Assembly (NCBI GenBank): GCA_017303755.1
Contig: JAFLBS010000011.1
Span: 40,892-104,891, forward strand
Reading direction: 5' to 3'
DNA: 64,000 nucleotides
Source: Flavobacteriales bacterium
GTDB taxonomy: Bacteria; Bacteroidota; Bacteroidia; Flavobacteriales; Flavobacteriaceae
The notes under the pieces were generated by a model. The model saw only the letters and a list, made by a program, of their open reading frames with translations, was not told the origin of the DNA and did no database searches. Shown here one piece after another: positions 1 to 64,000 of the stretch (the stretch's first letter is position 1; every line of letters starts with the position of its first letter). The position numbers and the translations under genes were made by a program.

Positions 1-1
1 G

Positions 2-325
2 GAAATCACCAATACTCGAGGCATGAGTCAGTTTGCCGATGGTGGAATCGTTGGCACAAAACCGTATGTGAGTTCGGCTTCTTATATTGATAAAATGAGT
101 CATTATTGTGGTTCGTGTTTTTACAAGAAATCGATAAAAACGGGAGAAAAAGCCTGTCCGTTCAATAGTTTGTATTGGAATTTCTACGACCGTCATCAAG
201 ATAAATTGAGTAAAAATCCGCGTATTGGGATGATGTACAATGTGTGGAACAAAATGAAATCAGAAGATAAAATTGCTTTATTAGAACAAGCAGACACGTA
301 TTTAAAAAAGATAAATGAATTATGA
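2..325 (+). CDS. Photolyase of the Fe-S bacterial cryptochrome/photolyase family, C-terminal part (cut by window edge)
   Basis: The reading frame is open from base 2, so only the last ~107 residues of a larger flavoprotein are present. The visible part is the C-terminal end of the FAD-binding helical domain. It holds YCGSCFYKKSIKTGEKAC, a C-x2-C-x12-C pattern that fits three of the four cysteines binding the 4Fe-4S cluster in PhrB-type (6-4) photolyases; the fourth would lie upstream of the window. The family uses FAD and light to repair UV photoproducts in DNA. The stop codon overlaps the next start (ATGA, 322-325), so it is translationally coupled to the DASH cryptochrome. Family assignment is from the cysteine spacing and the GMSQFADGG and YWNFYDRH segments. 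Confidence 0.88.
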   Translation, partial: EITNTRGMSQFADGGIVGTKPYVSSASYIDKMSHYCGSCFYKKSIKTGEKACPFNSLYWNFYDRHQDKLSKNPRIGMMYNVWNKMKSEDKIALLEQADTYLKKINEL

Positions 326-1608
326 AAACTGCATTAATTTGGTTCAAAACCGATTTGCGATTGACCGACAATGAAACATTAGTAAAAGCCATAGCTCAAA
401 ACGATCAAGTACTTCCTTTGTATTGTTTGGATGAAGATCATTTTACGACTACTTCATTCGGATTTAAAAAAACGGGTAGTTTTAGAGCACAATTTTTATT
501 AGAATCGTTAGCCGATTTGGATAAAAACCTACGAAAATTGGGTTCTGGATTGCTTTTGGTCAAAGGTAAACCCGAGCTAGAATTACCAAAAATTGCACAA
601 CAATTCAATGTAAAAAAAGTATATGCAAAAAGAGAAGTTGCTTTTGAAGAAAAACAAACTGAAGCTTTGGTTCAAAAAGAATTGTTTAAGCTAGGTTGTC
701 AATTTGAAACCTTGAGCACAAGTACGTTGTACCACGCCGAAGATTTGCCTTTTTCCATCAAAGACATTCCTGATGTATTTACCAATTTCAGAAAAAAGAC
801 GGAAAAAGAATCCGTTATTAGACCCATTTTTGATGCACCAACAGCCATTTCTACACCCGAAATTCCAGCATTAGAATTACCAACTCTAACGGAGTTGGAT
901 TTAGAAGAAATAGCTATCGATGAAAGAGCAGCCATACAATTCAAAGGTGGTGAATCGGAAGCAATTAAACGTCTGAATCACTATTTTTACGAAACCAAAT
1001 GTTTGTCGAAATACAAGGAAACCCGCAACGAAATGGTAGGTTCCAATTATTCATCAAAATTTTCAGCCTGGTTAGCCATGGGTTGTATTTCGGCGCGATT
1101 CATTCACGGTGAAATTAAGAAATACGAAAAACAATTTGGTTCTAACGATTCGACGTATTGGTTGGAATTCGAATTGTTATGGCGTGATTTCTTTCGATTC
1201 ATGTTCAAGAAACACCAAACGAAATTATTTCAACCGAGCGGAATTGTTGGCGAACCTAAATTGGCCAACACCAATCAAAAAGTACTCGACATGTGGATCA
1301 ATGGGAAAACCAAAAATGATTTCATTGATGCCAATATGATTGAATTGAAATTGACCGGATTTATGAGCAACCGCGGTCGACAAAATGTAGCGAGTTACCT
1401 TATCAACGATTTACAACTCGATTGGCGTTTGGGCGCAGCGTATTTTGAAGAACAACTGATTGACTACGACGTCTCGAGCAATTGGGGCAATTGGGCGTAT
1501 TTGGCTGGAGTTGGAAATGATCCACGAACCAACCGCTATTTTAATATCGAAAAACAAGCCAACGATTACGATAAATCGAAAGTATTTCGCAATTTGTGGT
1601 TGCAGTAA
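322..1608 (+). CDS. DASH-family cryptochrome / ssDNA photolyase
   Basis: The 428-residue protein has the usual DASH size. The N-terminal photolyase alpha/beta domain begins with LIWFKTDLRLTDNETL, where an antenna cofactor normally binds. The C-terminal FAD domain has LEFELLWRDFFRFM, TGFMSNRGRQNVASYL and SSNWGNWAYLAGVGNDPR, all hallmarks of the DASH group. The family repairs cyclobutane dimers in single-stranded DNA and may sense blue light. It overlaps the upstream photolyase by 4 bp and precedes an SDR-DUF2867 gene by 11 bp, so the three form one light/UV-response operon. The start ATG is the only one consistent with the conserved N terminus. Confidence 0.95.
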   Translation: MKTALIWFKTDLRLTDNETLVKAIAQNDQVLPLYCLDEDHFTTTSFGFKKTGSFRAQFLLESLADLDKNLRKLGSGLLLVKGKPELELPKIAQQFNVKKVYAKREVAFEEKQTEALVQKELFKLGCQFETLSTSTLYHAEDLPFSIKDIPDVFTNFRKKTEKESVIRPIFDAPTAISTPEIPALELPTLTELDLEEIAIDERAAIQFKGGESEAIKRLNHYFYETKCLSKYKETRNEMVGSNYSSKFSAWLAMGCISARFIHGEIKKYEKQFGSNDSTYWLEFELLWRDFFRFMFKKHQTKLFQPSGIVGEPKLANTNQKVLDMWINGKTKNDFIDANMIELKLTGFMSNRGRQNVASYLINDLQLDWRLGAAYFEEQLIDYDVSSNWGNWAYLAGVGNDPRTNRYFNIEKQANDYDKSKVFRNLWLQ

Positions 1609-1619
1609 ACGACTAGCGT

Positions 1620-3047
1620 ATGAGAGTATTATTAACAGGTTCGAATGGTTATGTAGGTCGACGTTTGTTGCCCGAATTACTCTCGCAAGGTCATGAAGTA
1701 ATCTGTGCTGTTCGCGATGCGATGCGTTTGGGTTTGGATGCGAATACGTTACAATTAATTACGATTTGGGAAGTTGATTTTTTAGATGAAGTCCACTTTG
1801 AAAATTGTCCTGAGAACATCGATATTGCCTACTTTTTGATTCATTCGATGTCGAGTTCAACGGTCAATTTCGATGAAATGGAAGCGAAAACCGCCTACAA
1901 TTTCAATCAGTATTCCCAATTCATGAATGTGAAGCAAGTGATTTATTTGAGCGGAATTGTCAACGATCCACTATTATCCAAACACATGCTTTCGCGAAAT
2001 AATGTAGAAAAGATTTTATCGGAAGGTCAACATAATTTAACGGTTTTAAAAGCCGGAATCATTGTAGGTTCGGGAAGTTCATCGTTTGAAATCATTCGCG
2101 ATTTATGTGAAAAATTGCCCGTTATGATTACTCCAAAATGGGTGTTGACCAAAACGCAACCGATTGCAATTCGTGATGTAATGAACTATTTAATTGGTGT
2201 TCAAAATCGCGAAGATTGTTTCAACCAATCGTTTGATATTGGAGGACCGAACATTATCACCTACAAACAAATGATGCAATTGTACGCCAAAACACGCCGA
2301 ATTAAATTGGCCATCATCACTGTTCCGATAATGACACCCAAATTGTCATCCTATTGGTTGTATTTTGTGACTTCAACATCCTATAAATTAGCTATGAATT
2401 TAGTCGATAGTATGAAAGTCGAAGTTATTTGTAAGGACAACCGACTTCAAAAAATGCTCAATATCAAACCGATTTCGTATGTGGATGCCATCAAATTGGC
2501 CTTTCAAAAAATCGAACAAAATTTAGTGATTTCGAGTTGGAAAGACAGTTTAACCAGCAGTCGTTTGACTCATAATTTATCCAATTACATTCAAATTCCG
2601 AATTACGGCTGTTTGAAAGACAGTAAAAAAATGAAGATTGACGATGTCAATCAAGTGCTTGATAATATTTGGTCGATTGGTGGTGACAAAGGTTGGTATT
2701 ACGGCAGTTGGATGTGGCAATTACGTGGTTTTATTGATAAATTGTTTGGTGGAGTAGGATTACGAAGAGGAAGAACAAGTCCGACGCACTTAGACAATGG
2801 CGATTCACTCGATTTTTGGCGTGTTTTGTTGGCCGATAAAGAAAACAAACGATTATTATTATTTGCCGAAATGCGAGTTCCAGGTGAAGCATGGCTCGAA
2901 TTCAGAATCGACGAAGAGCATTATTTACACCAAATTGCTACGTTTCGTCCAAAGGGAATTTTCGGTCGATTGTATTGGTACAGCATGTTGCCTTTTCACT
3001 TTTTTATTTTTAACGGAATGATAAAAAGAATAGCCAATTCTAAATAA
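1620..3047 (+). CDS. SDR-family NAD(P)-binding protein with C-terminal DUF2867 domain
   Basis: The protein has 475 residues. Residues 1-~300 form an extended/atypical SDR Rossmann domain starting MRVLLTGSNGYVGRRLLPEL (GxxGxxG), like NAD(P)H-binding NmrA-type proteins. The last ~150 residues (WSIGGDKGWYYGSWMWQLRG, then LRRGR and PGEAWLEF) match DUF2867. Two-domain proteins of this kind recur beside photolyase and cryptochrome genes in Bacteroidota; the substrate is not known. It sits 11 bp after the DASH gene and closes the operon. A role in the light response is inferred from position only. Confidence 0.88.
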   Translation: MRVLLTGSNGYVGRRLLPELLSQGHEVICAVRDAMRLGLDANTLQLITIWEVDFLDEVHFENCPENIDIAYFLIHSMSSSTVNFDEMEAKTAYNFNQYSQFMNVKQVIYLSGIVNDPLLSKHMLSRNNVEKILSEGQHNLTVLKAGIIVGSGSSSFEIIRDLCEKLPVMITPKWVLTKTQPIAIRDVMNYLIGVQNREDCFNQSFDIGGPNIITYKQMMQLYAKTRRIKLAIITVPIMTPKLSSYWLYFVTSTSYKLAMNLVDSMKVEVICKDNRLQKMLNIKPISYVDAIKLAFQKIEQNLVISSWKDSLTSSRLTHNLSNYIQIPNYGCLKDSKKMKIDDVNQVLDNIWSIGGDKGWYYGSWMWQLRGFIDKLFGGVGLRRGRTSPTHLDNGDSLDFWRVLLADKENKRLLLFAEMRVPGEAWLEFRIDEEHYLHQIATFRPKGIFGRLYWYSMLPFHFFIFNGMIKRIANSK

Positions 3048-3065
3048 AAATTATCAAATTCTAAT

Positions 3066-3073
3066 TATATTTG
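3066..3073 (+). promoter_or_regulatory. -7 promoter element for proline dehydrogenase
   Basis: TATATTTG followed by TGC fits the Bacteroidota TAnnTTTG consensus, 69 bp before the start codon. No TTG is at the right distance upstream, so the -33 box is weak or absent. Confidence 0.5.
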
Positions 3074-3141
3074 TGCAAACATTATATATACTTGCTATTT
3101 TAATGTTTTAACTGATAATTAGTTACATTACTTATAATCCA

Positions 3142-4311
3142 ATGGATAAAATCTTCAACAACACTCAAGTTGCTTTCTCTTTAAAAAGCGACACCGAACT
3201 CGATAGAGCGTATTTTCTTTTCAAAATGATTGCCAGCGAACCTTTAGTTCGAATCGGAACAGCTGTTACCAACTTTGCTTTAAAAGCACATTTACCCGTT
3301 GACGGATTAATTCGAGCAACGGTTTTTGATCATTTTTGTGGAGGTGTAAATGAAAACGACTGTTTGACTGTTGTAGATAAAATGTTTACCAAAGGCGTTT
3401 CGTCGGTTTTGGATTATTCGGTGGAAGGAAAAGAAGAAGAAGCGCAATTTGACGCTGCTTTGGAAATGACATTGAAAACAGTTGAATTTGCAAAAGAGCG
3501 TCAGGCAATTCCTTTTGCGGTGTTCAAACCAACTGGTTTAGGGCGTTTGGATTTATATGAAAAAGTAGGAGCGAAGCAAACACTTTCTGATGATGAACAA
3601 GCCGAATGGAATAAAGTAAAAGAGCGCTTTGATGTAATCTGTAAAACAGCACACCAAAAAAACGTGGCATTACTGATTGATGCCGAAGAAAGTTGGATGC
3701 AAGATGCAGCTGATGATTTGGTAGAAGAAATGATGCGTCGCTACAACAAAGAAAAAGTAATTGTGTTCAATACGTTGCAAATGTACCGTTGGGATCGAAT
3801 GGATTACTTAAAAAGTTTACAAGAAAGAGCCAAAGCAGATGGTTTTTACATCGGAATGAAATTGGTTCGTGGCGCTTACATGGAAAAAGAACACAAACGT
3901 GCCGAAGAGAATGGTTATCCAACACCAATTTGCGCTTCCAAACAAGCAACTGACGACAATTATAATGTTGCTGTTGATTATATGATGAAACACATTGATC
4001 GAATGGCGATTTTTGCTGGAACGCACAATGAGGAAAGTTCGTATAAGTTGATGGAAATGATGAATGCTAACGGAATTGCAAAAAATGATCAACGTTTGTG
4101 GTTCGGACAATTGTATGGAATGAGCGATAACATCAGTTACAATTTAGCAGCTCACGGTTATAATGTGGCCAAGTATTTGCCTTTTGGACCAGTACGCGAT
4201 GTGATGCCGTATTTGATTAGACGTGCCGAAGAAAATACTTCAGTTGCTGGACAAACGAGCAGAGAATTGAATTTATTAAAAACCGAACGCGAACGCAGAA
4301 AGATTAAGTAG
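3142..4311 (+). CDS. Proline dehydrogenase (monofunctional, FAD-dependent)
   Basis: The enzyme oxidises L-proline to pyrroline-5-carboxylate and passes electrons through FAD to the quinone pool, the first step of proline catabolism. At 389 residues it is the monofunctional form, not PutA. Motifs of the TIM barrel are visible: MKLVRGAYMEKE (the K-x-V-R-G-A-Y strand), FAGTHNEES, FGQLYGMSDN, and near the end YLPFGPVRDVMPYLIRRAEENT, whose paired arginines bind the substrate carboxylate. No P5C dehydrogenase lies next to it. It stands alone after the photolyase operon and converges on the DUF3137 gene. Confidence 0.95.
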   Translation: MDKIFNNTQVAFSLKSDTELDRAYFLFKMIASEPLVRIGTAVTNFALKAHLPVDGLIRATVFDHFCGGVNENDCLTVVDKMFTKGVSSVLDYSVEGKEEEAQFDAALEMTLKTVEFAKERQAIPFAVFKPTGLGRLDLYEKVGAKQTLSDDEQAEWNKVKERFDVICKTAHQKNVALLIDAEESWMQDAADDLVEEMMRRYNKEKVIVFNTLQMYRWDRMDYLKSLQERAKADGFYIGMKLVRGAYMEKEHKRAEENGYPTPICASKQATDDNYNVAVDYMMKHIDRMAIFAGTHNEESSYKLMEMMNANGIAKNDQRLWFGQLYGMSDNISYNLAAHGYNVAKYLPFGPVRDVMPYLIRRAEENTSVAGQTSRELNLLKTERERRKIK

Positions 4312-4350
4312 TTTTTTAAACTAATCGAAACGATTGTTGTATTTTGAATT

Positions 4351-5406
4351 TTATACCTTAGTCCAAATTCGTGTGTCTAAATTTAATTCTTTTACAATTT
4401 TTTCGAAATAGTTTATTTCGTTGATGTAGGGTAGAAAAAAACTTTCGTTTTCAATTTTAGTGTTCAGATTAAATCGGAAAAAGTTTTTGTTCCAAGGGAT
4501 TATGAAATACATTTTTCCATTTATGAATGATACTATAGGAAGAGCATTTTCTTTTTCAGAAATTATACGTATCCTGTCAATTAAGTTTTGTGATAGAACA
4601 TAATATCCAGTTTGAATATCGGACGTATAAATATTATAGTTATCATTTATATGTGGATTTTCAATGTTGATTTTCGTTAGGTTTTTTGGGTCCAAAATTT
4701 CGTAAAGTTGATCTATTTTTCGATCATTTTTTTTGGGAAGCATTACTACTTTGCCACTAAAATCTTTGTGAAAGTCTGCATGCATAAACAATCCTGAAAA
4801 GAACACATTCGTATCTTGTACCACTCCAGGAAAAATATCATCGGATTGTGTATCACCATGAAAAATATTTTTAAAGATTTCTACAGGAAGTAGAATTAAT
4901 GAGAGTAAACAACCTCCAGCTGTTTTTGTGTAATTGGTTTCATTTCTATAAAATTTGATTTCGACAAATTCAACATCAATGTTATCAATTTGACCTTTTA
5001 CATAATCTTCTCCTTCAATAATTACAGTATTAGCAAAGAAACCTTTTGATATAATTTCGCTGTCAGCTAGTGTTTTTTTATTGTAACCTAGAGATGAATA
5101 TTTATATGTAGTATTAATATAACTGAATATTTTGGGTAAAATATCCTCTTTTAGTGTTGCTTCAAAAACTTCTTTTGGATCATTTATGAAGTAAAATAAA
5201 AAATAAATGACACCAAGAGCGATAGTAATAGGAACAAGTACAGGAATAATGATATTAATAACTAATAATATGATTATAACTACCTTCAGAATTTTACTCA
5301 AAGGTTTTACAATTTTATAGAAATAGTTTTTCTTAACAGCCTTTATTCTTTCTTTTTCTAAATACTCTGCCTTTTCATTTAGAAAAGACTTCAATTGATC
5401 ATCCAT
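4351..5406 (-). CDS. DUF3137 family membrane protein
   Basis: The 351-residue protein has a short charged N terminus, then one hydrophobic hairpin (~residues 38-75, ILKVVIIILLVINIIIPVLV and following) and a large soluble C-terminal domain that resembles DUF3137. Proteins of this family often sit beside LemA, as here, where the LemA gene ends only 14 bp upstream. The pair is probably co-transcribed and may form a membrane-linked complex; no biochemical function is established. I see no catalytic motif. It converges on proline dehydrogenase with about 40 bp between stops and no clear terminator. Confidence 0.8.
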   Translation of the reverse strand: MDDQLKSFLNEKAEYLEKERIKAVKKNYFYKIVKPLSKILKVVIIILLVINIIIPVLVPITIALGVIYFLFYFINDPKEVFEATLKEDILPKIFSYINTTYKYSSLGYNKKTLADSEIISKGFFANTVIIEGEDYVKGQIDNIDVEFVEIKFYRNETNYTKTAGGCLLSLILLPVEIFKNIFHGDTQSDDIFPGVVQDTNVFFSGLFMHADFHKDFSGKVVMLPKKNDRKIDQLYEILDPKNLTKINIENPHINDNYNIYTSDIQTGYYVLSQNLIDRIRIISEKENALPIVSFINGKMYFIIPWNKNFFRFNLNTKIENESFFLPYINEINYFEKIVKELNLDTRIWTKV

Positions 5407-5420
5407 AAATCGTAAAGAAT

Positions 5421-6014
5421 TTAATTGAACAATTGCTTAAGATCTGGTGTTGCTTTGGCTGTTTCATCTGCTATAAAATAAGGACTCAGATGAAAATCAT
5501 TAATACTAGCTATTACATTAGAAGGAAAAGTTTGAATCGAGTTATTTAATTTATTCACTGAAGCATTATAAGCTCTTCTTGATGCACTTATCTGTTCTTC
5601 CGTTTCGTTTAAAGTTCGTTGCAATTGCAACATGTTATCACTCGATTTTAAATCGGGGTAATTTTCAACAGTTACCATTAGATTTTTTAATAATCCTGTC
5701 ATACTATTTTCTAAGTCGAATCGTTCAGAAGAATTTGGATTTACATTTGAAATTTTGTTTCTCAATTCTACAATTTCGGCTAAAGTATTTTGTTCAAAAG
5801 ACATATATTTTTTAACGCTTTCAACTAGGTTTGGAATGAGTTCACCTCTTTTTTGAAGCGCCACATCAACACCACTAAAAGCATATTCAATTTGATTTCT
5901 TTTTCTAACCAATCCATTATAAATTGAAATTAATACCGGAATTGTGATAAAAAATAAGGGCAGAGTAACAACGATTGATACAACTAAAATTAGATAGGCT
6001 GTTGACTTGTTCAT
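5421..6014 (-). CDS. LemA family protein
   Basis: The 197-residue protein has one N-terminal membrane anchor (~residues 5-30) followed by the LemA signature ISIYNGLVRKRNQIEYAFSG and DVALQKRGELIPNLVESVKK. The rest is predicted to be helical and to form a coiled bundle on the far side of the membrane. LemA proteins are widespread and of unclear function. The gene is the first of a two-gene unit with the DUF3137 gene. The start ATG places the membrane segment at the very N terminus, as is usual. Confidence 0.92.
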   Translation of the reverse strand: MNKSTAYLILVVSIVVTLPLFFITIPVLISIYNGLVRKRNQIEYAFSGVDVALQKRGELIPNLVESVKKYMSFEQNTLAEIVELRNKISNVNPNSSERFDLENSMTGLLKNLMVTVENYPDLKSSDNMLQLQRTLNETEEQISASRRAYNASVNKLNNSIQTFPSNVIASINDFHLSPYFIADETAKATPDLKQLFN

Positions 6015-6093
6015 AGAATTTAATTTAAGTTTACTATTTGTTAGTTTGATTTATATGAACTTATGTAACCGTTAGTTTCTACTTATCATTTCT

Positions 6094-6765
6094 CTAAAAA
6101 TCCAAATCAAACGTCTTTTTGAGTAACTCAACATTCGGATTGATTTCATTCAAACGATTGTATTTGTCTTGGCTCGTAAAAGCTATTTTACTTTTGATTC
6201 CTTCATTAACAATTACATCTATTGTAATTTCATGATTGTGTAAATGACCGCGTAAATAACCTAAAAGTTCAGGTTTTTCTTTTTCAAAATCAATTTTAGA
6301 ACCTTCGTTGGGTAACTCATATACAATTTTAAAACCTTCCAATTTGGGTTCGTTCATGCGCAACAACGATTCCATTATTTTATGGCCTTTATCGCCTAAT
6401 CGATCGGCGTATTTGAACCAAAATTGGAGCATATCCGTTTCAGAAAATTGCTCAGCCGGCAATTGAACATCTTGCTTTACAACACCTTTTTGTTGTTCTA
6501 ATAATTCTTTTTTCGCGCGAATACTCGCCAATGATAAAGCCGAAACTTTGGGTTCGTTGGAATCTAATGGTTTTGAAGTTGGAGTATTTTCAACTGGTGT
6601 TGCTAATTGAACTTCCGGAATTACTTTTGGTTCTTCTTTAACTTCAACCTCAGGAATAGTAACTTCTGGTGGATTGGAACTCTCAGTCTGTGGTTGTTGA
6701 GTAACTACTTCTTTAATCGAAAAATCATTTCGTCTGAAATAGGTTGGCGGAATTATAAAGTCAGC
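6094..6765 (-). CDS. dnaX: DNA polymerase III tau C-terminal extension (dnaX, -1 frame)
   Basis: This frame continues dnaX after the A10 run. It codes for ~223 residues: a Pro/Glu/Thr-rich linker, then a folded C-terminal domain (FSETDMLQFWFKYADRLGDK and the segment after it) that in tau would contact DnaB helicase and the polymerase alpha subunit. The frame is closed by TGA at 6781-6783, immediately upstream of the run, and it has no ATG between there and the folded domain. It should therefore be reached only by a one-base shift from the upstream frame. Joining the two gives 580 residues. It is either tau made by slippage, or a dnaX broken by a homopolymer sequencing error. Confidence 0.85.
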   Translation of the reverse strand, partial: ADFIIPPTYFRRNDFSIKEVVTQQPQTESSNPPEVTIPEVEVKEEPKVIPEVQLATPVENTPTSKPLDSNEPKVSALSLASIRAKKELLEQQKGVVKQDVQLPAEQFSETDMLQFWFKYADRLGDKGHKIMESLLRMNEPKLEGFKIVYELPNEGSKIDFEKEKPELLGYLRGHLHNHEITIDVIVNEGIKSKIAFTSQDKYNRLNEINPNVELLKKTFDLDF

Positions 6766-7835
6766 TTTTTTTTTTCTCCATCAAAGTTGATAGAGCACAA
6801 TTGCATGAGTGTTAATTCGACTAACAATCGTTGGTTTTGTGAAACCTTAAATTTCAAATCACAATCGTTGGCAATTTCAATGGCTTTTAATAAAAAGTCG
6901 GGATTGCATTTTTGCGCTTGTTGACCATAAAGCAGTTGTGCTTGTTCGCCCGCTTCCAATAAAGTCAGTGTTGCGGGATTTTTACACACTAATAAATCTC
7001 TGAAATGACTCGCCAAACCAGCAATAAAATGATGTCCATCAAAACCTTTTGATAAAATATCATTGTAAGCCACCAAAATCTCAGGAATGTTGTTCTCCAA
7101 AATCAAATCGGTTACGTTTACATAGGTTTCGTAATCCAACACATTCAAATTTTCGGTTACGGCTTGTCGTGTCAAATTGGTTCCACAGTACGAAACCACA
7201 CGGTCAAAAATAGACAAAGCGTCGCGCATCGCACCATCGGCTTTTTGAGCAATGATGTGTAAGGCATCGTCTTCAAATTGAATTCCTTGACTTTGAGCTA
7301 CTTCTGCCAAATGATCTTTAGCGTCTTTAACGGTAATTCGTTTGAAATCAAAGATTTGACAACGCGATAATATGGTCGGAATGATTTTGTGTTTTTCGGT
7401 CGTAGCCAATATAAAAATGGCGTGCTTAGGCGGTTCTTCTAAGGTTTTCAAAAACGCATTGAAAGCTGCAGACGATAACATGTGAACCTCATCAATGATG
7501 TACACTTTGTATTGACCCGTCTGTGGTGGAATTCGGACTTGGTCAATCAGATTTCGAATATCATCTACTGAGTTATTCGAAGCAGCATCCAATTCGAAGA
7601 CATTAAAAGCAAAATCTTCGTTCGGATCATCATAACCTGGTTGATTAATTTTTCGTGCTAGAATTCGAGCACAAGTGGTTTTCCCAACGCCACGCGGACC
7701 AGTAAACAATAGAGCAGAAGCCAAGTGATTGGTTTCTATGGCATTCAACAAAGTGTTGGTAATAGCTTGTTGTCCGACAACATCTTTAAATGTTTGCGGA
7801 CGGTATTTACGAGCTGATACTACAAATTGTTCCAT
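6753..7835 (-). CDS. dnaX: DNA polymerase III subunit gamma/tau, frame-0 product (gamma-like)
   Basis: This is the clamp-loader ATPase. The 360-residue frame-0 product contains GPRGVGKTT (Walker A), IIDEVHML (Walker B), LATTEKHKIIPTILSRCQIF (sensor 1 and SRC) and domain III, and then ends LTL-stop right after the A10 run. That is about the size of clamp-loader domains I-III, that is, a gamma form. The four-cysteine zinc module usual after Walker A (E. coli type) is missing: the segment reads CARILARKINQPGYDDPNED. A promoter lies at 7852-7881. The complete tau product would span 7835 down to 6094. Confidence 0.95.
   Translation of the reverse strand: MEQFVVSARKYRPQTFKDVVGQQAITNTLLNAIETNHLASALLFTGPRGVGKTTCARILARKINQPGYDDPNEDFAFNVFELDAASNNSVDDIRNLIDQVRIPPQTGQYKVYIIDEVHMLSSAAFNAFLKTLEEPPKHAIFILATTEKHKIIPTILSRCQIFDFKRITVKDAKDHLAEVAQSQGIQFEDDALHIIAQKADGAMRDALSIFDRVVSYCGTNLTRQAVTENLNVLDYETYVNVTDLILENNIPEILVAYNDILSKGFDGHHFIAGLASHFRDLLVCKNPATLTLLEAGEQAQLLYGQQAQKCNPDFLLKAIEIANDCDLKFKVSQNQRLLVELTLMQLCSINFDGEKKKLTL
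6766..6775 (-). other. A10 slippery run in dnaX (candidate programmed frameshift)
   Basis: On the coding strand ten A are followed by G, read in frame 0 as GAA AAA AAA AAG. This contains A AAA AAG in the same phase as the E. coli dnaX slippery heptamer. Frame 0 meets TAA at 6753-6755, and frame -1 has TGA at 6781-6783, so the frames can be joined only within 27 bases. I see no strong upstream SD or downstream stem-loop, which favours transcriptional slippage over ribosomal shifting. Confidence 0.7.
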
Positions 7836-7851
7836 AGAAATTATTGGATTA

Positions 7852-7881
7852 CAAATATATAATTTTCAATTTCAATTTCAA
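7852..7881 (-). promoter_or_regulatory. Promoter of dnaX
   Basis: TTG (7881-7879), 19 bp, TATATTTG (7859-7852), 16 bp upstream of the ATG. The TTG is one of several in a TTGAAA hexamer repeat. Confidence 0.75.
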
Positions 7882-7970
7882 TGTAAATGTCAATAACAAA
7901 TTGAAAAAATGTTTTCAAAATAAGGTTTAAAAATTGAATCCGAAATGTTTGTGACTACTACTTTTTATTA

Positions 7971-8034
7971 TTGCCATTGATATTGTCATTGCCATTGTCA
8001 TTGCGATTGATATTGCCATTGTCATTGCCATTGC
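7971..8034 (+). repeat. Hexamer repeat with TTG every 6 bp, upstream of rnpB
   Basis: Eleven copies of an imperfect NNATTG unit (CCATTG, TCATTG, GATATTG-like) run with an exact 6-bp period; TTG begins at 7971, 7977 and so on to 8031. The repeat fills the -33 region of the rnpB promoter. The open frames across it are repeat artefacts. Confidence 0.9.
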
Positions 8035-8043
8035 TTACCTTTG
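8013..8043 (+). promoter_or_regulatory. Promoter of rnpB
   Basis: TACCTTTG at 8036-8043 is the -7 box, followed 5 bases later by the first base of RNase P RNA. The TTG at 8013-8015 is 20 bp upstream; flanking repeat units offer other TTG choices at 6-bp steps. Confidence 0.75.
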
Positions 8044-8047
8044 CACC

Positions 8048-8347
8048 GCAGACCGCCTTATCGCTGTTCAGTAATGAAGAGAGGAAAGTCCGGACACCAA
8101 AGAGTAGCATATTGGGTAACGCCCAACCGTTGAAAGGCGAGGACAAGTGCAACAGAAAGTATGTACAGGTTAAGCTGTAGTGAAACCAGGTAAACTCTAT
8201 GCGGTGAAATTTCAAGTATATCGACATTTAAGGGTTACTCGTCCGTTGTCGAAGGGTAGAAAGATGGATTCCGAGAGTAATTTCGGAACTAGATAAATGA
8301 TAAGGCATTTTCGTAAGAAAGTGACAGAATCCGGCTTATAGGTCTGC
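8048..8347 (+). ncRNA. rnpB: RNase P RNA
   Basis: This is the catalytic RNA that removes 5' leaders from tRNA precursors. It is about 300 nt. The 5' end GCAGACC (8048-8054) pairs exactly with GGTCTGC (8341-8347) to close helix P1. The universal GAGGAAAGTCCGGACACC core is at about 8080-8100, and ACAGAATCCGGCTTATAG lies near the 3' end. A run of nine T follows at 8348 and probably ends transcription. Both small open frames across this region are overlaps of the RNA and its repeat, not genes. Confidence 0.96.
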
Positions 8348-8362
8348 TTTTTTTTTATACAA

Positions 8363-8453
8363 ATTAGATAATTAGATGCATAGATAATTAGACAGAACTT
8401 GTTATTTTTCCTAAAAAAATCTAATGGTCTAAAATTCTAATAATCTATGAAGT
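8363..8453. repeat. Word-repeat hairpin (TTAGATAA / TCTAAT words)
   Basis: A left arm of repeated TTAGATAATTAGA words (8363-8392) faces a right arm of their reverse complements (TCTAAT, TCTAAA, TCTAAT, ATCTA; 8411-8453). It lies between the convergent rnpB and rsmD ends. Confidence 0.65.
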
Positions 8454-9005
8454 CTAAGTTTCTTCAGTTCCCAATTCATAAAACGAAAAGACCGAACCAC
8501 CATAATTTCTGTCAAACGAAAAATGGTCTAAATGATTGAGTTTGGTGTGTTTTGAATGTTCAACAATCAACATTCCTTCCTCGTCTAATAGTTCGTTTTC
8601 AAAAACCTTCAGTATCAGTTTTTCAAAGTTTTTTTGCTCCATTCCGTAGGGCGGATCTGCAAAAATAATATCGTAAGAAGCTTTGTGTTTTTCCAGAAAA
8701 GAAAACACATCACTTCTGATTGCGGTAATGTCAAAATCAAACTCGGTTGCTGTTTGTTTGATGAATTTGATGCAACCAAAATCGCCATCCACACATACAA
8801 TTGGAGTGGCACCACGTGATGCAAATTCGTAACTGATGTTTCCAGTTCCTGAGAATAAATCCAATATTTTTAATTCAGAAAAATTGAAATGATTGTTGAG
8901 TACATTAAACAACGCTTCTTTACTCATATCGGTTGTAGGGCGAACGGGAAGATTGCGTGGTGGACTAATGCGTCGGCCTTTGTATTTACCAGATATGATT
9001 CTCAC
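8454..9005 (-). CDS. rsmD: 16S rRNA (guanine(966)-N(2))-methyltransferase
   Basis: The enzyme methylates G966 (E. coli numbering) of 16S rRNA in the assembled small subunit, using SAM. The 183-residue protein starts MRIISGKYKGRRISPP, has RPTTDMSKEALFNVL, the SAM-binding DLFSGTGNISYEFASRGA and the catalytic DPPYG. All of these are typical of RsmD, and the length is normal. The start overlaps the end of the DUF3822 gene by 4 bp, an arrangement common in Bacteroidota that suggests translational coupling. Confidence 0.95.
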   Translation of the reverse strand: MRIISGKYKGRRISPPRNLPVRPTTDMSKEALFNVLNNHFNFSELKILDLFSGTGNISYEFASRGATPIVCVDGDFGCIKFIKQTATEFDFDITAIRSDVFSFLEKHKASYDIIFADPPYGMEQKNFEKLILKVFENELLDEEGMLIVEHSKHTKLNHLDHFSFDRNYGGSVFSFYELGTEET

Positions 9006-9808
9006 GAGTGTAAAAGTATAAAGTGTTCGCGTTTCTCTCTGTCGGAAAATTGATTCTGAATCGACGACACATCATACAATTGAACGTTTCGTATGTATTT
9101 GTATGCGATAGAGAAATACTCGTCTTCTGAAGTACAGTCGCCAATGATTTCCAGTTTGAAATTCTCTGGATTTAATTGCAATTGCTCAGCAGTAAAAAGA
9201 ATGTAATAGATGAAATCTTCAGGAGTTTTGTAATCGAACGAGTTAAAGAACAATAGTTTTTGGTTTTGAATCACGATAATTTCAAAATGACTTTCACTTT
9301 TGTGAACAAACATCTTGCGTTCATCATTATTTTTGGAAATATCCAACAATTTCGAAACCAATATAGTGTTGGCGTGTTTGTAATCAAACGAACCAAATTT
9401 ATCAATAAAGAAGTTGTTCATGTTGACGTACGGAATGTACACATTGTTCATGTCGTAACTTCCTACTTTATCAAACGTAAAAAAATCAGTATCGAACACT
9501 TTGGTATTGTACTGTAAATAGCTTCCCAAATAATCAGCATCGAAAAGAGCTGTTGGAACAAAGGTTGATAAATTATTACTGTGAATGACTGAGATTTCGT
9601 CGTATTTATTCAACAACTCCGGATTCTCACTAAAAACCAAAGAATACAAATCGTTGATGTTGGCACTTCGTTGAAACGCATCAAAGTGAATGTTTTTCAA
9701 AGCAATCGGTTTCTCCGATAAAGTGTCAACTATACAAAAACTAAAGCCATTCAATGAAACTTGAATGACTAGTTTTTTATAGGTTTTATCAGTGATTGCT
9801 GTATTCAA
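9002..9808 (-). CDS. DUF3822 family protein
   Basis: The 268-residue protein matches in layout the Bacteroidota-specific DUF3822 family, which has an actin/hexokinase-like ATPase-related fold by prediction in the literature as I recall it; no function is known. No signal peptide or membrane segment is visible. Characteristic parts are LVIQVSLNGFSFCIVDT at the start and EIIGDCTSEDEYFSIAYKYI near the end. It is fixed upstream of rsmD in many relatives, with a 4-bp overlap here, so an accessory role in rRNA modification is possible but is inferred from position only. Confidence 0.85.
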   Translation of the reverse strand: MNTAITDKTYKKLVIQVSLNGFSFCIVDTLSEKPIALKNIHFDAFQRSANINDLYSLVFSENPELLNKYDEISVIHSNNLSTFVPTALFDADYLGSYLQYNTKVFDTDFFTFDKVGSYDMNNVYIPYVNMNNFFIDKFGSFDYKHANTILVSKLLDISKNNDERKMFVHKSESHFEIIVIQNQKLLFFNSFDYKTPEDFIYYILFTAEQLQLNPENFKLEIIGDCTSEDEYFSIAYKYIRNVQLYDVSSIQNQFSDREKREHFILLHS

Positions 9809-9818
9809 ATTGTTGTAT

Positions 9819-12242
9819 TTATCGTAAGCTTGCGCCTAATTCGGTTTCTAAATTTTGTTTGATTTTACCGATGGTTTTATCAATTTGTGCATCAGTCAGA
9901 GTTTTCGTAGCATCTTGAATAACAAAACTAACCGCGTATGATTTTTTACCCTCGGGTAAATTTTTACCTTGATACACATCGAATAAATTCACTTCTTTTA
10001 ATAGTGATTTTTCCGTTTGATTGGCAATGTTGTAAATCGACTCAAAACTTACTTTTTCATCTACCAATAAAGCTAAATCTCTACGAACTTCTGGGTATTT
10101 TGAAATGTCTTGAAACTTGATTTTTAATGAAATTAATTTTAATACTAAATCCCAATTGAAATCGGCAAACAAAACCTCTTGCTTAATGTCAAATTCTTTT
10201 AAGATTGATTTTTTGATGATACCAAATTCAACCAAAGTATCGTTTCCAGAAGCAATCGCAATTCCCTCAGCAAAAATATCAGATTCTACTGGTTTAGAAA
10301 CGGTTTTGGTCAATCCTAAACGAGTTAAAATCGCATTGATGTATCCTTTAAACAAGAAGAAATCGGTTGGTTTTACAGCGGTATTGGTCCATGATTCACC
10401 ACTTCTGTTTCCAGAAAGGAATAAGGTTAAGTGTTTCTTCTCTGTATTTCCGGATAATAATTTATGGTACGATTTACCAAATTCAAACAATTTTAAATCC
10501 GAATTTCTACGGTTGATGTTGTATGAAATAGCTTCCAATCCAGAGAATAAAAGCGATTGACGCATTACCGATAAATCATTGCTCAATGGATTTAAGATGT
10601 TGACATTGTAATCTTCTTTCAACATTGCCGATAACTTGATGTAATCAGGAGTTGTCAAAGAATTCGCCATCATTTCGTGGAAACCATTAGAATTCAACTG
10701 ACTTGCTACAATGTTCTGAATTTTATAATCTTCGTTGCGAGGCGAATTGGCAACAGTTGCATTTAATTTTTTTGAGAATTCAATGTTGTTGTAACCATAA
10801 ACGCGAAGAATTTCTTCAATGACATCAATTTCCCGTTGAACATCAACTCGATAGGAAGGAATGATTAATCCCAATCCAGCATCAGTAACACTGTTCACTT
10901 TAATATCAAGAGAAGCGAGTATTTTTTTGATGGTTTCTTTTGGCAAATCTTGACCTATGATTTTTCGTGCTTTATCAAAATTCAAAAACACAGCAAAATC
11001 TTCTATTTTCTTTGGATAAAAATCAACAGGATCAGACGTAATTTCACCACCAGCTACTTCTTGAATCAACATTGCGGCACGTTTTAAAGCGTAATCCGTT
11101 AGATTGATATCAATTCCTCTTTCAAAACGGAACGATGCATCAGTACTTAGACCATGGCGTTTAGCGGTTTTTCTGATGCTAATCGGATTGAAATACGCAC
11201 TTTCCAAAAAGATGGAAGTAGTCGAATCAGAAACACCTGAATTTTTTCCACCAAAAACACCTGCAATACACATTGGGCCATTTTCGTCGCAAATCATTAA
11301 ATCTTCTTCGTGAAGTGTACGCTCTATATCGTCTAAAGTCACAAATTTAGTTCCAGCAGCAACAGTTTTTATAATTACTTTTCCATTGATTTTGGAAGCA
11401 TCAAAAGCGTGTAAAGGTTGGCCAAAGTCGTGAAGTACGTAATTGGTAACATCAACAATGTTGTTTTTCGGAGTCAATCCAATCGATTTTAAACGGTTTT
11501 GCAGCCATTCAGGGGAAGGTTTTACTTTTACACCCGAAATAGTTACTCCGCAATAACGTGGAGCTAATTTAGAATCCACCACATCAACATCAATTTTCAA
11601 AGTTCTTTTGTCTACACGAAATGCAGAAACTGAAGGTGTGATTAATTCAACATTTTTATTTTTTAATAATAAGCTCGCTCTTAAATCGCGCGCTACACCA
11701 TAATGCGACATGGCATCAGCACGATTCGGAGTAAGACCAATTTCGAATACTTCGTCGTTTTCAATTTTTAATACTTCGGCTAAAGTAGTTCCAGGTTTGA
11801 TTTTTTTGTCTAAGACCATAATTCCGTCGTGACTGTCACCCAAACCTAATTCGTCTTCAGCACAAATCATTCCGTGACTTTCTTGACCGCGAATTTTACC
11901 TTTTTTGATTTCGAATTCGTTTCCGTCTTTATCGTATAGTTTTGTACCAATAGTAGCAACAGGCACTTTTTGTCCCACAGCAACATTCGGCGCGCCACAT
12001 ACAATTTGAACTGGAGTTCCATCGCCTAAATTAACTGTAGTAACTTTCAAACGATCGGCATCAGGATGTTTTTCGCACGTCATTACTTCACCAACTACAA
12101 TTCCGAGTAATCCACCTTTAACTGATTGAAAAGGTTCAACTATTTCTACTTCCAAACCTAAGTCGGTAAGCATAGCAGAAGTTTCTTCTGAAGGTAATTC
12201 TATTTTTAAAAATTGTTTTAACCAGTTGTATGAAATGCGCAT
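9819..12242 (-). CDS. pheT: Phenylalanine-tRNA ligase beta subunit
   Basis: This is the beta subunit of the alpha2-beta2 enzyme that charges tRNA-Phe. The 807 residues show the standard order: N-terminal MRISYNWLKQFLKIELPSEE, the OB-fold tRNA-binding domain (~40-150, with KHPDADRLKVTTVNLGDG and CGAPNVAVGQKVPVA), the B3/B4 editing region, B5 (~400-470), the synthetase-like core, and the C-terminal anticodon-binding fold (FQDISKYPEVRRDLALLVDE). The frame is open upstream to 12305, but the promoter at 12265-12294 would then lie inside the gene, and the conserved N terminus begins at 12242. pheS is not in the window. Confidence 0.96.
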   Translation of the reverse strand: MRISYNWLKQFLKIELPSEETSAMLTDLGLEVEIVEPFQSVKGGLLGIVVGEVMTCEKHPDADRLKVTTVNLGDGTPVQIVCGAPNVAVGQKVPVATIGTKLYDKDGNEFEIKKGKIRGQESHGMICAEDELGLGDSHDGIMVLDKKIKPGTTLAEVLKIENDEVFEIGLTPNRADAMSHYGVARDLRASLLLKNKNVELITPSVSAFRVDKRTLKIDVDVVDSKLAPRYCGVTISGVKVKPSPEWLQNRLKSIGLTPKNNIVDVTNYVLHDFGQPLHAFDASKINGKVIIKTVAAGTKFVTLDDIERTLHEEDLMICDENGPMCIAGVFGGKNSGVSDSTTSIFLESAYFNPISIRKTAKRHGLSTDASFRFERGIDINLTDYALKRAAMLIQEVAGGEITSDPVDFYPKKIEDFAVFLNFDKARKIIGQDLPKETIKKILASLDIKVNSVTDAGLGLIIPSYRVDVQREIDVIEEILRVYGYNNIEFSKKLNATVANSPRNEDYKIQNIVASQLNSNGFHEMMANSLTTPDYIKLSAMLKEDYNVNILNPLSNDLSVMRQSLLFSGLEAISYNINRRNSDLKLFEFGKSYHKLLSGNTEKKHLTLFLSGNRSGESWTNTAVKPTDFFLFKGYINAILTRLGLTKTVSKPVESDIFAEGIAIASGNDTLVEFGIIKKSILKEFDIKQEVLFADFNWDLVLKLISLKIKFQDISKYPEVRRDLALLVDEKVSFESIYNIANQTEKSLLKEVNLFDVYQGKNLPEGKKSYAVSFVIQDATKTLTDAQIDKTIGKIKQNLETELGASLR

Positions 12243-12264
12243 AATAATTGTTTTTTTGAGAGTG

Positions 12265-12294
12265 CAAAGATAGCGATAATTCGACAAACTACAA
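12265..12294 (-). promoter_or_regulatory. Promoter of pheT
   Basis: TTG (12294-12292), 19 bp, TATCTTTG (12272-12265), 22 bp upstream of the chosen ATG. Confidence 0.75.
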
Positions 12295-12390
12295 TTGCAT
12301 TGCAAATGTGTTTTATCGTTTTTTTAAATACTGTTTCTGCAGTAATTTACAGATTTAAAAGTAAATTTTGGGTAAAATAGTTACTAATTA

Positions 12391-13224
12391 TTATTTTTTT
12401 GGAGCAAAATCTTTTAATGCTTCAGGATTTGCTAATGCTACGTAAATTCCAAAACCAATTGCAGTTAAAATAATCACTAAAATATATCCTAAAAGCGTTA
12501 AGCCTATAATTGCCAATACTCGTAAAATAATTCTTTTTGTTGAATGATTGGCGTAAAATCCTTTAAAAAACCAAAAGAGTATTATGGGAATGAGTAGTAA
12601 AGAAATCTGAGTTATTTTAAAGAACACTTGAGGATTGTCTCTTGTGAAAAATAGAATCGGGAAAACCAAGATCATGCTCGATAAAGTATAACAAGATACA
12701 ATATAACAATTCATGACAATGTGTTCGTAGTAATTTTGTCCCCATTTTCTAAATGCTATTTTCGTAGTTATAGCAAACAAAGGAACCAATAATAGCATAA
12801 AAATTGAGTTATAACTTGCCAAAAACGACATTATATCGGCATTTAATTTGGCATTAAGATCCATATTTTCACTATTGTAATAGGCAGTCATTACCTCAGT
12901 AATCCCTAAAATTTTGTACGAAATAAAAGTGGAAATTCCGCTAAGAATAAAAACAAGTAAAACGGGTTTGTAATGGTTTACACGATTACCTTCAATGAAT
13001 TCTCGTGCTGTTTTTCCTGGATTTTGAAGGATTTTTTTTATCGAATAGAAAAGCCCTTTGTTGGTGTGTAAAAGTGTGTACTGTAACTCATCGATTACAT
13101 ATTTTCTATCAATTCTTTTATATTTCTTTTGTCCGCATGAACTGCAAAAATTATCTACTATTATAGCAGTACAGTTGGGACAGGTTTTCTGAATTGGTTC
13201 TAATGTTTCTAATGTCTCTGTCAT
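12391..13224 (-). CDS. DUF3667 family membrane protein with zinc ribbon
   Basis: The 277-residue protein has an N-terminal zinc ribbon, CPNCTAIIVDNFCSSCGQ (C-x2-C ... C-x2-C), then a conserved amphipathic stretch with LLHTNKGLFYSIKKIL and NPGKTAREFIEGNRVNHYKP. About five membrane segments follow. This combination is the DUF3667 family, common in Bacteroidota and of unknown function. It is separated from pheT by about 150 bp that show only the pheT promoter, and it may be co-transcribed with the gene at 13298-14209. Confidence 0.85.
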   Translation of the reverse strand: MTETLETLEPIQKTCPNCTAIIVDNFCSSCGQKKYKRIDRKYVIDELQYTLLHTNKGLFYSIKKILQNPGKTAREFIEGNRVNHYKPVLLVFILSGISTFISYKILGITEVMTAYYNSENMDLNAKLNADIMSFLASYNSIFMLLLVPLFAITTKIAFRKWGQNYYEHIVMNCYIVSCYTLSSMILVFPILFFTRDNPQVFFKITQISLLLIPIILFWFFKGFYANHSTKRIILRVLAIIGLTLLGYILVIILTAIGFGIYVALANPEALKDFAPKK

Positions 13225-13297
13225 TGGGCTTACACTATTTTTGTTTTGAAGGATTTGTATCTTTAAAAAGGGTTTTATTTTTTAATTCAAACGAACA

Positions 13298-14209
13298 TTA
13301 ATGTGGTAAGATCATGAACGATTTATTATCAGGATTAAATACATGAAAATAGCCAGAATTGGAAGAATTTGTAATCAAAACTCCGTCGAGAGGAAAAGTT
13401 GTACTTTCAGAATTTACTACTATTGAAGTCGCTTTTTTTATACTTTTAATGTTGAGTAAACCATCATACGCTTTCTTCAGCATTAAATCGTATACATTTT
13501 TTTCAGCGTTAAAGAAGTAAATTAATACTGCTGAGCGTGTTCCATCTGCATTATCGAGCAAAACAGAGAAATCACTTTGACCATCATTATTAAAATCACC
13601 ATAAACTACTGATTTGTTGTAGCGTCTAAAATCTTCTGGTAAGCGAAAATCGTCATTACTATTGATGAAACTTTCTTCTATCGTTGCTTTTACACCAGCA
13701 TCAAATTCGATTTTTTCGGGTTTAATGGGTTCGGGTTTGAAGTTTTTGAATTCTGATTTTCGAACAAAATCACCTTTTGCCATGTAACCAACGGGCATAT
13801 CCGAAAACATAATGGGTTTGCTGGCATAAACGGCAACATAATCGTTTCTAATTTCACGAGCAACTAAAGTAGGATCAATTTCAATGTTGCTGGTTGAGTC
13901 GACTTCTTTAGTGTAAATTTTGGTTCCAAAACGTAATTTATGAATGGTGTTGTAAGGCGCAAAGTTGGGAGTTCTTCTCACTTCACCCACTTCTTTAACT
14001 ACATAGTTTTCAACAGCATGAAAACCATATTTTTCTAAAGTGTCGGTTTTGGTATTTCCATCAGAATAATCAAAATCATCTTCTTTAGCCGAAGTAGTAA
14101 AAGTTTCTAAAATGGATTCCTTTTTGATGAATTTGTAAGCAACAAAAAAAGCAATCAAAACAAGAAGGGAAATGATGATGTATTTTTTATACTTACTGAT
14201 GAGTTCCAT
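13298..14209 (-). CDS. Membrane-anchored protein with SH3-like and repeat-type beta segments, function unknown
   Basis: The 303 residues begin with one membrane anchor (~10-28). The exported part has a segment resembling a bacterial SH3 domain (~60-155, EVRRTPNFAPYNTIHKLRFG and YVAVYASKPIMFSDMPVGYM). It then has a segment with VVYGDFNNDGQSDFSVLLDN (~200-250), an Asp-rich loop like those of FG-GAP/EF-hand-type calcium sites. I do not recognise a named family. Position between DUF3667 and the bestrophin gives no clear functional hint. Confidence 0.7.
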   Translation of the reverse strand: MELISKYKKYIIISLLVLIAFFVAYKFIKKESILETFTTSAKEDDFDYSDGNTKTDTLEKYGFHAVENYVVKEVGEVRRTPNFAPYNTIHKLRFGTKIYTKEVDSTSNIEIDPTLVAREIRNDYVAVYASKPIMFSDMPVGYMAKGDFVRKSEFKNFKPEPIKPEKIEFDAGVKATIEESFINSNDDFRLPEDFRRYNKSVVYGDFNNDGQSDFSVLLDNADGTRSAVLIYFFNAEKNVYDLMLKKAYDGLLNIKSIKKATSIVVNSESTTFPLDGVLITNSSNSGYFHVFNPDNKSFMILPH

Positions 14210-14279
14210 TAGGTTTTATTTGATGTTATTCTAATTCAAAAATAGAATTAAGATTGGAATTTACAAAGCGAATTACAAC

Positions 14280-15143
14280 TTATATTAATTCTTCTACGTG
14301 CTTTTTAATATTGCTTGCAATTTTTCCTGTTGGTAAATCATTAGCGTCAGTTCCGAATGGATCTTCGATTTCTTCTGCAATGAGTTCCAAACTAGCCAAT
14401 ACATAAAAAATAAAAATCACTACCGGAATGGTATAATATCCCAAACTAAAAACGTATCCAAAAGGCAATGTCATCACATAAAAAAAGATGAATTTTTTGA
14501 TGAATGCACTATAGGAATAGGGAATAGGAGTGTTTTTGATTCGCTCACAAGCACCACAAACATCAGTAAATGATTGTAATTCTGTATTCAAAATAATCAA
14601 TTGGTCACCCGAAATTTTTCCTGATTGATGCAAATCATTTATCTTATGAAAAATCATTTGTGCTACTTGATTTGGACGGTGTTTATGATGGTCAATTTCC
14701 AAATCCAATCCTTCAAATAACATTTTACTCGTTTCTTCATTGCGCAAATGTTTGGCTAAAATCGAAGCATAACTTGGGATGATTTTTCTAAAATAATGAC
14801 GATCATTTTCGTCTTTTAAAATTGCAGAAAGCTTGATGGCCAAATTACGACTGTTGTTTACCAATGAACCCCAAAGTTTACGTCCTTCCCACCAACGATC
14901 ATAAGCTGTGTTGGTTCTGTAAGCTAATAATAAGGAAATCACAAAACCTAACATTCCATGCATCATGGTAATATTTTTCACATGACTTTGTTCGGATAGT
15001 TTCCAATACTCAATTTCTAAATAACCAATTATTCCCGAGTACAATCCGATGAAAATCATCATTGGTAATAATTGTCGGAATGTATCTGATTTGTGAAAAC
15101 GAAATATAAAAGTAATCCAGTCTTTTGGGTTGTATTGTACCAT
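14280..15143 (-). CDS. Bestrophin family ion channel
   Basis: The 287-residue integral membrane protein is of the bacterial bestrophin (UPF0187) type, a pentameric channel for chloride or other small ions. Visible features are FRQLLPMMIFIGLYSGIIGY, LGFVISLLLAYRTNTAYDRW (the conserved R-T-N-x-A-Y-x-R-W block after the second membrane helix), WGSLVNNSRNLA, and a late membrane pair with PFGYVFSLGYYTIPVVIFIF. ELIAEEIEDPFGTDANDLP near the end is the acidic stretch that binds calcium in animal bestrophins. It is divergent from the aldehyde dehydrogenase module. Confidence 0.93.
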   Translation of the reverse strand: MVQYNPKDWITFIFRFHKSDTFRQLLPMMIFIGLYSGIIGYLEIEYWKLSEQSHVKNITMMHGMLGFVISLLLAYRTNTAYDRWWEGRKLWGSLVNNSRNLAIKLSAILKDENDRHYFRKIIPSYASILAKHLRNEETSKMLFEGLDLEIDHHKHRPNQVAQMIFHKINDLHQSGKISGDQLIILNTELQSFTDVCGACERIKNTPIPYSYSAFIKKFIFFYVMTLPFGYVFSLGYYTIPVVIFIFYVLASLELIAEEIEDPFGTDANDLPTGKIASNIKKHVEELI

Positions 15144-15165
15144 ATTGTTGTAAAAAATTAACGCG

Positions 15166-15173
15166 CAAATATA
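15166..15173 (-). promoter_or_regulatory. -7 promoter element for the bestrophin gene
   Basis: TATATTTG followed by C on the minus strand, 22 bp upstream of the ATG; no TTG at the usual distance. Confidence 0.5.
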
Positions 15174-15237
15174 CTCAATTCTTAAATTCGGTAGAAAATA
15201 TAAATCGATTCTGATTCAATTGTCAATATCATTAAAA

Positions 15238-15280
15238 TTTAGCGTTATTTTTTTGATATGTATAATTAAATAACGCTAAA
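15238..15280. promoter_or_regulatory. 13-bp perfect inverted repeat between divergent genes
   Basis: TTTAGCGTTATTT (15238-15250) and AAATAACGCTAAA (15268-15280) are exact reverse complements with a 17-bp spacer. There is no flanking T-run, so an operator is likelier than a terminator. It lies between the bestrophin and aldehyde dehydrogenase promoters. Confidence 0.6.
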
Positions 15281-15293
15281 ATTTTCAACTTAA

Positions 15294-15329
15294 CAATTTT
15301 GTGCTATTAATTGTCAATTTTGTGCTATT
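15294..15329 (+). promoter_or_regulatory. Two 15-bp direct repeats, candidate AraC-family operator
   Basis: CAATTTTGTGCTATT occurs twice, at 15294-15308 and 15315-15329, exactly 21 bp apart (two helix turns). This is the geometry of AraC-type half sites, and it stops where the -33 box would be. The AraC gene at 17354-18277 is the obvious candidate binder. Confidence 0.65.
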
Positions 15330-15348
15330 CTTTTTTTGGATTTGAAAT

Positions 15349-15356
15349 TACTTTTG
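15349..15356 (+). promoter_or_regulatory. -7 promoter element for aldehyde dehydrogenase
   Basis: TACTTTTG, 23 bp before the ATG. No TTG is at 17-23 bp upstream, which fits activator-dependent transcription. Confidence 0.55.
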
Positions 15357-15379
15357 GATTGAACTAAAATTTAATAATT

Positions 15380-16882
15380 ATGAGTACAATACAAAGACCA
15401 CAATTAAAAGAGAAGTATGATAATTACATTAACGGAAAATGGACAGCACCTTCAACAGGACAGTATTTTGAAGTTGTTTCTCCAGTTGATGGAAAACCAA
15501 TGGCAAAAGCGGCACATTCGGCCAAATTAGACATTGAAATGGCAGTTGATGCTGCACACAATGCGTTCAAATCATGGAGCGAAACATCAGCAACAGAACG
15601 AAGTATTATGTTAAACAAAATTGCCGATCGAATTGAAGCTAATTTAGAGTACATTGCTGCTGTTGAAACGTTGGATAACGGAAAAGCAGTACGCGAAACT
15701 ATGGCCGCTGATATTCCGCTTGCAATTGATCACTTCCGTTACTTTGCTAGCGTCATTCGTGCTGAAGAAGGAACAATAACCGAATTAGATAAAGATACTG
15801 TTTCTATTATTGTAAACGAACCACTTGGAGTTATTGCGCAAATCATTCCGTGGAATTTCCCAATTTTAATGGCTACATGGAAATTGGCTCCAGCTTTGGC
15901 TGCTGGAAACTGTGTGGTTTTAAAACCAGCAGAAAGTACGCCAATATCCATTATGGTATTAATGGAATTGATCGAAGATTTGATTCCGGCTGGAGTTGTG
16001 AATATTGTCAACGGTTTTGGCGCTGAATTAGGTAGAACTTTGGTTACTAATCCGAAAGTGGCAAAAGCAGCATTCACAGGTTCAACAGCAACAGGTAGAA
16101 TGGTAATGCAATACGCAACCGAGAATATTATTCCGGTTACCTTAGAATTAGGTGGAAAATCACCAAATATTTTCTTTCCATCGGTTATGGATGAAGACGA
16201 CGAATTTTTAGATAAAGCCATCGAAGGTGCAGTACTTTTTGCCTTAAATCAAGGTGAAGTGTGTACGTGTCCTTCTCGTTTGTTGATCCATGAATCGATT
16301 TACGATACATTCATCGAAAGAGTACTGCAACGCGTCAAAGCCATTAAAGTCGGAAACCCATTGGATCCAACTGTAATGATGGGAGCACAAGCATCACAAA
16401 TTCAAAAAGACAAAATTTTATCGTACATCAAATTAGGTAAAGAAGAAGGAGCGGAAGTATTATGCGGTGGCGATGTGAATCATTTTGGTGATGATTTGGA
16501 TGGTGGTTACTACATTCAGCCTACACTTTTCAAAGGCCATAACAAAATGAGAATCTTTCAAGAAGAAATTTTCGGACCAGTTTTGGCGGTTACCACTTTT
16601 AAAACTACTGAAGAAGCGATTGAAATTGCCAACGATACTTTGTATGGATTAGGAGCTGGAGTTTGGACACGTGATGCTCACGAATTATACCGTGTGCCAA
16701 GAGCCATTCAAGCCGGACGAGTTTGGGTGAATCAATATCATGCTTATCCAGCTGGCGCGCCATTTGGAGGTTATAAACAATCGGGAATTGGTAGAGAAAA
16801 CCACAAAATGATGCTCGACCATTACCGTCAAACTAAAAATATGTTGATTTCGTACAACAAAAACAAATTAGGTTTCTTTTAA
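15380..16882 (+). CDS. NAD(P)-dependent aldehyde dehydrogenase
   Basis: The 500-residue enzyme oxidises aldehydes to carboxylic acids in the cytoplasm. The fold is marked by [42 protein letters not shown] (NAD loop), [14 protein letters not shown] (catalytic Glu) and [13 protein letters not shown] (catalytic Cys). The C terminus has [21 protein letters not shown]. It is closest in style to the acetaldehyde/ExaC-type group, which fits its neighbour: DUF779 genes commonly follow such dehydrogenases. A likely AraC operator lies just upstream, so induction by an aldehyde or alcohol is inferred. The exact substrate cannot be read from sequence. Confidence 0.94.
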
Positions 16883-16910
16883 TCGATACTTTTTTGCCTC
16901 TAACTAAAAG

Positions 16911-16957
16911 TCCACGAATTTGAATTCAATTTGAATATTCTGTTCGTGGATTTTTTT
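16911..16957 (+). terminator. Terminator between aldehyde dehydrogenase and DUF779 gene
   Basis: TCCACGAA (16911-16918) pairs with TTCGTGGA (16943-16950), followed by seven T. It could reduce expression of the downstream DUF779 gene. Confidence 0.75.
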
Positions 16958-16971
16958 ACTACTTTTAAATT

Positions 16972-17352
16972 ATGGAAAAAATAAAACGACTGGATGCTAC
17001 CGAAAAAGCTTTAGCATTAATTGATATGTTGAGCGAGAAGTTTGGCGATTTAATGTTTTATCAAGCCGGAGGTTGCTGTGAAGGAACACAACCGCAGTGT
17101 TTTGAAAAAGGCGGATTTTACCTCAGATTGGGTGACGTTTGCATCGGAACCATCAAAGGATTTGAATTTTGGTTGGATAAAGATTTATACGAATATTGGA
17201 AACACGCTCATTTTACTTTGGATGTTACTGACGGAATAGGAGCAGGCGGCTTTTCATTGGAAACACCTTACGGAAAAACGTTTATAGTTCACTACCGAAT
17301 TTTTTCAGAAGAAGAAAGTAGTAGTTTGGAAGAAGTTCGTCTTAATGACTAA
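16972..17352 (+). CDS. DUF779 domain-containing protein
   Basis: The 126-residue soluble protein carries the DUF779 signature FYQAGGCCEGTQPQCFEKGG and LGDVCIGTI, with a CC...C pattern that could bind a metal. The middle reads FEFWLDKDLYEYWKHAHFTL and the C terminus ETPYGKTFIVHYRIF. Function is unknown; the family recurs next to acetaldehyde-type dehydrogenases in several phyla, as here. It follows the dehydrogenase after 89 bp that include a terminator, and converges on the AraC gene with one base between stop codons. Confidence 0.9.
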   Translation: MEKIKRLDATEKALALIDMLSEKFGDLMFYQAGGCCEGTQPQCFEKGGFYLRLGDVCIGTIKGFEFWLDKDLYEYWKHAHFTLDVTDGIGAGGFSLETPYGKTFIVHYRIFSEEESSSLEEVRLND

Positions 17353-17353
17353 A

Positions 17354-18277
17354 CTAGTTCGTGAAATTCATCAATTGGTATTGTTTTGGAGTCACACCTT
17401 CATGTTTTTTGAACAATCGGATGAAATAATTAGCATCGTCAAAACCCGACAAATAACACACCTCATTAATTTGGATCGATTGATTTTTAAGTAACTTCTT
17501 GGCGTGTTTTATCTTTTCACTTAATACAAATTCAATCGGACTCATGCCTAATTCGCGTTTGAAAAAACGATAAAAGGAAGTAGTACTCATACATGCTTTA
17601 TCGCTCAAATGCTTTAAATTAATGTCTTCTTTCAGATTTTTACGGATGTAATCAATCACTTGAGCCATCGCATTATTTTGATTGCTGAAATCGCCTTGAT
17701 CAATCGATTTAACCGTTTGTGTTTGAATGATTCGAATGAGTAATTCTTGTAAAGTCAGATCGGCTAATACATCTTTAGTAATCGATGTACTCATGCATTC
17801 TTTTATGAGTTTGTTGATGGTAGAAGCCAAATCAACATTGTTGTAAAAGAAATAATTTTGATAGTTCAATTGCCAAAAATTGTCAGTTCCTTCTTTAGGA
17901 TAGCGTTCGTTTAAGAAATTCAGCGTTTCTGAAATCTTAGTTTGATCAATAGCTAATGCCAAACATTGCGTAGGATTTTGATTTGAAGCTTCAGGGAAAT
18001 CAATCTTCATTTCCACATTCGACGGAATCACTACGGTTTCACCTGGAAGATAATCAAAACCAGGTTCATCAAACAAATGCATTACTTTTTTACCGCGCAA
18101 CATGCTTGTCACAACCAAATCATTGAATTTTAGCGGAACTAAAGCCGACTCTTGATAGGTTTCAAAAATGTTTAATTCGCAATTATTCAATGAAAAAATA
18201 GTGCGATTTTCGACCAAAGTTTTTAACGATTTCTCGTGTGTGAGCGCAGGCGTGTGAAGTAGTGATTTAATTGACAT
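17354..18277 (-). CDS. AraC-family transcriptional regulator
   Basis: The 307-residue regulator has an N-terminal ligand domain of the AraC_N type (residues ~20-190, with VTSMLRGKKVMHLFDEPGFD and LPGETVVIPSNVEMKIDFPE). The C-terminal double helix-turn-helix (~205-303) has LKHLSDKACMSTTSFYRFFK, ELGMSPIEFVLSEKIKHAKK, and SGFDDANYFIRLFKKHEGVT. It is encoded tail-to-tail with the dehydrogenase/DUF779 genes and probably activates them through the 21-bp spaced direct repeats at 15294-15329. The inducer is unknown. Confidence 0.93.
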   Translation of the reverse strand: MSIKSLLHTPALTHEKSLKTLVENRTIFSLNNCELNIFETYQESALVPLKFNDLVVTSMLRGKKVMHLFDEPGFDYLPGETVVIPSNVEMKIDFPEASNQNPTQCLALAIDQTKISETLNFLNERYPKEGTDNFWQLNYQNYFFYNNVDLASTINKLIKECMSTSITKDVLADLTLQELLIRIIQTQTVKSIDQGDFSNQNNAMAQVIDYIRKNLKEDINLKHLSDKACMSTTSFYRFFKRELGMSPIEFVLSEKIKHAKKLLKNQSIQINEVCYLSGFDDANYFIRLFKKHEGVTPKQYQLMNFTN

Positions 18278-18365
18278 TCAGCAAATTTAAAAGACTAAGA
18301 TAAGTAAAAAGAATATAACTTCATCTTAGCAATTACTAAAATTTGCTTACTTGATATACATGAAA

Positions 18366-19676
18366 CTATTCTAATTTTAAACTTCCACTTAATTCTTTTA
18401 AACTGATTTCGTACAATTTGGTTTGAAATTGCGCATTACTCAATCGTACCAATGCTTCAACGTAATTCAATTGTGCTGTTCGGTATTCAATGGGAGTGAT
18501 GGTTCCTATTTTGAATTTTGCCAATGTTATGTCTAAGTTTTGTCTAGCAATTTCTACGTTTTTTTCTTCAACTTTACTCAATTCCATATTGGTTTGATAA
18601 CTTTGAAAAGCAGTCGCCAATTGTGATTCGAGCATTATTTTTTGTTGATTGATGACCAAATCGGCAGTGTCAATTTGTAGTTTGGCTACTTTTTCGTTTC
18701 GACTTTGATTGAAACCATCAAATATCGGAACGGAAGCATTGATTCCGTATACAAAACCTCTTCCAGACGATTGTGTCACAAATCCCAACGAAGCTTCGGA
18801 TCGAGTAAAGTTGTAACCTGAATTAATTCGAACAACAGGATAGCGTCCAGCTTTGACTTGCTTCAATTGTAACTCGGCACTATTTTTGGCTAAAACTTGT
18901 GCTTGTAATTGCGGATTTTGTTTTTCAGCTAATGATTTTAAGTCTATGAATGCTAATGTATTGTCAATTTCAATTTCATCGGTAACTTTAAATTCCAACG
19001 ATGTGTCTCGTGCCAGAATTTCATTCAGTTTAATTTTGGCATTTCGATACAATTCGAGTTGTTTTAAGCGCGAACTTGTGTCGGTATTCAAATCCACTTG
19101 AGCATTCAACATTTCTAATTTGGATGCTTTTCCAATTGAAAAACGATTTTGAGCCGTAGTCAATCGTTGGTTGGAAATTACGATTGCCGTGTCCAATGCT
19201 TTCAATTGCTGTTGCTGCTGAACCAAATCGTAGTACGTTGCATACACATCACTTATTTTGGTAACGATGGCCAATTTCAATTCGGCTTCTCCTTGTTGTT
19301 GCAATACTTTTAATTGCTCACGTCTTGCAAACATTCGCATTCCATCAAAAACAGTCCAATCCAAACCAACACCATAAGTTAAACTTAAATTTCGAGCATT
19401 GTCTAACGTTCGTTCTTCTCCACTGGCTTGAGTTTGAGTAGTGTTTAAAATGCTATTGTTGTTTACTACAGATGCAGTTACTGTGGGTAACATTCCAGCA
19501 TTTCCCGCAGTCGAATTGGTTTCGTCAATTTTCAAATCATTTTTGGCTATTTTGATTTCGTAATTGTTTTCTAACGCGATTTTTACGGCATCTTCCAACG
19601 TCAGTACTTCTTGGGCTTGAGATTGAAGTCCAAAGAGTACTATGAAAAGTGGTATATATAATTTTCTTAAAAACAT
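18366..19676 (-). CDS. TolC family outer membrane efflux protein
   Basis: The 436-residue protein has an N-terminal signal peptide (to about FGLQSQAQ) followed by LTLEDAVKIALENNYEIKIA, the standard first repeat of TolC-like proteins. A second repeat has the helical coiled-coil segments and AQNRFSIGKASKLEMLNAQVDL; the end has ARQNLDITLAKFKIGTITPI. It forms the trimeric outer membrane channel of the efflux pump and is the third gene of the operon, 4 bp after the RND permease. Confidence 0.94.
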   Translation of the reverse strand: MFLRKLYIPLFIVLFGLQSQAQEVLTLEDAVKIALENNYEIKIAKNDLKIDETNSTAGNAGMLPTVTASVVNNNSILNTTQTQASGEERTLDNARNLSLTYGVGLDWTVFDGMRMFARREQLKVLQQQGEAELKLAIVTKISDVYATYYDLVQQQQQLKALDTAIVISNQRLTTAQNRFSIGKASKLEMLNAQVDLNTDTSSRLKQLELYRNAKIKLNEILARDTSLEFKVTDEIEIDNTLAFIDLKSLAEKQNPQLQAQVLAKNSAELQLKQVKAGRYPVVRINSGYNFTRSEASLGFVTQSSGRGFVYGINASVPIFDGFNQSRNEKVAKLQIDTADLVINQQKIMLESQLATAFQSYQTNMELSKVEEKNVEIARQNLDITLAKFKIGTITPIEYRTAQLNYVEALVRLSNAQFQTKLYEISLKELSGSLKLE

Positions 19677-19680
19677 AATC

Positions 19681-22600
19681 TTATTTTTCTAATGCTTCTA
19701 TGTTATCAAATTCAGGTCGGTGTTTTTTGGCTCTTGACCACATTAAATAGAAAGCCGGAATTACAAATAAGGTCAGAACCAATGAAAATAGGGTTCCGCC
19801 TACAATTACAACTCCCATTCCGATTCTACTAGCCGAAGCCGAACCAATGGAAAGTGCAATAGGTAACGCTCCAAGTGCAATCGCTAAACTCGTCATTAAA
19901 ATCGGGCGTAAACGGGCTTCTGAAGCTTCAATAATTGCATCGTATTTGGATTTGCCTTGTTCTCGTAATTGATTGGCAAATTCGACAATTAGGATTCCGT
20001 TCTTAGTGACCAGTCCGATTAACATTACGGTTCCAATTTGACTGAAGATGTTCCACGTTTGACCAAATAACCAGAGTGAAAATAGCGCTCCAGCAACCGC
20101 CATCGGAACGGTCAAAATAATAATGAAAGGATCAATAAAACTTTCAAATTGAGCTGCCAGGATGAGGTAAATCAATAGCAAAGCCAATCCAAAAGCAAAA
20201 AGTGTATTCGAACTACTTTCCACAAAATCACGTGATTCTCCACCTAAATCGGTTGTAAACGAATCGTCTAAGACTTTTTCTTTGATTTCGTCCATCGCTT
20301 CAATCGCATCACCCATACTTTTTCCATCGGCTAAACCAGCCGAAATAGTGGCCGACATGTAGCGGTTGTTGTGAAATAATTGCGGTGGATTACTTTGTTC
20401 GTCCACTTCGACTACATTATCCAATTGAATCAATTGACCTTGATTGTTTTTAACAAACATCGATGTTAAATCTAAGGGAGCATCTCTGTCTTTTTCATCA
20501 AATTGACCGATGACTTGGTATTGTTTTCCGTTCATCATAAAATAACCAAATCGTTGTCCGCTTAATGATAATTGTAATGTTTGAGCCACATCCAAAACGG
20601 AAATACCTAAACTTTCGGCTTTTTCACGATTGATGGTTACGTTGATTTCGGGTTTATTGAATTTCAAGTTCACATCTACATTGGAAAAAGTTTCGTTTTT
20701 ATTGGCTTCTTCCATAAACAACGGAATCTTTTCTCTTAATTTCTCAAAATTCTGAGCTTGAATTATGTATTGAACAGGCAAACCACCACGGCGATTTACC
20801 GATATTGTTGGTTGTTCTGAAACATTCACTTTAGCATCAGGGTATTTTTTGGTCCATTTGTTCAAATCATCTACAATTTCTTTTTGGGAACGTTCTCTTT
20901 CATCTGGGTTTTTCAAAGCCAAACGCACTCTTCCTGCATTGACAGAGGATGATAAAAATCCGGGTGAAGTAATCACCAATGCTACTTTTTTCTCCGGAAT
21001 CGAATCGGTAATCAATTGCGATAATTCTTGCATGAAGCGATCAGTATATTCAAAAGTAGAACCTTCGGGTGTGGTAACACTTACAATTCCTAAATTTCGA
21101 TCATCATAGGGCGCAGTTTCCTTTGGAAGAATATTGAAAAACAAAGCAATCAATCCGATACAAATTACAACGATAGGAAAACTCAACCATTTTCGTTTCA
21201 TAAAATTGGTCAGCGATTGCGCATAACCTTTGTTCAAATTCACAAAATACGGTTCGGTAAATTCGTAGAACTTCGTTTTCTTTTGTTCGCCGCCTTTCAT
21301 TAAATACGCATTCAACATTGGTGTTAATGTTAGCGATACAAATGCCGAAATCAAAACAGCAGCACCAATTACGACACCAAATTCACGGAACAGTCGTCCG
21401 ACAAATCCTTCCAAGAAAATAATAGGTAAGAACACCGCTGCTAACGTAATAGAAATGGAAATGACAGCAAAAAAGATTTCATTCGAGCCTTTGATTGCTG
21501 CTTCAATGGGTGACATTCCTTCTTCGACTTTTTTGAAGATGTTTTCGGTGACTACAATTCCGTCGTCAACTACTAATCCGGTTGCAAGAACAATGGCAAG
21601 TAGCGTTAAAACGTTTACCGAAAATCCGCATAAATACATGATGAAAAAGGTAGCTATTAACGAAACCGGAATATCAATTAACGGTCGAAAAGCAATCGAC
21701 CAATCTCTAAAAAACAAAAAGATGATTAGAATTACTAAAATGATGGAAATCAACAAGGTTTCGGCTACTTCTACTACCGATTTTTTGATGAAAAGTGTAT
21801 TGTCAAGTGCAATATCGAGTTTAATATCAGATGGAAGATCTTTTTTGAGTTGATCGAATTGCTCGTAAAATTCGTTGGCAATATCCAAATAATTGGTTCC
21901 GGGTTGCGGAATTACGGCCAAACCCACCATTGGTTTACCTGATTCGGTTAATTTAGTTTCAAGGTTTTCGGGTTCTAATGCTGCGTAACCCACATCGCTC
22001 AAACGGACGATATTGTCATTAGTTGCTACAATAATTACATCGTTGAATTCTTTTGCTGTAGCTAAATTTCCGAGTGTTTTTACGGTAAGTTCAGTGTTTT
22101 TTCCAGTTAGTTTCCCAGATGGAAGCTCAACATTTTGTTTGTCTAAAGCAGAACGAACGTCGGAAACGGTCAGTCCATACGAATTCAATTTGATTGGATC
22201 AATCCAAATCCGCATGGAATATCTTTTTTGTCCCCAAATTTGAACACTACTCACGCCCGGAATGGTTTGCAAACGTTCGGCAATTACATTTTCAGCATAA
22301 TCGCTCAATTCTAAAGTATTTTTGGTATCACTTTGAACGGTCATGGTGATGATTGGATCGGAATCGGCATCAGCCTTTGAAACTACTGGCGGAGCATCAA
22401 TATCTTGTGGTAAACTACGAACAGCCTGAGAAACTTTGTCACGAACATCATTGGCGGCTTCTTCTAGGTTTTTTTCGAGTTTGAATTCGATAGTAATATT
22501 ACTAGAACCTTGGTTACTTGAAGAAGTTATGTTTCGAATACCGTCAATCGAATTGATTGCTTTTTCTAAAGGCTCGGTGATTTGTGACTCAATAATATCA

Positions 22601-22767
22601 GAATTGGCTCCAGTGTAATTGGTTCGCACCGAAATCTGAGCTGGATCAATCGAAGGAAATTCGCGCACGCCCAAATACGTATAACCAATAATACCAAAAA
22701 GAATAATGGTCAAATTGATTACAATGGTAAAAACGGGGCGTTTTATACTTAAAGTGGATAAACTCAT
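19681..22767 (-). CDS. RND efflux transporter permease
   Basis: The 1028-residue inner membrane pump is of the AcrB/MexB (HAE1-like) size. It begins MSLSTLSIKRPVFTIVINLT, has two large periplasmic loops and twelve membrane segments. The proton-relay aspartates appear in ATGLVVDDGIVVTENIFKKV (TM4). The C-terminal half has VPMAVAGALFSLWLFGQTWN and GTVMLIGLVTKNGILIVEF, typical of multidrug rather than heavy-metal pumps. Drug or toxic-compound export is inferred from the family; the substrate is unknown. It lies 42 bp after the adaptor gene in the same operon. Confidence 0.95.
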   Translation of the reverse strand: MSLSTLSIKRPVFTIVINLTIILFGIIGYTYLGVREFPSIDPAQISVRTNYTGANSDIIESQITEPLEKAINSIDGIRNITSSSNQGSSNITIEFKLEKNLEEAANDVRDKVSQAVRSLPQDIDAPPVVSKADADSDPIITMTVQSDTKNTLELSDYAENVIAERLQTIPGVSSVQIWGQKRYSMRIWIDPIKLNSYGLTVSDVRSALDKQNVELPSGKLTGKNTELTVKTLGNLATAKEFNDVIIVATNDNIVRLSDVGYAALEPENLETKLTESGKPMVGLAVIPQPGTNYLDIANEFYEQFDQLKKDLPSDIKLDIALDNTLFIKKSVVEVAETLLISIILVILIIFLFFRDWSIAFRPLIDIPVSLIATFFIMYLCGFSVNVLTLLAIVLATGLVVDDGIVVTENIFKKVEEGMSPIEAAIKGSNEIFFAVISISITLAAVFLPIIFLEGFVGRLFREFGVVIGAAVLISAFVSLTLTPMLNAYLMKGGEQKKTKFYEFTEPYFVNLNKGYAQSLTNFMKRKWLSFPIVVICIGLIALFFNILPKETAPYDDRNLGIVSVTTPEGSTFEYTDRFMQELSQLITDSIPEKKVALVITSPGFLSSSVNAGRVRLALKNPDERERSQKEIVDDLNKWTKKYPDAKVNVSEQPTISVNRRGGLPVQYIIQAQNFEKLREKIPLFMEEANKNETFSNVDVNLKFNKPEINVTINREKAESLGISVLDVAQTLQLSLSGQRFGYFMMNGKQYQVIGQFDEKDRDAPLDLTSMFVKNNQGQLIQLDNVVEVDEQSNPPQLFHNNRYMSATISAGLADGKSMGDAIEAMDEIKEKVLDDSFTTDLGGESRDFVESSSNTLFAFGLALLLIYLILAAQFESFIDPFIIILTVPMAVAGALFSLWLFGQTWNIFSQIGTVMLIGLVTKNGILIVEFANQLREQGKSKYDAIIEASEARLRPILMTSLAIALGALPIALSIGSASASRIGMGVVIVGGTLFSLVLTLFVIPAFYLMWSRAKKHRPEFDNIEALEK

Positions 22768-22809
22768 AGCAATTTGGGTTTAGAACTTCATTAAATTGAA
22801 ATACTACTA

Positions 22810-23868
22810 TTATTTTAGTTTTACTTTGATGTCGGCTTCATCTTTCAATGACATCACTCCAGTGATTAAAATGGTATCTCCAACAGTTAAACCCGATGTA
22901 ATCACAACATCTTTTTCGGTTCGGGTTAATGTTTCTACCATTACTTCTTTGGCTTTTCCATTATTGGCGATAAAGACTTTTTTACCGCCTTGGACTGGGA
23001 TAATAGCTTCGGTTGGAACGACAATCGCATCTTTAATTGTAGTTAATGGTAATTCTACATTAGCGAAAGTTCCGGGTAATAGTTTGCCATTGTTATTTTG
23101 TGCAATAGCTCTGATTTTTAATGTTCGAGTTGTAGTTTCAATTTCAGGTTCGATAGCGTATAATTTGGCTGAATATTTTTCTTCTAAGCCATTTACAGTA
23201 AAATTGATTTGCGAATTCACTTTGATATCTGCAGCGTATTTTTCTGGAATCGAAAACGATATTTTTAAGGGATTGGTACTTACTAATTTGGCTACCATAG
23301 TAGTAGGAGTGATGTAGGTTCCTGGCGAAATCGAACGCAATCCGATTTTTCCTGAAAAAGGTGCGCGAACCGATGTTTTGGCAATTTGAGCGCGAATGAG
23401 TTGTGTTTGTGCTTGAGCAGTTCTGAAATCGGCACTGGCAATATCGTATTCTTCTTGACTGATGGCTTCTTTTTGGAGTAAAAGTTTGGCGCGACGCTCG
23501 TTTTCGGAAGCCAAATTTTGTCGTGTGTTGGCTTGGGCTAATTGTGCTCTGAGTTCAACATCATTTACTTTAAAAAGCAATTGTCCTTTGCTTACAAAAC
23601 TCCCTTCGTTGAAAGCTATTTTCTCTACAATTCCCGAAACTTCGCTGCGTACTTCAATTTGCTCATTGGCTTCAATTGAACCAGACAGAGTCAATGCATT
23701 GGAGAAATCTTCGCTTTTAGCGATAATTGCATTGACAGAAATGGGTGGTTTTTTATCGCCTTTACCTTTTCCTTTTTCTTCTTGACTGTTGTTTTTTGTG
23801 ATTCGATAAACGATTAAACTGACTAAGCCCAATGCTAAAATCGTCAGGAAAATATGCTTTAGTTTCAT
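22810..23868 (-). CDS. RND efflux periplasmic adaptor subunit
   Basis: The 352-residue membrane fusion protein has an N-terminal anchor (MKLKHIFLTILALGLVSLIV), a basic KGKGDKKPP stretch, and a split lipoyl domain with GSIEANEQIEVRSEVSGIVE. The hairpin of coiled coil covers ~95-165, then KTSVRAPFSGKIGLRSISPG and a beta-barrel domain follow. It links the permease and the TolC channel. It is the first gene of the operon 23868 to 18366. The lipobox cysteine seen in AcrA is absent, so it is anchored by the uncleaved helix. Confidence 0.94.
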   Translation of the reverse strand: MKLKHIFLTILALGLVSLIVYRITKNNSQEEKGKGKGDKKPPISVNAIIAKSEDFSNALTLSGSIEANEQIEVRSEVSGIVEKIAFNEGSFVSKGQLLFKVNDVELRAQLAQANTRQNLASENERRAKLLLQKEAISQEEYDIASADFRTAQAQTQLIRAQIAKTSVRAPFSGKIGLRSISPGTYITPTTMVAKLVSTNPLKISFSIPEKYAADIKVNSQINFTVNGLEEKYSAKLYAIEPEIETTTRTLKIRAIAQNNNGKLLPGTFANVELPLTTIKDAIVVPTEAIIPVQGGKKVFIANNGKAKEVMVETLTRTEKDVVITSGLTVGDTILITGVMSLKDEADIKVKLK

Positions 23869-23895
23869 GGATTGTAGTTAAAATTTGACAGAAAG

Positions 23896-23903
23896 CAAAA
23901 TTA
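23896..23903 (-). promoter_or_regulatory. -7 promoter element for the efflux operon
   Basis: TAATTTTG followed by C on the minus strand, 27 bp upstream of the adaptor ATG; no clear -33 TTG. Confidence 0.45.
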
Positions 23904-23988
23904 GAAGTTGTAGATGGATTTATGGGTACTGTTAGTTTTTAATTAACATAACTTACCATAAATTTAATAAACGTTTGCCGTTGAAAAA

Positions 23989-26094
23989 TTAACTAATGTA
24001 GTTCCAAATGTTTTTCTTTTTGCTCAATTCTATAAATACATTTCTAAGTGTAAGATGTTCAGGTTTAGTCATGGATGGATCGTCTTTGAGCAAACGCAAA
24101 GCGTAGTTTCGAGCTAGTTGTAAAATATCACGATCTTTGACCAAATCAGCAATTTGTAAGTTTAAAACGCCGCTTTGCTGTGTTCCCATGATGTCGCCTG
24201 GACCACGAAGTTTCAAATCCACTTCAGCTATTTCGAAGCCATCGTTGGTACGAACCATAGTGTCTAAACGCGTTTTGGTGTCGTTGTTGAGTTTGAAACT
24301 CGTCATGAGTATGCAATAACTTTGTTCGGCACCACGACCCACACGACCGCGTAACTGATGCAATTGCGATAATCCAAAACGTTCAGCGCTTTCGATGACC
24401 ATTACACTGGCATTGGGAACGTTTACGCCAACTTCAATTACGGTTGTTGCCACCATAATATTCGTTTTGCCTTCAGAAAAGCGTTTCATTTCCGCTTCTT
24501 TTTCGGCAGGTTTCATTTTTCCATGAACGATAGAAATACTGTACTGTGGCAATGGAAAATCTCTTGAAATACTTTCGTAACCATCCATTAAATCTTTGAA
24601 ATCCATTTTTTCACTTTCTTGAATTAATGGATAAACAATATAGATTTGTCTTCCTTTTGCGATTTCATCTTTTAGAAATTTCCATACTTTCAGACGGTTG
24701 CTGTCGTAGCGATGAACGGTTTGGATGGGTTTTCTGCCTGGCGGTAATTCATCGATGACCGAAATATCCAAATCGCCATACAAACTCATGGCTAAAGTAC
24801 GCGGAATTGGAGTGGCGGTCATGACTAAAACGTGAGGCGGAATTTCGTTTTTCTTCCATAATTTCGATCGTTGTTCCACACCAAAACGATGTTGCTCATC
24901 AATTACGGCCAAGCCTAAATTTTGAAATTGTACTTTGTCTTCGAGTAAAGCGTGCGTTCCGATCAAAATATCCAAACTACCATTTTCTAATGCTTCGTGA
25001 ATGATTTTTCGATCTGCAGTTTTGGTTGAACCAGTGAGTAGTTTTATACTGATATTTAATTCTTTAGCTAATTCGGTTAAACCGTTATAATGTTGAGTAG
25101 CTAAGATTTCGGTTGGAGCCATTAAGCAACTTTGAAAGCCATTGTCTTTCGCCAAAAGCATACACATTAGAGCAACAATAGTTTTCCCTGAGCCAACATC
25201 ACCTTGCAGTAAACGATTCATTTGAGCGTTACTTCCGAGATCATTTCTGATTTCTTTTAATACTCTTTTTTGTGCATTAGTCAATTCAAAAGGCAAATGG
25301 TTTTGATAGAAATTATTGAAATTTTCACCTACTTTTTCAAAAGGATGACCTTTGATTTTGTGTTTTCGAACTAGGTTTTTGGTAATTAATTGTAATTGAA
25401 TGAAGAACAATTCTTCAAATTTCAGACGAAACTGTGCTTTTGCTAATAAATCGGCACTTTTAGGAAAATGAATGTTGAATAGTGCTGCGTTTTTCGGAAT
25501 CAATTTTAATTCCTCCAATAAATAAGTGGGTAAAGTTTCAGAGAAATTAGCTTGTGTTTCAACAAACAATTGTTGCATCATCTTGTTGATGACTTTATTC
25601 GAAATTCCTTTATTAGCCAGCTTTTCTGTACTAGGATAAACGGGTTGCATCGCACTTCGAAGACTTGCTTTGTGCTCGTCGAGCAATTCCATTTCGGGAT
25701 GTGCCATGTTGAACGTGGCTCCGAATTGCGCTACTTTTCCGAATACGACATACGGAACGTTAATTTTCAAACTCTCACGAATCCATTTATGACCTTGAAA
25801 CCAAACCAATTCCATTTCGCCCGTTTCGTCTACAAAAGTCGCTACCAAACGGGTTTTGGCTTTTCCTTGATCGACGGTTTTTAAATGTATGATTTTACCA
25901 ATAACTTGAACTTCGGCATTGTTATTCGTCAATTGATTGATTTTGTAGTACCGCGTTCTGTCAATGTAGCGATTGGGGTAAAGATTAATTAAATCACCGT
26001 ATTTGTGAATGTTGAGTTCTTTGCGCAACAAATCGCCACGCTGAGGACCAACGCCTTTTAAGTATTCAATAGGTGTGTCGAGAAGGATTTTCAT
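23989..26094 (-). CDS. recG: ATP-dependent DNA helicase RecG
   Basis: RecG regresses stalled replication forks and branch-migrates Holliday junctions. The 701 residues show the wedge/OB domain (~1-170, LDTPIEYLKGVGPQRGDLLR at the start), then the helicase motifs LLQGDVGSGKTIVALMCML (Walker A), MAPTEILATQHY, LAVIDEQHRFGVEQR (DEQH box) and VMTATPIPRTLAMSLYGDLD. The second RecA domain has VATTVIEVGVNVPNASVMVI and HQLRGRVGRG. The length is normal. No promoter was recognised in the ~40 bp upstream, so it may be transcribed from the hydroxylase/zincin genes before it. Confidence 0.96.
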   Translation of the reverse strand: MKILLDTPIEYLKGVGPQRGDLLRKELNIHKYGDLINLYPNRYIDRTRYYKINQLTNNNAEVQVIGKIIHLKTVDQGKAKTRLVATFVDETGEMELVWFQGHKWIRESLKINVPYVVFGKVAQFGATFNMAHPEMELLDEHKASLRSAMQPVYPSTEKLANKGISNKVINKMMQQLFVETQANFSETLPTYLLEELKLIPKNAALFNIHFPKSADLLAKAQFRLKFEELFFIQLQLITKNLVRKHKIKGHPFEKVGENFNNFYQNHLPFELTNAQKRVLKEIRNDLGSNAQMNRLLQGDVGSGKTIVALMCMLLAKDNGFQSCLMAPTEILATQHYNGLTELAKELNISIKLLTGSTKTADRKIIHEALENGSLDILIGTHALLEDKVQFQNLGLAVIDEQHRFGVEQRSKLWKKNEIPPHVLVMTATPIPRTLAMSLYGDLDISVIDELPPGRKPIQTVHRYDSNRLKVWKFLKDEIAKGRQIYIVYPLIQESEKMDFKDLMDGYESISRDFPLPQYSISIVHGKMKPAEKEAEMKRFSEGKTNIMVATTVIEVGVNVPNASVMVIESAERFGLSQLHQLRGRVGRGAEQSYCILMTSFKLNNDTKTRLDTMVRTNDGFEIAEVDLKLRGPGDIMGTQQSGVLNLQIADLVKDRDILQLARNYALRLLKDDPSMTKPEHLTLRNVFIELSKKKNIWNYIS

Positions 26095-26135
26095 TTTGGC
26101 TTATAATTGAAATTGAATCACGAAGATAATAAATA

Positions 26136-26828
26136 TCATTTACTTAACTTCTCAATCATTTCATTAGCAACATCTGTATTCATCAATTTTAGTTGTTCAA
26201 TTACTAATTGTTTGGTTTTCTCGTCCATTTCTGGGATTGGTTTTTGAAACTGATTTTCGGTATGATTTTCAAAGAAAAGTCGATCGCTCCAGTCGTTTCG
26301 AATGCCATCAATAACCAGATGAATGCGATCTTCAGAACCATTGTTAGCAACAGAATGAGTGAAATTGGCGTTGATGTACCAGCATTCACCTTCATTCATA
26401 ACCAATCGCTTATCATCTAAAATAAAAATCACATCAGGATTAGTGACGATTGGTATGTGCAATCTGAAAAAACCATCTTCATAACCTAAACAATGGTCAC
26501 TGTGTGGTTTTATTTGGGCGCCAGCTGATAAATTCAGTAATCGTACTGCTGCTTTTTCAAATTGAAAAGAGTCTAGAATTTCTCTGAAGTACTCACAAGA
26601 TTGAAGAGCTTCAGTGGCTGTAATTTCTTGGGAATCGAAATTAAATGCATAAATATTATCCGACTTTCCATTGGCCGACATTAAGGCGATGGATGTCCAT
26701 TTTCCATCGTAATCATTTTTATTGTAATGATCAACCCAATTGGTGTTCATCACTTTTTGTACATCTTCTTTTAGACGATTACTATCGAAATAAAGAGGAA
26801 ATTGTATATGTCGTACTAATTCATCCAT
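26136..26828 (-). CDS. Aspartyl/asparaginyl beta-hydroxylase domain protein
   Basis: The 230-residue protein resembles the Asp_Arg_Hydrox family of Fe(II)/2-oxoglutarate oxygenases. The core holds AAVRLLNLSAGAQIKPHSDH, FRLHIPIVTNPDVIFILD, GECWYINANFTHSVANNGSE and DRIHLVIDG, giving the histidines for iron and an arginine for 2-oxoglutarate. The last ~50 residues are a helical tail. No signal peptide is visible, so it acts in the cytoplasm, on a protein or small molecule not identifiable here. Its start is 3 bp after the stop of the zincin-like gene, so the two are surely co-expressed. Confidence 0.88.
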   Translation of the reverse strand: MDELVRHIQFPLYFDSNRLKEDVQKVMNTNWVDHYNKNDYDGKWTSIALMSANGKSDNIYAFNFDSQEITATEALQSCEYFREILDSFQFEKAAVRLLNLSAGAQIKPHSDHCLGYEDGFFRLHIPIVTNPDVIFILDDKRLVMNEGECWYINANFTHSVANNGSEDRIHLVIDGIRNDWSDRLFFENHTENQFQKPIPEMDEKTKQLVIEQLKLMNTDVANEMIEKLSK

Positions 26829-26831
26829 GGT

Positions 26832-27347
26832 TTATTCTTTTTCACGCACCCATTTTACCATTTTCGGAAAAGCAGGTAAATTCATTTCTAATGCTTTTTG
26901 TTCACTGTACGCCATCTGAGTCCATTCGAAAAATGGTAAACCTATGTAATTGCCTGTGTCAAAATTATCCATCAACCAATTTGAACTTCCTTTATATCCG
27001 CCAGCATGAAAAACATAATCCAAAGGTAAATTGAGATGTTTACAGGCTGCAAACGACCATAACATAGTAGCAATTTCTTCTCCTTGACTCGGCCAATCTT
27101 TTGCCATAGTTTCGGTTCCGATTCGAGCTCGATCTGTTGGTGAAGTTACTGCTATGTGTCCGGCTTCATGTAAAATATCGCCAGGATAGCTTAACTTTTC
27201 ATAATCAATGTAAACACAATTCGGACCCAAGGCCAATCCAGGCAAAAAAGTGGACTCATCTAGTTGTTTTTCGATGATATTGATGCCAATTTCGTTTAAA
27301 AAAGCTAAAATTTTATGTAATTCTGTAGTTGAATTTACTTCTGACAT
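26832..27347 (-). CDS. Small HEAGH-containing zincin-like protein, function unknown
   Basis: The 171-residue soluble protein has YPGDILHEAGHIAVTSPTDR. The HExxH-type motif (HEAGH) is the zinc site of gluzincin/minigluzincin-like peptidases. A glutamate-rich stretch follows (GEEIATMLWSFAACKHLNLP) that could give the third ligand, and the C-terminal half has FHAGGYKGSSNWLMDNFDTG. I do not recognise a named family. It has no signal peptide. It is coupled to the 2-oxoglutarate oxygenase gene (3 bp gap), which suggests a shared pathway. Catalysis is not proven by the motif alone. Confidence 0.72.
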   Translation of the reverse strand: MSEVNSTTELHKILAFLNEIGINIIEKQLDESTFLPGLALGPNCVYIDYEKLSYPGDILHEAGHIAVTSPTDRARIGTETMAKDWPSQGEEIATMLWSFAACKHLNLPLDYVFHAGGYKGSSNWLMDNFDTGNYIGLPFFEWTQMAYSEQKALEMNLPAFPKMVKWVREKE

Positions 27348-27418
27348 ATTTTGATAAAAATTGAATCATAAAAATAGTTAATATTCTACACAAAAAAACA
27401 CAATTCTTTACGAATAAT

Positions 27419-27426
27419 TATATTTG
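27419..27426 (+). promoter_or_regulatory. -7 promoter element for the M1 peptidase
   Basis: TATATTTG, followed by TGC. It overlaps a GTG at 27426 that would otherwise look like a start codon, so translation should begin at the ATG at 27444. Confidence 0.6.
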
Positions 27427-27443
27427 TGCAAATTACCATTACG

Positions 27444-29564
27444 ATGCGCTACTTCCTTTTTATATTAATTGCTTCATTTTCTTTCGCTCAACAAACTGAG
27501 AAAGTTGATTTTTTTGTGTTGGATGCTATTTTATCTCCAAATGTAGCTACAAAGTCAATAGGAGGAAGCATTCAGTATACATTCAAAGTAAAATCAGCTA
27601 TTGATACGATCCGAATTGATGCTAAAAATATGATTTTTACTGATTTGAGAATCAATGGAAAAGAAGTTACGTTTAAAAAGACAAGTTCACATTTATTGCT
27701 TTTTGAAGGTTTTAAAAAAGGGAAAAACACACTAACGTTCAATTATTCGGCTACTCCTAAACAAACACTTTATTTTATTGGAGAAGGTGATGATTTACAG
27801 ATTTGGACGCAAGGACAAGGTCGCTATACCAGTCATTGGTTGCCTAGTTTTGACGATGTTAATGAGAAGGTGATTTTTAATTTGAGTATTACTGATGTAT
27901 ATGATTTTGAAGATGAAAAAATAACCCAAAAAACGGTATTGTGTAATGGCATTTTAAAGGAAGTTGTGACTCGAAAATCGTGGTCACAAGGAGTAGATTT
28001 TATTACCTATAACTATAAAATGAACAAACCCATGGCATCGTATTTAGTGATGTTGGCCATAGGGAATTTTACTAAAAATATAGAAGTTGCAAAATCAGGA
28101 ATTCCACTGGAACTTTATTTAGATAAAAATGATGTTTCCAAATACGAACCAACCTACCGCTATTCAAAACAAATTTTCGACTTTTTTGAGAGAGAAATAG
28201 GAGTGAACTATCCTTGGAAAATCTACCGTCAGGTTCCCGTACGCGACTTTTTGTATGCCGGAATGGAAAACACAACTTCTACCATTTTTGCTCAAGATTA
28301 TGTAGTAGATGAAATTGGTTTCAACGATCGGAATTATGTTAATGTCAATGCGCACGAGTTGGCTCATCAGTGGTTTGGCGATTTGATTACGGCTAAATCG
28401 GGTAAGCATCATTGGTTGCAAGAAGGATTTGCTACGTATTATGCTCTAATGGCTGAGCGAGAGGTTTTTGGGAATGATTATTTTCATTATGAATTATACA
28501 AAACAGCCAATCAACTTAGAATTGCAGCCAAAAATGATACGATTCCAGTGCTGAACGAAAAGGCAAGTTCGCTTACGTTTTATCAAAAAGGAGCTTGGGC
28601 TTTGCATGTATTAAAAGAGTCGATTGGAGAGAAAGCATTTCAAAAGGCAGTGAAGAATTATTTGAAAAAATATAAATTCAAAAATGTTGAAACTGATGAT
28701 TTTTTGAAAGAGGTCAATAAAGTGTCTGATTTTGACACTGATAATTTCAAAAAAGTGTGGTTGGAAAAACCCGGATTTGAATATCAGGAAGCGATTAAAG
28801 TATTGACTAAAAATAACTCATTCATTGCTCAGTACATTGAAATTAAGAAGCAAAAAGAATTGAACAATACTAATTTTGTATCGTATATTGATGATTACCG
28901 AACCCTGCTTCAATCGAATGTATATTATCCCATTAAGCAGGAAATTGTATATCAGATTCGGAATCTCAATTATAAATCGAATAAAGATTTAATCGAATCG
29001 GCATTGCAATCAGACGATTTTAGAGTACGACAAGCAGTAGCCAATTCATTTTCAAAAGTTCCAGATTATTTGAAGAGTAAATTTGAAATGTTGTTGGATG
29101 ACAATTCCTATGATACCAGAGAAATTGCCTTTGTAAATTTATGGAATAGTTTTCCAGATGATAGAAAAGTGTATTTGGATAAGGCAAAGAACTGGATTGG
29201 AAATAATGAAAAATCATCGAGAATACTCTATTTGCTTTATATTCAGTTATTTGACCAATCAATTGAAGGAGTTGATAAACAACAGCTTTATTTGGAATTG
29301 CAAAACTATACATCGTCTCGTTACGAAAGTTCCATTCGGCAAAATGCTTTCGAAGCTGTTTTACAATTGAATCCAAAAGATGAAACAGTTCTTAAAAATT
29401 TAATTAACGCTACTTCTCACTTCAAATGGCGTTTCTCGGGTTATGCCAAAGATAAAATTACAACTTTATCAAAAGACAAAGAGACAAAAGAAATCATTCA
29501 AAATTTACTTCCAACGGTAAGCGATGTCGAGAAGAATAGAGTCGAGAGACTGCTAAATCATTGA
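27444..29564 (+). CDS. M1 family zinc aminopeptidase, exported
   Basis: The 706-residue protein starts with a signal peptide (MRYFLFILIASFSFAQQ). The catalytic domain has AGMENTTSTIF (the exopeptidase motif, G-M-E-N) and NVNAHELAHQWFGDLITAKSG followed by WLQEGFATYYALM, giving HExxH-x18-E for zinc. The C-terminal third is a helical HEAT/ARM-like domain. M1 enzymes remove N-terminal residues from peptides, here in the periplasm or at the surface. A GTG 18 bases upstream in frame lies inside the promoter, so the ATG was chosen. It is divergent from the zincin/hydroxylase genes. Confidence 0.94.
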   Translation: MRYFLFILIASFSFAQQTEKVDFFVLDAILSPNVATKSIGGSIQYTFKVKSAIDTIRIDAKNMIFTDLRINGKEVTFKKTSSHLLLFEGFKKGKNTLTFNYSATPKQTLYFIGEGDDLQIWTQGQGRYTSHWLPSFDDVNEKVIFNLSITDVYDFEDEKITQKTVLCNGILKEVVTRKSWSQGVDFITYNYKMNKPMASYLVMLAIGNFTKNIEVAKSGIPLELYLDKNDVSKYEPTYRYSKQIFDFFEREIGVNYPWKIYRQVPVRDFLYAGMENTTSTIFAQDYVVDEIGFNDRNYVNVNAHELAHQWFGDLITAKSGKHHWLQEGFATYYALMAEREVFGNDYFHYELYKTANQLRIAAKNDTIPVLNEKASSLTFYQKGAWALHVLKESIGEKAFQKAVKNYLKKYKFKNVETDDFLKEVNKVSDFDTDNFKKVWLEKPGFEYQEAIKVLTKNNSFIAQYIEIKKQKELNNTNFVSYIDDYRTLLQSNVYYPIKQEIVYQIRNLNYKSNKDLIESALQSDDFRVRQAVANSFSKVPDYLKSKFEMLLDDNSYDTREIAFVNLWNSFPDDRKVYLDKAKNWIGNNEKSSRILYLLYIQLFDQSIEGVDKQQLYLELQNYTSSRYESSIRQNAFEAVLQLNPKDETVLKNLINATSHFKWRFSGYAKDKITTLSKDKETKEIIQNLLPTVSDVEKNRVERLLNH

Positions 29565-29770
29565 TGTCGAATAAGTACTACTTAATTTTATAAAATTCAT
29601 AATGTTTTTTAACAATCGTTTGTTAATAATGAAAATTTTATGCATTTCATCGAGTTTTACAGTTGTATAACGAATAATTTTTTATGTTAAAAAACTTGTT
29701 GTGTTATTTGCCTTGTGAAATTATGAACCCAAATTTATTAATTATACATCTAATTAAATTTTAAGAAATT

Positions 29771-30910
29771 ATGAAAATTAACAAACTTTTTATTTTAGCA
29801 TTTGCTCTTGTAGGAATTCTATTTTCAAGTTGTGATTCTAGAGATGAAAAAGAATTATCTTACGAATTCAATTTTGGAAATGCTGTAACTAGAAACTTCA
29901 AAGGAAAAATCGTTGATGACAACCACAACCCAGTTGCAAACGCAACAATTAAAATGGGAAGTTTAACAACTTTAACTGATTCTAACGGAGAGTTTACTTT
30001 AGCTAATGTTCCAGTTTTAGAGCGTTTTGCTTATTTAACTGCAGAAAAAGCAGGTTTCATGAAAGGTTCTAGAGCTACAATGCCTCATGATGGTGAAAAT
30101 GATATGGTTATCATGTTATTACCTGAAAATGTTGTTGATACATTTGCCGCTGGTACTCCAAAAAATGTAATGTTACCTAACAATGTAAAAGTAGCTTTCG
30201 ATGGTGCTTTTATGACTGAGAATGGTGCTGCTTATACAGGAAATGTTAATGTAGTGGCTCACGTTTTGACTTCTACTGATCCAGATGTATTCATTAAAAT
30301 GCCAGGTAATCTAATCGGAGAAAGAACTGATGGTTCAATTTCAGGTATGGAAACTTACGGTATGATTAACCTTGAATTAAAAGGTGATAACAACGAAAAA
30401 TTACAAATTGCAACAGGTCACAAAGCTGAAATCGTTTTCCCAATTGCAGAAAATCAATTAGATACGGCTCCAGCTACAATTCCATTATGGTCATTTGATG
30501 AAAATACAGGATTATGGAAAGAAGAAGGTTTCTCTAGAAAAGTAGGTAACAAATACTACGGAGAAGTTGCTCACTTCACATGGTGGAATAATGACGATGC
30601 TTATGTAGTTGCTACTTTATATGTAACTGTTAAAAATTCTGACGAAACTCCAGTAAATGGCGTAAGAGTTACAATTACAAGACAAGCAGGAAGTACAGGA
30701 GATGTGTTGATGGATTTAGGTACTACAGGTGCTAATGGTACCTTAAGTGCTGGTGTTCCAAGAAATGAAGTGTTAATCTTCAGAGCTTACAATGCACAAG
30801 GTATTTTAATCAACCAACAAGTATTACCAGCTTCACCAGATTTACAACGTTATGTTACAGTGATTATCCCAACAATCGATCGATTGGCTAATCCAAACAT
30901 CAGAAAATAA
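29771..30910 (+). CDS. Lipoprotein with carboxypeptidase-regulatory-like domains, function unknown
   Basis: The 379-residue lipoprotein has a lipobox at GILFSSCDS (Cys21). After the anchor comes a CarboxypepD_reg-like domain (~42-115, GKIVDDNHNPVANATIKMGS and LTDSNGEFTLANVPV), a long beta-rich middle, and a second such domain near the end (VKNSDETPVNGVRVTITRQA). These are structural modules of cell-surface proteins in Bacteroidota. Codon use is unusually uniform, with many preferred codons, suggesting high expression. The 206 bp upstream holds no gene and no certain promoter; a T-rich hairpin terminator follows. Confidence 0.8.
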   Translation: MKINKLFILAFALVGILFSSCDSRDEKELSYEFNFGNAVTRNFKGKIVDDNHNPVANATIKMGSLTTLTDSNGEFTLANVPVLERFAYLTAEKAGFMKGSRATMPHDGENDMVIMLLPENVVDTFAAGTPKNVMLPNNVKVAFDGAFMTENGAAYTGNVNVVAHVLTSTDPDVFIKMPGNLIGERTDGSISGMETYGMINLELKGDNNEKLQIATGHKAEIVFPIAENQLDTAPATIPLWSFDENTGLWKEEGFSRKVGNKYYGEVAHFTWWNNDDAYVVATLYVTVKNSDETPVNGVRVTITRQAGSTGDVLMDLGTTGANGTLSAGVPRNEVLIFRAYNAQGILINQQVLPASPDLQRYVTVIIPTIDRLANPNIRK

Positions 30911-30936
30911 TTTTACATTAAACCCGATTAATACTG

Positions 30937-30968
30937 AAACCGTCTAAATTTATTTTAGACGGTTTTTT
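30937..30968 (+). terminator. Rho-independent terminator after the 29771 lipoprotein gene
   Basis: AAACCGTCTAAA (30937-30948) pairs perfectly with TTTAGACGGTTT (30954-30965), loop TTTAT, then a run of T. Confidence 0.9.
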
Positions 30969-31056
30969 CAATTATAAGGTTTTCTAATCTTGATTAATTT
31001 ATGAATGTTTGAGTTGCCAAAATAATTATTAGTAAAGTTGTTGTTAGTATTGAAAT

Positions 31057-31090
31057 AAAAAAAAGCCTTTCGTTTAAGAAAGGCCTTTTT
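31057..31090 (-). terminator. Bidirectional terminator, mainly for the minus-strand genes at 31109-32152
   Basis: GCCTTTC (31065-31071) pairs with GAAAGGC (31078-31084); T-runs occur on both strands. Confidence 0.85.
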
Positions 31091-31108
31091 GAAATAATGT
31101 TTTTAGTT

Positions 31109-31630
31109 TTACAAGAAACTTTTCACCTCATTCTTCAAATAACTTAAAGCAACACTACTTGCCGATTCGGTTTCAAAAAGATTACTTAAAACCTTTTCTC
31201 TTAGTTTATCTGCATCAGCAATACTAGTGTCTAAGGCAGTTTTTCTAATGTTTTGGATGATGGTGTTTTTAGCGGTTAGTATCATTGTCCAACACTCATC
31301 TGTTATGTAAATTTGTTGGGTTAGATTGTGTTCGTATTCTTGTTCGATATGATGAACCAATAAGTTTTGATAATCCATCTTGTCGGTTCCAAGCGGAGCA
31401 ACTCTAATTAATAATTTTGTCGGATTAATTCGTTCTAAAAATAAAGCTAAACGTTCGTAGGCTTGTAATCGTAATGGTAAAGCTTGTTTTTGATTCTCTT
31501 TTAGTAATTGAAATTGTCTTCTTTTTTCTTCACCCTTAGTAAATGTTTGAAACGAGTAAAAAGCAACTCCACCTGTTATTAAGGCTGGAATAGAATAAAA
31601 GGCTAATTCGATGATTTTGTCAGTATTCAT
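31109..31630 (-). CDS. Single-pass membrane protein of unknown function (conserved in Flavobacteriia)
   Basis: The 173-residue protein has one N-terminal membrane helix (~8-28, IELAFYSIPALITGGVAFYS), then a charged linker and a helical soluble domain containing KENQKQALPLRLQAYERLAL and FLERINPTKLLIRV. I remember this layout as a conserved family in Flavobacteriia, possibly catalogued as DUF7935, but without a known role. The gene lies 6 bp after the lipoprotein gene at 31637 and shares its terminator. No catalytic motif is visible. Confidence 0.75.
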   Translation of the reverse strand: MNTDKIIELAFYSIPALITGGVAFYSFQTFTKGEEKRRQFQLLKENQKQALPLRLQAYERLALFLERINPTKLLIRVAPLGTDKMDYQNLLVHHIEQEYEHNLTQQIYITDECWTMILTAKNTIIQNIRKTALDTSIADADKLREKVLSNLFETESASSVALSYLKNEVKSFL

Positions 31631-31636
31631 AAAGTA

Positions 31637-32152
31637 TTAAAATTGGATTTGTGGCGCTTTTTCAGCAAACCATTTTTTATCTCTTTCTAATTGATTTTCT
31701 ACAGTATAGGATTTCTTTTGAGTATTCACTTTCAACTCACCAAAATAGGTTGTTTTCCCTTTTTCAACAACAAACTTCATATCAATGGGAATTTTAATTG
31801 TTGATGGATCATTTCTCATGTTATTGTAAATTTTTATCTCGAAAAATTTATATTTTCCAGCTGGTTTTACAATCGAAAATAAATAATAGACATTCCCATT
31901 TTCATTAAAATCTCCAATTGAATTTTTATAGGTAAAAGAATCTTTTGAATTGGGATAATTATTAATGGCTGGTACATCATTACAATAATTAAAAGTAAAG
32001 ATATTGTACAATTTTTTTTCGATGCAAATAGTACCTACAATCATGCCTTCATTGGCTTCAGCATTGTAAGTTGTTTTTAGATTTTTTGCTGGACTTGAAC
32101 ATCCAAAGAAAATAACAATCAAAGAAAATAAAAAGAAATAGCGTGTTTTCAT
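31637..32152 (-). CDS. Putative lipoprotein, function unknown
   Basis: The 171-residue protein has a lipobox in SLIVIFFGCSS (Cys18). The mature part has AEANEGMIVGTICIEKKLYN and a mostly beta-rich pattern with GKYKFFEIKIYNN; it resembles small surface lipoproteins but matches no family I know. It is the first gene of a pair with the membrane protein at 31109 and is divergent from the UvrD-type helicase. Confidence 0.7.
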   Translation of the reverse strand: MKTRYFFLFSLIVIFFGCSSPAKNLKTTYNAEANEGMIVGTICIEKKLYNIFTFNYCNDVPAINNYPNSKDSFTYKNSIGDFNENGNVYYLFSIVKPAGKYKFFEIKIYNNMRNDPSTIKIPIDMKFVVEKGKTTYFGELKVNTQKKSYTVENQLERDKKWFAEKAPQIQF

Positions 32153-32236
32153 GTTTTGTTGATTTTAGTACATACAAAGTAAAACAATTTAAAAGTTGGA
32201 AACAATAAAATAGTTGATAATTCCATTCTAATTATA

Positions 32237-32267
32237 TTGTATTTCAACTGAACTAAACCTATTTTTG
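32237..32267 (+). promoter_or_regulatory. Promoter of the UvrD-type helicase gene
   Basis: TTG (32237-32239), 20 bp, TATTTTTG (32260-32267), 20 bp upstream of the ATG. Confidence 0.75.
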
Positions 32268-32287
32268 TAAAATAAGTTACTTTTTTT

Positions 32288-34615
32288 ATGCAGCATTATA
32301 TCAGCCAACTCAACGAAGCTCAACAAGCACCTGTTTATCAAAAAGACGGACCAATGATTATTATCGCTGGTGCTGGTTCAGGAAAAACGCGTGTATTGAC
32401 CATGCGAATTGCCTATTTGATGAGCTTGGGTGTAGATGCATTTAATATTTTAGCATTAACATTTACCAATAAAGCGGCACGTGAAATGAAGAAACGTATT
32501 GCGGATATTGTTGGGTCTAATGAAGCTAAAAATCTATGGATGGGAACATTTCACTCAGTTTTTGCTCGAATTCTTAGAAGTGAAGCAGACAAATTGGGTT
32601 ATCCTTCCAATTTTACCATATACGACTCACAAGATTCTGTTCGTTTAATTTCTGCCATTGTCAAAGAAATGCAGTTAGACAAAGATATTTACAAACCCAA
32701 ACAGTTGTTGAGCAGAATTTCGTCGTATAAAAATTCACTCATCACTGTAAAAGCGTATTTGAATAATCCAGAATTACAAGAGGCGGATGCGATGAGCAAA
32801 AAACCTCGTACCGGCGAAGTCTATGCCAATTATGTTGATCGTTGTTTCAAAGCAGGAGCAATGGATTTTGATGATTTGTTATTGAAAACCAACGAATTGT
32901 TAAATCGTTTTCCGGATGTATTAGCCAAATATCAGGACCGTTTTCGCTACATTATGGTCGATGAGTACCAAGATACCAATCACTCGCAGTATTTGATTGT
33001 TCGTGCTTTATCCGATCGTTTCCAAAATATTTGTGTTGTTGGCGATGATGCACAGAGTATTTATGCATTTCGTGGTGCCAACATCAATAATATTCTGAAT
33101 TTTCAAAAGGATTACGAAAATGTAAAAACCTACCGACTCGAACAAAATTACCGTTCTACTAAAAATATAGTCGAAGCTGCAAATTCCATCATTGATAAAA
33201 ATAAAACTAAATTGGATAAAGTCGTTTGGACTGCCAATGATTTCGGACCCAAAATAAAAGTCCACCGCAGTGTAACTGATGGTGAAGAAGGTCGTTTTGT
33301 GGCAAGTGAAATCTTCGAGCAAAAAATGCGCAATCAATTGCACAATGGTCAGTTTGCCATTTTGTACCGTACCAATGCGCAATCTCGTGCTATGGAAGAT
33401 GCGCTTCGTAAACGCGATATTCCGTATCGAATTTATGGTGGATTGTCGTTCTACCAACGCAAGGAAATCAAAGATGTATTGTGCTATTTACGCTTAATTA
33501 TTAATCCAAAAGACGAAGAAGCTTTAATTCGAGTAATCAATTATCCTGCAAGAGGAATTGGTGATTCTACTGTTGAAAAACTAACTGTTGCAGCCAATCA
33601 CTACAAGCGTTCCATTTTTGAAGTGATGCAACATATTGATAAAATTGACTTGAAACTCAACTCGGGAACCAAAAATAAACTCAATGATTTTGTAATGATG
33701 ATTAAGAGTTTTCAGGTTTTAAATGAAACTCACGATGCATTTTATCTTGCCGAACATGTGACCAAAAAAACAGGTTTGGTTCAAGAATTGAAGAAAGACG
33801 GAACTCCAGAAGGTATTGCTCGAATTGAAAATATCGAAGAATTACTCAATGGTATCAAAGATTTTATAGAAGGTCAAAAAGAAATTGATGGCGCACGCGG
33901 AGCTTTATCTGAATTTTTAGAAGATGTAGCTTTGGCAACCGATTTGGACAAAGATACTGGAGACGATGATCGAGTAGCTTTGATGACCATTCACTTAGCC
34001 AAAGGATTGGAATTTCCCTATGTTTTTGTGGTCGGAATGGAAGAAGATTTATTTCCAAGTGCAATGAGTATGAATACACGTAGCGAACTCGAAGAAGAAC
34101 GCCGTTTGTTTTACGTTGCACTTACGAGAGCCGAACATCAAGCGTATTTGACCTATGCGCAATCGCGTTACCGTTGGGGAAAATTGATGGACAGTGAACC
34201 TTCGCGCTTTATAGAAGAAATTAAAGACGACTATTTAGAATACATCAATCCGATGGACAATGGTTATCGTTACAAACCGACCATCGATTTGGATATTTTT
34301 GGTGATATTGATAAATCAAAATTGCGTTTATCAAAACCGGTAACTGGAACTCCACCAAAGAAATACGGTGACGAACCCGTTTCTTCAGCAAATATTCGTA
34401 AATTGAAACCTGTATCCAGTAATCCGCCTTCGAGTACGAATTTATTTGATACTAAATTGACTATTGGTAATATAGTGATGCACGAACGCTTCGGAAAAGG
34501 CGAAATACTTAATCTTGAAGGCGTTGGTGGCGATAGAAAAGCAGAAATTAAGTTTGATGTAGGTGGAATAAAGAAATTATTATTACGTTTTGCGAAACTA
34601 GATGTTATTGGTTAG
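32288..34615 (+). CDS. UvrD/PcrA-type ATP-dependent DNA helicase
   Basis: This superfamily 1A 3'-5' helicase acts in nucleotide excision and mismatch repair and removes RecA from DNA. The 775 residues show IIIAGAGSGKTRVLTMRIAY (motif I), LTFTNKAAREMK (Ia), MVDEYQDTNHSQY (II), GDDAQSIYAFRGA (III), YRLEQNYRST (IV), ALMTIHLAKGLEFPYVFVVG (V) and FYVALTRAE (VI). The C-terminal tail ends in a small beta module (RFGKGEILNLEGVGGDRKAE) of the PcrA Tudor-like type that contacts RNA polymerase. Length and order are normal. It has its own promoter. Confidence 0.95.
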   Translation: MQHYISQLNEAQQAPVYQKDGPMIIIAGAGSGKTRVLTMRIAYLMSLGVDAFNILALTFTNKAAREMKKRIADIVGSNEAKNLWMGTFHSVFARILRSEADKLGYPSNFTIYDSQDSVRLISAIVKEMQLDKDIYKPKQLLSRISSYKNSLITVKAYLNNPELQEADAMSKKPRTGEVYANYVDRCFKAGAMDFDDLLLKTNELLNRFPDVLAKYQDRFRYIMVDEYQDTNHSQYLIVRALSDRFQNICVVGDDAQSIYAFRGANINNILNFQKDYENVKTYRLEQNYRSTKNIVEAANSIIDKNKTKLDKVVWTANDFGPKIKVHRSVTDGEEGRFVASEIFEQKMRNQLHNGQFAILYRTNAQSRAMEDALRKRDIPYRIYGGLSFYQRKEIKDVLCYLRLIINPKDEEALIRVINYPARGIGDSTVEKLTVAANHYKRSIFEVMQHIDKIDLKLNSGTKNKLNDFVMMIKSFQVLNETHDAFYLAEHVTKKTGLVQELKKDGTPEGIARIENIEELLNGIKDFIEGQKEIDGARGALSEFLEDVALATDLDKDTGDDDRVALMTIHLAKGLEFPYVFVVGMEEDLFPSAMSMNTRSELEEERRLFYVALTRAEHQAYLTYAQSRYRWGKLMDSEPSRFIEEIKDDYLEYINPMDNGYRYKPTIDLDIFGDIDKSKLRLSKPVTGTPPKKYGDEPVSSANIRKLKPVSSNPPSSTNLFDTKLTIGNIVMHERFGKGEILNLEGVGGDRKAEIKFDVGGIKKLLLRFAKLDVIG

Positions 34616-34710
34616 TTTAAAAGTTTAATATCGTTTAAAATGGTTTAATATTGTTTAAACCTTGGAATAATAACCTTAAACTATTAAACAATTTAAACAA
34701 CCTTAAACCT
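34615..34710. repeat. Word-repeat hairpin (GTTTAA / TTAAAC words)
   Basis: A left arm with four GTTTAA words about 10 bp apart (34615-34661) faces a right arm of TTAAAC words (34672-34710). It fills the gap between the helicase gene and the Sua5-type gene. Confidence 0.7.
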
Positions 34711-34718
34711 TAAAAAAA

Positions 34719-35339
34719 ATGGCTCAATTCATAAAAATATACGAAGACAATCCCAACGAGGCAGCGATAAAAAAAGTCGTTGAAGTCTTACGTGATGGCG
34801 GTTTAATTATTTACCCAACGGATACCGTTTATGGTTTGGGTTGTGATATTACCAATACTCGAGCCTTAGAGCGTATTGCTAAAATCAAAGGAATCAAGTT
34901 GGAAAAAGCCAATTTCTCGTTCATTTGTAGTGATTTGAGTAATCTTTCCGATTATGTAAAGCAAATAGACACTTCGACCTTTAAAATTTTAAAAAGAGCA
35001 CTTCCTGGTCCGTATACGTTTATCTTACCCGGAAATAACGATTTACCAAAAGAATTCAGAAAGAAAAAAACCGTTGGAATTCGTGTTCCTGATAATCGAA
35101 TTGTAATTGATATTGTTAAAATGCTTGGAAACCCAATTGTTTCTACATCCATATACGATGAAGATGAAGTATTGGAATATTCAACTGACCCTGAATTGAT
35201 TTTTGAAAAATGGCAGAATGTGGTTGATTTGGTTATTGATGGTGGTTATGGCGATAACATTCCGTCGACCATTATTGATTTATCAGGTTATGAGCCAGAG
35301 GTCGTTCGTGAAGGGAAAGGTGATGTTGATATTATTTAG
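34719..35339 (+). CDS. L-threonylcarbamoyladenylate synthase (Sua5/YciO/YrdC family)
   Basis: The family makes threonylcarbamoyl-AMP from threonine, bicarbonate and ATP for the t6A37 modification of ANN-reading tRNAs. The 206 residues start with a short N terminus and show GGLIIYPTDTVYGLGCDITN, then LPGPYTFILPGNNDLP and VGIRVPDNRIV, and GNPIVSTSIYDEDEV. The spacing and the SFICSDLSNLSDYV block resemble the YciO subgroup, so true t6A activity is likely but not certain. It follows a word-repeat hairpin that separates it from the helicase gene. Confidence 0.88.
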   Translation: MAQFIKIYEDNPNEAAIKKVVEVLRDGGLIIYPTDTVYGLGCDITNTRALERIAKIKGIKLEKANFSFICSDLSNLSDYVKQIDTSTFKILKRALPGPYTFILPGNNDLPKEFRKKKTVGIRVPDNRIVIDIVKMLGNPIVSTSIYDEDEVLEYSTDPELIFEKWQNVVDLVIDGGYGDNIPSTIIDLSGYEPEVVREGKGDVDII

Positions 35340-35368
35340 AATGCAGAATGCAGTGGCAGAATGCAGAT
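35338..35368. repeat. GAATGCAG short tandem repeat
   Basis: AGAATGCAG words occur three times (about 35339, 35346 and 35359) directly after the stop codon of the Sua5-type gene. Confidence 0.6.
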
Positions 35369-35374
35369 TTAAAC

Positions 35375-35412
35375 AAAAAAAAAAACGCCTTAACTAATTA
35401 AGGCGTTTTATA
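35375..35412. terminator. Bidirectional terminator between convergent genes
   Basis: AAAACGCCTTAA (35382-35393) pairs with TTAAGGCGTTTT (35398-35409), loop CTAA, with A-run on the left and T on the right, so it serves both the Sua5-type gene and the OmpA gene. Confidence 0.9.
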
Positions 35413-35430
35413 TTTTATAGAATTCGGATA

Positions 35431-36270
35431 TTAACCTTTCGATAAATTCTTCATTTCTTTTTCGATCATTTCGTAGAACTCATCAATTTTTGGTAAAATC
35501 ACGATGCGAGTTCTTCTGTTTTTTGAACGATTTTCAACCGTGTTGTTTTCTACTAACGGGATGAATTCTCCACGTCCAGCGGCAATGATTTGTTTCGGAT
35601 TTACACTCAAATCACGCGTCAAAACTCGAGTAATGGCTGTGGCTCTTTTTACACTCAAATCCCAGTTGTCAATCAAAACTGCATTTCCTGTAAACGGAAC
35701 ATTATCAGTGTGACCTTCTACCATACATTCGAATGTTGGTTTGTCATTGATGATTTTGGCTACTTTAGCTAATACTTCTTTTGCTTTATCAGTTACAACA
35801 TAGCTTCCGCTTTTGAATAATAATTTATCAGCAATCGAAATAAAAACAACTCCTTTTTCAACATTTACTTCAATATCTGGATCAGAAACACCAACTGAAC
35901 TTTTAATACTAGTCACCAATGCCAATGTAACCGAATCTTTTTTGGTCAACGCATCTTGTAATCTTGAAATTTTTAAGTCTTTTTCTTTGATGGATTCTAA
36001 CGCTTTTTCAATATTAGCGGCACCTTGTTGGGTTAACGTAGTCATGTTACCCATATTGTTGATCAAATCCGTGTTGTTTTTCTTTAAAAAGTCGTTTTGT
36101 TGTGACAAAGCATCTTTTTCAGACAAACATAAATTTAATTTTACTGTAGTCGAATTCAATAAATCTTGACATTCTTTATTTTTTAGCTCTAATTCAGCTA
36201 TTTTCTTTTTTGTTCCACACGACGTTAAAGTCAATGCAGCAACTGAAAGTAATAAAACAATTTTTTTCAT
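35431..36270 (-). CDS. OmpA-family peptidoglycan-binding lipoprotein
   Basis: The 279-residue protein has a lipobox (LTLTSCGT, Cys18), then a helical coiled-coil region (~25-120) and a C-terminal OmpA/MotB-like domain (~140-265) with FKSGSYVVTDKAKEVLAKVA, VEGHTDNVPFTGN and NRRTRIVILPKI. The conserved Asp and Arg that bind diaminopimelate in peptidoglycan are present (TDN, NRRTRI). It probably ties the outer membrane to the cell wall. It is a single gene with a -7 box upstream and a shared terminator. Confidence 0.92.
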   Translation of the reverse strand: MKKIVLLLSVAALTLTSCGTKKKIAELELKNKECQDLLNSTTVKLNLCLSEKDALSQQNDFLKKNNTDLINNMGNMTTLTQQGAANIEKALESIKEKDLKISRLQDALTKKDSVTLALVTSIKSSVGVSDPDIEVNVEKGVVFISIADKLLFKSGSYVVTDKAKEVLAKVAKIINDKPTFECMVEGHTDNVPFTGNAVLIDNWDLSVKRATAITRVLTRDLSVNPKQIIAAGRGEFIPLVENNTVENRSKNRRTRIVILPKIDEFYEMIEKEMKNLSKG

Positions 36271-36292
36271 CGTATATATTAATTAGGTTTTG

Positions 36293-36300
36293 CAAAATTA
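36293..36300 (-). promoter_or_regulatory. -7 promoter element for the OmpA gene
   Basis: TAATTTTG followed by C on the minus strand, 22 bp upstream of the ATG; the palindrome ACAATTTAAAATTGT adjoins it (36300-36314). Confidence 0.5.
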
Positions 36301-36352
36301 CAATTTAAAATTGTAAAAAAATGTTTAAGTGATGTAAAGTATTGTTAAATGG

Positions 36353-37339
36353 TTACTCAAAAACCCTACCATTCTTGATGAAATAGCGATAAACAATACT
36401 TTTTGTGTGGTAATAATTGTTCTTTTGAGAAGAACCTCTTTTAGCGTAATTTTTACGGATTAAAGTATAAAAAGAAAAATGGGCTTTGATTATAGCAAGA
36501 AAATGGTTGAACTTTCCTTTGATTAAAAATTGAACGCCAGCCAAACCATCTAATAGTAATCTTATAAATATGATTACAACCAATTGATTATCAGGAATGT
36601 TTTTCACTAACATTAATAATGAATTGCGAAAATTCAAAAACGTCTTTCTCGGATTGCCTTCGTTTAAAGTTGCACCGCCAACATGATACACGATTGATTT
36701 AGATGTGTATTTTGCTTTATAACCCAAGTTAAAAGCACGCCAACACAAGTCAATTTCTTCTTGATGTGCAAAAAAATCATCGTCAAAACCTTTTAATCGG
36801 CGGTAAATTTCTTTCCGAATGAAAAAACACGCACCCGAAGCCCAGAAAATTTCACGTTCGTCATCGTATTGATGGTTGTCTTTTTCTATGGTTTCAAAAA
36901 TGCGACCTCTGCAAAATGGATAACCAAATTGGTCAATAAAACCTCCTGCAGCTCCAGCGTATTCAAAGTATTCTTTGTTTTTGTAGTCTAAAATTTTGGG
37001 CTGAATGATTCCGATTTCTAATTCAGCATCAAAAATGGATAGAATAGGAGCGAGCCAATTTTCAGTTACTTCAATATCTGAGTTCACTAAGGCATAATAT
37101 TCTTCTTCTACATGCTCTAAGGCAACATTGTATCCTTTTGCAAATCCGTAATTGGCATCATTTTGAATGATTTTTACTGTTGGGAATTGTTCTTTAATTA
37201 CTTTAATGGACGCATCAGTTGAAGCATTGTCGGCAACGTAAACCGTTGCTTCATCAGAAAATGCAACTACCGAGGGCAAAAATTGCTCTAACAATTTTGC
37301 TCCGTTCCAATTCAGTATGACAACCGCTATTTTTTTCAA
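36353..37339 (-). CDS. Glycosyltransferase family 2 protein
   Basis: The 328-residue enzyme has a GT-A fold beginning KIAVVILNWNGAKLLEQFLP, the nucleotide-binding YVADNASTDASIKVI, the DxD-like VNSDIEV metal site, and ASGACFFIRKEIYRRLKGFD with EEIDLCWR as the catalytic base region. The C-terminal ~80 residues are amphipathic. It is close to the rhamnosyl-transferase-like group that adds sugars to surface glycans; the sugar is not identifiable. It lies 6 bp after the nuclease-like gene at 37346. Confidence 0.92.
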   Translation of the reverse strand: MKKIAVVILNWNGAKLLEQFLPSVVAFSDEATVYVADNASTDASIKVIKEQFPTVKIIQNDANYGFAKGYNVALEHVEEEYYALVNSDIEVTENWLAPILSIFDAELEIGIIQPKILDYKNKEYFEYAGAAGGFIDQFGYPFCRGRIFETIEKDNHQYDDEREIFWASGACFFIRKEIYRRLKGFDDDFFAHQEEIDLCWRAFNLGYKAKYTSKSIVYHVGGATLNEGNPRKTFLNFRNSLLMLVKNIPDNQLVVIIFIRLLLDGLAGVQFLIKGKFNHFLAIIKAHFSFYTLIRKNYAKRGSSQKNNYYHTKSIVYRYFIKNGRVFE

Positions 37340-37345
37340 TTTGAA

Positions 37346-37795
37346 TTATTTAGTAGTAAAATCAGGTAACTCTTTTAAGAAATGATACTTCTCATTTTCA
37401 AAATCCATTTGGCAAAAGTAATGATTTAGTCCGTTAGTTACCATCAAGAATTCGGCTTTTAAAGTGAGATTGTAACGCGCAATTTGATCAAAAGTGTTTT
37501 GAGTGATTTTTACTTCGGGAGCTTTACATTCAACTAGTAAAAATAAACTTCCATTTGGCTGAAAAACAACAACATCGTAACGTTTATTTAAATCATTTAC
37601 TTTAATCAATTTCTCTACATTGATGTACGATTTTGGGTAGTTTTTTTCATTTAATAAAAACGAAACTACATGTTGTCGAACCCATTCTTCGGGTGTGAGA
37701 ATGATGAATTTTTTCCTTATTTCATCAAAGATAGCAACTTTATTTTCACTATTTTTGAAGCGAAACGAATACGAAGGAAAATTGAGTTTTTGCAT
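37346..37795 (-). CDS. Type I restriction HsdR N-terminal-like nuclease domain protein (stand-alone)
   Basis: The 149-residue protein consists only of an HSDR_N_2-type domain: TPEEWVRQHVVSFLLNEKNY, KRYDVVVFQPNGSLFLLVEC followed by KAP, and ITQNTFDQIARYN. The D...ECK pattern is a PD-(D/E)xK nuclease motif. No HsdM, HsdS or helicase part is nearby, so this is not a restriction system. Such small proteins are common in Bacteroidota, role unknown. The open frame reaches 37984, but that part translates the word repeat at 37812-37868, so MQKLNFPSYSF at 37795 is the start. Confidence 0.85.
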   Translation of the reverse strand: MQKLNFPSYSFRFKNSENKVAIFDEIRKKFIILTPEEWVRQHVVSFLLNEKNYPKSYINVEKLIKVNDLNKRYDVVVFQPNGSLFLLVECKAPEVKITQNTFDQIARYNLTLKAEFLMVTNGLNHYFCQMDFENEKYHFLKELPDFTTK

Positions 37796-37799
37796 AACA

Positions 37800-37828
37800 C
37801 AAAAATATAAATTAGTTTCAAGTTTCAA
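37800..37828 (-). promoter_or_regulatory. Promoter of the HsdR-N-like gene
   Basis: TTG (37828-37826, inside the TTGAAAC word repeat), 18 bp, TATTTTTG (37807-37800). The -7 box ends 4 bp before the ATG, so the mRNA would have almost no leader. Confidence 0.6.
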
Positions 37829-37868
37829 GTTTAAAGTTTCAAGTCTTTGAAGCATAACTTGAAACGTG
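37812..37868. repeat. Word-repeat hairpin (GTTTCAA / TTGAAAC words)
   Basis: Four GTTTCAA/GTTTAAA words with 7-bp period (37812-37845) face ACTTGAAAC (37858-37866). It lies between the divergent nuclease-like gene and holA. Confidence 0.7.
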
Positions 37869-37928
37869 ACCCGAGGCGTAGCTAAACTGTATGTAGCGAA
37901 GCGAAATAAAACATGAAACAAATAATGA

Positions 37929-38933
37929 ATGGATGAAGTAGTCAAAATCATCAACGACATCAAAGCCGGAAACATCAAACCCATTTACTTTTTTATGGGT
38001 GACGAACCGTATTATATTGACAAATTGACCGAATACATAGAAAACAACATTCTTTCGGAAGACGAAAAAGGCTTCAATCAAATGGTGATTTACGGTCGCG
38101 ATACTACTATTGACGATGTGATTTCCAATGCCAAACGCTATCCGATGATGGCCGACAGACAAGTGGTTGTGGTTCGTGAAGCGCAAGAACTTTCTAAATC
38201 CATTGATAAACTCGAAAGTTATGTCGAAAACCCACAAACAACAACGGTTTTGGTTTTTGCCTACAAATACAAAACACTCGATAAACGCAAAAAATTGCCC
38301 AAGTTGATTGAGAAAAGCGGCGTGCTTTTTGAGAGTAAAAAAATGTACGACAATCAAGTTGGAACTTGGATTACACGTGTTTTACAAGGTCGAGGTTTGA
38401 CCATCGAACCCAAAGCCAATGCGATGTTGGTAGAGTTTTTGGGCAACGATTTGAGTCGCATAAGTAATGAATTGGACAAACTGCAAATCATTTTGCCCAA
38501 AGGAAGCACAATTACAGCCAAAGACATTGAAGTGAACATTGGTTTCAGTAAAGATTTTAATGTATTCGAATTGCAAAATGCCTTGGGTTCCAAAAACCAA
38601 GTTAAAGCCTACCAAATCGCACAGTATTTTGCCGATAATCCCAAAGACAACCCAATGGTAGTGACGACAAGTTTGATATTTAGCTTTTTTGTCAAGCTTT
38701 TGAAGTACCACGGATTGAAAGATAAAAACCCTAAAAATGTCGCTTCTGTACTCGGTGTTAGTCCGTTTTTCCTCAAAGATTACGATGTCGCCTTGCGCAA
38801 TTACCCAATGAAGAAAGTCAGTAGTATTGTTGCTACGTTACGCGATGTTGATAATAAAAGCAAAGGAATCGGAGCCAATTCGCTTTCCACCCACGATTTG
38901 CTGAAGGAAATGCTGGTGAAGATTTTTAATTGA
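37929..38933 (+). CDS. holA: DNA polymerase III subunit delta
   Basis: This is the clamp-loader subunit that opens the beta clamp. The 334 residues have the typical start IKAGNIKPIYFFMGDEPYYI, ARYP-like NAKRYPMMADRQVVVVREAQ, then WITRVLQGRGLTIEPKANAM and the collar domain (SFFVKLLKYHGLKDKNPKNV). Length and order match HolA. It overlaps the membrane protein gene by one base (TGATG). The dnaX gene coding for its partner is elsewhere in this window (6.1-7.8 kb). Confidence 0.93.
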   Translation: MDEVVKIINDIKAGNIKPIYFFMGDEPYYIDKLTEYIENNILSEDEKGFNQMVIYGRDTTIDDVISNAKRYPMMADRQVVVVREAQELSKSIDKLESYVENPQTTTVLVFAYKYKTLDKRKKLPKLIEKSGVLFESKKMYDNQVGTWITRVLQGRGLTIEPKANAMLVEFLGNDLSRISNELDKLQIILPKGSTITAKDIEVNIGFSKDFNVFELQNALGSKNQVKAYQIAQYFADNPKDNPMVVTTSLIFSFFVKLLKYHGLKDKNPKNVASVLGVSPFFLKDYDVALRNYPMKKVSSIVATLRDVDNKSKGIGANSLSTHDLLKEMLVKIFN

Positions 38934-39472
38934 TGTTATTAGTTTCAATAAAAAATATTCAACGAGGTGTATTCTGGGTTCTAATTTCAGTAATTATTTT
39001 TGGTAAACACTATTCCTTATTGATGTATTCGGGTGTGTTTTATATATCATTTGAATATCTGAATCAGAATAACAATTATCTAACGCTCAAAAAACACAAT
39101 TACTACAATTGGATTTTTGTGCTTTTTCTAGCTTTTATTGTTTGGGTGCGAACGCGAACGTATGCGTTTTCAGAGTCAGTTGAATATCATTTAAACACCA
39201 TTGAACATCTGCTTTTTGCTATAACCATTTGCATTTTAGTTACAGTTTATATGCAGTTATTTAGAATTTTAAAAGAGAATTCCTTTCGAAACTTAGTTCT
39301 TGTGTTGATTGTTTTTAATTGTATTGGAGTAGTGAATGAATACGCTCAGAATTATTTCAGACAGATTGAAGTATTCACTTTAGATCAAAACAACTTAAAA
39401 GACATTATGATTAATGCAATTGGATCAGTACTGTTTTTAATTGGTTCAATTGAGTATAAATTGAAAAAATAA
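38933..39472 (+). CDS. Small multi-pass membrane protein, VanZ-like
   Basis: The 179-residue protein has about five membrane segments. IEHLLFAITICILVTVYMQL and the late NNLKDIMINAIGSVLFLIGS recall the VanZ-like family (E-H-x-x-x-F ... D-x-x-x-N-x-x-G), though similarity is weak and no function follows from it. The ATG at 38933 overlaps the holA stop; a TTG three bases earlier is possible. Translational coupling to holA is probable. Confidence 0.65.
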   Translation: MLLVSIKNIQRGVFWVLISVIIFGKHYSLLMYSGVFYISFEYLNQNNNYLTLKKHNYYNWIFVLFLAFIVWVRTRTYAFSESVEYHLNTIEHLLFAITICILVTVYMQLFRILKENSFRNLVLVLIVFNCIGVVNEYAQNYFRQIEVFTLDQNNLKDIMINAIGSVLFLIGSIEYKLKK

Positions 39473-39473
39473 T

Positions 39474-40820
39474 TTACTCTTTTAGTATTCGAATAACTTT
39501 AATTTCACCGTTTTTTAAATGTATTTTCAGTAAGTATACGCCCGATTCAAGGTGTTTCAATGAAAATGAATTTTCGGTTATTTTAGCTATTTGTTGTCCT
39601 ATAATAGAGAAAACTTCAATTTCAGAAATTAAGGAATCATTGTCTTCAATAGTAACAGTATCAGAAGTGGGATTTGGATATACTTTGATGCTGTTTAATG
39701 AATGGTTATTGGTTAACGATAAGCTTGGGTTACATACATTATGTGTTCCTAATTGGTTTCTATTCGGACTGTTGGTCATGGCGGTTTGCATTCGTGTAAC
39801 TTGGTCACTTGTGAACATGTACATGCTTTGGTTAGCAGTGTAATCCATAAAATTCATGTACATTTCGCCATCTGGAAAATTACTCGGATTGCTGCACGAA
39901 CCCACACTTTGAGGATAAGTTGGGTTTCCTGCATTTGGATTGGATTGCGATGGAGTATCATTGCAATAATCGGTTAGACAATTGCCATCACCCCAAATGT
40001 GTCGGAGTCCAAGCCAATGACCAATTTCGTGTGTCAATAATCTGCCTTTGACTTCTGTGCTGAAGTAAATGCCATTTGGATAAATATCGGATGAACCTAC
40101 TGATTTAGTATAGCTCCAAACTCCATCGTTTAGGTTGGTTGTAGTATTCGGAATTCCTGCAAGTCCGCTCAATGGCGGTGGAGTTGCAAATCCTTTAAAG
40201 TTGATGGCGTCATTTTTGTCGGTAATCCAAATATTCAAATATTTAGTAGTGTCCCAAATGGTTTCAGGTTTTACTACATTATCAATATAGTTTCTTAATT
40301 CTTGGTTTGTGATGAAGCTAGTTGGGTTTTGCCAACCGTACTCACTATAATTAATACGGTTAATTCCGGGTTCAGAAAGTGGATTTCCTTGAGCATCAGT
40401 AAGAGCAGAGCAAAATTGAATTTCGCTATTTGCAATTTTAATTCGGCCAAAACTATCTAAATTAGTTAAAGGAATTGATTGGTTTATTGCCCAATTTACA
40501 AAAGCGTTTTCTGGATAATCTGCTACATTCAATCCGTTTGCAGAATAATCTTGATTCAATACTAAAATCTGCGAGTCGATTTGTTCTGACGAAATATTAG
40601 GATATGTACCTACATTTTCTCCGCTATGTAGGACGTGAAAAATTACAGGAATTACAAAAACGGTAGTTGGATTTCTATGGTTGTTTTGGTTTTGAATTAG
40701 CCTTTGAAATTCAATTTCCCATTGCTCAGAAGGTAATTCTGTAGCACAAAAATGAGTGTTTTCTTGTGACAAAAGTGGAATTGCATTTAAAAGAAATAGC
40801 CACAAAAATTTAAATTTCAT
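39474..40820 (-). CDS. Secreted M43-family zinc metalloprotease with T9SS signal
   Basis: The 448-residue protein has a signal peptide (to about IPLLSQE), a propeptide-like region (~20-90), and a pappalysin-like catalytic domain with GRLLTHEIGHWLGLRHIWGD, that is HExxHxxGxxH, plus the Met-turn YMNFMDYTANQSMYMFTSDQ. Cysteines in DGNCLTDYCNDTP fit the family. The last ~75 residues are a type A T9SS sorting domain (VYPNPTSDTVTIEDNDSLIS to the end). It is exported across the outer membrane and probably degrades extracellular proteins or peptides. Confidence 0.93.
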   Translation of the reverse strand: MKFKFLWLFLLNAIPLLSQENTHFCATELPSEQWEIEFQRLIQNQNNHRNPTTVFVIPVIFHVLHSGENVGTYPNISSEQIDSQILVLNQDYSANGLNVADYPENAFVNWAINQSIPLTNLDSFGRIKIANSEIQFCSALTDAQGNPLSEPGINRINYSEYGWQNPTSFITNQELRNYIDNVVKPETIWDTTKYLNIWITDKNDAINFKGFATPPPLSGLAGIPNTTTNLNDGVWSYTKSVGSSDIYPNGIYFSTEVKGRLLTHEIGHWLGLRHIWGDGNCLTDYCNDTPSQSNPNAGNPTYPQSVGSCSNPSNFPDGEMYMNFMDYTANQSMYMFTSDQVTRMQTAMTNSPNRNQLGTHNVCNPSLSLTNNHSLNSIKVYPNPTSDTVTIEDNDSLISEIEVFSIIGQQIAKITENSFSLKHLESGVYLLKIHLKNGEIKVIRILKE

Positions 40821-41052
40821 AATTTAATGTTAGAATACATATTAGACGTCTAAACTTAAAAATAGTTTAAAAGCGAATGTAAGAAATAATTTTTAACTGG
40901 TTGTCAAGGTAATATATGTACTTTAATGGCTTTTTGGATGTAGGTTGATTGAAGGTTTTAACTATACGCTGTTTTATTTTTACCGATTCATTATAAAATT
41001 TCATCAATAATCTCGATATTTGTTGTCCTCAAAAACTAAAAAAAACAAAATC

Positions 41053-41235
41053 ATGGGAATGAATAAAAACACCGTTTTCGGTTGGGCTACTTTAATAATG
41101 ATCATCATGGGATTAACATTAATCGCATTGGGAGCATTTCGCTACGATGAAACGGCAGGTTGGGGTTTTGGTGCGACTGGAGTAGGTTTTTTGGCTAATG
41201 CTTGGGTTTTTAGCTCGTTGAAAGGCAGAGTTTAG
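41053..41235 (+). CDS. CAL67264 family small membrane protein
   Basis: The 60-residue protein MGMNKNTVFGWATLIMIIMG then ALGAFRYDETAGWGFGATGV has two membrane segments and closely matches from memory a small Flavobacteriia family named after the Gramella locus CAL67264. Function unknown. The frame is open to 41020, but the family starts at the MGMNKNT ATG. Its stop overlaps the end of the acyltransferase gene on the other strand by 4 bp. The 232 bp before it hold no gene and no certain promoter. Confidence 0.82.
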   Translation: MGMNKNTVFGWATLIMIIMGLTLIALGAFRYDETAGWGFGATGVGFLANAWVFSSLKGRV

Positions 41236-42107
41236 TCTTTCCTTTTGTGTTTCCAGCGCTTGTGCGTCCACAAATAAAATTCGGGTGCTTCGAGTATTTG
41301 TTGTTCTACTTTGTCCATGAATTGCTCTGATAATTTGAAATCAGGAATTGATCGTACATCGTTGGTTAAAACTTCAAAGGTTCCTTCATAATAGCCTCGT
41401 TTTACTTTTTTCACTTTTAAAAAAAGTACATTCATATCATAGCGTTTGGCCAGTAATTCGGCACCAATGTGAATTGGAGTTTCTATCCCCATAAACTGAT
41501 ACCAATACATATTTTCGGTTGGTCGCGGCGATTGATCGCTTGCAAATCCGTAAATGCCTAGAACTCCTTTCTTTTCATTGTTTTCAATGACATGTTTGGT
41601 TTCTTTAGTGGTAATCAAATAGGCTTTGAATTTGGAACGAATGTCTTTTACCAATTTGTCAAAATGCTTATTTTTTATTCGCTTGTAGATGGCATATCCG
41701 CCAAAAGTAATGTAATGATTCATTGAAATTACCCATTCATAACTGGCGTAGTGAGCAATCATTAAGGCAATACTTTTCCCTTTTTTTTCCTCGTTATGGT
41801 AAAGATCCATATTGGTAAATACGAATCGTTTTTCTATCTCTTTTTTGGAAATCGACATGGTTTTGATCATTTCCAAAAACATATCACACAAATGTTGAAA
41901 TGATTTTTTCTCGATAACTAAGCGTTCTTTCTCTGATAAATGGGGTAAGGCTAAAGCCAAGTTGTTGCGTACTGTTTTTTTGCGATAACCCAAAACATAG
42001 TAAATGAGCAAATAAATACCATCCGATAAAATGTACAACAATCGAAAAGGAAGAATCGAAATGAACCAAAAAATAGGGTAGAGTACTACGAAAAAAAGGA
42101 GCTGCAT
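41232..42107 (-). CDS. Lysophospholipid/lipid A acyltransferase (LpxL/HtrB family)
   Basis: The 291-residue protein has an N-terminal membrane anchor (MQLLFFVVLYPIFWFISILP) and the conserved IAHYASYEW block, an H-x4-E form of the acyltransferase active site. YGFASDQSP and PIHIGAELLAKRYDMNV follow, with the typical FYLWTHKRWK at the end. It adds a secondary acyl chain to lipid A at the inner membrane. The frame reaches 42158, but the -7 promoter box at 42123-42130 would then lie inside the gene. Confidence 0.92.
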   Translation of the reverse strand: MQLLFFVVLYPIFWFISILPFRLLYILSDGIYLLIYYVLGYRKKTVRNNLALALPHLSEKERLVIEKKSFQHLCDMFLEMIKTMSISKKEIEKRFVFTNMDLYHNEEKKGKSIALMIAHYASYEWVISMNHYITFGGYAIYKRIKNKHFDKLVKDIRSKFKAYLITTKETKHVIENNEKKGVLGIYGFASDQSPRPTENMYWYQFMGIETPIHIGAELLAKRYDMNVLFLKVKKVKRGYYEGTFEVLTNDVRSIPDFKLSEQFMDKVEQQILEAPEFYLWTHKRWKHKRKD

Positions 42108-42122
42108 TGACTTTATTTTTGG

Positions 42123-42130
42123 CAAAGATA
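42123..42130 (-). promoter_or_regulatory. -7 promoter element for the acyltransferase gene
   Basis: TATCTTTG followed by C on the minus strand, 15 bp upstream of the chosen ATG; no TTG at the usual distance. Confidence 0.55.
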
Positions 42131-42205
42131 CAAGAAATACCAATTTTATTTTTAGCATTTAACAAATCCTAAAGAAGTATTATTAAATTTACAGAAATAA
42201 TTTTT

Positions 42206-42853
42206 ATGGATTTAAATATTTTCATACTTGCCATTATTGTAGCCAACATCATTATTAGTTACAAAGGTTTTTCAGACGTTTATTTTTTCAGAAAGTACGA
42301 GTTCCACATAGGAAGTATTCGTTCAGGAGATCAAATCCGAATGGTATCATCGGGGTTTTTGCACGGCGATATTCCGCATTTGGCTTTTAATATGATAACG
42401 CTTTACTTTTTTGCGCCTATTGTATGTGCTTATTTGAGTAGTTTTTCCTTTCTGTTGATTTATTTTGGCAGCTTAATTTTTGGAAGTTTACTCACTTTGA
42501 TGATGCATAAAAACGATTATAGCTACAGAGCTATTGGTGCTTCTGGCGCGGTAACCGGAATCATTTATTCAGCTATTCTGTTAGATCCAAATCTGAATAT
42601 CAATTTTATGTTCATTCCAATTGATATTCCGGGTTATGTTTTTGGAGTGGGTTATCTGTTGTATTCCATTTACGGAATGAAAGCGCAAAACGATAATATT
42701 GGTCACACAGCACATTTTGGTGGCGCTATTGGAGGTTATTTGATTACATTACTGAAAGAGCCTATCATTTTAACAGAGCATTTATTTTTGGTTGTAGTGC
42801 TGGCTATTCCAATTGTAATTTTATATTTTCTTACCAAATCAGGAAAACTATAA
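42206..42853 (+). CDS. Rhomboid family intramembrane serine protease
   Basis: The 215-residue protein has about six membrane helices. Catalytic serine lies in GASGAVTGIIYSAILL and catalytic histidine in TAHFGGAIGGYL; the early GFLHGDIPHLAFNMITLYFF is the conserved L1/TM2 region. It cleaves membrane proteins within the bilayer; the substrate is unknown. Its stop is followed by an overlapping ATG (TAATGG), but the next gene more probably begins at 42892. Confidence 0.92.
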   Translation: MDLNIFILAIIVANIIISYKGFSDVYFFRKYEFHIGSIRSGDQIRMVSSGFLHGDIPHLAFNMITLYFFAPIVCAYLSSFSFLLIYFGSLIFGSLLTLMMHKNDYSYRAIGASGAVTGIIYSAILLDPNLNINFMFIPIDIPGYVFGVGYLLYSIYGMKAQNDNIGHTAHFGGAIGGYLITLLKEPIILTEHLFLVVVLAIPIVILYFLTKSGKL

Positions 42854-42891
42854 TGGCACAACTTTTGAATAAGCATAACAAAACATACATT

Positions 42892-43590
42892 ATGAAAAAG
42901 ACAATTTTAATATTAACCATTTTAATGAGTACATTAATGGAAGCTCAAGAGCAAAAAGGAACTCAGATTCCGCAAATTTCAGTTACAGGAGAAGGAAAAA
43001 TTAAAGTAATTCCCGATATGGGTGTAATTTCACTCGGAGTAGAAAATACAGGAAAAGACGCGGCTGAAGTAAAAAAACTGAACGACGAAATTGTTGAGAA
43101 AGTCATCAAGTTCATCAAGAAAAATGGTATTCCAGCTACTGATTTTCAAACTACTAATGTGAGTTTGTATAAAAATTACGATTACGAGAAAAAGAAATAC
43201 AATTTTGTAGCCAATCAAACGATTACTATCACTTTGAAAGATTTGAAAAAGTACAATGAGTTCATTATGGGGATTTCGGATACAGGCGTAACTACTATTC
43301 ATGGGGTTGAATTCAAATCTTCTAAATTAGCAGAATACGAAAGTGATGCTCGAAAAAGTGCGATGGTTAATGCGAAGAAAAAAGCCGAAGATTATGTTTC
43401 TGTGTTGAATCAAAAAGTGGGTAAAGCATTGTTGATTTCGGATGCTACTTTTGTCAATCCACCCATGCCAATGTTCAAAGGAGCAATGATGTCAATGGAT
43501 GCTGAAGGCGGAGGAATGCCTAGAGAAACTTTAGCCATTGGAGAAATTGATATTACGGCAACAGTACAAGTTTCGTTTGTATTAGAGTAA
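42892..43590 (+). CDS. SIMPL domain-containing exported protein
   Basis: The 232-residue protein has a signal peptide (MKKTILILTILMSTLMEAQE) and a DUF541/SIMPL domain (QISVTGEGKIKVIPDMGVIS, DFQTTNVSLYKNYDYEKKKY, ARKSAMVNAKKKAEDY). Family members form multimeric rings in the periplasm; function is unclear, with some linked to oxidative stress resistance. An in-frame ATG at 42853 overlaps the rhomboid stop but would put a hydrophilic stretch before the signal peptide, so 42892 was chosen. A terminator follows. Confidence 0.9.
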   Translation: MKKTILILTILMSTLMEAQEQKGTQIPQISVTGEGKIKVIPDMGVISLGVENTGKDAAEVKKLNDEIVEKVIKFIKKNGIPATDFQTTNVSLYKNYDYEKKKYNFVANQTITITLKDLKKYNEFIMGISDTGVTTIHGVEFKSSKLAEYESDARKSAMVNAKKKAEDYVSVLNQKVGKALLISDATFVNPPMPMFKGAMMSMDAEGGGMPRETLAIGEIDITATVQVSFVLE

Positions 43591-43612
43591 TTTTCAAAAA
43601 ATGATAAAGAAG

Positions 43613-43640
43613 AAGCTCAGTCGGAAGATTGGGCTTTTTT
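43613..43640 (+). terminator. Terminator after the rhomboid-SIMPL unit
   Basis: GCTCAGTC (43615-43622) pairs with GATTGGGC (43627-43634) with two G-U pairs, loop GGAA, then TTTTTT. Confidence 0.8.
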
Positions 43641-43644
43641 GTTG

Positions 43645-44355
43645 TTACGGAATTTCAAATCGAATAATTTCGGTTTCAATTCGGTCATTATGAAAAACTA
43701 AAATTCGATACCCAAAATTAGAATTGTCAATTTCAATTTCTTCAGCGTTTTTAACTATTTGGAATGATAAAGATTGAGTTATGGTTTGGTTAATGTTTTT
43801 AAATTTGGTTTCATCGTTCATGTGATAATGACCACAAAAGACGCTGCATTCTTTTTTCGATTTAATGAGTATTGACTTAAGTTCATCTCTATTTTTTAAA
43901 GGATATAATTGATCAACTGGAGTTTCAATTTTGATGATAGGATGGTGTATAAAAAACACTATTTTTTTAGTAGAAATAATTTCAACTTCCAGCCATTCCA
44001 ATTGAGCTTTGCTTATTTCTTCTGATGAAGTGTCAAGGAAGATGTATTTATAGTCATTGTCTTCTTTTGTATAATATAGCTCTTCAACATTGATCTCTTT
44101 ATTGAGGTGTTTCTTTACTTCATTGAATTTGTCGTGATTTCCAATTATGAAATCAACTGTAAAAGGTTTTACACTTTCAAAAAAGAAATCGTGAGCACTT
44201 GCGTCTCCAATATCACCTCCAAAAATTAGTTCATTTATTCCTCGTTTTGATATATCAGCAAGTACTTTTTCAAAATTTTCTTTTGGGTCTACGTTATTTT
44301 CTATAGGGAATTGTTCACCCAAATGAACATCAGTTATGAAGGCAATTTTCTTCAT
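43645..44355 (-). CDS. Calcineurin-like metallophosphoesterase
   Basis: The 236-residue enzyme carries the full two-metal signature: AFITDVHLGEQ (D-x-H), IFGGDIGDA (GD), FIIGNHDKFNE (GNHD), VFFIHHPII (H) and VFCGHYHMND (GHxH). It has no signal peptide, so it is cytoplasmic. The family includes phosphodiesterases such as CpdA-like enzymes; the substrate cannot be told from the sequence. It is monocistronic and lies beside the tandem repeat array that follows the tRNA-Tyr gene. Confidence 0.9.
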   Translation of the reverse strand: MKKIAFITDVHLGEQFPIENNVDPKENFEKVLADISKRGINELIFGGDIGDASAHDFFFESVKPFTVDFIIGNHDKFNEVKKHLNKEINVEELYYTKEDNDYKYIFLDTSSEEISKAQLEWLEVEIISTKKIVFFIHHPIIKIETPVDQLYPLKNRDELKSILIKSKKECSVFCGHYHMNDETKFKNINQTITQSLSFQIVKNAEEIEIDNSNFGYRILVFHNDRIETEIIRFEIP

Positions 44356-44411
44356 TCTAGTTTGCTTTTAGATAGTTTAACCTCTATAAAGATACAATTA
44401 ATTGACAAATT

Positions 44412-44820
44412 TAGATTGACTTCATCCATCCTTTTCTCTAAGGCTATCTGGATGAAATAGATACAAAAAATGCGCTCAAGTACAACTTGGTTTTAAAAGA
44501 CTACACGAATCAGGATTGACTTCGTCCATCCTTTCCCGAAGGCTATCGGATGAAAATAGAATAAAAGAAAATAGGCTCAAGTATGAGTTTGTTTTAAGGA
44601 AGACAACACGAATCAGGATTGACTTCGTCCATCCTGTAAAGCTACGCTTTGATAATACCACAAAAGAAAAAAAGCACTCAAGTAAAACTTGTTTTTAAGG
44701 AAGACAACACGAATCAGGATTGACTTCGTCCATCCTGCAAAGCTACGCTTTGAAAATACAACAAAAGAAAAAAAGCACTCAAGTAAAACTTGGTGCTTTT
44801 TTTCTTTTGTTGTATTTATT
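44412..44820 (-). repeat. Tandem array, four ~100-bp units, downstream of tRNA-Tyr
   Basis: Units begin at about 44412, 44512, 44615 and 44716 (periods 100, 103, 101). Each reads GGATTGACTTCGTCCATCCT, a small hairpin, an A-rich stretch with GCACTCAAGTA, then GACAACACGAATC. The last two units are nearly identical; the first two have diverged. The last ends in the long hairpin that closes tRNA-Tyr transcription. Small open frames across it are artefacts. Confidence 0.9.
44756..44818 (-). terminator. Long hairpin terminator of tRNA-Tyr
   Basis: AAATACAACAAAAGAAAAAAAGCAC-type left arm and its perfect 25-bp reverse complement flank an inner CAAGT-AAA-ACTTG stem. On the minus strand the right arm has a T7 run. 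Confidence 0.8.
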
Positions 44821-44822
44821 CG

Positions 44823-44904
44823 TGGGGAGAGCAGGATTCGAACCTGCGAAGATGTAATCAGCGGATTTACAGTCCGCCCTCGTTGGCCGCTTGAGTATCT
44901 CCCC
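44823..44904 (-). tRNA. tRNA-Tyr (anticodon GTA)
   Basis: The minus strand gives an 82-nt class II tRNA: acceptor GGGGAGA pairs with TCTCCCC, with discriminator A; anticodon loop CTGTAAA with anticodon GTA between GGCGGA and TCCGCT; a long variable arm; and T arm GCAGGTTCGAATCCTGC. CCA is not encoded. It has its own promoter. Confidence 0.96.
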
Positions 44905-44920
44905 ATTGCTAACGCGATTG

Positions 44921-44950
44921 CAAATATAAAAAACACTTTAGGCTTTCCAA
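44921..44950 (-). promoter_or_regulatory. Promoter of tRNA-Tyr
   Basis: TTG (44950-44948), 19 bp, TATATTTG (44928-44921) followed by C, 17 bp upstream of the tRNA. Confidence 0.8.
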
Positions 44951-45004
44951 ACAAAAATGCAACAATATTTTCGAATAAATTTTAATTCTTTGGGGTTGAG
45001 ACAA

Positions 45005-45037
45005 ATAAAAAAGTCTCTTTACAGAAGAGACTTTTTT
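45005..45037. terminator. Bidirectional terminator after the TlpA-type gene
   Basis: GTCTCTT (45013-45019) pairs with AAGAGAC (45025-45031), loop TACAG, with A-run and T-run on the two sides. Confidence 0.85.
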
Positions 45038-45055
45038 ATTTATTTCATTTTCATA

Positions 45056-45481
45056 TTATTTTGCTTCTAAAAGCAATTGAATTCGTTCTTCAAGTTGTTC
45101 ACCCATTAAATCTTTTCCCACAACTTTACCTGAACTGTCGAGTAAAAATGTACAAGGTATTTGTTCAACTTCATACAACAATGCAATTGGCTCTTTCCAT
45201 CTTTTTAAATTGGATACGTGTGTCCAAGTTAACTTATCACTAGCAATTGCTTTTTTCCATTGTTCTGCATTGTCATCCAATGAAACTCCAATGATATTTA
45301 ATCCTTTAGAGTGGTATCGATTGTATAAAGCTACAACTCTCGGATTTTCCGCTCTACACGGTCCACACCACGATGCCCAAAAATCTATAATAGTAGCTTT
45401 GCCTAATGATTCTTTAAGTGAAATTACTTCACCAGCAGGTGTTTTAGCAGAAAAATCAGGTGCAATTTTACCAATTATTGC
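45056..45481 (-). pseudogene. Thioredoxin (TlpA/ResA-like) domain, separated by frameshift from its N-terminal part
   Basis: This frame codes for ~141 residues of a thioredoxin fold: IIGKIAPDFSAKTPAGEVIS, ATIIDFWASWCGPCRAENPR with the redox CGPC, and VEQIPCTFLLDSSGKVVGKD with the cis-Pro loop. No start codon precedes the domain. It continues the lipoprotein encoded at 45475-46251 if one base is gained or the ribosome slips by -1 within 45475-45545. It may be a real frameshift mutation, a homopolymer error at the A9 run (45524-45532), or programmed slippage as proposed for dnaX. Confidence 0.8.
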
Positions 45482-46251
45482 GCTGGAGCTGCTGCTGGTG
45501 CTGGAGTTGGTTGTGGTGCTGGGTTTTTTTTTGCTTTCTCAATTGCTGCCAATTGATCTTTTATTTTTTTACCACCTTTTAATTGCTTCAAATCATCATC
45601 AAGTGAGTCGTACATTTCCTTGATTTTTTTCGGATCACCATTTGGCATTCTGAACATGTTTTCAACAATTAATAAAGAGATGAATGATTTTGGGTTTTCT
45701 TTTGCATAATCAAGCATAGTATCAGTGTAAGCCGATTGAATTTTGTTGGCTTCCTTCATGATTTTGTTCATTGTTACAGTATCTTGTTGTGTACTTGCTT
45801 GTTGGTATGCAGCTAGGTTTTTAGTTTGAAAATCTTGCATTTTTTTCTCTACAGTTTTTCCTAACTTTCTCATGTCAACATTGAACTTGTAAAATTCATC
45901 GTTATAATAAGTGCCTGATATTTTTGAAGATTGAATACTGTCTTTGTATACTTCAACTTTTACTTCATCATTCTCAACGATTAGCGAAAATCCATTTCTT
46001 AATTCAGGAAATACAATTGAATACATTTTTGGTTCTTTAATTTTTCCTTTGAACTCAAACTTTCCGTCTTTTACTTTAACGGTATCAACAGGCATCATCA
46101 TCATTCCGCTATCATCTTGAGTTTGCAAAACAACTGATTTTCCGTTTTCTATTCCTTTTGCTGTTCCACTAATTAAAAACTCTCCTTTTTTAACTTTACT
46201 ACATGAAAATAAAACTAAACTAAGAATTAGTACACTTACAATTTTTCTCAT
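45475..46251 (-). CDS. DUF4369-type lipoprotein, N-terminal part of a TlpA-like thiol-disulfide protein
   Basis: The 258 residues have a lipobox (SLVLFSCSK, Cys17), then a DUF4369-like beta domain (~22-115, GTAKGIENGKSVVLQTQDDS and SKISGTYYNDEFYKF). A helical segment (~115-230) follows, then a Pro/Ala-rich linker ending at TAA. In related proteins the thioredoxin domain follows directly; here it lies in the -1 frame (45056-45481). Codons in the linker (CCA, GCA, ACT) are the preferred ones in frame 0, which suggests that any mutation lies near the linker end. As read, the product lacks the redox domain. Confidence 0.85.
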   Translation of the reverse strand: MRKIVSVLILSLVLFSCSKVKKGEFLISGTAKGIENGKSVVLQTQDDSGMMMMPVDTVKVKDGKFEFKGKIKEPKMYSIVFPELRNGFSLIVENDEVKVEVYKDSIQSSKISGTYYNDEFYKFNVDMRKLGKTVEKKMQDFQTKNLAAYQQASTQQDTVTMNKIMKEANKIQSAYTDTMLDYAKENPKSFISLLIVENMFRMPNGDPKKIKEMYDSLDDDLKQLKGGKKIKDQLAAIEKAKKNPAPQPTPAPAAAPAQ

Positions 46252-46278
46252 TACTTATAATTTATAATTATTTTTTTG

Positions 46279-46308
46279 CAAAAGTATTTAAAATTTTGAG
46301 ACTACCAA
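46279..46308 (-). promoter_or_regulatory. Promoter of the TlpA-type lipoprotein gene
   Basis: TTG (46308-46306), 19 bp, TACTTTTG (46286-46279) followed by C, 28 bp upstream of the ATG. Confidence 0.75.
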
Positions 46309-46380
46309 TTTACTTTGGTAATATGTTAACTAATGTGTTATTAAATTGTTACAAATCACTGATTGATAACTTATTTTATC

Positions 46381-46388
46381 TAAATTTG
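46381..46388 (+). promoter_or_regulatory. -7 promoter element for the endonuclease gene
   Basis: TAAATTTG followed by C, 20 bp upstream of the ATG; nearest TTG is 15 bp upstream, a short spacing. Confidence 0.5.
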
Positions 46389-46408
46389 CGGGTACTATTT
46401 TTATTAAA

Positions 46409-48370
46409 ATGCTAAAAAAATTTGCCCTTATTCTGACACTTTTCAATGTCTTGTTTGCTTACAGTCAGTTGGTTATTAACGAACTAGATTGTGATACGCC
46501 AAGTACTGATGATAAAGAATTCATCGAATTAAAATCTACTACACCCAATTTTTCATTGAACGGTTATGTTTTGGTTCTTTTTAACGGAACTGGCACTCAA
46601 GCCAATATGAGTTATTATGTGGTTGATTTGGATGGATATTCTACTGATGTAAACGGAATATTTGTTCTAGGAAACCAAACGGTATCACCTGTCCCAAATA
46701 AATTTCTCCCCGAAAGTATTTTTCAAAATGGTCCCGATGGTGTTGCTCTTTACCAAGGTAATTCTTCTGATTTCCCAAATAATACTTTAGCAACAACAAC
46801 CAATTTAGTTGATGCAATGGTGTACGGCACAAGTGATCCGAATGCAACTGGTCTGATGTCGATTTTTGGCATTGTCAATCAGTTGGATGAAAATATAAAT
46901 AGTGCTGCAACCACTCAATCGATTCAACGCAAAAACGATGGCACTTTTGAAGTAAAAACGCCTACACCTGGCGCCAATAATGACGGAAGCGGCTTTATTT
47001 TTAACGGATTATCCATTTCTGTGGCTGCCAATCAATACAATGAAGGGAATTCGTTTATTATAAATTTTGCAACACAAACTAGTGTTACTTCCGATTTAAC
47101 ATTTACTTTTTCGCTGAATAATTTCTCGTTCAATTCAGCTGATTTTACAGGAAACACCACCGTTTTTATTCCAGCTGGAAGTTCAACTTTCAACACTACA
47201 ATTCAATTGGTTGATGATGCTTTGGATGAAGGTGATGAATTGGCAAACATCCGATTTGGAACATTACCTTCTGCTTATAATCGTTTGAATGATAACTTTG
47301 AAATCCGAATTATAGATAATGATTTTTATACGTTACCATTTGGAACTCCATTAAATCCAACCTTCGGAAATATTACAAGTACAGCTCCAGCCAATTATTA
47401 TTCGTCTTTAGAAGGATTATCTGGTGCTGCTTTAAAACAAGCTATTCAGGATATTATTGCCAATCCTGCGGTTGTGCGCGCTCATAATTACGGAGATATT
47501 ACTGATATTTTAAAAACCGCCGATCAAAATCCGCTCAACAGTAACCAAGTGTGGTTGATGTACAAAGAAACGCCTCGTGCTAAATTTGAATTTCAAACGT
47601 CGAGTAATAGTACTGGAAAATGGAATCGCGAACATATTTATCCGCAATCGCGTGGTGGTTTTGCCGATGCAACTTCTGAAGTGGGTGACGGAATCAATGT
47701 GTGGTTGCCTACAAGCGCTTCCGATATTACGGCTGGTCATGCTGATGCGCATCATATTCGAGCTGAAGATGGACCTGAAAATAGTTTGCGTGGAAATAAA
47801 GACTATGGTTTGACGGGTTATAACGGTCCGGCTGGAAATCAAAATTCATGGAAAGGAGATGTAGCACGTGCGGTTTTTTACATGGCGGTACGTTACAGTG
47901 CATTAAGCGTTGTTAATGGTGATATTCCTGATACTACAGTAGGACAATTGGGTGATCTGGCAAGTTTGTTAGCATGGAATTCACTTGATCCGCGAGATGA
48001 TTTTGAAATGAACCGTAACAACTATATTTACACGTGGCAAGTCAACCGAAACCCGTTTATTGATTATCCTAATCTGGCTGATTATATTTGGGGAGCAAAC
48101 GCCGGACAACAATGGTTTTCTACCTTGAGTGCAACTACTTTTAATGAAGTAAACATAGCGGTTTATCCTAATCCAACTTCGGATTATATCAGTATTTCCG
48201 GACTTACATCAAAAGGTACGATTGAATTGTATAACAACTTAGGAATCAGTGTTTTTACTTCTGAGTTTGAAAATGCTCAACCCATTCATTTGAATGTTGC
48301 TTCTGGAATTTATTTTGCAAAAATTACCAATGAAGGAAAAGTAGTGAATAAGAAAGTGGTGGTGAAGTAG
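46409..48370 (+). CDS. Secreted endonuclease I with lamin-tail and Calx-beta domains and T9SS signal
   Basis: The 653-residue protein has a signal peptide (to about LFAYSQ), a lamin-tail-like domain (~20-170, INELDCDTPSTDDKEFIELK), and a Calx-beta-like domain (~195-300, VDDALDEGDELANIRFG). A NucM/Bsn-type endonuclease I domain (~325-565) follows with WNREHIYPQSRGGF as the metal/His site and INVWLPTSASDITAGHADAH. A T9SS type A sorting domain ends it (VYPNPTSDYISISGLTSKGT on). It should be exported and degrade DNA or RNA outside the cell, for nutrients or biofilm breakdown. Confidence 0.92.
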   Translation: MLKKFALILTLFNVLFAYSQLVINELDCDTPSTDDKEFIELKSTTPNFSLNGYVLVLFNGTGTQANMSYYVVDLDGYSTDVNGIFVLGNQTVSPVPNKFLPESIFQNGPDGVALYQGNSSDFPNNTLATTTNLVDAMVYGTSDPNATGLMSIFGIVNQLDENINSAATTQSIQRKNDGTFEVKTPTPGANNDGSGFIFNGLSISVAANQYNEGNSFIINFATQTSVTSDLTFTFSLNNFSFNSADFTGNTTVFIPAGSSTFNTTIQLVDDALDEGDELANIRFGTLPSAYNRLNDNFEIRIIDNDFYTLPFGTPLNPTFGNITSTAPANYYSSLEGLSGAALKQAIQDIIANPAVVRAHNYGDITDILKTADQNPLNSNQVWLMYKETPRAKFEFQTSSNSTGKWNREHIYPQSRGGFADATSEVGDGINVWLPTSASDITAGHADAHHIRAEDGPENSLRGNKDYGLTGYNGPAGNQNSWKGDVARAVFYMAVRYSALSVVNGDIPDTTVGQLGDLASLLAWNSLDPRDDFEMNRNNYIYTWQVNRNPFIDYPNLADYIWGANAGQQWFSTLSATTFNEVNIAVYPNPTSDYISISGLTSKGTIELYNNLGISVFTSEFENAQPIHLNVASGIYFAKITNEGKVVNKKVVVK

Positions 48371-48376
48371 TTGTTT

Positions 48377-48892
48377 ATGGAAGGTTTTGAAAGCAAAAGA
48401 GAATCGCCATTATATAAAAAATCAGAACAGATTTTTAAATTAACACATGCATTAATTCAAATAATTCCCCAGGATAATGAGTTTTTACAAGAAACCTGTG
48501 TCCGATTTATGATGGAAGATGCAATGATGATTTCTGCAAAAATTTCTGGTGCTGAAGCTGTTGATTTGTATGATTTAAAAATGGAAAACGCCGCTATTAT
48601 TAGAAAATGTGCCAGAGAATTGTATGTTAGAGCAGGAAGCTTGCGATTTGAAGATGAAATTAAAGACAAAGAATACATTGAATTACTTCGTACTGAAATA
48701 GAAGAATTCCGATTACTTTTCATAGATTGGGTAGCTTCTTTTGACCCATGGAATTATGTCATTGACCGTTGGGGTTTGTTTAATCCACCTGGAGTTTCTG
48801 CTCACGATAAAGATCCTGATGATGACATTCCATTTGATCCAAAAGACTTTTTTGAAGATATGGATTTAGATGATTCTGATGAGGAAGAGTGA
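48377..48892 (+). CDS. Helical conserved protein of unknown function
   Basis: The 171-residue protein looks fully alpha-helical (ESPLYKKSEQIFKLTHALIQ, MMEDAMMISAKISGAEAVDL) with a conserved LLFIDWVASFDPWNYVIDRW segment and a very acidic C-terminal tail (last ~25 residues mostly Asp/Glu). No signal peptide. I do not recognise a family with a known role; it may be a four-helix-type protein. The ATG at 48377 was preferred to a TTG two codons earlier. It lies 6 bp after the endonuclease gene. Confidence 0.75.
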   Translation: MEGFESKRESPLYKKSEQIFKLTHALIQIIPQDNEFLQETCVRFMMEDAMMISAKISGAEAVDLYDLKMENAAIIRKCARELYVRAGSLRFEDEIKDKEYIELLRTEIEEFRLLFIDWVASFDPWNYVIDRWGLFNPPGVSAHDKDPDDDIPFDPKDFFEDMDLDDSDEEE

Positions 48893-48894
48893 GG

Positions 48895-50295
48895 TTATTT
48901 CCCAATACAAAAATTAGCAAAAATATTTCCCAATAACTCATCATTAGTAACTTCACCCGTGATTTCGCCAAAATAGTACAGTGCTTGTTTGATGTCGATG
49001 GCCATTAAATCAGACGATAGGCCAGAGGTAAGGCCAAATTTTACTTTCTGAATTTCTTCTAAAGCTTTGAGTAACGAATCGTAATGACGTGTGTTGGTTA
49101 CGATGGTTTCGTTGTTGCGCAACGCGCCCGTATTTACAAAGGATAAAAGCAAATTTTTGAGATCATCGATGCCTTGTTTTTCTTTGGCACTCATTAGAAT
49201 TTGTTTGACGTTTAACGTTTCAAGTTGTTCACGTATTTTTACAACTTCATTTTGCGAAACTAAATCCATTTTATTGACAACTACAATTAATGGTTTTAAC
49301 GGATATTTGTTTTTAACTTTCTCTATTTCTTTGATGTATTCCGAACCAGAAACCTGAAACTTGAAACTTTCAAACAAATAAATCACTACTTGCGCTTGCT
49401 CTATTTTTTCGAATGTTTTCTTGATTCCGATACTTTCTACTACGTCTTTGGTGTCTCGAATTCCAGCCGTATCAATGAATCGAAACCCGATGCCATTAAT
49501 TACTAGTTCATCTTCAATAGTATCACGAGTGGTTCCGGCAATATCCGAAACAATGGCACGTTCTTCGTTGAGTAGTGCGTTTAAAAGCGTTGATTTCCCT
49601 ACATTTGGTTCACCAACAATGGCTACTGGAATTCCATTTTTGATTACATTTCCCACCGCAAACGAATCGATCAATCGTTTTAATACAAACTCAATTCGGT
49701 TCAATAAATCGTTGAATTGGGTGCGATCTGCAAATTCTACATCTTCTTCTGCAAAGTCCAATTCCAATTCAATTAAAGAAGCAAAATTCAACAGTTCTTC
49801 TCGTAATTTGGCAATTTCATTACTAAAACCACCACGCATTTGTTGCATTGCAATTTGATGTGACGCCTCATTATCCGAAGCAATCAAATCGGCTACGGCT
49901 TCGGCTTGAGATAAATCGAGTTTACCATTTAAAAATGCTCGTAAAGTGAATTCGCCCGCTTGCGCCATTCGACATCCTTTTCGCAGTAACAATTGTATGA
50001 TTTGTTGTTGTATGAACGTCGAACCGTGACACGAAATTTCAATCACATCTTCGCCTGTATAGGAATTCGGATTTTTAAAAATGGAAAGCAATACTTGATC
50101 AAATACTTTAGTTCCGTCTACCAAAGTTCCGAGGTGAATAGTATGTGTTTTTTGTTGGGTAATGTCTTTTCCAGAAACCGATTGAAATACTTGTGAAGCA
50201 ATTGTAATAGCGTCTTTTCCAGACATTCTGATAATGGCAACTGCGCCAGCGCCAGAAGGAGTTGCCAAAGCTACAATGGTATCGTTATAGATCAT
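48895..50295 (-). CDS. mnmE: tRNA modification GTPase MnmE
   Basis: With MnmG, this GTPase forms the 5-carboxymethylaminomethyl group on U34 of certain tRNAs. The 466 residues have the N-terminal folate-binding domain (MIYNDTIVALATPSGAGAVA), the helical domain, and an inserted G domain with AIVGEPNVGKSTLLNALLNE (G1), AGTTRDTIED (G2), DTAG (G3) and NKMD (G4). The C terminus ends FCIGK, the conserved catalytic cysteine. Unusually, TTGAAAC-type repeat words lie within the G-domain coding sequence (49203-49376), giving SFKFQVSGS and QLETLNVKQ. Confidence 0.96.
   Translation of the reverse strand: MIYNDTIVALATPSGAGAVAIIRMSGKDAITIASQVFQSVSGKDITQQKTHTIHLGTLVDGTKVFDQVLLSIFKNPNSYTGEDVIEISCHGSTFIQQQIIQLLLRKGCRMAQAGEFTLRAFLNGKLDLSQAEAVADLIASDNEASHQIAMQQMRGGFSNEIAKLREELLNFASLIELELDFAEEDVEFADRTQFNDLLNRIEFVLKRLIDSFAVGNVIKNGIPVAIVGEPNVGKSTLLNALLNEERAIVSDIAGTTRDTIEDELVINGIGFRFIDTAGIRDTKDVVESIGIKKTFEKIEQAQVVIYLFESFKFQVSGSEYIKEIEKVKNKYPLKPLIVVVNKMDLVSQNEVVKIREQLETLNVKQILMSAKEKQGIDDLKNLLLSFVNTGALRNNETIVTNTRHYDSLLKALEEIQKVKFGLTSGLSSDLMAIDIKQALYYFGEITGEVTNDELLGNIFANFCIGK
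49203..49376. repeat. Split word repeat inside mnmE
   Basis: GTTTGACGTTTAACGTTTCA words (49203-49227) and GAAACCTGAAACTTGAAACT words (49348-49376) face each other about 120 bp apart within the G domain. They are the same word family as the intergenic hairpin at 37812. Confidence 0.6.
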
Positions 50296-50317
50296 AATCG
50301 GTTAAAAATTTAGATTG

Positions 50318-50325
50318 CAAAGATA
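50318..50325 (-). promoter_or_regulatory. -7 promoter element for mnmE
   Basis: TATCTTTG followed by C on the minus strand, 22 bp upstream of the ATG; no -33 TTG at the usual distance. Confidence 0.5.
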
Positions 50326-50484
50326 CCAATTTTAAATTCGTTTGCGATTGAAATTAATGTGCTCACAAAATTTTGATTGTCAAAGCATTAACAGGATGTT
50401 AAAATACTGTTATTATGACAGTTATCATGTTTTTTTGAATAATTATAAGCTACCTTTAAAATAATAAATTAAATCATTAACAAC

Positions 50485-51315
50485 ATGAAAAAAATTTTAG
50501 TTCCCACTGATTTTTCTGAAGTAGCCAACAATGCGTTTGTTCATGCTTTGGAATTGGCAAGTAAAGTTGATGCCGAACTGTTACTGTTGCACACCTACGA
50601 ATTGCCCATCGTTGATAATCAGTTTTTTCCAGAGAATTATCAGACTATTTTTGATTCGTTGGAAATGGCGCAATTTGAGAAATTCAAAGAATTAGTTCCG
50701 AAATTACACGAAATTGCAGAAGATCGAAAACTACAACATATTAAATTCTCACACATTATTATGGATGGCGATTTGGTGTACAACATCAAAGAATGTATTG
50801 CCAAAGAAGGAATTTATATGGTTGTAATGGGAACTTCAGGCGCAACGGGTTGGAAAGAGGTTTTTATCGGCACGAATACTGGCGAAGTAATTTCTTCAGT
50901 GAATGTTCCTGTGTTGTGCATTCCTGCTGTGGCCGATTTTAATTACATAAAAAATATTGGATTTACGACTCGTTTCCGCGAAAAAGACAAAGTAGCATTG
51001 ACTAAAACCATTGAAATTGCTAAACTGACGCATTCTAAAGTTAAATGTTTGTACGTTCAAACCGATTCTTCTGACGTAGTTGATGATAAAATTACCTATT
51101 GGAAAGAAGAATTTAAAAATGACCCGATTCAGTTTTTTGTGATTCCAAATGACGAAGTAACCACAACTATTCTTGATTTTATCATCAATCAAGAAATTGA
51201 TGTTTTAGCTATGGTGCGACACAAACGCAATTTCTTTGTGAACTTATTTGAAACCAGTTTGGCTGAAAAAATGAGTTACAAAAGTGAGATTCCGGTTTTG
51301 GTTTTACACGAATAA
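50485..51315 (+). CDS. Universal stress protein with two USP domains
   Basis: The 276-residue protein holds two tandem USP folds. The first starts KKILVPTDFSEVANNAFVHA and has the ATP-type loop MGTSGATGWKEVFIGTNTGE; the second (~150-276) has a degenerate loop (MVRHKRNFFVNLFETSLAEK). Such proteins are induced by starvation and other stresses; some bind ATP. It is monocistronic with a terminator. A TAccTTTA at about 50451 resembles a -7 box but lacks the last G. Confidence 0.92.
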   Translation: MKKILVPTDFSEVANNAFVHALELASKVDAELLLLHTYELPIVDNQFFPENYQTIFDSLEMAQFEKFKELVPKLHEIAEDRKLQHIKFSHIIMDGDLVYNIKECIAKEGIYMVVMGTSGATGWKEVFIGTNTGEVISSVNVPVLCIPAVADFNYIKNIGFTTRFREKDKVALTKTIEIAKLTHSKVKCLYVQTDSSDVVDDKITYWKEEFKNDPIQFFVIPNDEVTTTILDFIINQEIDVLAMVRHKRNFFVNLFETSLAEKMSYKSEIPVLVLHE

Positions 51316-51349
51316 AAAAAACCGCCTCGACAATGTCTGGGCGGTTTTT
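51314..51349. terminator. Bidirectional terminator between USP and LipL32-like genes
   Basis: AAAACCGCC (51318-51326) pairs with GGCGGTTTT (51340-51348), with A-run and T-run flanks. Confidence 0.85.
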
Positions 51350-51376
51350 CATTATAAAGAGGTTAAAAATGAATGA

Positions 51377-52063
51377 TTATTTTTTAACTAAATCTTCTGG
51401 TTTTACGGCAACCAAAACTCCAGGCAATTTGATTGGCGCTCCTAATTGTGCTAAGAAACTACCTTGAACTTCTCCTGTTTTATAAGTGGTAAATCCGATG
51501 CGGTACAATCCCATAACTAATGATTTAGTTGGATTTGAAGTATCGCTAGTGATTCTCATTAACGAATTGTATTTGCTTCCCGATGGTTGAGCTGGCATTT
51601 CACCTGAATCATCATTGGATTCGATAGTTACCCATTTTGCTGTTTTAGCTTTGGAAACATCTTCCAAGCGTAAAATTCCTTCTGCTCTTTCAAAAGTTAC
51701 CCAAGTATCAAAGAAACTTTTTGTATCCGATGCATTGGCAGTGTACTCTGGAGAAACATAATCTGTTCCTGATGGTTTAGCGCTATCTGGCACTGGAGAA
51801 ATCATTCTGATTCCGATTTCAGGTGCAGCCATTGGAATCCAAACGTATACATAGTACATTTTTTTTCCGTTTTTAACTTCATCTGGAGTTGAACCTGGTT
51901 TGATGTAGCCATAATAACTGGTTAAATCAGTATAAGGAACTCTAATTTCTTTTCCCATAACTGATTTTTTGGCTAAATCAGCTCCAAATTTGTCTAATTT
52001 TTGAGCAGTAGCAATTGATAATGTTCCTACACACAACACAATTGCAAGTAATGTTTTTTTCAT
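51377..52063 (-). CDS. LipL32-like exported protein
   Basis: The 228-residue protein has a type I signal peptide (cut near SIATAQ) and then follows LipL32, the major surface protein of Leptospira, along its full length. Shared segments, recalled from LipL32, are YYGYIKPGSTPDE, YYVYVWIP, GIRMISP, FFDTWVTFERAEGI, KYNSLMRI, GLYRIGFTTYKTGEVQGSF and PEDL near the end. The acidic ESNDDSGEM lies where LipL32 has its calcium-binding Asp cluster, but is shorter. There is no lipobox cysteine, so this version is not lipidated. Its function is unknown; LipL32 itself binds calcium and host matrix proteins. Confidence 0.85.
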   Translation of the reverse strand: MKKTLLAIVLCVGTLSIATAQKLDKFGADLAKKSVMGKEIRVPYTDLTSYYGYIKPGSTPDEVKNGKKMYYVYVWIPMAAPEIGIRMISPVPDSAKPSGTDYVSPEYTANASDTKSFFDTWVTFERAEGILRLEDVSKAKTAKWVTIESNDDSGEMPAQPSGSKYNSLMRITSDTSNPTKSLVMGLYRIGFTTYKTGEVQGSFLAQLGAPIKLPGVLVAVKPEDLVKK

Positions 52064-52244
52064 GTTTTTGTTTATTTTGGTTTGCCTACTCTTAAGGATT
52101 TTCGGTTACTCCTTTCTTTATTTTAAGAAAAATTAAATTTAATAATTTTTGTGATGACTGATTACTATTGTTAAAAACTTTTGGCATTACTGTAAGAAAA
52201 AACACATTTCAAAAAGAAATAGTATGCACTTGAATTTATTGCAT

Positions 52245-52280
52245 AAAAAAAAGCCGTTTCATTTAAAAATAAAACGGCTT
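52245..52280 (-). terminator. Terminator of dnaN
   Basis: AAGCCGTTT (52251-52259) pairs with AAACGGCTT (52272-52280); the minus strand has a T8 run. Confidence 0.85.
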
Positions 52281-52302
52281 CAGGTTATATAGGTTAGTTA
52301 AT

Positions 52303-53421
52303 TTAGTTGTTCAACATTACAGGCATTACTAACATTGTAATGGTTTCACCTTCGTCTAATCCATCAACTGGAGTTAAGATTCCAGCGCGATTTGGCATCG
52401 ACATTTCCAACTGAATATCGTCTGATTGTAAGTTGGTTAACATCTCCAACAAAAAGCGTGAGTTGAATCCGATTTGCATATCATCACCTTGATAATCACA
52501 AGTCAAACGCTCTTCTGCTTTGTTTGAATAATCAATATCTTCTGCAGAAATATTCAATTCAGCTCCTGCAATTTTCAAACGAATTTGGTGCGTAGTTTTG
52601 TTTGAGAAAATCGCCACACGACGAACAGAATTAAAGAATTGAGTTCGGTCGATTAATAATTTATTCGGATTTTCCTTTGGAATAACGGCTTCGTAATTTG
52701 GATATTTTCCATCGATTAAACGACACGTCAAAATGTAATTTTCAAACGAGAAAGTCGCATTTGAATCGTTGTATTCGATTTTCACTTCGGCATCCGAAGC
52801 ACCTAAAATTCCTTTTAAAATATTCAATGGTTTTTTTGGCATGATGAAATCGGCAACTTGCGAAGCTTTTACATCAGTACGAGCGTATTTTACTAATTTA
52901 TGAGCATCAGTAGCTACAAAAATCAAACCTTCTGGAGAAAATTGGAAGAAAACTCCCGACATTACCGGGCGCAAATCATCGTTTCCAGCTGCAAAAATAG
53001 TTTTGCTGATTGCAGTTGCCAAAACTTCAGCAGGAACAATAGTGGAAGACGGATCTTCTAATTGTACTGATTTTGGAAATTCTTCACCAGGAGCATAAGC
53101 AATCGCATATTTTCCTGAGTTTGAACTGATTTCAATAGTGCTGTTTTCTTCAACGGTGAACGTTAAGGGTTGCTCTGGAAATGTTTTTAAAATATCCAAC
53201 AATAATTTGGCTGGAACGGCAACACTTCCTTTGTCTGTAGATTCGATTTCTAAAGTAGCCGACATGGTCGTTTCTAAATCGGAAGCCGAAACCGTCAACG
53301 ATTTTTTATTCAATTCAAATAAAAAGTTATCTAAAATAGGCAAGGTATTGCTACTGTTAATAACGCTACCTAATACTTGTAGTTGTTTTAATAAATACGA
53401 GCTTGAAACTATAAACTTCAT
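52303..53421 (-). CDS. dnaN: DNA polymerase III subunit beta (sliding clamp)
   Basis: The ring-shaped clamp holds the replicase on DNA. The 372 residues form the three clamp domains: start MKFIVSSSYLLKQLQVLGSV, AYAPGEEFPKSVQLE between domains, VMSGVFFQFSPEGLIFVATD in domain 2, and the C-terminal TPVDGLDEGETITMLVMPVM, which contributes to the hydrophobic binding pocket. The length is normal. dnaA is not adjacent. It has its own promoter and terminator, and the gldFG genes lie upstream of it on the same strand. Confidence 0.96.
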   Translation of the reverse strand: MKFIVSSSYLLKQLQVLGSVINSSNTLPILDNFLFELNKKSLTVSASDLETTMSATLEIESTDKGSVAVPAKLLLDILKTFPEQPLTFTVEENSTIEISSNSGKYAIAYAPGEEFPKSVQLEDPSSTIVPAEVLATAISKTIFAAGNDDLRPVMSGVFFQFSPEGLIFVATDAHKLVKYARTDVKASQVADFIMPKKPLNILKGILGASDAEVKIEYNDSNATFSFENYILTCRLIDGKYPNYEAVIPKENPNKLLIDRTQFFNSVRRVAIFSNKTTHQIRLKIAGAELNISAEDIDYSNKAEERLTCDYQGDDMQIGFNSRFLLEMLTNLQSDDIQLEMSMPNRAGILTPVDGLDEGETITMLVMPVMLNN

Positions 53422-53436
53422 TTTTTTTATTTTTTA

Positions 53437-53465
53437 CAAATATATCGTAAAGAACTCGATTTCAA
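53437..53465 (-). promoter_or_regulatory. Promoter of dnaN
   Basis: TTG (53465-53463), 18 bp, TATATTTG (53444-53437), 15 bp upstream of the ATG. Confidence 0.7.
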
Positions 53466-53482
53466 AAAGATTTTTATTAACA

Positions 53483-55165
53483 TTACTTTCCGTACTTTCT
53501 CTTTCTTAAAAATGTAAAGGCGATACCAAAAAGACTCAAAATTACTATTGGCAGTCCGACAGTTATGATTTGAGACTGTGTGTAATTTTCGTATACTTTT
53601 TCTTGATCCAATAAAGGTAAATCTACTTCTTTACTTCGGATGTTGATAAGTCCGTTATCATCCAGCAAATAATTGACACAATTCATCATAAATTCTTTGT
53701 TGGCGTACATTTTATTCGTCCACTTGTCGTAACCCAATTCCAATGGCTGATAGTTTTTGTCCAATTGATTTTTCACCACATCACCATCCGAAATAACAAT
53801 CATTTTGGTTGATTTTCCGGTCGCAGAAAAGGTGTTGTCTTCAAAAGGCAGCACACGATTTTGATAGACCGAATTGAATTTTCCTTCCAATAAAACGGCT
53901 GTTGGAATGTAGCCTGTATTTTGAGCAAACTCTTTTGGATCGGGTTGTTCGCCTACCATATCCAAACTCACTTCAATTGGCGTTCCAACTGCTTTTGAAT
54001 ATTTAGATGAAGTTAAAAGAACTGTTTTTTTAATGTCGTTTTTGAGTAATTCAATCGGGTTGGCAAATTCGAATTTAATCATGTCCAAATTGCTTACAAT
54101 TGGGTTTTGAATTTCGGGGAAAATCGCAGGCGAATACAACCAAGGAAATTGCGTGTATTGAGTGGCCGAACCTTGTTTTCCTGTTGCTAATGCTATTGGA
54201 GAAGCTTGCAAATCTTTAATTAAATCGGGTTTGATGCGAATTCCGTATTTGAAGAACATATCGTTCAAGTTCAAGTCGCGTGGATAAGCCAAATTCGAAC
54301 CTGTTTCGGTGTACAAACTGTCCATTTCCATAGTCACTTGATCAATCAACCACAATGTTTTTCCACCGTTGATGACAAATTGATCTAATACTTGTTTTTC
54401 TTCATCAGTAAAGGTTTCAGTTGGTTTGGCGATGATGGCCAAATCGTATTTTTTAAGTGCTTTTATAGTGTTTTGCGGACTAGTAGCAACCGAATCTAAA
54501 GTAAACGGGCCAATGTAGTAATTCTCGCGAACTGATTTTAGAAAATCGGCAATGAGCAATTCGTGCATTTCGCCATTGCCTTTGATAATCGCCACTTTTT
54601 TCTCTTTTGATTTGGCAACTGTATTAAAACCATTCGCGAAAGCGTATTCTAAATGTTGCACAGAACTCACCACTTTTTCGGCAGTTGATGCGCCCATCAT
54701 GTTTTTTAACAATGGCACTTTTGTGCTTTTATTTCCGTACGTTACAACAGCCCACGGAAAAACGACTTCTTGAGTTTGCTTGCCTTTGTCGTCGAGAGTT
54801 ACATTGATTGGAGTCAAACCTCTGTCGATGAATTGTTGCATGGTTTCGGTTTCGTTCCCGTCTTCCAGTGGATTTACAAAATCAAAAACGATGTTCGAAT
54901 TATACGCTTTGAATTCTTCTAATAATTGACGCGTTTCGGTTTGCAGTTTTTTGAATTCACCCGGAAAATTTCCTTCCAAAAAAACATCCACATACAAAGG
55001 TTCTTTCACTTCTTTGATGATGTTTAACGAAGTTTCTGATAAGGTATACCGTTGATCGGCAGTTAAGTCGATTCGTTTGAAAAAGAAATGACTTATGATG
55101 TTAATTACAACCAAAATCCCAATGATTGTAAGCAGATTTTTCAAGTTTGCTTTCATACTTTTCAT
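53483..55165 (-). CDS. gldG: Gliding motility ABC transporter component GldG
   Basis: The 560-residue protein has an N-terminal membrane helix (LLTIIGILVVINIISHFFFK), the typical RIDLTADQRYTLSETSLNII, a large periplasmic domain of the ABC-type_uncharacterised transport (GldG/DUF4350-like) type with LWLIDQVTMEMDSLY, and a C-terminal membrane helix (GLPIVILSLFGIAFTFLRKR). GldA, GldF and GldG form an ABC transporter needed for gliding in Flavobacterium johnsoniae. Its start overlaps the gldF stop by one base. The start may be at Met1 or Met4. Confidence 0.93.
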   Translation of the reverse strand: MKSMKANLKNLLTIIGILVVINIISHFFFKRIDLTADQRYTLSETSLNIIKEVKEPLYVDVFLEGNFPGEFKKLQTETRQLLEEFKAYNSNIVFDFVNPLEDGNETETMQQFIDRGLTPINVTLDDKGKQTQEVVFPWAVVTYGNKSTKVPLLKNMMGASTAEKVVSSVQHLEYAFANGFNTVAKSKEKKVAIIKGNGEMHELLIADFLKSVRENYYIGPFTLDSVATSPQNTIKALKKYDLAIIAKPTETFTDEEKQVLDQFVINGGKTLWLIDQVTMEMDSLYTETGSNLAYPRDLNLNDMFFKYGIRIKPDLIKDLQASPIALATGKQGSATQYTQFPWLYSPAIFPEIQNPIVSNLDMIKFEFANPIELLKNDIKKTVLLTSSKYSKAVGTPIEVSLDMVGEQPDPKEFAQNTGYIPTAVLLEGKFNSVYQNRVLPFEDNTFSATGKSTKMIVISDGDVVKNQLDKNYQPLELGYDKWTNKMYANKEFMMNCVNYLLDDNGLINIRSKEVDLPLLDQEKVYENYTQSQIITVGLPIVILSLFGIAFTFLRKRKYGK

Positions 55166-55890
55166 TATGATTTAAGGGATTTTAATTTGTAAACCGTCAA
55201 TGATAAAAATAAAAGCGTAATACTTACAAAGTAAATTACATCGCGAGAGTCAATCACACCGCGACCCATACTTTTGAAATGATAATCCATTCCGATGGAA
55301 GCAATGATGTCTTCAAAACTTTTGATGAAGGTTGCAATTCCTTCAAATCCGAAGTAAAATACAAAACACAAAAACACTGAAGTGATGAACGCGATGATTT
55401 GATTTTCGGATAGTGTAGAAGTAAAAATTCCGATGGCAGTATAACCTCCGATTAAAAATAAGAGTCCGAAATACGAACCTAATGTACTTCCCATATCAAT
55501 ATTTCCCTCGGGCAAACCCAAAGTAGAAATTACGTAAACGTAGATGAATGTTGGAATGATGGCAATTACAATCAATAAAAATGAACCTAAGAATTTACCG
55601 TTTACAATTTGCCAAATCGATAATGGTTTGGTCATCAGTAATTCGATGGTTCCTTGCTTTTTTTCGTCTGAAAAACTGCGCATGGTTACGGCTGGGATTA
55701 AGAAGATAAGTATCCACGGTGCGATGGTAAAAAACGGACTCAAATCGGCAAATCCACTTTTCATAATATTAAAATCGCCTTCAAAAACCCACAAAAACAA
55801 TCCGTTAAGTAGCAGAAAAATAGCGATGACTAAATAACCTATGGGCGAACCAAAAAAGGATTTAATTTCTCTAATTAATATTGATTTCAT
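55165..55890 (-). CDS. gldF: Gliding motility ABC transporter permease GldF
   Basis: The 241-residue permease is of the ABC-2 type with six membrane helices. Markers are LIREIKSFFGSPIGYLVIAI at the start, SPFFTIAPWILIFLIPAVTM followed by RSFSDEKKQGTIELLMTKPL, and FLFLIGGYTAIGIF-type helices. It precedes gldG with one base shared and follows the methyltransferase gene without a gap, so 56721-53483 is one transcript. The ATPase GldA is not in the window. Confidence 0.93.
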   Translation of the reverse strand: MKSILIREIKSFFGSPIGYLVIAIFLLLNGLFLWVFEGDFNIMKSGFADLSPFFTIAPWILIFLIPAVTMRSFSDEKKQGTIELLMTKPLSIWQIVNGKFLGSFLLIVIAIIPTFIYVYVISTLGLPEGNIDMGSTLGSYFGLLFLIGGYTAIGIFTSTLSENQIIAFITSVFLCFVFYFGFEGIATFIKSFEDIIASIGMDYHFKSMGRGVIDSRDVIYFVSITLLFLSLTVYKLKSLKS

Positions 55891-56721
55891 TTACAATTTT
55901 TTTAATATCAGTATGTCTTGGTGTTCATTGAGTTCTCCAGTGGTTAATCCCGACCAGTTTCCACGAATGAAATTCAAGACCTCAAAGTTATACTTTTTCA
56001 GGTTTTCAAATAAAAAATCTTTTCGATAGGCAACATTCGCTTCTTTTACTCGGTTGTCCATTAATGAATAATGCTCATAATGAAAGTTAAATTGCTTTAC
56101 ACCATTAGTCTTCATGGCACTTTCGCTTTCTTCATCCAAAATAAAAAAGGTAGCTAAACAAATCGAATCGTCTTTCAAAACTCGATGAATTTCGCTGATG
56201 TAATTCATCACATCGTCTTCTAACATGTGAGTAAAAACTGAAGTTAGAAACACAAAATCGAAGCTTTTATTGTCGTACGGAAATTTCAAATGTGCTGCTT
56301 TTTCCAACTTACCATCGATGTACAAATCATTTTGAAGCGGAATCAGTTTGAAGTGAAAATTTGGATAGCGTGAAGTGATGTTTTTAGTGCACCAATCAAT
56401 TCCCGATTTTACAATATCAAAACCTTCGTATTTTCCATTGGAAGAAAGAAAACTCGTAAACGGAACGGCCATTCTACCAATTCCGCAACCAATATCCAAA
56501 ACTGAACTATCGGGAGTGATGTTTCCGAATTTATTGAAATACTGAAAAAACTGATTTCCTATTCGAAGAAAATCGCCACTTCCAATAAAAATCTTCCCTT
56601 TAGGCGGAACCAACGGATTGCGTTTGGAAAGCAAATCGTGTGGCAAGTAGATGATTTTTCGCACCCAATATCTGAGCGAAACAGGTAAGGAATAGAAAAT
56701 TTTTCGGGTTAGTGATTTCAA
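55891..56721 (-). CDS. Class I SAM-dependent methyltransferase
   Basis: The 276-residue enzyme has a basic N-terminal stretch (KIFYSLPVSLRYWVRKIIYL) and a Rossmann-type SAM domain with SSVLDIGCGIGRMAVPFTSF (motif I), YEGFDIVKSGIDWC (II) and FDFVFLTSVFTHMLEDDVMN (post-I). Substrate unknown. The only start near the conserved part is TTG at 56721, preceded in frame by TAA two codons earlier. It directly abuts the GTTTAA word repeat, which may have replaced the original start region. It leads into gldF with no gap. Confidence 0.88.
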   Translation of the reverse strand: MKSLTRKIFYSLPVSLRYWVRKIIYLPHDLLSKRNPLVPPKGKIFIGSGDFLRIGNQFFQYFNKFGNITPDSSVLDIGCGIGRMAVPFTSFLSSNGKYEGFDIVKSGIDWCTKNITSRYPNFHFKLIPLQNDLYIDGKLEKAAHLKFPYDNKSFDFVFLTSVFTHMLEDDVMNYISEIHRVLKDDSICLATFFILDEESESAMKTNGVKQFNFHYEHYSLMDNRVKEANVAYRKDFLFENLKKYNFEVLNFIRGNWSGLTTGELNEHQDILILKKL

Positions 56722-56860
56722 GGTTTAAGAGTTGTTTAAAATTGTTTAAGGTTGTTTAAAATTGTTTAAAGGTTTAATGTTGTTTAAAACGAATATTCAT
56801 ACTTACAGTAAATCGAACCATCTTAAACTCAATTAAATAATTTTAAACTATTTCAAACTA
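56721..56860. repeat. Word-repeat hairpin (GTTTAA / TTAAAC words), upstream of the methyltransferase
   Basis: Seven GTTTAA words spaced 7-14 bp (56721-56790) face TTAAAC-type words (56821-56860). It fills the 126 bp between the two minus-strand genes and runs a few bases into the 3' end of the monooxygenase-like gene. Confidence 0.7.
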
Positions 56861-57144
56861 ACTAATTGATTTACGCTCCATGCTTCGGGTTTGTCGTTGA
56901 ATAATTTTTTGGTGAACGTCCATACTTCATCAAACAGAGCTGATTTTCGATAATTCTCTAGGTCAGCTTCGGTTTCCCAGTAACTGTAAGTAAAGAAAAT
57001 ACAAGGATTGTTTTTATCTTGATAAAGTTCTAATAAACGGTTTCCGGCTGAATTTCGTATGTGTTCTTTCATTAATTCGAAGTTTTCCATAAATGCCGGA
57101 ATGTTTTCTTCGTGAAAGGATAATTTGACTATTCTGATGAGCAT
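56848..57144 (-). CDS. Antibiotic biosynthesis monooxygenase (ABM) domain protein
   Basis: The 98-residue protein is a single ABM ferredoxin-like fold: MLIRIVKLSFHEENIPAFME, SAGNRLLELYQDKNNPCIFF, and SYWETEADLENYRKSALFDE. The family includes heme-degrading and quinone-forming oxygenases as well as proteins without known activity. No heme-ligand pattern stands out. It lies 2 bp after the SAM hydrolase gene, in the same transcript. Confidence 0.88.
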   Translation of the reverse strand: MLIRIVKLSFHEENIPAFMENFELMKEHIRNSAGNRLLELYQDKNNPCIFFTYSYWETEADLENYRKSALFDEVWTFTKKLFNDKPEAWSVNQLVSLK

Positions 57145-57146
57145 AA

Positions 57147-57968
57147 TTAACTAAAATTGATGGTTATAATGTCTCGGTATCCGATTCCTAATAACGTAGC
57201 TGCGGTTCCGACTGTTGCAGGGTTGCTTCGAAAAATGGCAATTTCAAGAAAACCAGCTTCGTTGAAAACAGCCAACTTTTCACCTTCATAGTATTTGATA
57301 GGGTATTTTTCAGAAATGGCAATATCAGAATAACGAGGCAAAATGGTTTTAAAAGTTTTGTTTTTGATTCGGATTTCGTATTGACGATTTTTCGCAGCAT
57401 CCAAAAACATTTTCTTCGAAATGTTGGTCACTGCATTTCCGAAACTATCAATATATATTACATTTCCTTTGATGGAATCGGTTTCAATTATAGCTTGAAG
57501 TTCGGTTATGGTTTTGATTTCTTTAATTTCTTTTCCAATTACATTGAGTAAACCACCTTTGGCAATATGACACGCAACTTTAATGAAAACATCCATGTCT
57601 GTTGCATCAGGAAGCAATCGGTCGTGAATATTTATTGCTACAATTTTTTGCGGAACAATCTTCTGAATCAACATACTTAGAATTCCGTTATCGGCACAAA
57701 TAAAGAAGTGATCGTCCCACTGTAGAGCAATATGTTGGTTCTCTTTATTACGTTCAATATCAACACCTACAATGTGAACGGTTCCTTTTGGAAAACTTGA
57801 ATATGCAGCCGAAAGTAAGTAACTGGCTTCTGAGATGTTAAACGGATCAATGTGGTGTGAAATGTCAATGATTTGGCATTCAGAATATTCGCTGATAATT
57901 TTCCCTTTTATGGCGCCAACAAAGTGGTCTTTCAAGCCGTAATCAGTAGTAAGGGTAATTATTGACAT
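57147..57968 (-). CDS. SAM hydroxide adenosyltransferase / SAM hydrolase (DUF62 family)
   Basis: The 273-residue enzyme cleaves SAM to adenosine and methionine using water or hydroxide. The family start MSIITLTTDYGLKDHFVGAI and KG is present, followed by CQIIDISHHIDPFNISEASY (catalytic Asp/His region) and GTVHIVGVDIERNKENQH. The C-terminal domain has GNVIYIDSFGNAVTNISK and KTFKTILPRYSDI. It is related to the fluorinase, but lacks the longer insertion of that enzyme. It is divergent from phoH and heads the transcript toward gldFG. Confidence 0.92.
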   Translation of the reverse strand: MSIITLTTDYGLKDHFVGAIKGKIISEYSECQIIDISHHIDPFNISEASYLLSAAYSSFPKGTVHIVGVDIERNKENQHIALQWDDHFFICADNGILSMLIQKIVPQKIVAINIHDRLLPDATDMDVFIKVACHIAKGGLLNVIGKEIKEIKTITELQAIIETDSIKGNVIYIDSFGNAVTNISKKMFLDAAKNRQYEIRIKNKTFKTILPRYSDIAISEKYPIKYYEGEKLAVFNEAGFLEIAIFRSNPATVGTAATLLGIGYRDIITINFS

Positions 57969-58011
57969 AAAATTGTTTATAACTAAATGAGAAACGTATT
58001 AGTGTATTTCT

Positions 58012-58019
58012 TAAATTTG
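58012..58019 (+). promoter_or_regulatory. -7 promoter element for phoH
   Basis: TAAATTTG ends 3 bp before an ATG at 58022. The transcript would start about 5 bases after it, so that ATG is not in the mRNA, and the start must be lower. Confidence 0.5.
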
Positions 58020-58075
58020 AAATGATTGCAAAGCTAAGAATAATTAGCAAAAAATTAATTAAAAAACTCATCCAT

Positions 58076-59026
58076 TTGAACGAACGTATCATTGAATTAC
58101 ACGACATCGCTCCGAAAGAATTTTGGGGCGCGCAAGATGCTCATCTTGAAACGATAAAAAAATACTATCCCAAACTGAAAATTGTCGCTCGAGGCACCAC
58201 TTTGAAGGCATTTGGAGAAAAAGAAGAGCTTGATGAGTTTGAAAATAGGTTCAGTCGATTAATGCTTCACTTTACACGTTACAATAATATTGATAGCAAT
58301 GTAATTGATCGTGTTATTCAGAGCAATTCCCACGAAGAGCAACGTATGCCTGATCACGATAAGATTTTGGTACACGGAATAGGAGGAAAGTTGATTAAAG
58401 CAATGACTCCGAATCAGCAGAAACTAGTGGATTATGTTCACAAAAACGATATGGTTTTTGCGGTTGGTCCTGCGGGAACAGGAAAAACATACACTGGAGT
58501 TGCTTTAGCTGTAAAAGCCTTAAAAGAAAAGCAAGTAAAACGAATCATTCTAACGCGTCCAGCAGTAGAAGCAGGAGAAAATTTAGGGTTTTTGCCGGGT
58601 GACATGAAGGAAAAATTAGATCCGTATATGCAACCTTTGTACGATGCTTTACGCGATATGTTGCCACCACAAACTTTAGAAGATTATATTTTAAAAGGAA
58701 TCATACAAATTGCGCCATTAGCTTTTATGCGTGGACGTACATTGGATAATGCTTTTGTGATTTTAGATGAAGCACAAAACACCACTCATTCGCAGATGAA
58801 AATGTTTTTGACGCGTATGGGGAAAAATGCAAAGTTCATTATTACTGGTGATCCAGGTCAGGTTGATTTACCAAGACGAACCATTTCGGGTTTGAAAGAA
58901 GCACTTCTTATTTTAAAAGATGTTGAAGGCATTGGAATTATTTATTTGGATGATAAAGACATTGTACGTCACCGATTAGTGAAAAAAGTGATTGATGCGT
59001 ACAAGAGTATTGAGAATCACGATTAA
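58076..59026 (+). CDS. PhoH family ATPase
   Basis: The 316-residue protein is a PhoH-like P-loop NTPase. It has an N-terminal nucleic-acid-binding domain (NERIIELHDIAPKEFWGAQD, IVARGTTLKAFGEKEELDEF), then Walker A VGPAGTGKTYTGVALAVKA, TRPAVEAGENLGFLPGDMKE and Walker B FVILDEAQNTTHSQMKMFLT. Its role may be RNA metabolism and stress. The start TTG at 58076 gives the usual family N terminus (M-N-E-x-I-I-E-L); an ATG 54 bases upstream adds a Lys-rich stretch and would lie at the promoter. The TTG choice is moderately sure. Confidence 0.9.
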   Translation: MNERIIELHDIAPKEFWGAQDAHLETIKKYYPKLKIVARGTTLKAFGEKEELDEFENRFSRLMLHFTRYNNIDSNVIDRVIQSNSHEEQRMPDHDKILVHGIGGKLIKAMTPNQQKLVDYVHKNDMVFAVGPAGTGKTYTGVALAVKALKEKQVKRIILTRPAVEAGENLGFLPGDMKEKLDPYMQPLYDALRDMLPPQTLEDYILKGIIQIAPLAFMRGRTLDNAFVILDEAQNTTHSQMKMFLTRMGKNAKFIITGDPGQVDLPRRTISGLKEALLILKDVEGIGIIYLDDKDIVRHRLVKKVIDAYKSIENHD

Positions 59027-59052
59027 TATTCTAATAAAATAGTTTATACAGT

Positions 59053-59090
59053 AAACCTTTGTTAAAGTTCAAATTTGACAAAGGTTTTTT
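59053..59090 (+). terminator. Terminator of phoH
   Basis: AAACCTTTGT (59053-59062) pairs with ACAAAGGTTT (59078-59087), then TTT. Confidence 0.8.
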
Positions 59091-59143
59091 CATTCAAAAC
59101 ATTATCTAAACTCACTCTAAATTATTGATATAACTTATAATCT

Positions 59144-59174
59144 TTGTTTATGTATTTAAAATAGTATAGTTTTG
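59144..59174 (+). promoter_or_regulatory. Promoter of the SDR gene
   Basis: TTG (59144-59146), 20 bp, TAGTTTTG (59167-59174). Transcription from about 59180 places the ATT at 59196 some 16 bases into the mRNA. Confidence 0.7.
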
Positions 59175-59195
59175 GACGCTTAAAATTCAGAAACG

Positions 59196-60014
59196 ATTAA
59201 AACAATACTCATTACTGGTGCTTCAGGCGGGCTAGGTTCTGCAATTGCTCATCATTTTTCTACAAATGGTTGGAAGGTAATTGCTACATTAGTTTCAGAT
59301 CAAGATCGAAAAGTTTTTGATGGTTATTCCAATATTTATTGTTATCAATTGGATGTCACTTCACAAGAAAGTATTGAGAACGCAAAGAATCAAATTCTAG
59401 CTGAACACGATTCAATTGATGCTATTGTCAATAATGCGGGTGTAGGTTACAGAAGTTTCGTAGAATTATCAGTTGATGCCGAAATCGATTCAATTGTGAA
59501 TATCAATTGGTTGGGAGTGGTGAAAATGTGCCGCGCTTTTATTCCACATTTCAGAGAACAACGAAAAGGTCAGTTCATCAATATTTCTTCGATTGCTGGT
59601 TTGGTCAATTTGCCTTTGGGTAGTTTTTATCATTCGACCAAACAAGCAGTAGAGAGTTTTTCAGAATGTATGTCGTATGAACTAATGGAATTCAACATAA
59701 GTGTTTGCACAGTTCAATTTGGGAATGCTCCAACTAATTTCCAAAAAAATGTAGTTAAATGCCAGAAATCAGATATTCAGTCGTACAATTGTATGATGGA
59801 GAAAATATCTGAAATTCTTCAAAATAAATCTACTAAAAATGCAACACTAACGCAAGATATAGTAGAGAAAATTTTTGATATTGCTGAACATCCAAGTAAA
59901 TGCTTTCGAAAATACACGATTGGTTTTGATGCGAATTTTATGCGTTATTTCCGCCGATTTTTAGGATATCGCTTGTTTAATATTGTCATTCGAAGAAAAG
60001 TTTTTGCCAAATAA
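59196..60014 (+). CDS. Short-chain dehydrogenase/reductase, probable ATT start codon
   Basis: The 272-residue enzyme is a classical [23 protein letters not shown] (NAD(P)-binding TGxxxGxG), [11 protein letters not shown] (NAG), and the catalytic Ser-Tyr-Lys set, with serine in FINISSIAG and [11 protein letters not shown] giving Y-x3-K. The coding frame holds these motifs from 59202 on, but between the upstream stop TAA (59181) and the motif there is no ATG, GTG or TTG. ATT at 59196 occupies the position of the usual first Met (x-K-T-I-L-I-T-G). Starting at TTG 59349 would lose the cofactor site. Confidence 0.85.
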
Positions 60015-60019
60015 AATAA

Positions 60020-60050
60020 TTGTATTTCTGTTCAAAACACACTATTTTTG
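60020..60050 (+). promoter_or_regulatory. Promoter of purC
   Basis: TTG (60020-60022), 20 bp, TATTTTTG (60043-60050), 49 bp upstream of the ATG. Confidence 0.7.
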
Positions 60051-60099
60051 TCGCACACAACTAAAAAAATCTGAAACCTTTCAGAACAACAAAAATACG

Positions 60100-61044
60100 A
60101 TGAACACACTAACTACTACCGATTTTCATTTTCCCAATCAAAAATCCGTTTACCGCGGAAAAGTACGCGAAGTTTATAACATTAATGACGAATTATTAGT
60201 AATGATTGCCACTGATCGACTTTCGGCTTTTGATGTAGTAATGCCACGCGGAATTCCGTACAAAGGACAAATCCTGAATCAGATTGCTACAAAATTCATG
60301 AGTTTGACTGAAGATATTGTTCCGAATTGGCTCATTGCAACTCCCGATCCTAATGTGGCTGTCGGACATTTGTGTGAACCTTTTAAAGTAGAAATGGTCA
60401 TTCGAGGTTATCTTTCAGGTCATGCTGCACGCGAATATGCTGCTGGAAGAAGACTACTTTGTGGAGTAACAATGCCAGAAGGTTTGAAAGAAAATGATCA
60501 ATTTCCTACACCAATAATTACTCCAACTACCAAAGCTGATAATGGTTCTCATGACGAAGACATTTCTCGAGAAGCTATTTTGTCGAACGGAATTGTCTCA
60601 GAAGACGATTATTTAGTTTTAGAAAAATATACGAGAGCATTGTACAAACGCGGAACTGAGATTGCGGCTTCACGTGGATTGATTTTAGTGGATACTAAAT
60701 ACGAATTCGGAAAAACTAAAGAAGGAAAAATTGTTTTGATAGACGAAATTCATACACCTGATTCATCTCGTTATTTTTATGCTGATGGATACCAAGAACG
60801 TCAAGATAGAGGAGAAGAGCAAAAGCAATTGTCTAAAGAATTTGTAAGACGTTGGTTGATTGAAAATGGTTTTCAAGGGAAAGAAGGTCAACAAATTCCA
60901 ACTATGACCGACGAGTATATTGAAACAGTATCTGAACGTTATATTGAATTATATGAAAATATTTTAGGTGAATCGTTTGTGAAAGCGGACATCAGTAATA
61001 TAAATGAGCGCATTGAAAAGAATGTACTTGAGTTTTTGAAGTGA
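60100..61044 (+). CDS. purC: Phosphoribosylaminoimidazole-succinocarboxamide synthase
   Basis: The enzyme (SAICAR synthase) joins aspartate to CAIR with ATP in purine synthesis. The 314 residues show [76 protein letters not shown] and [19 protein letters not shown]. The long form, as in yeast Ade1, is typical of Bacteroidota. The open frame extends back to 59983, but the promoter would then lie inside the gene, so the ATG at 60100 is the start. Confidence 0.96.
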
Positions 61045-61299
61045 TTTTATCAATAACTTTTATAAAGTAGAGCTGCGTTTTTTCGTGGCTTTATTTTTTT
61101 TTGCACTTTTTATGTAACAAAAAATATAGCTTGTCGTCTTACTTGTATAATCGTAATTAGTTAAACATCATGAAAATATAAAATTTTGAAGAACTTTAAA
61201 TATCTACTATGCAATACAAGGTATTAGTTTTAGGATATTAGAATACAACAATAACAAAAATCATCATCAATCATCAATTATTTAAAAAAACAAATCATC

Positions 61300-61806
61300 A
61301 TGAAAACAACAAATCAAACACAAGAAAAAAGTACTTTAGTGAACAGAACAAGAAAATCAGTTATCTATTTTGGAATTCTTTCGGTGCTATTCATCACATC
61401 GTCATTTGGCAAAAATGCTGCAGATCAACAAAACAGTGAGGAGTTAACGGTTAACACTTTAAGTGTAGTTGCAAATTTAAATTCGACCACTTTGACTAAA
61501 CCAGAAATTGTAATCGAATCGGAATCAGAATTAACAGAAACAATAGCTGTAATTACCACTGATTATGTAAAACCAATGATTGAAACCATCAAAGAAAATG
61601 AGCAAATCATTGAAAGTAAAGAAGAATTTGATTTTGATAGTTATTTTGGTAGAAGCATTGACGAAATCATGTTAGAAAACGAAATGATTATTGAAAGCGA
61701 TAGAACAGATGAATCATTTCCGCTTAATCTAGAATTAATCAACAACTATTCAGGCGAAAATAGAGAAGGATTTATCATCAAAAGTAATGAAGCTTTAAAA
61801 TCGTAA
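61300..61806 (+). CDS. Acidic exported protein of unknown function
   Basis: The 168-residue protein has a basic N terminus, a hydrophobic segment (~19-36, SVIYFGILSVLFITSSFGKN) that is either a signal peptide or an anchor, and a very acidic remainder with many Glu and few aromatic residues. DSYFGRSIDEIMLENEMIIE is the most distinctive segment. I do not recognise a family. The 255 bp upstream hold no gene; they contain T-rich runs and CATCAT words, but no clear promoter. A strong terminator follows. Confidence 0.65.
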   Translation: MKTTNQTQEKSTLVNRTRKSVIYFGILSVLFITSSFGKNAADQQNSEELTVNTLSVVANLNSTTLTKPEIVIESESELTETIAVITTDYVKPMIETIKENEQIIESKEEFDFDSYFGRSIDEIMLENEMIIESDRTDESFPLNLELINNYSGENREGFIIKSNEALKS

Positions 61807-61824
61807 GTTTTAGAACAAACTGAA

Positions 61825-61861
61825 TAAAAAAGTCCCAAGAATTGACCTTGGGACTTTTTTT
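61825..61861. terminator. Bidirectional terminator between the acidic-protein gene and M42 gene
   Basis: GTCCCAAG (61832-61839) pairs with CTTGGGAC (61847-61854), A-run left and T-run right. Confidence 0.9.
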
Positions 61862-61878
61862 ATATAAATATTTCGAGT

Positions 61879-62967
61879 TTATTTAAAATAAGAGAAATTG
61901 TGATTGTTCTCTAATTTCAATAGACTTTCATAAATCAATTGAATAACATTTTCAACATCATCACGATGCACCATTTCTACTGTTGTGTGCATGTAACGTA
62001 ATGCCAATGAAATCAATGCCGATGGAACTCCGCCGTTACTGTAAGCAAAAGCATCAGTGTCAGTTCCAGTCACTCTGGAGCTAGCGTGACGTTGAAAGGG
62101 AATCTTTTTCTCTTCAGCGGTAGAAACGATTAGTTCACGTAATACGTTTTGAGTGGCTGGTGCGTAGGCAATAACTGGACCTTTACCTATTTGCAATTCG
62201 CCTTCAATTTTTTTGTCAATCATCGGCGTAGTTGTGTCGTGACAAACATCAGTAACAATGGCAACATTGGGTTTGATGGTTTGCGTGATCATCTCAGCAC
62301 CGCGCAATCCAATTTCTTCTTGAACAGAATTTACAATATAAAGTCCGAAAGGTAATTTCTTTTTGTTTTCTTTTAATAATCGAGCAACTTCAGCAATCAT
62401 AAATCCGCCCATACGGTTGTCTATCGCTCTACAAACAAATTTGTTTTTATTCAGCACCATAAATTCATCTGGATAGGTAATGACGCATCCAACGTGGATT
62501 CCTAATTTTTCAACTTCTTCTTTGGTAGAACAACCACAATCAATAAAAATGTTGCTTAAACTTGCAGGTTCTTCTTTTCCACGTCCACGGGTGTGAATGG
62601 CAGGCCAACCAAATACACCTTTTATGATACCGTTTTTAGTATGAATGTTCACTCTTTTAGAAGGGGCAATTTGATGATCTGAGCCACCATTTCGAATAAC
62701 ATAAATCAAACCATCAGAAGTAATGTAGTTTACATACCACGAAATTTCGTCACTGTGACCTTCAATTACCACTTTGTATTTCGCATCTGGATTGATGATT
62801 CCTACTGCTGTTCCATAAGAATCAGTTATAAATGTATCTACATAAGGTTTCAAGTAGTCCATCCATATTTTTTGCCCTTCTGATTCATAACCAGTTGGTG
62901 ACGCATTGTTTAAATATTTTTCTAAAAAGGTTAAGGAAGCTTTGTTTAGTATTGATTTTGTTGCCAT
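61879..62967 (-). CDS. M42 family metallopeptidase
   Basis: The 362-residue enzyme is of the M42 glutamyl aminopeptidase/endoglucanase type, a di-metal peptidase that forms dodecamers. Metal ligands lie in YKVVIEGHSDEISWYVNYIT (H-x-D), RAIDNRMGGFMIAEVARL (Asp), NSVQEEIGLRGAEM (catalytic and ligand Glu), VTDVCHDTT (Asp) and the last His in LRYMHTTVEMVHRDDVEN. It is cytoplasmic, probably acting on short peptides from protein breakdown. It is divergent from the DUF4294 gene. Confidence 0.94.
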   Translation of the reverse strand: MATKSILNKASLTFLEKYLNNASPTGYESEGQKIWMDYLKPYVDTFITDSYGTAVGIINPDAKYKVVIEGHSDEISWYVNYITSDGLIYVIRNGGSDHQIAPSKRVNIHTKNGIIKGVFGWPAIHTRGRGKEEPASLSNIFIDCGCSTKEEVEKLGIHVGCVITYPDEFMVLNKNKFVCRAIDNRMGGFMIAEVARLLKENKKKLPFGLYIVNSVQEEIGLRGAEMITQTIKPNVAIVTDVCHDTTTPMIDKKIEGELQIGKGPVIAYAPATQNVLRELIVSTAEEKKIPFQRHASSRVTGTDTDAFAYSNGGVPSALISLALRYMHTTVEMVHRDDVENVIQLIYESLLKLENNHNFSYFK

Positions 62968-63045
62968 AAATATTTTTTTTGCTAAAATATAAATTTGGCA
63001 TTACACTTGTTAATCATATTCTATATTTTTACACTTTAATTTATA

Positions 63046-63729
63046 ATGATGTTTTTCAGAAAAATAATCTTTGGACTTTTATTGATAACGTCAACTTCCC
63101 TTTTTGCTCAAGTTGAGACAAAAAAGGATTTAGATGTTGAGGAAAGTGATACTACTATAATTGATTCAATTCTTTTGAAGGAAGTCATTATATATAGGAA
63201 TAAACTAAGTGCCGAAGAGAGAAAACAGTTTTTATTGTTGCAAAATAGAGTTTATAAGGTATATCCTTACGCTAAAATTGCATCTGAGCGATTAGTTGCT
63301 TTGAATAATAATATGAAGAAGCTAAAATCGAGTAAAGAGAAAAAGAAGTATTCTAAAATTGTAGAAGACTATATGGAGAATGAATTTAAAGCACAATTAA
63401 AAAAGCTCTCCAGAAAACAAGGACAGATTTTAGTTAAACTTATATACAGACAAACTGGAGTCACTACCTACGATTTAATTAAAGAGCACAAAAGTGGATG
63501 GAAAGCGTTTTGGTCTAATAATACGGCTCGACTTTTCGATATAAACCTCAAAACTGGTTATGATCCTTACCAAGTTAATGAAGACTATTTGATTGAAACC
63601 ATTTTGTACAGAGCATTTTATAATGGTAGATTATCCGAACAAAAAGCAGCAAACCCTGTTGATATCGATGACTTGAATGTTCATTGGGTAGATAAATCAA
63701 ACGAATTAATTAAAAATAAAAAGGATTAG
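63046..63729 (+). CDS. DUF4294 family exported protein
   Basis: The 227-residue protein has a signal peptide (to about SLFAQ), a short acidic linker, then a Lys-rich helical domain: RNKLSAEERKQFLLLQNRVY, KVYPYAKIASERLVALNN, GQILVKLIYRQTGVTTYDLI and KTGYDPYQVNEDYLIETILY. This is the DUF4294 family of Bacteroidota, often next to an M42 peptidase gene as here. It acts in the periplasm; function unknown. Confidence 0.9.
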   Translation: MMFFRKIIFGLLLITSTSLFAQVETKKDLDVEESDTTIIDSILLKEVIIYRNKLSAEERKQFLLLQNRVYKVYPYAKIASERLVALNNNMKKLKSSKEKKKYSKIVEDYMENEFKAQLKKLSRKQGQILVKLIYRQTGVTTYDLIKEHKSGWKAFWSNNTARLFDINLKTGYDPYQVNEDYLIETILYRAFYNGRLSEQKAANPVDIDDLNVHWVDKSNELIKNKKD

Positions 63730-63778
63730 GAGCAAAAGGTTTGGGCTTTTTTAGCAATCCATTTTCCCGCTTTCCACT

Positions 63779-63808
63779 ACAATCCCGACTTTTCAGCCGG
63801 GATTTTCA
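63779..63808 (+). terminator. Probable terminator of the DUF4294 gene
   Basis: AATCCCG (63781-63787) pairs with CGGGATT (63798-63804), followed by TTTT-C-A-TTT. Confidence 0.6.
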
Positions 63809-63942
63809 TTTCAATCGGGGCTACTTATAGAATCTATAAGCATACTTGTAACCAAATAGAAGGTAGAAAGAAGAAAATTCTGTCTTCAAAAAAGTGTTTA
63901 TCAGGTTGTTAAGAAAAAGGTTTAAAAAAGGTTAAAAAAGAT

Positions 63943-63974
63943 TTGGAAAGGGTTGAAAAAGTTTTCTATATTTG
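63943..63974 (+). promoter_or_regulatory. Strong promoter at the right window edge, probably for an rRNA operon
   Basis: TTG (63943-63945), 21 bp, TATATTTG (63967-63974) followed by CACCCCGC. The last bases, GGGAGTTCATTGAG, resemble the 16S leader of flavobacteria as I remember it. No gene follows within the window. Confidence 0.55.
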
Positions 63975-64000
63975 CACCCCGCAATAGGGAGTTCATTGAG

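Follow-up and report, generated by a model that had tools for sequence, protein, structure and literature searches.

A conserved ten-A run in a split dnaX gene of a Flavobacteriales bacterium and its relatives: gamma and tau probably made by transcriptional slippage

How can tau be made from a dnaX gene whose tau-specific part is encoded in another frame than the rest of the protein? This question is raised by a locus carried by a stretch of 64,000 nucleotides (hereafter the window) from a Flavobacteriales bacterium of the family Flavobacteriaceae (GenBank assembly GCA_017303755.1, contig JAFLBS010000011.1). A sequence-only reading had described there a dnaX gene with an A10 run and two frames, a layout that is confirmed in the sequence and conserved in relatives. 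The locus comprises the following features, given in window coordinates:

6753..7835, minus strand: dnaX frame 0, encoding a gamma-like product of 360 aa (open reading frame with matches to Pfam PF13177, PF22608 and PF12169 and to TIGR02397, 384 bits)
6776..6795, minus strand: hairpin adjoining the 5′ end of the A10 run (8-bp stem with arms 6788-6795 and 6776-6783, 4-nt loop 6784-6787)
6766..6775, minus strand: A10 slippery run, T10 on the plus strand (sequence and conservation)
6094..6768, minus strand: tau-specific tail in the -1 frame, 223 aa past the run, ending with TAG (homology and predicted fold)
6761-6763, minus strand: third-frame stop TGA, reached with one A fewer (sequence; enriched over the null in relatives)
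6753-6755, minus strand: frame-0 stop TAA, closing gamma from unslipped transcripts (sequence)

The AAA+ clamp-loader ATPase, the lid and domain III of the gamma-like product are all encoded in frame 0 (Pfam), whose last codons are GAA AAA AAA AAG CTG ACT TTA TAA. The stop lies three codons beyond AAG and not directly after it, as had first been written. The A run counts exactly ten bases (6766-6775). The -1 frame is limited upstream by a TGA (6781-6783) and is open as far as the TAG at 6094-6096; the open tau-like tail initially recognized there stands, with 223 codons past the run. The tail being in the -1 frame past the frame-0 TAA, a change of frame is indeed needed for tau in this gene. 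In terms of run length, gamma would come from A10 and, in a slightly shorter form, from A9, whereas tau would require A11 or A8. Just upstream of dnaX and on the opposite strand, the window carries a bacterial RNase P RNA gene of class A (RF00010, 202 bits, 8045-8354, plus strand). Degenerate tandem ATTGCC/ATTGTC repeats (7970-8034, period 6/12, about 10.8 copies of six) are found between this gene and the dnaX start.

The tail is a genuine protein sequence: of the tails compared, at most 341 in number, 299 match it by BLASTP with E 1e-3 or better, and relatives of the same genus that carry it in frame 0 show 48-60% identity with the tail of the window (E down to 6e-98). Its start (FIIPP) is conserved, and structure prediction gives a confident fold for residues about 100-222. 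The tail has no Pfam match at E 0.001 and no PDB sequence match better than E 0.17. Its fold matches others only at the level of common arrangement, with no E. coli tau chain among the 50 VIA matches listed.

We collected 371 dnaX loci, of which 364 remained distinct after seven duplicates were dropped. L169 and L175, which are truncated by a contig end, were left out of the phase counts, and 341 loci were classified. The loci from order, class and phylum kin (55, 82 and 21 distinct loci) are the best 30 of each search plus a hand-chosen spread. Five bins titled Rhizobium, Sphingobacterium, Chitinophaga (two) and Bdellovibrio (L052, L054, L080, L086, L088) carry a dnaX that is 89-91% identical to that of the window; these titles look wrong, or the bins mixed.

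This comparison revealed a run of eight or more A at the site in 343 of the 364 distinct loci, including all 206 at family level. Runs of nine or more were found in 341 loci: 65/65 from the same genus, 73/73 named, 68/68 from the same family and, beyond the family, 51/55 from order kin, 70/82 from class kin and 14/21 from phylum kin. Exactly ten A make up the run in 291 of the 341 classified loci, the range across loci being 8-14. By comparison, the rest of the same 341 genes holds one A run of nine or more in 362 kb of N-terminal parts and six in 203 kb of tails. The genome of the window carries 39 runs of ten or more A; besides that of dnaX, five of the 38 others are located inside a sense ORF of at least 100 aa (L375, L378, L393, L397, L403). 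In two of these (L375 and L393), both other frames have a stop no more than one codon from the run, making them possible further slippage sites. Among 79 other families, the run of eight or more is present in all loci taken for 59, in none for 17 and in some for three. The 17 families devoid of it suggest loss or another route to gamma. Loci taken without a long A run include L184, L190, L196, L327, L328, L332-L334, L348, L354 and several from phylum kin.

Whereas the run is highly conserved, the frame of the tail is not. Relative to frame 0 of the template, tau lies in frame 0 in 150, in -1 in 181 and in +1 in 10 of the 341 loci; since the same-genus and same-family loci include deliberately picked cases (split ones in the family, single-frame ones in the genus), the ratios within these two groups do not describe a random sample. 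The search of the genus (matches in 146 of 150 genomes) returned mostly split genes, together with ten in which a single frame is open over 566-614 codons and a partial match of 490. In the family search, about half of whose matches were listed, the listed ones were mostly open, with a split minority. According to a FastTree tree built from the N-terminal part, the phase changed at least 47 times over the 341 loci and six times over the 65 loci of the same genus. At least 34 switches occurred among the 291 loci with exactly ten A (one FastTree tree), and therefore much of the switching results from small indels outside the homopolymer. The swapped roles of gamma and tau, compared with E. coli, had been presented as a distinctive feature of this gene; the phase has switched many times, even within the genus, and the swapped form was already published in 2013 (PMC3711429). 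The ten +1-phase loci are isolated on the tree; six have runs of 11-14, one a run of nine and three exactly ten. Some of them may be homopolymer errors, since six have 11 A or more. Two members of the same family (L224 and L140) carry runs of 14 and 12 A with tau in the +1 phase, which may be real or a homopolymer error.

Two mechanisms could connect these frames, slippage of RNA polymerase at the run or programmed -1 ribosomal frameshifting. Transcriptional slippage predicts stops in both non-tau frames, whereas -1 ribosomal shifting needs only one alternative frame. In 329 of the 341 loci, each of the two non-tau frames meets a stop within 10 codons past the run (null 33-35%), and in 275 within four codons (null 8-9%), the null being codon positions elsewhere in the same genes. 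Frame 0 is closed within five codons in all 181 loci with tau in -1 (fraction 1.00). The frame that plays no part in a -1 shift is closed too. We took one locus per family beyond the window's own and counted how often this frame has a stop within five codons: with tau in -1 it does so in 86% of 21 loci (null 42%), and with tau in frame 0 in 77% of 39 (null 29%); when all 50 tau-in--1 loci beyond the family are counted, the first of these fractions is only 66% (null 42%).

According to the ribosomal explanation, which we regard as unlikely, tau would arise from a homogeneous A10 mRNA by a -1 shift at the in-frame A_AAA_AAG, i.e., by the E. coli mechanism with reversed roles. In its favor, the heptamer is in frame in the window, the run ends in an in-frame AAG in 167 of the 341 loci, a -1 slip would supply the missing product in the 331 loci with tau in frame 0 or -1, and the codon register is constant within the family (200/206 loci). 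Furthermore, E. coli dnaX uses an A_AAA_AAG site, and Chlorobium phaeobacteroides has been named a candidate with E. coli-like stimulatory signals (PMC5009743). However, the run is kept at ten and not six, the base following it varies, and beyond the family its register differs, with offsets 0, 1 and 2 in 12, 33 and 16 of 61 families. Taken with the AAG found in 167/341 loci only, this variation indicates that the heptamer is not what is kept. The conserved third-frame stops and the ten loci with tau in the +1 frame also argue against -1 frameshifting.

The stimulators expected for a ribosomal shift point the same way. The 50 nt downstream of the run in the window form no stable stem (-3.9 kcal/mol, z -0.48), and a 45-nt free-energy test that detected the positive control, E. 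coli dnaX, at 1% revealed no general downstream stem: it placed the downstream window in the top 5% in five of 155 genera against the N-terminal part and in 11 of 155 against the tails. Shuffling of the 50-nt downstream windows showed low z values to be slightly in excess (9.6% below -2 vs. 1.9-3.8% in controls). A test of perfect stems alone (5.2% of 155 in the top 5%) was replaced by the free-energy test because it missed the imperfect E. coli stem. The Shine-Dalgarno stimulator of E. coli dnaX lies about ten nt upstream of the site. No such stimulator was found at this spacing in the window, where a GGAG stands just 4 nt upstream of the heptamer, within an arm of the hairpin. In addition, Bacteroidia ribosomes are reported to fail to recognize Shine-Dalgarno sequences, in a paper whose title states that ribosomes lacking bS21 gain function (PMC9976891), and on 70S ribosomes -1 frameshifting at A6G is attenuated when a hairpin lies upstream (PMC6321510). 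Ribosomes may nevertheless shift to some extent at the heptamer that the window has in frame.

The hairpin had escaped the sequence-only reading, which saw no stem-loop. In RNA sense, positions 6795..6776 read CTCTATCA-ACTT-TGATGGAG, a perfect 8-bp stem with zero gap to the run, which it adjoins on the 5′ side. By plain energy it is unexceptional (z -1.71 over 50 nt; outside the top 5% of 45-nt windows), and the 45-nt test placed 31 of 155 upstream windows in the top 5%, that of the window not being among them. The case for this putative element thus rests on position and comparison. We scanned for perfect stems separated from the run by 0-2 nt on its 5′ side and ranked them against the positions of their own gene. 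An abutting stem in the top 5% was found in 88% of 58 genera of the same family, the locus of the window included, and 81% were in the top 1%. Beyond the family, such stems, of unrelated sequence, occur in 25 of 97 genera and 18 of 61 families (binomial p 9e-12, genera taken as independent); none of the 11 phylum-kin genera has one in the top 5%. At family level, 168 of the 206 loci have seven or all eight of the pairs, 88% of the cells pair in the stem vs. 29-59% for slid partners, and the hairpin is weak or absent (above -5 kcal/mol) in 20. Four of the five further A10 runs in coding sequence of this genome have no perfect abutting stem, and the fifth has one of -1.4 kcal/mol. A strong natural case of hairpin versus run length is provided by an order-kin locus (L303), where an eight-A run follows a 14-bp perfect stem (-25 kcal/mol).

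It should also be considered that slippage is right and the hairpin, devoid of role, a by-product of the peptide SIxFDGEKKK, which is conserved. Part of the pairing is explained by the conservation of the SIxFDGE residues themselves. Codon choice was examined in 200 register-1 family-level loci, whose rows are related. In the stem, the Ile codon is ATC in 160/171 (19% elsewhere), and GGA is used in 167/182 (41%), TCT in 151/193 (30%) and GAT in 166/170 (74%); in the run, GAA is found in 199/199 and both AAA in 200/200. When each genus is represented by a single row (56 rows), the Ile site has 43 ATC, three ATT and one ATA. Across the family, codon choice thus follows the stem and not general usage. 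Covariation was tested on 67 distinct rows from 100 of the 206 family-level loci. Double-change cells (28 vs. 8.8 shuffled, 0/500) and the covariation score (0.225 vs. 0.141, 0/500) exceeded the shuffled values; two other measures were unexceptional, namely pairs with a double change (5 vs. 4.2, 188/500) and further pair types (15 vs. 13.8, 167/500). Family-level loci with 11 A or more are more often devoid of a hairpin (4/11 vs. 15/192 with ten A, Fisher p 0.012), the rows being few and related. The by-product explanation is a sub-case of slippage, so that its likelihood overlaps with that of slippage as a whole. It agrees with the conserved residues, with the absence of the stem in many other families and with the two unexceptional covariation measures, but the codon choice that strongly favors the stem and the recurrence of stems of unrelated sequence at the same spot in 25/97 genera make it improbable. 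We lean towards a role of the hairpin in slippage.

Three other explanations are much weaker. The A10 run could be a site of phase variation by replication slippage in DNA and not of recoding, since ten-base homopolymers can vary in DNA and runs of 8-14 are found among the loci; the constancy of exactly ten A in 291/341 loci, the simultaneous closure of both alternative frames and the hairpin with its codon preference make this very improbable. Furthermore, the products of dnaX are expected to be essential, which speaks against phase variation. The tail could also be a separate gene translated by reinitiation, the two frames overlapping near the stop codon. However, its first 78 codons include no ATG, GTG or TTG even though the FIIPP start is conserved, so that separate initiation does not explain it, and relatives carry the tail in frame; we give this explanation almost no credence. 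Lastly, an assembly error or a decayed gene, for which a split frame at a homopolymer would be the usual look, can be dismissed in view of the alignment with same-genus relatives, a check already proposed from the sequence, which found the A run in 65/65 loci and tau in -1 in 54/65, and of the homology of the tail to their in-frame tails: as judged from these sequences, the A10 run and the split frame are not a sequencing error.

We return to transcriptional slippage, by which this dnaX probably makes both gamma and tau at A10. Slippage by RNA polymerase had been put forward as the likely mechanism from the sequence alone; the stops in both frames, the run and the varied register give it better support, short of proof. 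The sequences show that the run is conserved, that the phase has switched, that stops close both other frames and that the hairpin has a synonymous-site preference; slippage itself, its rate and the effect of the hairpin are what we infer. RNA polymerase would add or drop As at A10 and thus generate an mRNA pool with several run lengths. Transcripts with ten (or nine) As would stop just past the run and yield gamma, while those with 11 (or eight) would enter the -1 frame and yield tau. All three frames being sampled, the template phase of tau would be nearly free to drift, hence relatives with frame 0, -1 and +1. Since the RNA-DNA hybrid measures 9-10 bp (PMC5009743), a hairpin ending at the first A would sit at the RNA exit channel, in the nascent RNA, while the run fills the hybrid. 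It may there raise or tune slippage, as in the IS630 transposase of Roseiflexus. This IS630-like geometry and the attenuation seen on ribosomes make the hairpin a better fit for a polymerase-level stimulator than for a ribosomal one; it could even hold ribosomes in frame. In families without a hairpin, the run alone may suffice.

Several known systems share parts of this layout. Two-ORF dnaX genes in which recoding is required for tau were reported by Antonov et al. in 2013 as fs-genes, and are prior art for the present work. Their cluster includes 17 genes from 12 genera, nine of the 17 with ten As, for which transcriptional realignment was proposed (PMC3711429). As in those genes, the dnaX of the window is split over two ORFs with tau at -1 on the DNA level, and its ten-A run is also present in relatives. 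The 5′ hairpin, the in-frame relatives with the same run and the third-frame stops found here have no mention in the available passages of that paper. In the passages returned by a full-text search of the literature, we likewise found no account of a hairpin at the dnaX A run or of a pattern extending over Bacteroidota. Two-ORF dnaX is thus already known; our comparison adds an A run that is present in every family-level relative examined, most of them with a conserved hairpin beside it.

The dnaX gene of Thermus thermophilus shares with that of the window an A run, the production of gamma and tau from one gene and nearby stops in both other frames; it differs by a run of nine and by tau being the templated frame (PMC1088944, PMC5009743). 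The slippage on an A9 run initially cited for Thermus agrees with these accounts. The window likewise shows the Thermus-type features, an A homopolymer of at least nine and stops near the run in both non-tau frames. E. coli dnaX also gives gamma and tau from one gene, and its A_AAA_AAG is present in the window. However, the shift makes gamma in E. coli, where a strong downstream fold (first percentile of its own gene), not general here, accompanies the site; the E. coli site has no perfect stem abutting it on the 5′ side. In the IS630 transposase of Roseiflexus, a 5′-adjacent stem-loop is the enabling feature for slippage by RNA polymerase (PMC5009743). In both this gene and that of the window, a perfect stem with a loop of 4 nt adjoins the slip run on its 5′ side. 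The Roseiflexus case involves a T5C5 motif, the loss of one C, a single direction and a mobile-element gene (PMC5009743), whereas the window has A10 in a housekeeping gene with both directions possible. In Shigella flexneri mxiE, slippage is also needed for the longer product (PMC1088944), but on a U run and in an unrelated gene, that of a transcription activator.

We propose, as a view that stands about evenly balanced, that the dnaX of Bacteroidota is an ancient and widespread recoding cassette made of A9-A11 and stops in both other frames, to which Flavobacteriaceae would add an abutting nascent-RNA hairpin placed like that of a terminator. The frames would be sampled so evenly that the phase of tau drifts almost neutrally, in a housekeeping gene with hairpin-assisted slippage, and the hairpin may suppress ribosomal frameshifting, leaving transcription alone to set gamma:tau. 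If this is true, slippage of RNA polymerase at a designed site would set the ratio of replicase subunits in much of a large phylum, within a lineage reported to have ribosomes that do not recognize Shine-Dalgarno signals. Hundreds of natural variants in phase, run length and stem would then be available for testing hairpin-assisted slippage. It would also be a warning that split dnaX genes in such genomes are not pseudogenes or sequencing errors.
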